Assembly (NCBI GenBank): GCA_021159235.1
Contig: JAGGSF010000112.1
Span: 1-15,854, forward strand
Source: Deltaproteobacteria bacterium
GTDB lineage: Bacteria > Campylobacterota_A > Desulfurellia > JAGGSF01
Reading direction: 5' to 3'
DNA length: 15,854 nucleotides
This document shows, piece by piece, positions 1 through 15,854 of this stretch (its first letter is position 1; every line of letters begins with the position of its first letter). The translations under genes and the position numbers were made by a program. The notes under the pieces were generated by a model. It searched no databases. It had not been told where the DNA came from and saw nothing but the letters and a program-made list of their open reading frames with translations.

Positions 1-325
1 CACAAGGCATATGCAGCATCACGGTATAACCCATTTCATGAAGCTTGTTCGCAATCTCCCTGGTATAAGGAGCATATGGAAGACAGGAAAAGGCAAGGGG
101 AATGTTGAGTCGGGCAAACATCAATGCCAGCTTTTCATTATACCCCACATCATCAATAATAATAGAAATTTTCCCCTTAAAAACCTTCTTAAGTTCTGGT
201 TTCTCGAGTTCTTTTTTTACTACAGGGGGTGATACATGCTTTTCCCTGTGAACATAATTCTCCACAAAGTACACTACAACACCTATGCAACAAAGACAGA
301 TGATAATTTGAAGGGCTCTTTTCAT
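1..325 (-). CDS. Divergent polysaccharide deacetylase, YibQ-like (partial, 5' part)
   Basis: Only the first 108 codons are in the window; the gene continues past the left edge. Residues 5-21 form a hydrophobic stretch containing three Cys (10, 12, 13), which I read as a signal anchor or signal peptide. A short charged linker leads to a core beginning KISIIIDDVGYN (52-63), with the Asp pair D58-D59, then LPYAPYTREIA (82-92) and a VMLHMP stretch (102-107). This is the pattern of the YibQ/DUF610 'divergent polysaccharide deacetylase' family, periplasmic proteins of uncertain activity often encoded beside envC and ctpA, as here. The start is the ATG at 323-325. It lies in the same frame as ctpA, one codon after the ctpA stop. 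The only Shine-Dalgarno-like sequence (AGGAG) touches the ATG, too close to act normally, so translation probably depends on coupling. Family call fairly secure; function unknown. Confidence 0.8.
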   Translation of the reverse strand, partial: MKRALQIIICLCCIGVVVYFVENYVHREKHVSPPVVKKELEKPELKKVFKGKISIIIDDVGYNEKLALMFARLNIPLAFSCLPYAPYTREIANKLHEMGYTVMLHMPC

Positions 326-331
326 CTCCTA
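326..331 (-). promoter_or_regulatory. Stop/Shine-Dalgarno overlap between ctpA and the yibQ-like gene
   Basis: TAGGAG on the minus strand contains the ctpA TAG stop and an AGGAG that touches the next ATG with no spacer. No better ribosome binding site is present, and the frame of the two genes is the same, so reinitiation after ctpA is the likely route. Confidence 0.5.
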
Positions 332-1570
332 CTTGTGCTCTATAATTTCAATAGCCCTTAAAAGACCAATAGCCCTGGAAAGTTGATAATCCTCTACCCT
401 TTCAGCTTTAGTTTTTAACTTCTTTAAAGCTTCAAGATGGTGGGGAAGGTTTTCCTCTCTTAATACCTTGCTCTCTTTTATCTCTAACTTGCCCTGCGGC
501 ACATATATATCAGGCGTAATACCTAAAGCCTGTATGCATCTTCCAGATGGTGTGTAATATTCTGCTGTAGTAAGGCTAAGTGCAGAGCCGTCTTCCATCG
601 GGAATATCGTCTGCACACTTCCCTTACCAAAACTCTTTGTTCCCATAATAATGGCTCTCCTGTGATCCTGAAGGCAACCAGCAAAAATCTCCGATGCACT
701 GGCCGAACCACCATTTATCAAAACTACAATCGGATAAGTAGGTTCATCTCCACTGTTCTTAGCATAATATATCTTGTCCTGCGTTTTCACCCTCCCCTTG
801 GTGGAAACAATCACCCCATCTGTTATAAACAGGTCGGCAGTCTCAATCGCCTCTGAAAGGAGTCCTCCTGGATCATTTCTCAAATCAATAATTAACCCCT
901 CTATCTTCCCGGAAAATCTCTTCAAAACCCTTTTCACTTCTTTTGCTGTTCCATCCTGAAATTGTAAGATATGAATATAACCAATCTTGGGAGAAATCTC
1001 CTCATACTTTACGCTCTTTATATGAATTATATCCCTCACAATGGTAATATCTATGGGTTTCTTAATCCCTTCCCTGGACACCGTTATTTTAACCTTTGTC
1101 TGGGGCTTCCCCCTTAAAAGCTTTACCACCTCCTTCAATGGCATGCCCAATGTACTCTTACCGTTTATACTCAGAATTACATCGCCTGCTTTTACTCCCG
1201 CCCTATAAGCAGGCGTATCCTCTATGGGAGAAATCACTGTAAGCAATTTATTCTTAATTGTTATCTCTATTCCTATACCACCAAACTGCCCTTTCGTTAA
1301 AACCTCCAATTCTTTAAACTCGTCCTCACTCATATAGGAGGAGTGAGGATCTAAGGAACTCACCATTCCTTTGATAGCTGACTCTATAAGTTCTTTATCG
1401 TTCACATCTTTGACATACTGTTTCTCTATAGTTGCAAGCACATCAGAAAAAATTTTCAGCTTGCCATATTTCCCTCTGTTTTCTACATGAGCCGAAATAG
1501 AAACAACGCTCAAGACAAATAATACAACAGCAAAAATAAAGATCAAAAAACCCGTGTTCTTCCTTTTCAT
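329..1570 (-). CDS. ctpA: Carboxyl-terminal processing protease (S41 family, PDZ-containing)
   Basis: A 413-residue periplasmic serine protease of the CtpA/Prc type, a usual length for the family. Residues 7-27 are a signal sequence or membrane anchor. Residues about 35-85 form the N-terminal helical region, with the family's SSLDPHSSYMS (71-81). A PDZ domain follows at about 90-180 (GGIGIEI at 97-103, GDVILSING at 129-137). The catalytic core has GGSASASEIFAG (287-298), with Ser291 the probable nucleophile, and SFGKGSVQ (313-320), with Lys316 as general base. The C-terminal end (QLSRAIGLL) is also typical. These proteases trim or degrade periplasmic proteins from their C-terminal ends, including cell-wall hydrolases in some bacteria. 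Its start overlaps the envC-like stop as ATGA and has a good Shine-Dalgarno (GGAG, 6 bases upstream). Adjacency to ftsEX-envC suggests a part in cell-wall turnover at division; that is inference. Confidence 0.95.
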   Translation of the reverse strand: MKRKNTGFLIFIFAVVLFVLSVVSISAHVENRGKYGKLKIFSDVLATIEKQYVKDVNDKELIESAIKGMVSSLDPHSSYMSEDEFKELEVLTKGQFGGIGIEITIKNKLLTVISPIEDTPAYRAGVKAGDVILSINGKSTLGMPLKEVVKLLRGKPQTKVKITVSREGIKKPIDITIVRDIIHIKSVKYEEISPKIGYIHILQFQDGTAKEVKRVLKRFSGKIEGLIIDLRNDPGGLLSEAIETADLFITDGVIVSTKGRVKTQDKIYYAKNSGDEPTYPIVVLINGGSASASEIFAGCLQDHRRAIIMGTKSFGKGSVQTIFPMEDGSALSLTTAEYYTPSGRCIQALGITPDIYVPQGKLEIKESKVLREENLPHHLEALKKLKTKAERVEDYQLSRAIGLLRAIEIIEHK

Positions 1571-2709
1571 CTTTTTCTCCTTATATTTTCACAGTTCAAC
1601 CACTTTAAAGGGTTTAATGCCAATACCTGTTTTCTCAACTCAAAATGCAAACATCCTGTCACTTTTCCCAGCCGTGTACCTGCAGCTACAGTATCATGCT
1701 TTCTTACCTCTACAGTATCCATTCCCGCATAGATAGTATAATACTTATTCAAATGATTCAATATAATTGTTCTGCCATATCCTGGCACATCACCCACATA
1801 ATCCACACATCCCGAATAAACCGCATAAACACCCTCTTCTTTATCCACGCTAATATCTATCCCGTTATTCTTAGTGTAAATACCTATCACCTTATCATAC
1901 TTCTTTCCAAACCTTCCAATTATTGTGCCCCTTTTTACTGGAAATATCAACTTCCCTCTAAGTAAATGAAAGGTTTTCTTTGCTGCGTATCTCTTCTTCA
2001 ATTTCTCTTTAACAATTCTTACCAACAACGCTTCTAAATATCTCCTTCTCTTCTTCAATTCACAAACTTGAGATACATACATCCTTTTGCTATGTTCGAG
2101 TGATGCCAATAGATAACTTTTCTTTCTTTTCTCCTGAACCAGTGCCCTTTCCTGTCTGTTTATACGAGATACCACTCTTTTCTTCCTAAAAACAAGTATC
2201 TTTAACCAGTTCTCATCCTTCTCCAGTTTTTCCAGTCTACCCGTATATTTCAACAACCTTTCCTTAAAAACATTAGCAGTCTTTCCCAGCATACACATCG
2301 TCCAGGAGGGAGATATATCTGTGTGAGAGGGAACATATTGCTCTTTCCTGAAAGATACAATGAGAAAAGTCTTAAAATGGGCGTTTAAAAGTCTTTCATC
2401 TTCTTCTATTTCCCTTCTTAAACATCCTATATCATCTTGCAACATCGCGATGCGCTTTTCAATTTTCCTCACTTCTGCCTTCTCCTGCCTGATCTTCCTG
2501 TGAAGTTCTCTTATTCGCTTGTTAATAGATATAATTTCTTTCTTTGTCTGGAAATATCTTCTTTTAATTATGTTGAGCTTCTTTATTTTACTCTTTATTT
2601 TCCCCTTCACTTCTTTCAATTCTGTATGAATGTGTGTGCTTTTATCCGCACAAAACACATTTGGAGAGAAAAGAAATAGTAAGACCACAAGAAAACTAAA
2701 GCTCTTCAT
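1567..2709 (-). CDS. EnvC-like murein hydrolase activator (coiled coil plus degenerate LytM/M23 domain)
   Basis: 380 residues. A signal peptide (1 to about 20, ending PNVFCA) predicts export. Residues about 28-115 and 145-248 are Lys/Arg/Glu-rich and look like long coiled coils. Residues about 252-372 are a LytM (peptidase M23) domain: GRFG at 265-268, NNGIDI at 281-286, GYGRTIILNH at 310-319, LHFE at 354-357. The zinc site is broken. The first His (HxGID) is Asn281, the YAHL His is Gly329 and the catalytic His of HLHFE is Cys353; Asp285 and His355 remain. This matches EnvC, whose LytM domain is inactive and instead activates N-acetylmuramyl-L-alanine amidases under FtsEX control. Its start lies 12 bases inside the ftsX end, tying it to FtsEX. 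AAGGA directly touches the ATG, and an in-frame TAA two codons upstream excludes an earlier start. It is not a working endopeptidase as far as these residues show. Confidence 0.88.
   Translation of the reverse strand: MKSFSFLVVLLFLFSPNVFCADKSTHIHTELKEVKGKIKSKIKKLNIIKRRYFQTKKEIISINKRIRELHRKIRQEKAEVRKIEKRIAMLQDDIGCLRREIEEDERLLNAHFKTFLIVSFRKEQYVPSHTDISPSWTMCMLGKTANVFKERLLKYTGRLEKLEKDENWLKILVFRKKRVVSRINRQERALVQEKRKKSYLLASLEHSKRMYVSQVCELKKRRRYLEALLVRIVKEKLKKRYAAKKTFHLLRGKLIFPVKRGTIIGRFGKKYDKVIGIYTKNNGIDISVDKEEGVYAVYSGCVDYVGDVPGYGRTIILNHLNKYYTIYAGMDTVEVRKHDTVAAGTRLGKVTGCLHFELRKQVLALNPLKWLNCENIRRKR
1577..1580 (-). promoter_or_regulatory. Ribosome binding site of ctpA
   Basis: GGAG on the minus strand, 6 bases before the ctpA ATG and inside the 3' end of the envC-like gene. 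It fixes the ctpA start and suggests ctpA can be initiated independently of the ATGA coupling. Confidence 0.7.
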
Positions 2710-3541
2710 TCCTTACAGCAAAAAGTATGCATAAGAATGAAACAAATATATTCAACAAAACTGCTATCAGAGAAAATCCACAAATGGATAGAAAATCAGA
2801 GTTGTCTAATAAATTATGTATAAAATCCCTTATAAAAACAAAAACTCCAATCGATGCAAAACCGGCCAGGACTATCCCTGCAAAGCTTAAAAGAAACGCT
2901 CCAGTCATCAAAAGCATCTTTATCTTCTCTGAACTACATCCTAAGAGTTTCAACGTTAATACATCCTCTCTTAAATCGAGATAAAACAGCCTGCCCGTTA
3001 ACAAAAAAATGGCGATTTCTACCACAATAAAACCACATAAAAACAGAAGAGAAAAAAAAAGAAAGTGCTTATAAGAATGCTCGTAGGACATGATAAGGCG
3101 TGATGGAAGGAGAACATCCTTCACACTTGAATATTGAAGCAGTTCATTCTTTATGCTGCTTATCTTCTTCTCCTTTAAAAAACGAGGCTTTACAAAGATA
3201 CCTGCAGAGTATGGAAGGGGATTGGAAAGATGCCCGGGCAACTTCACTCCCATGTTCTTTTCCACTATATTCAAAGCCTGTTTTGAAGAGATGAGATGCA
3301 ACGATTTTATCCATTCCTTCCTTTTTATACGCATACAAACATTGTTTATCTTTTCAAGTGGGGTATTTTCATGAAATATGATATATACATGAACACGAGA
3401 TTTAACCATATTAAACCGACAATTGATAAGTAAAAAAACCAAGAAAATTAAAACAAGCATCAAGGTGAGAAGGAAGGATGTAAAAAAACACGTTCCACTC
3501 AGGGTCTTATTCTTGCCCAGAATCCTGACTATGTATTTCAT
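2696..3541 (-). CDS. ftsX: Cell division protein FtsX
   Basis: 281 residues with the four-helix plan of FtsX: membrane segments at about 17-40, 159-183, 210-237 and 250-275. A periplasmic loop of about 115 residues follows the first helix. It contains NPLPYSAGIFV (107-117), whose NPLP motif is a hallmark of the FtsX extracellular domain. The stretch REDVLTLKLLGCSSEKIK (191-208) between helices 2 and 3 is the cytoplasmic coupling segment that contacts FtsE. The protein is the membrane half of the FtsEX complex, which sits at the divisome and controls a periplasmic partner, here most likely the EnvC-like protein encoded next. The ATG has an AAGG about 8 bases upstream. The gene begins 35 bases inside ftsE and ends 14 bases inside the envC-like gene. 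The N-terminal cytoplasmic tail is short (about 16 residues). Confidence 0.93.
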   Translation of the reverse strand: MKYIVRILGKNKTLSGTCFFTSFLLTLMLVLIFLVFLLINCRFNMVKSRVHVYIIFHENTPLEKINNVCMRIKRKEWIKSLHLISSKQALNIVEKNMGVKLPGHLSNPLPYSAGIFVKPRFLKEKKISSIKNELLQYSSVKDVLLPSRLIMSYEHSYKHFLFFSLLFLCGFIVVEIAIFLLTGRLFYLDLREDVLTLKLLGCSSEKIKMLLMTGAFLLSFAGIVLAGFASIGVFVFIRDFIHNLLDNSDFLSICGFSLIAVLLNIFVSFLCILFAVRNEEL

Positions 3542-4199
3542 GTAATTTGCCTTCGTTCAAAAAAAAGACCCTTCCCTTCAATGAAGGAAGGTCTTTACTG
3601 GAAAACATGAGGATGCCCTTGTCCTTACAAAACTCCCCTTCCATTATATCTATTACCTTTTCCACAGAAGAAGGAGAAAGATACCTAAACGGTTCATCAG
3701 CCAAGATAATAGGAGTATCGAGGGAAAAGATCATAGCCAGAGAAAGTCTTGCCTTTTCTCCAGGAGAAAGAAACATAACCTTTTTTTTTAAGATATCCCT
3801 CAAGCTCAATTGAGACAAAAACCGTTCTATCAAAGGCATAAATGTCATCTTCTTCCTATCCCTCATCTTATTGATAAATAAAAGGTTATCTAAAACACTC
3901 ATATACTCAAACAAACGAAAGTTCTCAAAAAAAACACCCATATACCGTCTCAAAAGCAGTATATGCTCATAATTCTTCAAGCTGGAGGTATCTACCCCCA
4001 TTACACTTACCCTGCCTCTTTCAGGGTAAATGCTGCACAGGATAATCTTAAGCAATGTTGTTTTTCCAGAGCCTTCACCACCTATAATCTTTACTATCTC
4101 ACCCTTTTTCAAGCACAAATTTATACCCTGCAGAATCCAGTTGTCTCTATCGTATGTTTTATATACATCTTCCAAACAAACTAATTCTTCCCTAACCAT
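3507..4199 (-). CDS. ftsE: Divergent cell division ATP-binding protein FtsE
   Basis: 230 residues, normal for FtsE, the nucleotide-binding subunit of FtsEX. Visible in order: A-loop Tyr16, Walker A GGEGSGKT (40-47), FtsE-like FENFRLF (91-97) where the family usually has FQDFRLL, signature LSPGE (144-148), Walker B PIILADEP (163-170), then YLSP (173-176) and FSSKD (199-203). Walker A Lys46 and Walker B Asp168/Glu169 are intact. Four other conserved positions are altered: the Q-loop Gln is Glu92, the first signature Gly is Pro146, the D-loop Asp is Ser175, and the switch His is Lys202. It should bind nucleotide, but hydrolysis may be weak or absent. The ATG lies 19 bases inside the transketolase C gene, with only a weak upstream purine stretch, so coupling is likely. 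Position directly before ftsX makes the identity firm despite the divergence. Confidence 0.9.
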   Translation of the reverse strand: MVREELVCLEDVYKTYDRDNWILQGINLCLKKGEIVKIIGGEGSGKTTLLKIILCSIYPERGRVSVMGVDTSSLKNYEHILLLRRYMGVFFENFRLFEYMSVLDNLLFINKMRDRKKMTFMPLIERFLSQLSLRDILKKKVMFLSPGEKARLSLAMIFSLDTPIILADEPFRYLSPSSVEKVIDIMEGEFCKDKGILMFSSKDLPSLKGRVFFLNEGKLHEIHSQDSGQE

Positions 4200-5104
4200 T
4201 CTTTTACCGCCATACTGATACCGGTTGCATTAAACCCAAACTTACACAGAAGATCATCACAGCTACCCGATTCACCAAAAACATCAGGCATTCCTATACG
4301 CTTCATCTTAACAGGATAATTCTCGCCCAGAAATTCCGCCACCGCACTACCCAATCCACCTAAAACCGTATGTTCCTCTATGGTTACCACTCTTTTCGTT
4401 GATTTAGCAAAATCATAGAGCATCTCTTCATCAATAGGCTTCACCGTAGCCATATCTATTAAAGATGCGCTTATCCCTTCTTTCTCCAGCAACTTCGCCG
4501 CTTCCAGCGCATACCATACCAGAAATCCACAGGCAACCAATGTTACATCCTTCCCTTTCCTCAGCACCTTTCCTCTGCCAAAAACAAAATCACCTTCTGT
4601 AAAAACAGGAGACTTGGCCCGAGATGTTCTGATATAAACCGGTCCGTCATTCTTTATGGTAGACAGAACAGCAGTATACGCCTCATTGTAATCTGCTGGA
4701 ACAACAATCTTCATATTGGGAAGAGTTCTCATTAAAGAAATATCCAATACCGCCTGATGACTGCCTCCATCCTCGCCCACATTTACTCCCCCATGAGAAC
4801 CACACAAAACCACAGGCAACTTTTGATATGCAACGGATTGCCTCACCGACTCAAATGCTCTTCCCGTAATAAATACAGCAAAAGAAGAAGCATAAGGTCT
4901 CTTGCCACACAACGCTAATCCCGCTGATACATCTACCATATTTGCCTCTGCGATACCCATATCAAAAAATCTATCCGGAAAAGCTTCTTTAAACTTTAAA
5001 CTCCTGGTTGAACCTGCTAAATCCGCATCCAGCACCACCACATCCTTGTATTTTCTTCCCAGTTCAAGCAATGCATCTCCATAAGCATCCCTAGTCGCCT
5101 TCAT
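4181..5104 (-). CDS. Transketolase, C-terminal subunit (split type)
   Basis: 307 residues covering the pyrimidine-binding (Pyr) and C-terminal domains of a transketolase-type thiamine diphosphate enzyme. The Pyr domain shows DADLAGSTR (26-34), GIAEANMVDVSAGLA (50-64) with the conserved Glu53 that activates the cofactor, and EDGGSHQA (111-118). The C-terminal domain begins near 180 (LRKGKDVTLVACG). It would pair with the N subunit encoded just upstream to make one active site. Such two-gene transketolases are common in archaea and parts of the bacteria. The start has a strong Shine-Dalgarno (GGAGGAG) and lies 14 bases inside the N-subunit gene, so the split is genuine and not a frameshift. The exact substrates (pentose phosphate sugars or another acyloin reaction) cannot be read from the sequence. 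Confidence 0.92.
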   Translation of the reverse strand: MKATRDAYGDALLELGRKYKDVVVLDADLAGSTRSLKFKEAFPDRFFDMGIAEANMVDVSAGLALCGKRPYASSFAVFITGRAFESVRQSVAYQKLPVVLCGSHGGVNVGEDGGSHQAVLDISLMRTLPNMKIVVPADYNEAYTAVLSTIKNDGPVYIRTSRAKSPVFTEGDFVFGRGKVLRKGKDVTLVACGFLVWYALEAAKLLEKEGISASLIDMATVKPIDEEMLYDFAKSTKRVVTIEEHTVLGGLGSAVAEFLGENYPVKMKRIGMPDVFGESGSCDDLLCKFGFNATGISMAVKEWLGKN

Positions 5105-5915
5105 CTATCTCCTCCAGAGCCTTTTTCAATTCCTCATCTGTTGGAGCTACACCATGATACTCCACTTTGTCTTCCATAAATGAAACCCCTTTACCCTTTA
5201 CAGTACGGGCAATAATTACAGTGGGGAATCCTTTATTCTTCTTTGCCTCTTCAAATGCTCCTATCAATTCAGAAAATTTGTGTCCATCAACAGATCTGGT
5301 ATAGAGACCAAAAGCCTTGAATTTGTCCTCCAAGGGATAGATGTTCATCACATCCCTGCACCTTCCATCTATCTGTAAAGTATTGTTATCTACAACCACA
5401 CATAGATTATCCAATCTATAATGGGAAGCAGACAGAAGAGCCTCCCAAACCAGCCCTTCATCCATTTCTCCATCGCCCACCAAGCAATAAACACGAAACG
5501 GGTTTTTGTCGAGCTTTCCGGCCAAAGCCATTCCACAAGCCTGAGACAGACCATGAGCCAGCGAACCGGTAGAAGCCTCTATACCAGGCAGATATTTGGC
5601 ATCTGGATGTCCCTGTAAGGGACTGCCCAATTTTCTCAATGTCCACAACATATTGCGGGGAAAAACACCGGCCCTGCTCAATACAGCATACAGAGCAGGA
5701 ACAGCATGTCCCTTGGACAAAACAAACCTGTCCCTGTCTTTATCGGATGGTCTTCTTGGATCATAGTTCATAACCTTGAAATACAGGCTAACCAATATCT
5801 CTACACAAGACAGTGACCCTCCCACATGCCCCGACCCCGCCACATTGAGCATTAAGAGAATGTCTCTTCTAATTTCCTTAGCTATCTTCTTCAACTCTTC
5901 CATCTCCTCTTTCAT
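5091..5915 (-). CDS. Transketolase, N-terminal subunit (split type)
   Basis: 274 residues from the chosen ATG, the pyrophosphate-binding half of a thiamine diphosphate enzyme. Key features: AGSGHVGGSLS (26-36), VLSKGH (65-70), GSLAHGLSQACGMA (117-130), and the cofactor and magnesium motif GDGEMDEG (147-154) with VDNN (175-178). It ends after the PP domain, so it needs the C subunit encoded next. A TTG six bases further upstream (5919-5921) gives a slightly longer frame. I prefer the ATG at 5913-5915 because GGAG lies exactly 7 bases before it, while only 1 base separates GGAG from the TTG. The gene starts about 38 bases inside hemD, one of the longest overlaps here. Physiological role with its partner: sugar-phosphate metabolism, or possibly another two-carbon transfer; not resolvable by eye. 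Confidence 0.92.
   Translation of the reverse strand: MKEEMEELKKIAKEIRRDILLMLNVAGSGHVGGSLSCVEILVSLYFKVMNYDPRRPSDKDRDRFVLSKGHAVPALYAVLSRAGVFPRNMLWTLRKLGSPLQGHPDAKYLPGIEASTGSLAHGLSQACGMALAGKLDKNPFRVYCLVGDGEMDEGLVWEALLSASHYRLDNLCVVVDNNTLQIDGRCRDVMNIYPLEDKFKAFGLYTRSVDGHKFSELIGAFEEAKKNKGFPTVIIARTVKGKGVSFMEDKVEYHGVAPTDEELKKALEEIDEGD
5109..5115 (-). promoter_or_regulatory. Strong ribosome binding site of transketolase C subunit
   Basis: GGAGGAG on the minus strand just before the ATG (5102-5104), the best Shine-Dalgarno in the window. It confirms separate initiation of the C subunit inside the end of the N-subunit gene. Confidence 0.75.
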
Positions 5916-6855
5916 AGACAAACTCCAACATATTTTGAATGGTAAACTCTTCTGGATAAACTACTTTCCCCCACCTCTCTAAAACCTTCGCCGTCACCGG
6001 TCCTATTGCTACAAACAAGCCCACATTTCTACTCCATTCCTTCCACATATCACCAAATAGCTTTATCGTATGCTGAACCGTGGAAGGGCTGGTAAACATG
6101 GCATAGTCAATATAACCCGCATTCTTTGCCCTCTCAAGAAAAGCATAACACAAGGGAGGAACAATATTCCTGTATAAGGGAAGCACCCTTACTTCTGCCC
6201 CTTCTTCCTTCAATCCTTTTTCCAAAATGCCCCTCGTTTCTTCTGCCTGAGGGAGAAGCACCCTTTTGCCCCTTGCATTTGATTTTATCAAAGTCTCAAG
6301 CAAATCCTCCCCTCTAAAGGTTTCTGGAACAACATCTGCCTCTATACCAAAACTATTTAATGCCTCCTCTGTCTTTTTACCTACACAGGCAATTTTCATA
6401 CTATCGAGCTTTCTTATATCATCACTTAGAAACTTAAAGAAATAATTTACCCCCACCTTACTGGTAAATACAATCCAGTCCACATCAGGAATCTTAATCT
6501 CTTTAACCAGGGGCTTAAACGATATGGAGGGAAAGGGATAAACGCAATTTCCATCCTGCTCCAATCTCATTGTAATATCTATTAGGTCATACCTCGACAT
6601 GGAGAGAAATATCTTCCTTTTACCTCTATCTCTCTCTTTGTCCCTGCTTCTCATAAGTATCAATCCCTCTTTTTCTTTTATAAGAGAGGCATCTTTAAAA
6701 AATTCAACTTCCACTTCTTCATTGCAAAAGAGAAGTATGTTGGGTGAAACACCATCTTGAATGAAAATGTGTTTTGCAACCCCTAAAGCCCTCTTCAGCC
6801 TTTCCGGAACAAGATATAAAGGCAAAGAATTTACCACAAAAACTTCTCTATTCAT
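5878..6855 (-). CDS. hemD: Uroporphyrinogen-III synthase with an N-terminal extension
   Basis: 325 residues, about 75 more than a typical stand-alone HemD. The enzyme closes and flips ring D of hydroxymethylbilane to give uroporphyrinogen III. The HemD fold seems to start near residue 78 (GKRKIFLSMSR). It continues through WIVFTSKVGVNYF (127-139), KIACVGKKTEEAL (154-166), RVLLPQAEE (198-206) and YAMFTSPSTVQ (251-261), to FVAIGPVTAKVL (281-292), the usual order of weakly conserved landmarks. Residues 4-52 before it resemble the start of a SUMT/CobA methyltransferase domain (ERLKRAL, then VSPNILLF) but lack the glycine-rich SAM-binding signature. A cobA-hemD fusion is common elsewhere, so this may be its remnant. 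The gene overlaps hemC by 8 bases without a clear Shine-Dalgarno. HemD is poorly conserved; identity rests on these landmarks plus position after hemC. Confidence 0.88.
   Translation of the reverse strand: MNREVFVVNSLPLYLVPERLKRALGVAKHIFIQDGVSPNILLFCNEEVEVEFFKDASLIKEKEGLILMRSRDKERDRGKRKIFLSMSRYDLIDITMRLEQDGNCVYPFPSISFKPLVKEIKIPDVDWIVFTSKVGVNYFFKFLSDDIRKLDSMKIACVGKKTEEALNSFGIEADVVPETFRGEDLLETLIKSNARGKRVLLPQAEETRGILEKGLKEEGAEVRVLPLYRNIVPPLCYAFLERAKNAGYIDYAMFTSPSTVQHTIKLFGDMWKEWSRNVGLFVAIGPVTAKVLERWGKVVYPEEFTIQNMLEFVYERGDGRVEEDS
5923..5926 (-). promoter_or_regulatory. Ribosome binding site deciding the transketolase N start
   Basis: GGAG on the minus strand lies 7 bases before the ATG at 5913-5915 but only 1 base before the alternative TTG at 5919-5921, which favours the ATG. 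Confidence 0.6.
6625..6855 (-). other. N-terminal extension of HemD, possible truncated SUMT (CobA) stump
   Basis: Codons 1-77 of hemD, upstream of the HemD fold. The order hydrophobic strand (VFVVNS), helix (ERLKRALGVAK), strand (HIFIQD), GVSPNILLF, then VEVEFFK parallels the first 50 or so residues of SUMT enzymes (LKAL, then a strand, then LVSPEIL). The GxGPGDP motif is absent and the remaining roughly 180 residues of a SUMT domain are missing. Recognition is by eye only. Confidence 0.45.
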
Positions 6856-7726
6856 CTTTTACCAATCTATTCATCTTCTCTGCACACCTTTTCGGAAGCT
6901 CATCTATACAAGAACCTTCCTCTGCAAAGTTAAACATTTTCCATTCTCCGTTTTTTCTTATCGCATACATCACAGACAAGACCACCTTGTCTCCTTTTTT
7001 TTCAGCATAAGCACCTATAGGATCATTGCATCCTGCTCCCATCAAGCGCACAAATTCTCTTTCCATCCAGACACATTTAAATGTCTCCTCATCATTTACA
7101 GAACACACAATATCCTTTAACTTTGAGGCATCCCTTACCTCCATCCCTATTACCCCTTGTCCGCAAGCGGGAACAATGGGCAATCTCTCCATGTTTATAT
7201 TAACTCCAAGTCTCCTTAAAGCTGCTTTTGCCAAAACAATTGCCTCATATTCACCCTTAAAAAGTTTTTTTATCCTCGTATCTACATTTCCTCTCAAGGG
7301 CTCAAAATGCAGATCTTTTCTTAAGACTCTTATCTGAAGCATCCTTCTTAGAGAAGATGTGCCAATCACAGCTCCTTTCTTCAAATCTCTAAAATATCCA
7401 TCCCTACATACAATAACATCGAATGGCTCTTCTCTCTTTAAAACAGCACCAATAGTAAGCCTGGGAAAAAGAACTGCAGGAACATCCTTCATACTATGCA
7501 CAGCTATATCAATCTCTCCTTTTAAAAGTTTTTCCTCCAATGCCTTCACAAATAAACCCTTTCCTCCATAAGAAGATAGAGACCTATCTAAAAGCCTGTC
7601 CCCTTCTGTTTTTATAACCTTTATTTTCACCAAAAGATCCGGGAATCTGCCAAGAATTGCTTTTTTTACTGCATTTGCCTGCCAAAGAGCTAACCGGCTA
7701 CCCCTTGTTCCCAAGGTAATCGTCAT
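6848..7726 (-). CDS. hemC: Hydroxymethylbilane synthase (porphobilinogen deaminase)
   Basis: 292 residues. It joins four porphobilinogen units into hydroxymethylbilane, the HemD substrate, in the cytosol. The start LGTRGSRLALWQA (5-17) is diagnostic. KGLFVKALEE (56-65), HSMKDVP (77-83) with the catalytic Asp81, GTSSLRRMLQ (122-131), LRGNVDTR (144-151) and PACGQGVIGME (186-196) follow in the expected order. Cys233 in MGAGCNDPIGA (229-239) is the attachment point of the dipyrromethane cofactor. All catalytic landmarks are present and the length is slightly short but normal. The ATG overlaps the hemA stop as ATGA and no Shine-Dalgarno is visible upstream, so synthesis likely depends on reinitiation by ribosomes finishing hemA. 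Confidence 0.97.
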   Translation of the reverse strand: MTITLGTRGSRLALWQANAVKKAILGRFPDLLVKIKVIKTEGDRLLDRSLSSYGGKGLFVKALEEKLLKGEIDIAVHSMKDVPAVLFPRLTIGAVLKREEPFDVIVCRDGYFRDLKKGAVIGTSSLRRMLQIRVLRKDLHFEPLRGNVDTRIKKLFKGEYEAIVLAKAALRRLGVNINMERLPIVPACGQGVIGMEVRDASKLKDIVCSVNDEETFKCVWMEREFVRLMGAGCNDPIGAYAEKKGDKVVLSVMYAIRKNGEWKMFNFAEEGSCIDELPKRCAEKMNRLVKDE

Positions 7727-9036
7727 TTTTTAACATCGGCAGTTTCAGCAAAGAAACAATGCATGCTGGCACCGGCATCTTCCAAAGAAAAGATCCTTTT
7801 TATTGCCTCTATGTAAAGATCCCCTTCAGGATGATTGAGAAAACCCCTTATGTTCTGTGTAGGTTCATGTAAAAGCTTATTGAGCACAGAATTTACCATA
7901 GCCTCTATCAGCATCCTATCCCCGTCTTCTACCCTATTCCCCAATTTTTTATACAACTTCTCCAATTCTCTGTTTTTCAAAACATCAATCCTTTTCCTCA
8001 ATCTCGCCACCACCAATTCAAAATCCAATGACTCTGTATATCTAATGTAATTTTCTACTTCTTCCTCAATAATCTTTTCTGCTTTTTCAGCATCGGCTTT
8101 TCTAAATTTGATGGCTTCATCTACTATACCCTTCAGCTCATCTATGTTATACACAAAAACCCCAGGAACATCAGCCACATCATCTTCAACATCCCTCGGC
8201 ACAGCTATATCCATAATAAGCAAATCCTTCCTTCTCTTTTCCACATCTTTTCTAAATATAACGGGTAGTGGAGAGGCGGTAGATGTTACTACCATATCCA
8301 CATCACCTATAAACTTTCCTATCTCATCCAATGAAATAGCCCTCGCTCCACAGTTAAAGGCTATTTCCTTTGCTTTTTCCAGTGTCCTGTCGGCAATATA
8401 CATTACATTTGCCTGCTCTGAAAGGAGATACTTTAAAGACAGCCGAGCCATCTCTCCCCCACCCACCACCATCGCCCTCTTTCCCTCAATACTACCACCA
8501 AAGAATTCCCTCATCTTAATTACTGCCGCATAGCTTATGGAAACAGGTTTTTCACCCAACCGGGTTTCCCTTCTCACCCTCCTGGCCACACTGAAAGCTC
8601 TTCTCATCAGTCTATTCAAAGAAGCCCCGGATGTGGAAAACTCCACTGAACACCTATATGCTTCCTTCATCTGCCCTAAAATCTGCGGTTCCCCTACAAC
8701 CAGCGAATCCAAACTGGACGCCACCCTAAACACATGTCTTATCGCTTCTTCATCCAATTTTGTACAAATAAAGGGTGTTATTTCCTCCTTTTTTATACCC
8801 TTAAACTCCTGTACAAAATTCAAAATATCCCCTACGCAGGCACAGGGATTCTCAGCTGCTCCAATTATTTCCGTCCTATTACAGGTAGAGAGAATCATTA
8901 CCTCATCAACATTCTTTTTAGCATACAATTTCTTCAACGGTACACCTATGTTCTTCATATCAAAAGAGAGCCTTTCTCTTAACGGGAAGGAAGATACCTT
9001 ATAACTTGTTCCTACAACAAATATTACACGCCTCAT
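7723..9036 (-). CDS. hemA: Glutamyl-tRNA reductase
   Basis: 437 residues from the chosen ATG. It reduces glutamyl-tRNA with NADPH to glutamate-1-semialdehyde, the first committed step of C5-route haem synthesis. Landmarks: FVVGTSYK (6-13), LRERLSF (19-25), ILSTCNRTEI (48-57) with nucleophile Cys52, RHVFRVASSLDSLVVGEPQILGQ in pieces around 100-123, the glycine-rich NADPH loop VVGGGEMA (190-197), and a long helical dimerisation tail (about 310-410). A TTG one codon upstream (9037-9039) would add a Met; I chose the ATG because it overlaps the preceding stop as TGATG, a common coupling arrangement. hemL and hemB, which act between HemA and HemC, are not in the window. Confidence 0.97.
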   Translation of the reverse strand: MRRVIFVVGTSYKVSSFPLRERLSFDMKNIGVPLKKLYAKKNVDEVMILSTCNRTEIIGAAENPCACVGDILNFVQEFKGIKKEEITPFICTKLDEEAIRHVFRVASSLDSLVVGEPQILGQMKEAYRCSVEFSTSGASLNRLMRRAFSVARRVRRETRLGEKPVSISYAAVIKMREFFGGSIEGKRAMVVGGGEMARLSLKYLLSEQANVMYIADRTLEKAKEIAFNCGARAISLDEIGKFIGDVDMVVTSTASPLPVIFRKDVEKRRKDLLIMDIAVPRDVEDDVADVPGVFVYNIDELKGIVDEAIKFRKADAEKAEKIIEEEVENYIRYTESLDFELVVARLRKRIDVLKNRELEKLYKKLGNRVEDGDRMLIEAMVNSVLNKLLHEPTQNIRGFLNHPEGDLYIEAIKRIFSLEDAGASMHCFFAETADVKK

Positions 9037-10004
9037 CAATGTGCTCTGTTTACCGAATAATCTATTAAAGCCTCCAGAACTTCCTTACTGGGTGAAATTT
9101 CCAGACACCTTATCGCTTTTTTTGCCCGTTCAGCATAATCTGTCGCCTTTTTAAAGCTATATACGATACCATTCCTCTCCTCCACCAGTTGCTTTATCCT
9201 CAACAGGTTTTCTCTTTTATTTGATTTTTTCAATTTTTTCACCGCATCCATCAGCTTTCCATCATCATTATGCAAGCTGTGTATCAAAGGCAAGGTTATT
9301 TTTCCTTCTCTTATATCCTTCATTATCTCTTTCCCCATCTCTTCCTCGCTTCCTATATAATCTAATACATCATCATAGATCTGAAATGCAATACCTAAAT
9401 TCTTCCCCATTTCAGAAAATAGTTCTATTCTGTCCTTGTTGCAACCGGAGAACATTGCTCCTACCACGCTACTTGCTTCAATTAAAACACCGGTCTTCAT
9501 ATATATTATCTCCAGATACTCTTTCTCCGTCAGTTCCATTCTTCCCGTATTTTCCATCTCTTTTGTCTCTCCCTCAGTAAGGATACAAACTGCCTCTGAT
9601 ATCTTTCCAGCGATCTCCTCGCCATAACCTAAAACCGTATTATAAGCAAAGGAATACATATAATCACCGGCAAGAATAGATGCTTTATTCCCAAACAAAC
9701 GGTTAGAAGAAACAACGCCCCTGCGCACATCGGCCTCATCTATCACATCATCATGCAAAAGCGATGCCGTATGCACCAGTTCCATGATTGCTCCCAATCT
9801 ATACAATGGTGCCATATCTTTTTTGTAATTTGAACATAGAGCAGAATAGACAACCAACAGCGGCCTCAACCTTTTTCCCGTCCTAATTACCTGGTTAAAA
9901 ACCTGCTTAGTAGAGGAAGATTGAGAAACAAACATCCTGTACAACTCTTCATCTATCTTTCGAGTATGTGTAGATATGATTTTCTTTAACCTATCCTTAT
10001 CCAT
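9036..10004 (-). CDS. ispB: Long-chain all-trans polyprenyl diphosphate synthase
   Basis: 322 residues, class I trans-prenyltransferase. It condenses isopentenyl diphosphate units onto an allylic primer in the cytosol. GKRLRPLL (43-50) begins the conserved core. The first Asp-rich motif is DDVIDE (85-90), followed by RR (94-95); the second is DDVLD (211-215) in FQIYDD. DIREGKITLPLI (230-241) is also characteristic. The residue five before the first Asp motif is Ala80, small, as in hepta- and octaprenyl synthases rather than farnesyl synthases, and the VHTASLLHDD context is that of IspB/HepT. The likely product is therefore the side chain of menaquinone or ubiquinone; exact chain length is inference. 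It starts two bases after the gyrA stop, with a poor Shine-Dalgarno, and sits before haem genes, giving a respiratory cofactor group. The symbol reflects the subfamily, not proven chain length. Confidence 0.9.
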   Translation of the reverse strand: MDKDRLKKIISTHTRKIDEELYRMFVSQSSSTKQVFNQVIRTGKRLRPLLVVYSALCSNYKKDMAPLYRLGAIMELVHTASLLHDDVIDEADVRRGVVSSNRLFGNKASILAGDYMYSFAYNTVLGYGEEIAGKISEAVCILTEGETKEMENTGRMELTEKEYLEIIYMKTGVLIEASSVVGAMFSGCNKDRIELFSEMGKNLGIAFQIYDDVLDYIGSEEEMGKEIMKDIREGKITLPLIHSLHNDDGKLMDAVKKLKKSNKRENLLRIKQLVEERNGIVYSFKKATDYAERAKKAIRCLEISPSKEVLEALIDYSVNRAH

Positions 10005-10006
10005 AC

Positions 10007-12382
10007 CTAAACCAAAGATACTCCCACTATCTTATCCCCTTCTTCCAATCTCTGCAATTTAACACCTAAGGCTGCGCGAGAAAGTTTTTTTACATCCTTT
10101 GTATCTATGCGTATAACTCTACCCTTATTCGTTAAAATAATTAAATTTTTCCCTTTTACATCCGGCAATACCTCCACAACATATCCACCTTTCTCTACAT
10201 TCGTACCCTTTACCCCTCTGCTACCTCTATGTGTCTTTCTTATCTCATCTATGGATATCTTTTTACCATAACCCTTCTCTGTAACCAGGATAACATTCTC
10301 ATAACCTCTACAGGCAGAAACCACCTTATCTTCATCCATCAACCTCATTCCTATAACACCTTTAGCACTTCTTCCCATTTCCCTCACATCACCTACATCA
10401 AATCTCCCTAAAAACCCCCTATAAGTAGAGACAATGATATCCCCCTTGTCCATGTTAAACACCTTAACCACAAAATCTCCTTTTTTTAATGAAAGCGCTA
10501 TCTTTCCGCTTTTCCCTCCACACAGAAGAGATACCTTTGTCTTTTTTATAATTCCCTGCTCTGTAATAAATACAAAATATGGCGATTTCTCTTCCCCTAA
10601 GGGAACAATTGCCCTGATCTCCTCACCTTCTTGCAGGTTTACCATGGTGGATACAGACCTACCCTTACTGTAAAAGGTTGCCTCTGGAATAAGGTATGCC
10701 TTTAAGGTAAATACCCTGCCATAGTTGGTAAAAAAATATAGCAGGTCAAGATTGTTCGCAGAGACAACAACACGGTTTACATCATCCGTTCTCAATACCT
10801 CTTTTCTTCCCTTTCCTCCCCGAGCCTGAGGAATAAAACTACTGGCAGGAATTCTCTTCACATAGTTCTTCTGAGTACAGGTTATAACCACCTTCTCTGG
10901 TTTTACTATATCCTCAAGGTTTAAATCCCTCTCACTTTCCTCTATCCATGTTCTTCTATCATCTCCATATCTTTCTTTAATATCCAGAAGCTCACCGGTT
11001 ATCACCTTGTACAGTTCATCTTCCCGAGAGAGAACTTTCCTATAATAAGCGATGTCTTTTAATAAAGAGGCGTGTTCTTCCTGTATCTTTTTTCTCTCCA
11101 ATGAAACCAAACGAGAGAGCTTCATATCCAATATTGCCTGAACCTGCAATACAGAAAAGGCAAATTTGGTTCTTAACCTCTCTTTCGCCTCAAGTGTAGT
11201 CTTTGATGACTTTATAATCTTCACTACTTCCTCAATGTTGTTGCAGGCAATCTCCAAACCCTCCAAAATATGTGCTCTTTCCTCAACCTTCCTTAAAAGA
11301 AATTCTGTCCTGCGTGTTACGCAAATCTTTCTATGCTCTACAAATATTCCAATTAAATCCTTAAGCGTAAGAAGTTTAGGCACTTCTTTATCCAGCGCCA
11401 GCATGTGAATGCCAAATGTCGTCTCTAATGATGTAAATTTGTAAAGTCTATTCAAGAGCACGGATATGTTTTCCCCCTTCTTTGGCTCAATAACAACTCT
11501 TATACCTTCCTTACTGGATTCATCTCTCAAATCCAATACCCCTTCAATTCTGTTTTCCTTTATTAAGTCTGCAATGGATTGCACCAAAACGGATTTATTC
11601 ACAGAATATGGTATCTCGTAAATAACAATGCGCTTTCTACCCTCTTCTTTTTCCACCTTTACCTTCGCTCGCACCTTTATTCTTCCATTTCCCGTACAAT
11701 ACGCATCTCTAATACCATTCCTGCCCACAATAATACCACCGGTGGGAAAATCAGGTCCTTTAATGAATTTCATTAGTTCTTGATTCTCCACTTCACCTCT
11801 TCTCTCTATGTAAAAGACTGTGGCATCTATAACCTCTCTCAAATTATGAGGAGGTATATTACATGAATAACCTACAGCAATACCTGAACTACCATTGATC
11901 AAAAGATTTGGTAAGGATGATGGAAGTATCACCGGTTCCTTCAATGTGCCATCATAGTTGGGACGAAAATCCACCGTATCCTTATCTAAATCCTTCAACA
12001 TCTCTTCAGCAATACTCAGTAGCCGTGCTTCTGTATAACGCATGGCCGCCGGTGGATCACCATCTATAGAACCAAAATTTCCCTGACCATCTATTAAGGG
12101 ATACCTTAAAGAGAAATCTTGAGCCATGCGCACCAAAGCTTCATACACCGCGGCATCTCCATGAGGATGATATTTTCCTATCACATCACCTACAATACGA
12201 GCGCATTTCCTATACGGCCTGGTATGTGTAAAACCGAGTTCGTAACAAGCATACAAAATTCGCCTCTGCACAGGTTTTAAACCATCGCGAGCATCGGGAA
12301 TTGCCCTGCCTACAATAACACTCATTGCATAGTCCATATAGGACTCCTGGAGATTCTCCTTTATATCTATTGACTGTTCCAT
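10007..12382 (-). CDS. gyrA: DNA gyrase subunit A
   Basis: 791 residues. This subunit breaks and rejoins DNA in the A2B2 gyrase that introduces negative supercoils. The N-terminal breakage-reunion domain (1 to about 490) contains [20 protein letters not shown] (11-30), [13 protein letters not shown] (69-81) and [10 protein letters not shown] (112-121) with catalytic Tyr116. The C-terminal beta-pinwheel (about 495-791) contains the GyrA box QARGGKG (519-525), one residue off the usual Q[RK]RGG[RK]G, which supports gyrase rather than topoisomerase IV. The last blade ends with [18 protein letters not shown] and no acidic tail. At the positions equivalent to E. coli Ser83 and Asp87 it has Ala77 and Glu81. 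The ATG follows the gyrB TAA directly and in the same frame, without a clear Shine-Dalgarno. Confidence 0.97.
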
Positions 12383-15845
<3,463 letters not shown>

Positions 15846-15850
15846 AATTT

Positions 15851-15854
15851 CTCC
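15851..15854 (-). promoter_or_regulatory. Ribosome binding site of dnaN
   Basis: GGAG on the minus strand, 5 bases before the dnaN ATG, at the last bases of the window. It supports this ATG as the start. Confidence 0.7.

Follow-up and report, generated by a model that had tools for sequence, protein, structure and literature searches.

The locus studied here raises the question of what an FtsE protein can do in cell division after it has lost most of its ATPase motifs. In model bacteria, ATP hydrolysis by FtsE is taken to drive and reset the FtsEX-EnvC switch, and in E. coli hydrolysis by FtsEX is required for septal synthesis (PMC7343993) and for full amidase activation (PMC12505981). The window, i.e., the whole stretch of 15,854 nucleotides that was analysed (contig JAGGSF010000112.1), carries an ftsE gene in an operon, of which the order ftsE-ftsX-M23-CTP recurs in the loci of the class Desulfurellia, including those of the sister family f2. 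The members of the operon are as follows.

3507..4199, minus strand: ftsE, 230 aa, with degenerate ATPase motifs (open reading frame and translation)
2696..3541, minus strand: ftsX, 281 aa, overlapping the 3' end of ftsE (Pfam FtsX_ECD, PF18075, over the cut-off)
1567..2709, minus strand: EnvC-like protein, coiled coil plus LytM/M23 domain (Pfam Peptidase_M23 and class alignment)
329..1570, minus strand: S41 C-terminal processing peptidase (CtpA), the last conserved member of the operon (TIGR00225 over the cut-off)

Beyond the S41 peptidase, downstream of ftsE, lies the start of a divergent polysaccharide deacetylase gene. The genes upstream of ftsE, which were named by eye from their translations, are a split transketolase, hemD/C/A-like genes, a polyprenyl synthase gene, gyrA, gyrB and dnaN. 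The transketolase at 4181-5921 consists of two genes for the N and C halves, and in the N half the longest open frame starts with TTG.

The plus strand of 3507..4199 contains many stops when read for open frames. The top NCBIfam family for the ftsE product was TIGR02673 (FtsE), with a score of 118.4 bits, i.e., under the cut-off of 264.85, and the identity was therefore examined by other routes. When the AlphaFold2 model of the protein (pLDDT 87, pTM 0.84) was compared with the PDB by Foldseek, the top two matches were the FtsE chains of the FtsEX complexes 8ymc and 8hd0, with other ABC nucleotide-binding domains (NBDs) scoring close; the VIA Z value of about 25 was likewise level with those of several other NBDs. 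The gene adjoins and overlaps ftsX in an order common to the class loci. From the operon, the fold and the tree described below, 3507..4199 is an ftsE ortholog, and because the TIGR02673 cut-off was missed, the protein was filed as a diverged ortholog outside the curated equivalog. The neighbouring FtsX scored under the cut-off of TIGR00439, and its AlphaFold2 model (pLDDT 81.5) has a topology that fits four TM helices, the FtsX_ECD domain and a coupling helix. The 12 best PDB matches of this model were all FtsX chains. Residues 197-201 contain an invariant LK..G, near a predicted short helix (191-199) in the coupling-helix region.

Compared with the complete set of FtsE ATPase motifs, Walker A and Walker B are present in the protein, and the Q-loop, the LSGGE signature, the D-loop and the switch His are absent. 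The positions are as follows.

4056..4082, minus strand: Walker A GGEGSGKT(T), residues 40-48 (GGEGSGKT being 40-47), kept; Lys and Ser/Thr in 22/22 class sequences
3924..3926, minus strand: Q-loop position, Glu92 (in FFENF) replacing Gln (class alignment)
3762..3764, minus strand: first signature Gly position, Pro146 (LSPGE) (class alignment)
3693..3698, minus strand: Walker B Asp168-Glu169, followed by Pro170, kept (class alignment)
3675..3677, minus strand: D-loop Asp position, Ser175 (YLSP) (class alignment)
3594..3596, minus strand: switch His position, Lys202 (SSKD) (class alignment)

The initial annotation had reported the same motifs, and all of its readings and residue numbers proved right on re-check. 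In ABC ATPases, the Q-loop contacts the gamma-phosphate, the signature Gly caps ATP from the partner subunit, the D-loop Asp holds the partner and the switch His stabilises the transition state. Joint alignments place Glu92, Pro146, Ser175 and Lys202 at the Q-loop Gln, the first signature Gly, the D-loop Asp and the switch His, respectively. One alignment pairs Ser201 instead of Lys202 with the switch His, and a nearby His is absent in both. Since the fold search gave no residue-level superposition, the switch position rests on the sequence alignments, in which the E. coli FtsE ruler was used for numbering only.

The genome with this ftsE (1.13 Mb, 122 contigs) was compared with two congeners and, more widely, within a sample of 25 genomes of Desulfurellia, a class placed by NCBI in Campylobacterota; many of them are drafts split over numerous contigs. 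The ftsE gene was readable in 24 of the 25 genomes (the contig of G007 stops short of the gene, and two other copies are truncated by a contig end). None of the 24 has the Q-loop Gln, the first signature Gly, the D-loop Asp or the switch His, and all keep the Walker A Lys, the Walker B Asp and the signature Ser. None of the four canonical residues occurs in any of the 22 full-length class proteins in the alignment, with Asp in the D-loop column and His in the switch column each counted at 0/22. In families f1, f3 and f4, which contribute 20 distinct full-length sequences, the first signature Gly is replaced by P, L or I (20/20); in f2 it is replaced by S or A. A sequencing or assembly error was rejected as the cause, because two further genomes of the genus share these motifs, as do class genomes that consist of a single contig.

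The four positions are canonical in 19/19 ftsX-adjacent FtsE proteins of Campylobacterota, the sister lineage in the NCBI taxonomy, whereas they are replaced in Desulfurellia. This group (around G210), whose assignment we infer from its Campylo_MOMP genes, has the ftsE-ftsX pair in common with the class, followed in several cases by an M23 gene. Among 64 ftsX-adjacent FtsE proteins of other phyla, Gln is kept in 63, Gly in 56, Asp in 63 and His in 59; the long-branched L136, L178, L189 and L177 were left out of this set. Outside the class, FtsE is partly degenerate in these four and in L127, L151, L158, L164 and L187. The minimum on the FtsE tree is five changes of state. The class proteins form one clade (98/72; SH-aLRT 100 with the motif columns removed), which is most simply read as one origin on the stem of the class.

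Further motif changes were observed in ftsX-adjacent FtsE of the other lineages. In L136 (405-1298) and L187 (2229-2903), the Walker B Glu is replaced by Gln (ADQP), a change of the E163Q type, and the signature is altered. In L175 (1127-1906) and L181 (2195-2992), which represent two families, the signature is LS/LA-[RK]-GQ and the other motifs are all canonical. The protein at L177 (2210-2947) has no P-loop (SENVLAATA) and retains its ABC family match.

The dN/dS of ftsE, calculated by the Nei-Gojobori method, was 0.02-0.20 overall: 0.12-0.14 for this gene against its congeners, 0.20 for two close congeners against each other, 0.02-0.11 for pairs in other families and 0.18 in f2. Because some dS values are near saturation these ratios are rough, and none is near 1; they are mostly below the matching values of the neighbouring ftsX. 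These values indicate that the class ftsE is not decaying. Decay of a gene without an important function would agree with the loss of several motifs and with the fast-evolving stems, but it is hardly credible, given that the frame is open, that the operon is conserved in every class family and that the dN/dS contradicts it. According to the initial annotation, a functional change would be favoured by losses that relatives share under purifying selection, and given up for a second canonical ftsE elsewhere with the present one decaying. The losses are class-wide and in a single clade, with dN/dS far under 1 and with the catalytic Glu further lost in f2, and such a pair of genes was not found in the genome.

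We consider it probable that this FtsE acts as an adaptor or clamp that retains ATP without hydrolysing it, a reading that also allows for mere maintenance of the fold. The residues that hold ATP in cis are kept (the P-loop Lys, the Walker B Asp and, outside f2, the A-loop aromatic), and the partners, i.e., FtsX, an EnvC-like putative activator and an amidase, are all encoded in the genome. The FtsE of an FtsEX-EnvC-amidase system would have turned into a pseudo-ATPase on the Desulfurellia stem, and the hydrolysis cycle would not be completed. FtsE would stay on the coupling helix of FtsX and tie FtsX-EnvC to the cytosolic division machinery. The timing of the amidase may then be set by septal recruitment and assembly, or by a partner protein, instead of rounds of ATP hydrolysis, so that the class would retain the recruitment and coupling role and drop ATP turnover. 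If turnover was dropped, the relation of FtsX to FtsA, which is over the cut-off in the genome, would differ from that in E. coli, and the timing signal would come from elsewhere. The initial annotation had suggested a nucleotide-sensing scaffold; nucleotide sensing is one among several modes of scaffolding. The wider claim, that amidase control across the class runs through a homodimeric pseudo-ATPase with no catalytic set at either site and a timing signal other than ATP hydrolysis, is in our estimate evenly balanced.

The work on E. coli bears on the proposed adaptor or clamp from both sides. With the ATPase mutant FtsE(D162N)X, EnvC is recruited and cell separation is partly promoted when NlpD is present, D162N blocks septal synthesis through FtsA, and the reason why FtsE hydrolysis is needed was stated as unclear (PMC7343993). 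Activation of the amidases is blocked in the K41A and E163Q mutants, and the opening of EnvC is attributed to ATP binding by FtsE and its resetting to hydrolysis (PMC12505981). The recruitment and separation seen with D162N count in favour of a non-hydrolysing FtsE (PMC7343993); the phenotypes of K41A and E163Q (PMC12505981) and the septal block of D162N (PMC7343993) count against it. The D162N and E163Q proteins have in common with the class FtsE the expectation that ATP is held without hydrolysis, but they are engineered single changes, dominant-negative or null, whereas the class state is natural, fixed and spread over several motifs.

Conservation at three positions also speaks against the complete loss of hydrolysis. 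In families f1, f3 and f4, the Q-loop position is always acidic (Glu in 17/20, Asp in 3/20), as though it were still chemically constrained, the Walker B Glu is present in 20/20 over long branches, beyond the need of a pure scaffold, and Ser145 of the signature is invariant throughout the class. Activity can persist in ABC proteins in which a single motif is changed. It is thus conceivable that the protein hydrolyses slowly, with an altered geometry, in which Glu92 or Asp would position Mg or water, Glu169 would act as the base, Ser145 would cap ATP, and the missing His and D-loop Asp would only slow the cycle. The initial annotation had also named a different catalytic geometry, with which the invariance of Ser145 and Glu169 outside f2 and the strictly acidic replacement of Gln there would agree. 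We regard it as unlikely, however, since the losses affect four catalytic or dimer-contact positions at once, no class member has a compensating His near the switch, and f2 has neither the acid nor the base.

In f2, the Q-loop position is K or P, the signature is LSSDE or LSAYQ, the switch has no His and the catalytic Walker B Glu is replaced by Asn or Asp, with the P-loop (GKTT) and the operon intact. Profile misses had made f2 a candidate for a family without FtsEX, which was rejected when the locus was reached through the M23 gene. The A-loop aromatic, found in 20/20 sequences of the other three families, is also lost in f2, and in the FtsE of the Hippea group (L047-L055), Walker A starts LPQS.GKST, with Leu for the first Gly conserved across the genus. 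These two departures, together with the lineages that have FtsX and M23 with no adjoining ftsE or an FtsE lacking the P-loop (L177), would suit an FtsE that binds no nucleotide in vivo and only caps the coupling helix of FtsX structurally, its P-loop and Walker B being kept for folding. This is an improbable explanation, as the P-loop Lys, the Ser/Thr and the Walker B Asp are retained in 22/22 despite an identity of about 30% between the class families.

A profile search found no second division ftsX and no second ftsE-ftsX pair in the contigs of the genome; the other match to TIGR00439 is a 404-aa LolC-like permease adjoining its own ATPase. The other ABC ATPases have largely canonical motifs (one has LSEGE), and genome-wide erosion of ABC motifs was rejected on this ground. 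They belong to other families, and most adjoin permease-like genes. Degenerate ABC sites studied to date are typically heterodimeric, as in the exporters TM287/288 (PMC5216877) and MsRv1273c/72c (PMC12038006), which resemble the class FtsE in the loss of catalytic and signature residues at a nucleotide site; in those exporters, however, the second site is canonical. A canonical NBD that pairs with the degenerate FtsE and gives FtsX one active and one inactive site would follow this precedent, but it is very improbable with a single ftsX and a single ftsE in a tight operon and with the other ABC genes placed as above. As one ftsE gene supplies both subunits, both sites would be degenerate, which, if true, makes an unusual ABC NBD of this presumed homodimer.

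The EnvC-like protein has putative amidase-activator features, i.e., a coiled coil and a LytM domain without zinc ligands: Asn replaces His (NNGID in this protein) and xLH replaces HxH (CLHFE in this protein) in 16/16 class sequences. E. coli EnvC likewise lacks the zinc-ligand positions (PMC11627006). A link between the degenerate LytM and the degenerate FtsE was dropped, because E. coli pairs a degenerate LytM with a canonical FtsE. The single amidase of the genome has the longer catalytic domain (match span of 208 aa, as compared with 169 aa for the short type, found in the same class). With the FtsEX-EnvC systems of E. coli, V. cholerae and P. aeruginosa (8hd0, 8ymc, 8i6o), the locus thus has in common the ABC NBD fold, the adjoining ftsX with a periplasmic domain, the degenerate LytM protein and a longer-domain amidase, and it differs in the four replaced FtsE residues. 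No earlier report of a degenerate FtsE was found in a literature search that reached few of the subscription papers. A class that lost the motifs, beside a sister group that keeps every one, offers a natural experiment by which recruitment, EnvC opening and the effect on FtsA can be set against ATP turnover. These relatives of Hippea and Desulfurella, which metabolise sulfur, would be nature's own test of the view that an ATP-burning FtsE controls cell-wall cutting.

Loci with an ftsX gene but no adjoining ftsE were also observed. In L124, L125 and L126 (family f82), L135, L142 and L147, ftsX is followed by an M23/EnvC-like gene; the M23 protein appears catalytically intact in L126 and L142, and the L126 locus also contains genes for ApbE, heptaprenyl diphosphate synthase component I and a small protein. 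In L129 (1-2947), the order transketolase C, ftsX and M23 is like that of JAGGSF010000112.1 with the ftsE slot empty, and it is possible that FtsE was lost there while FtsX and the activator stayed.
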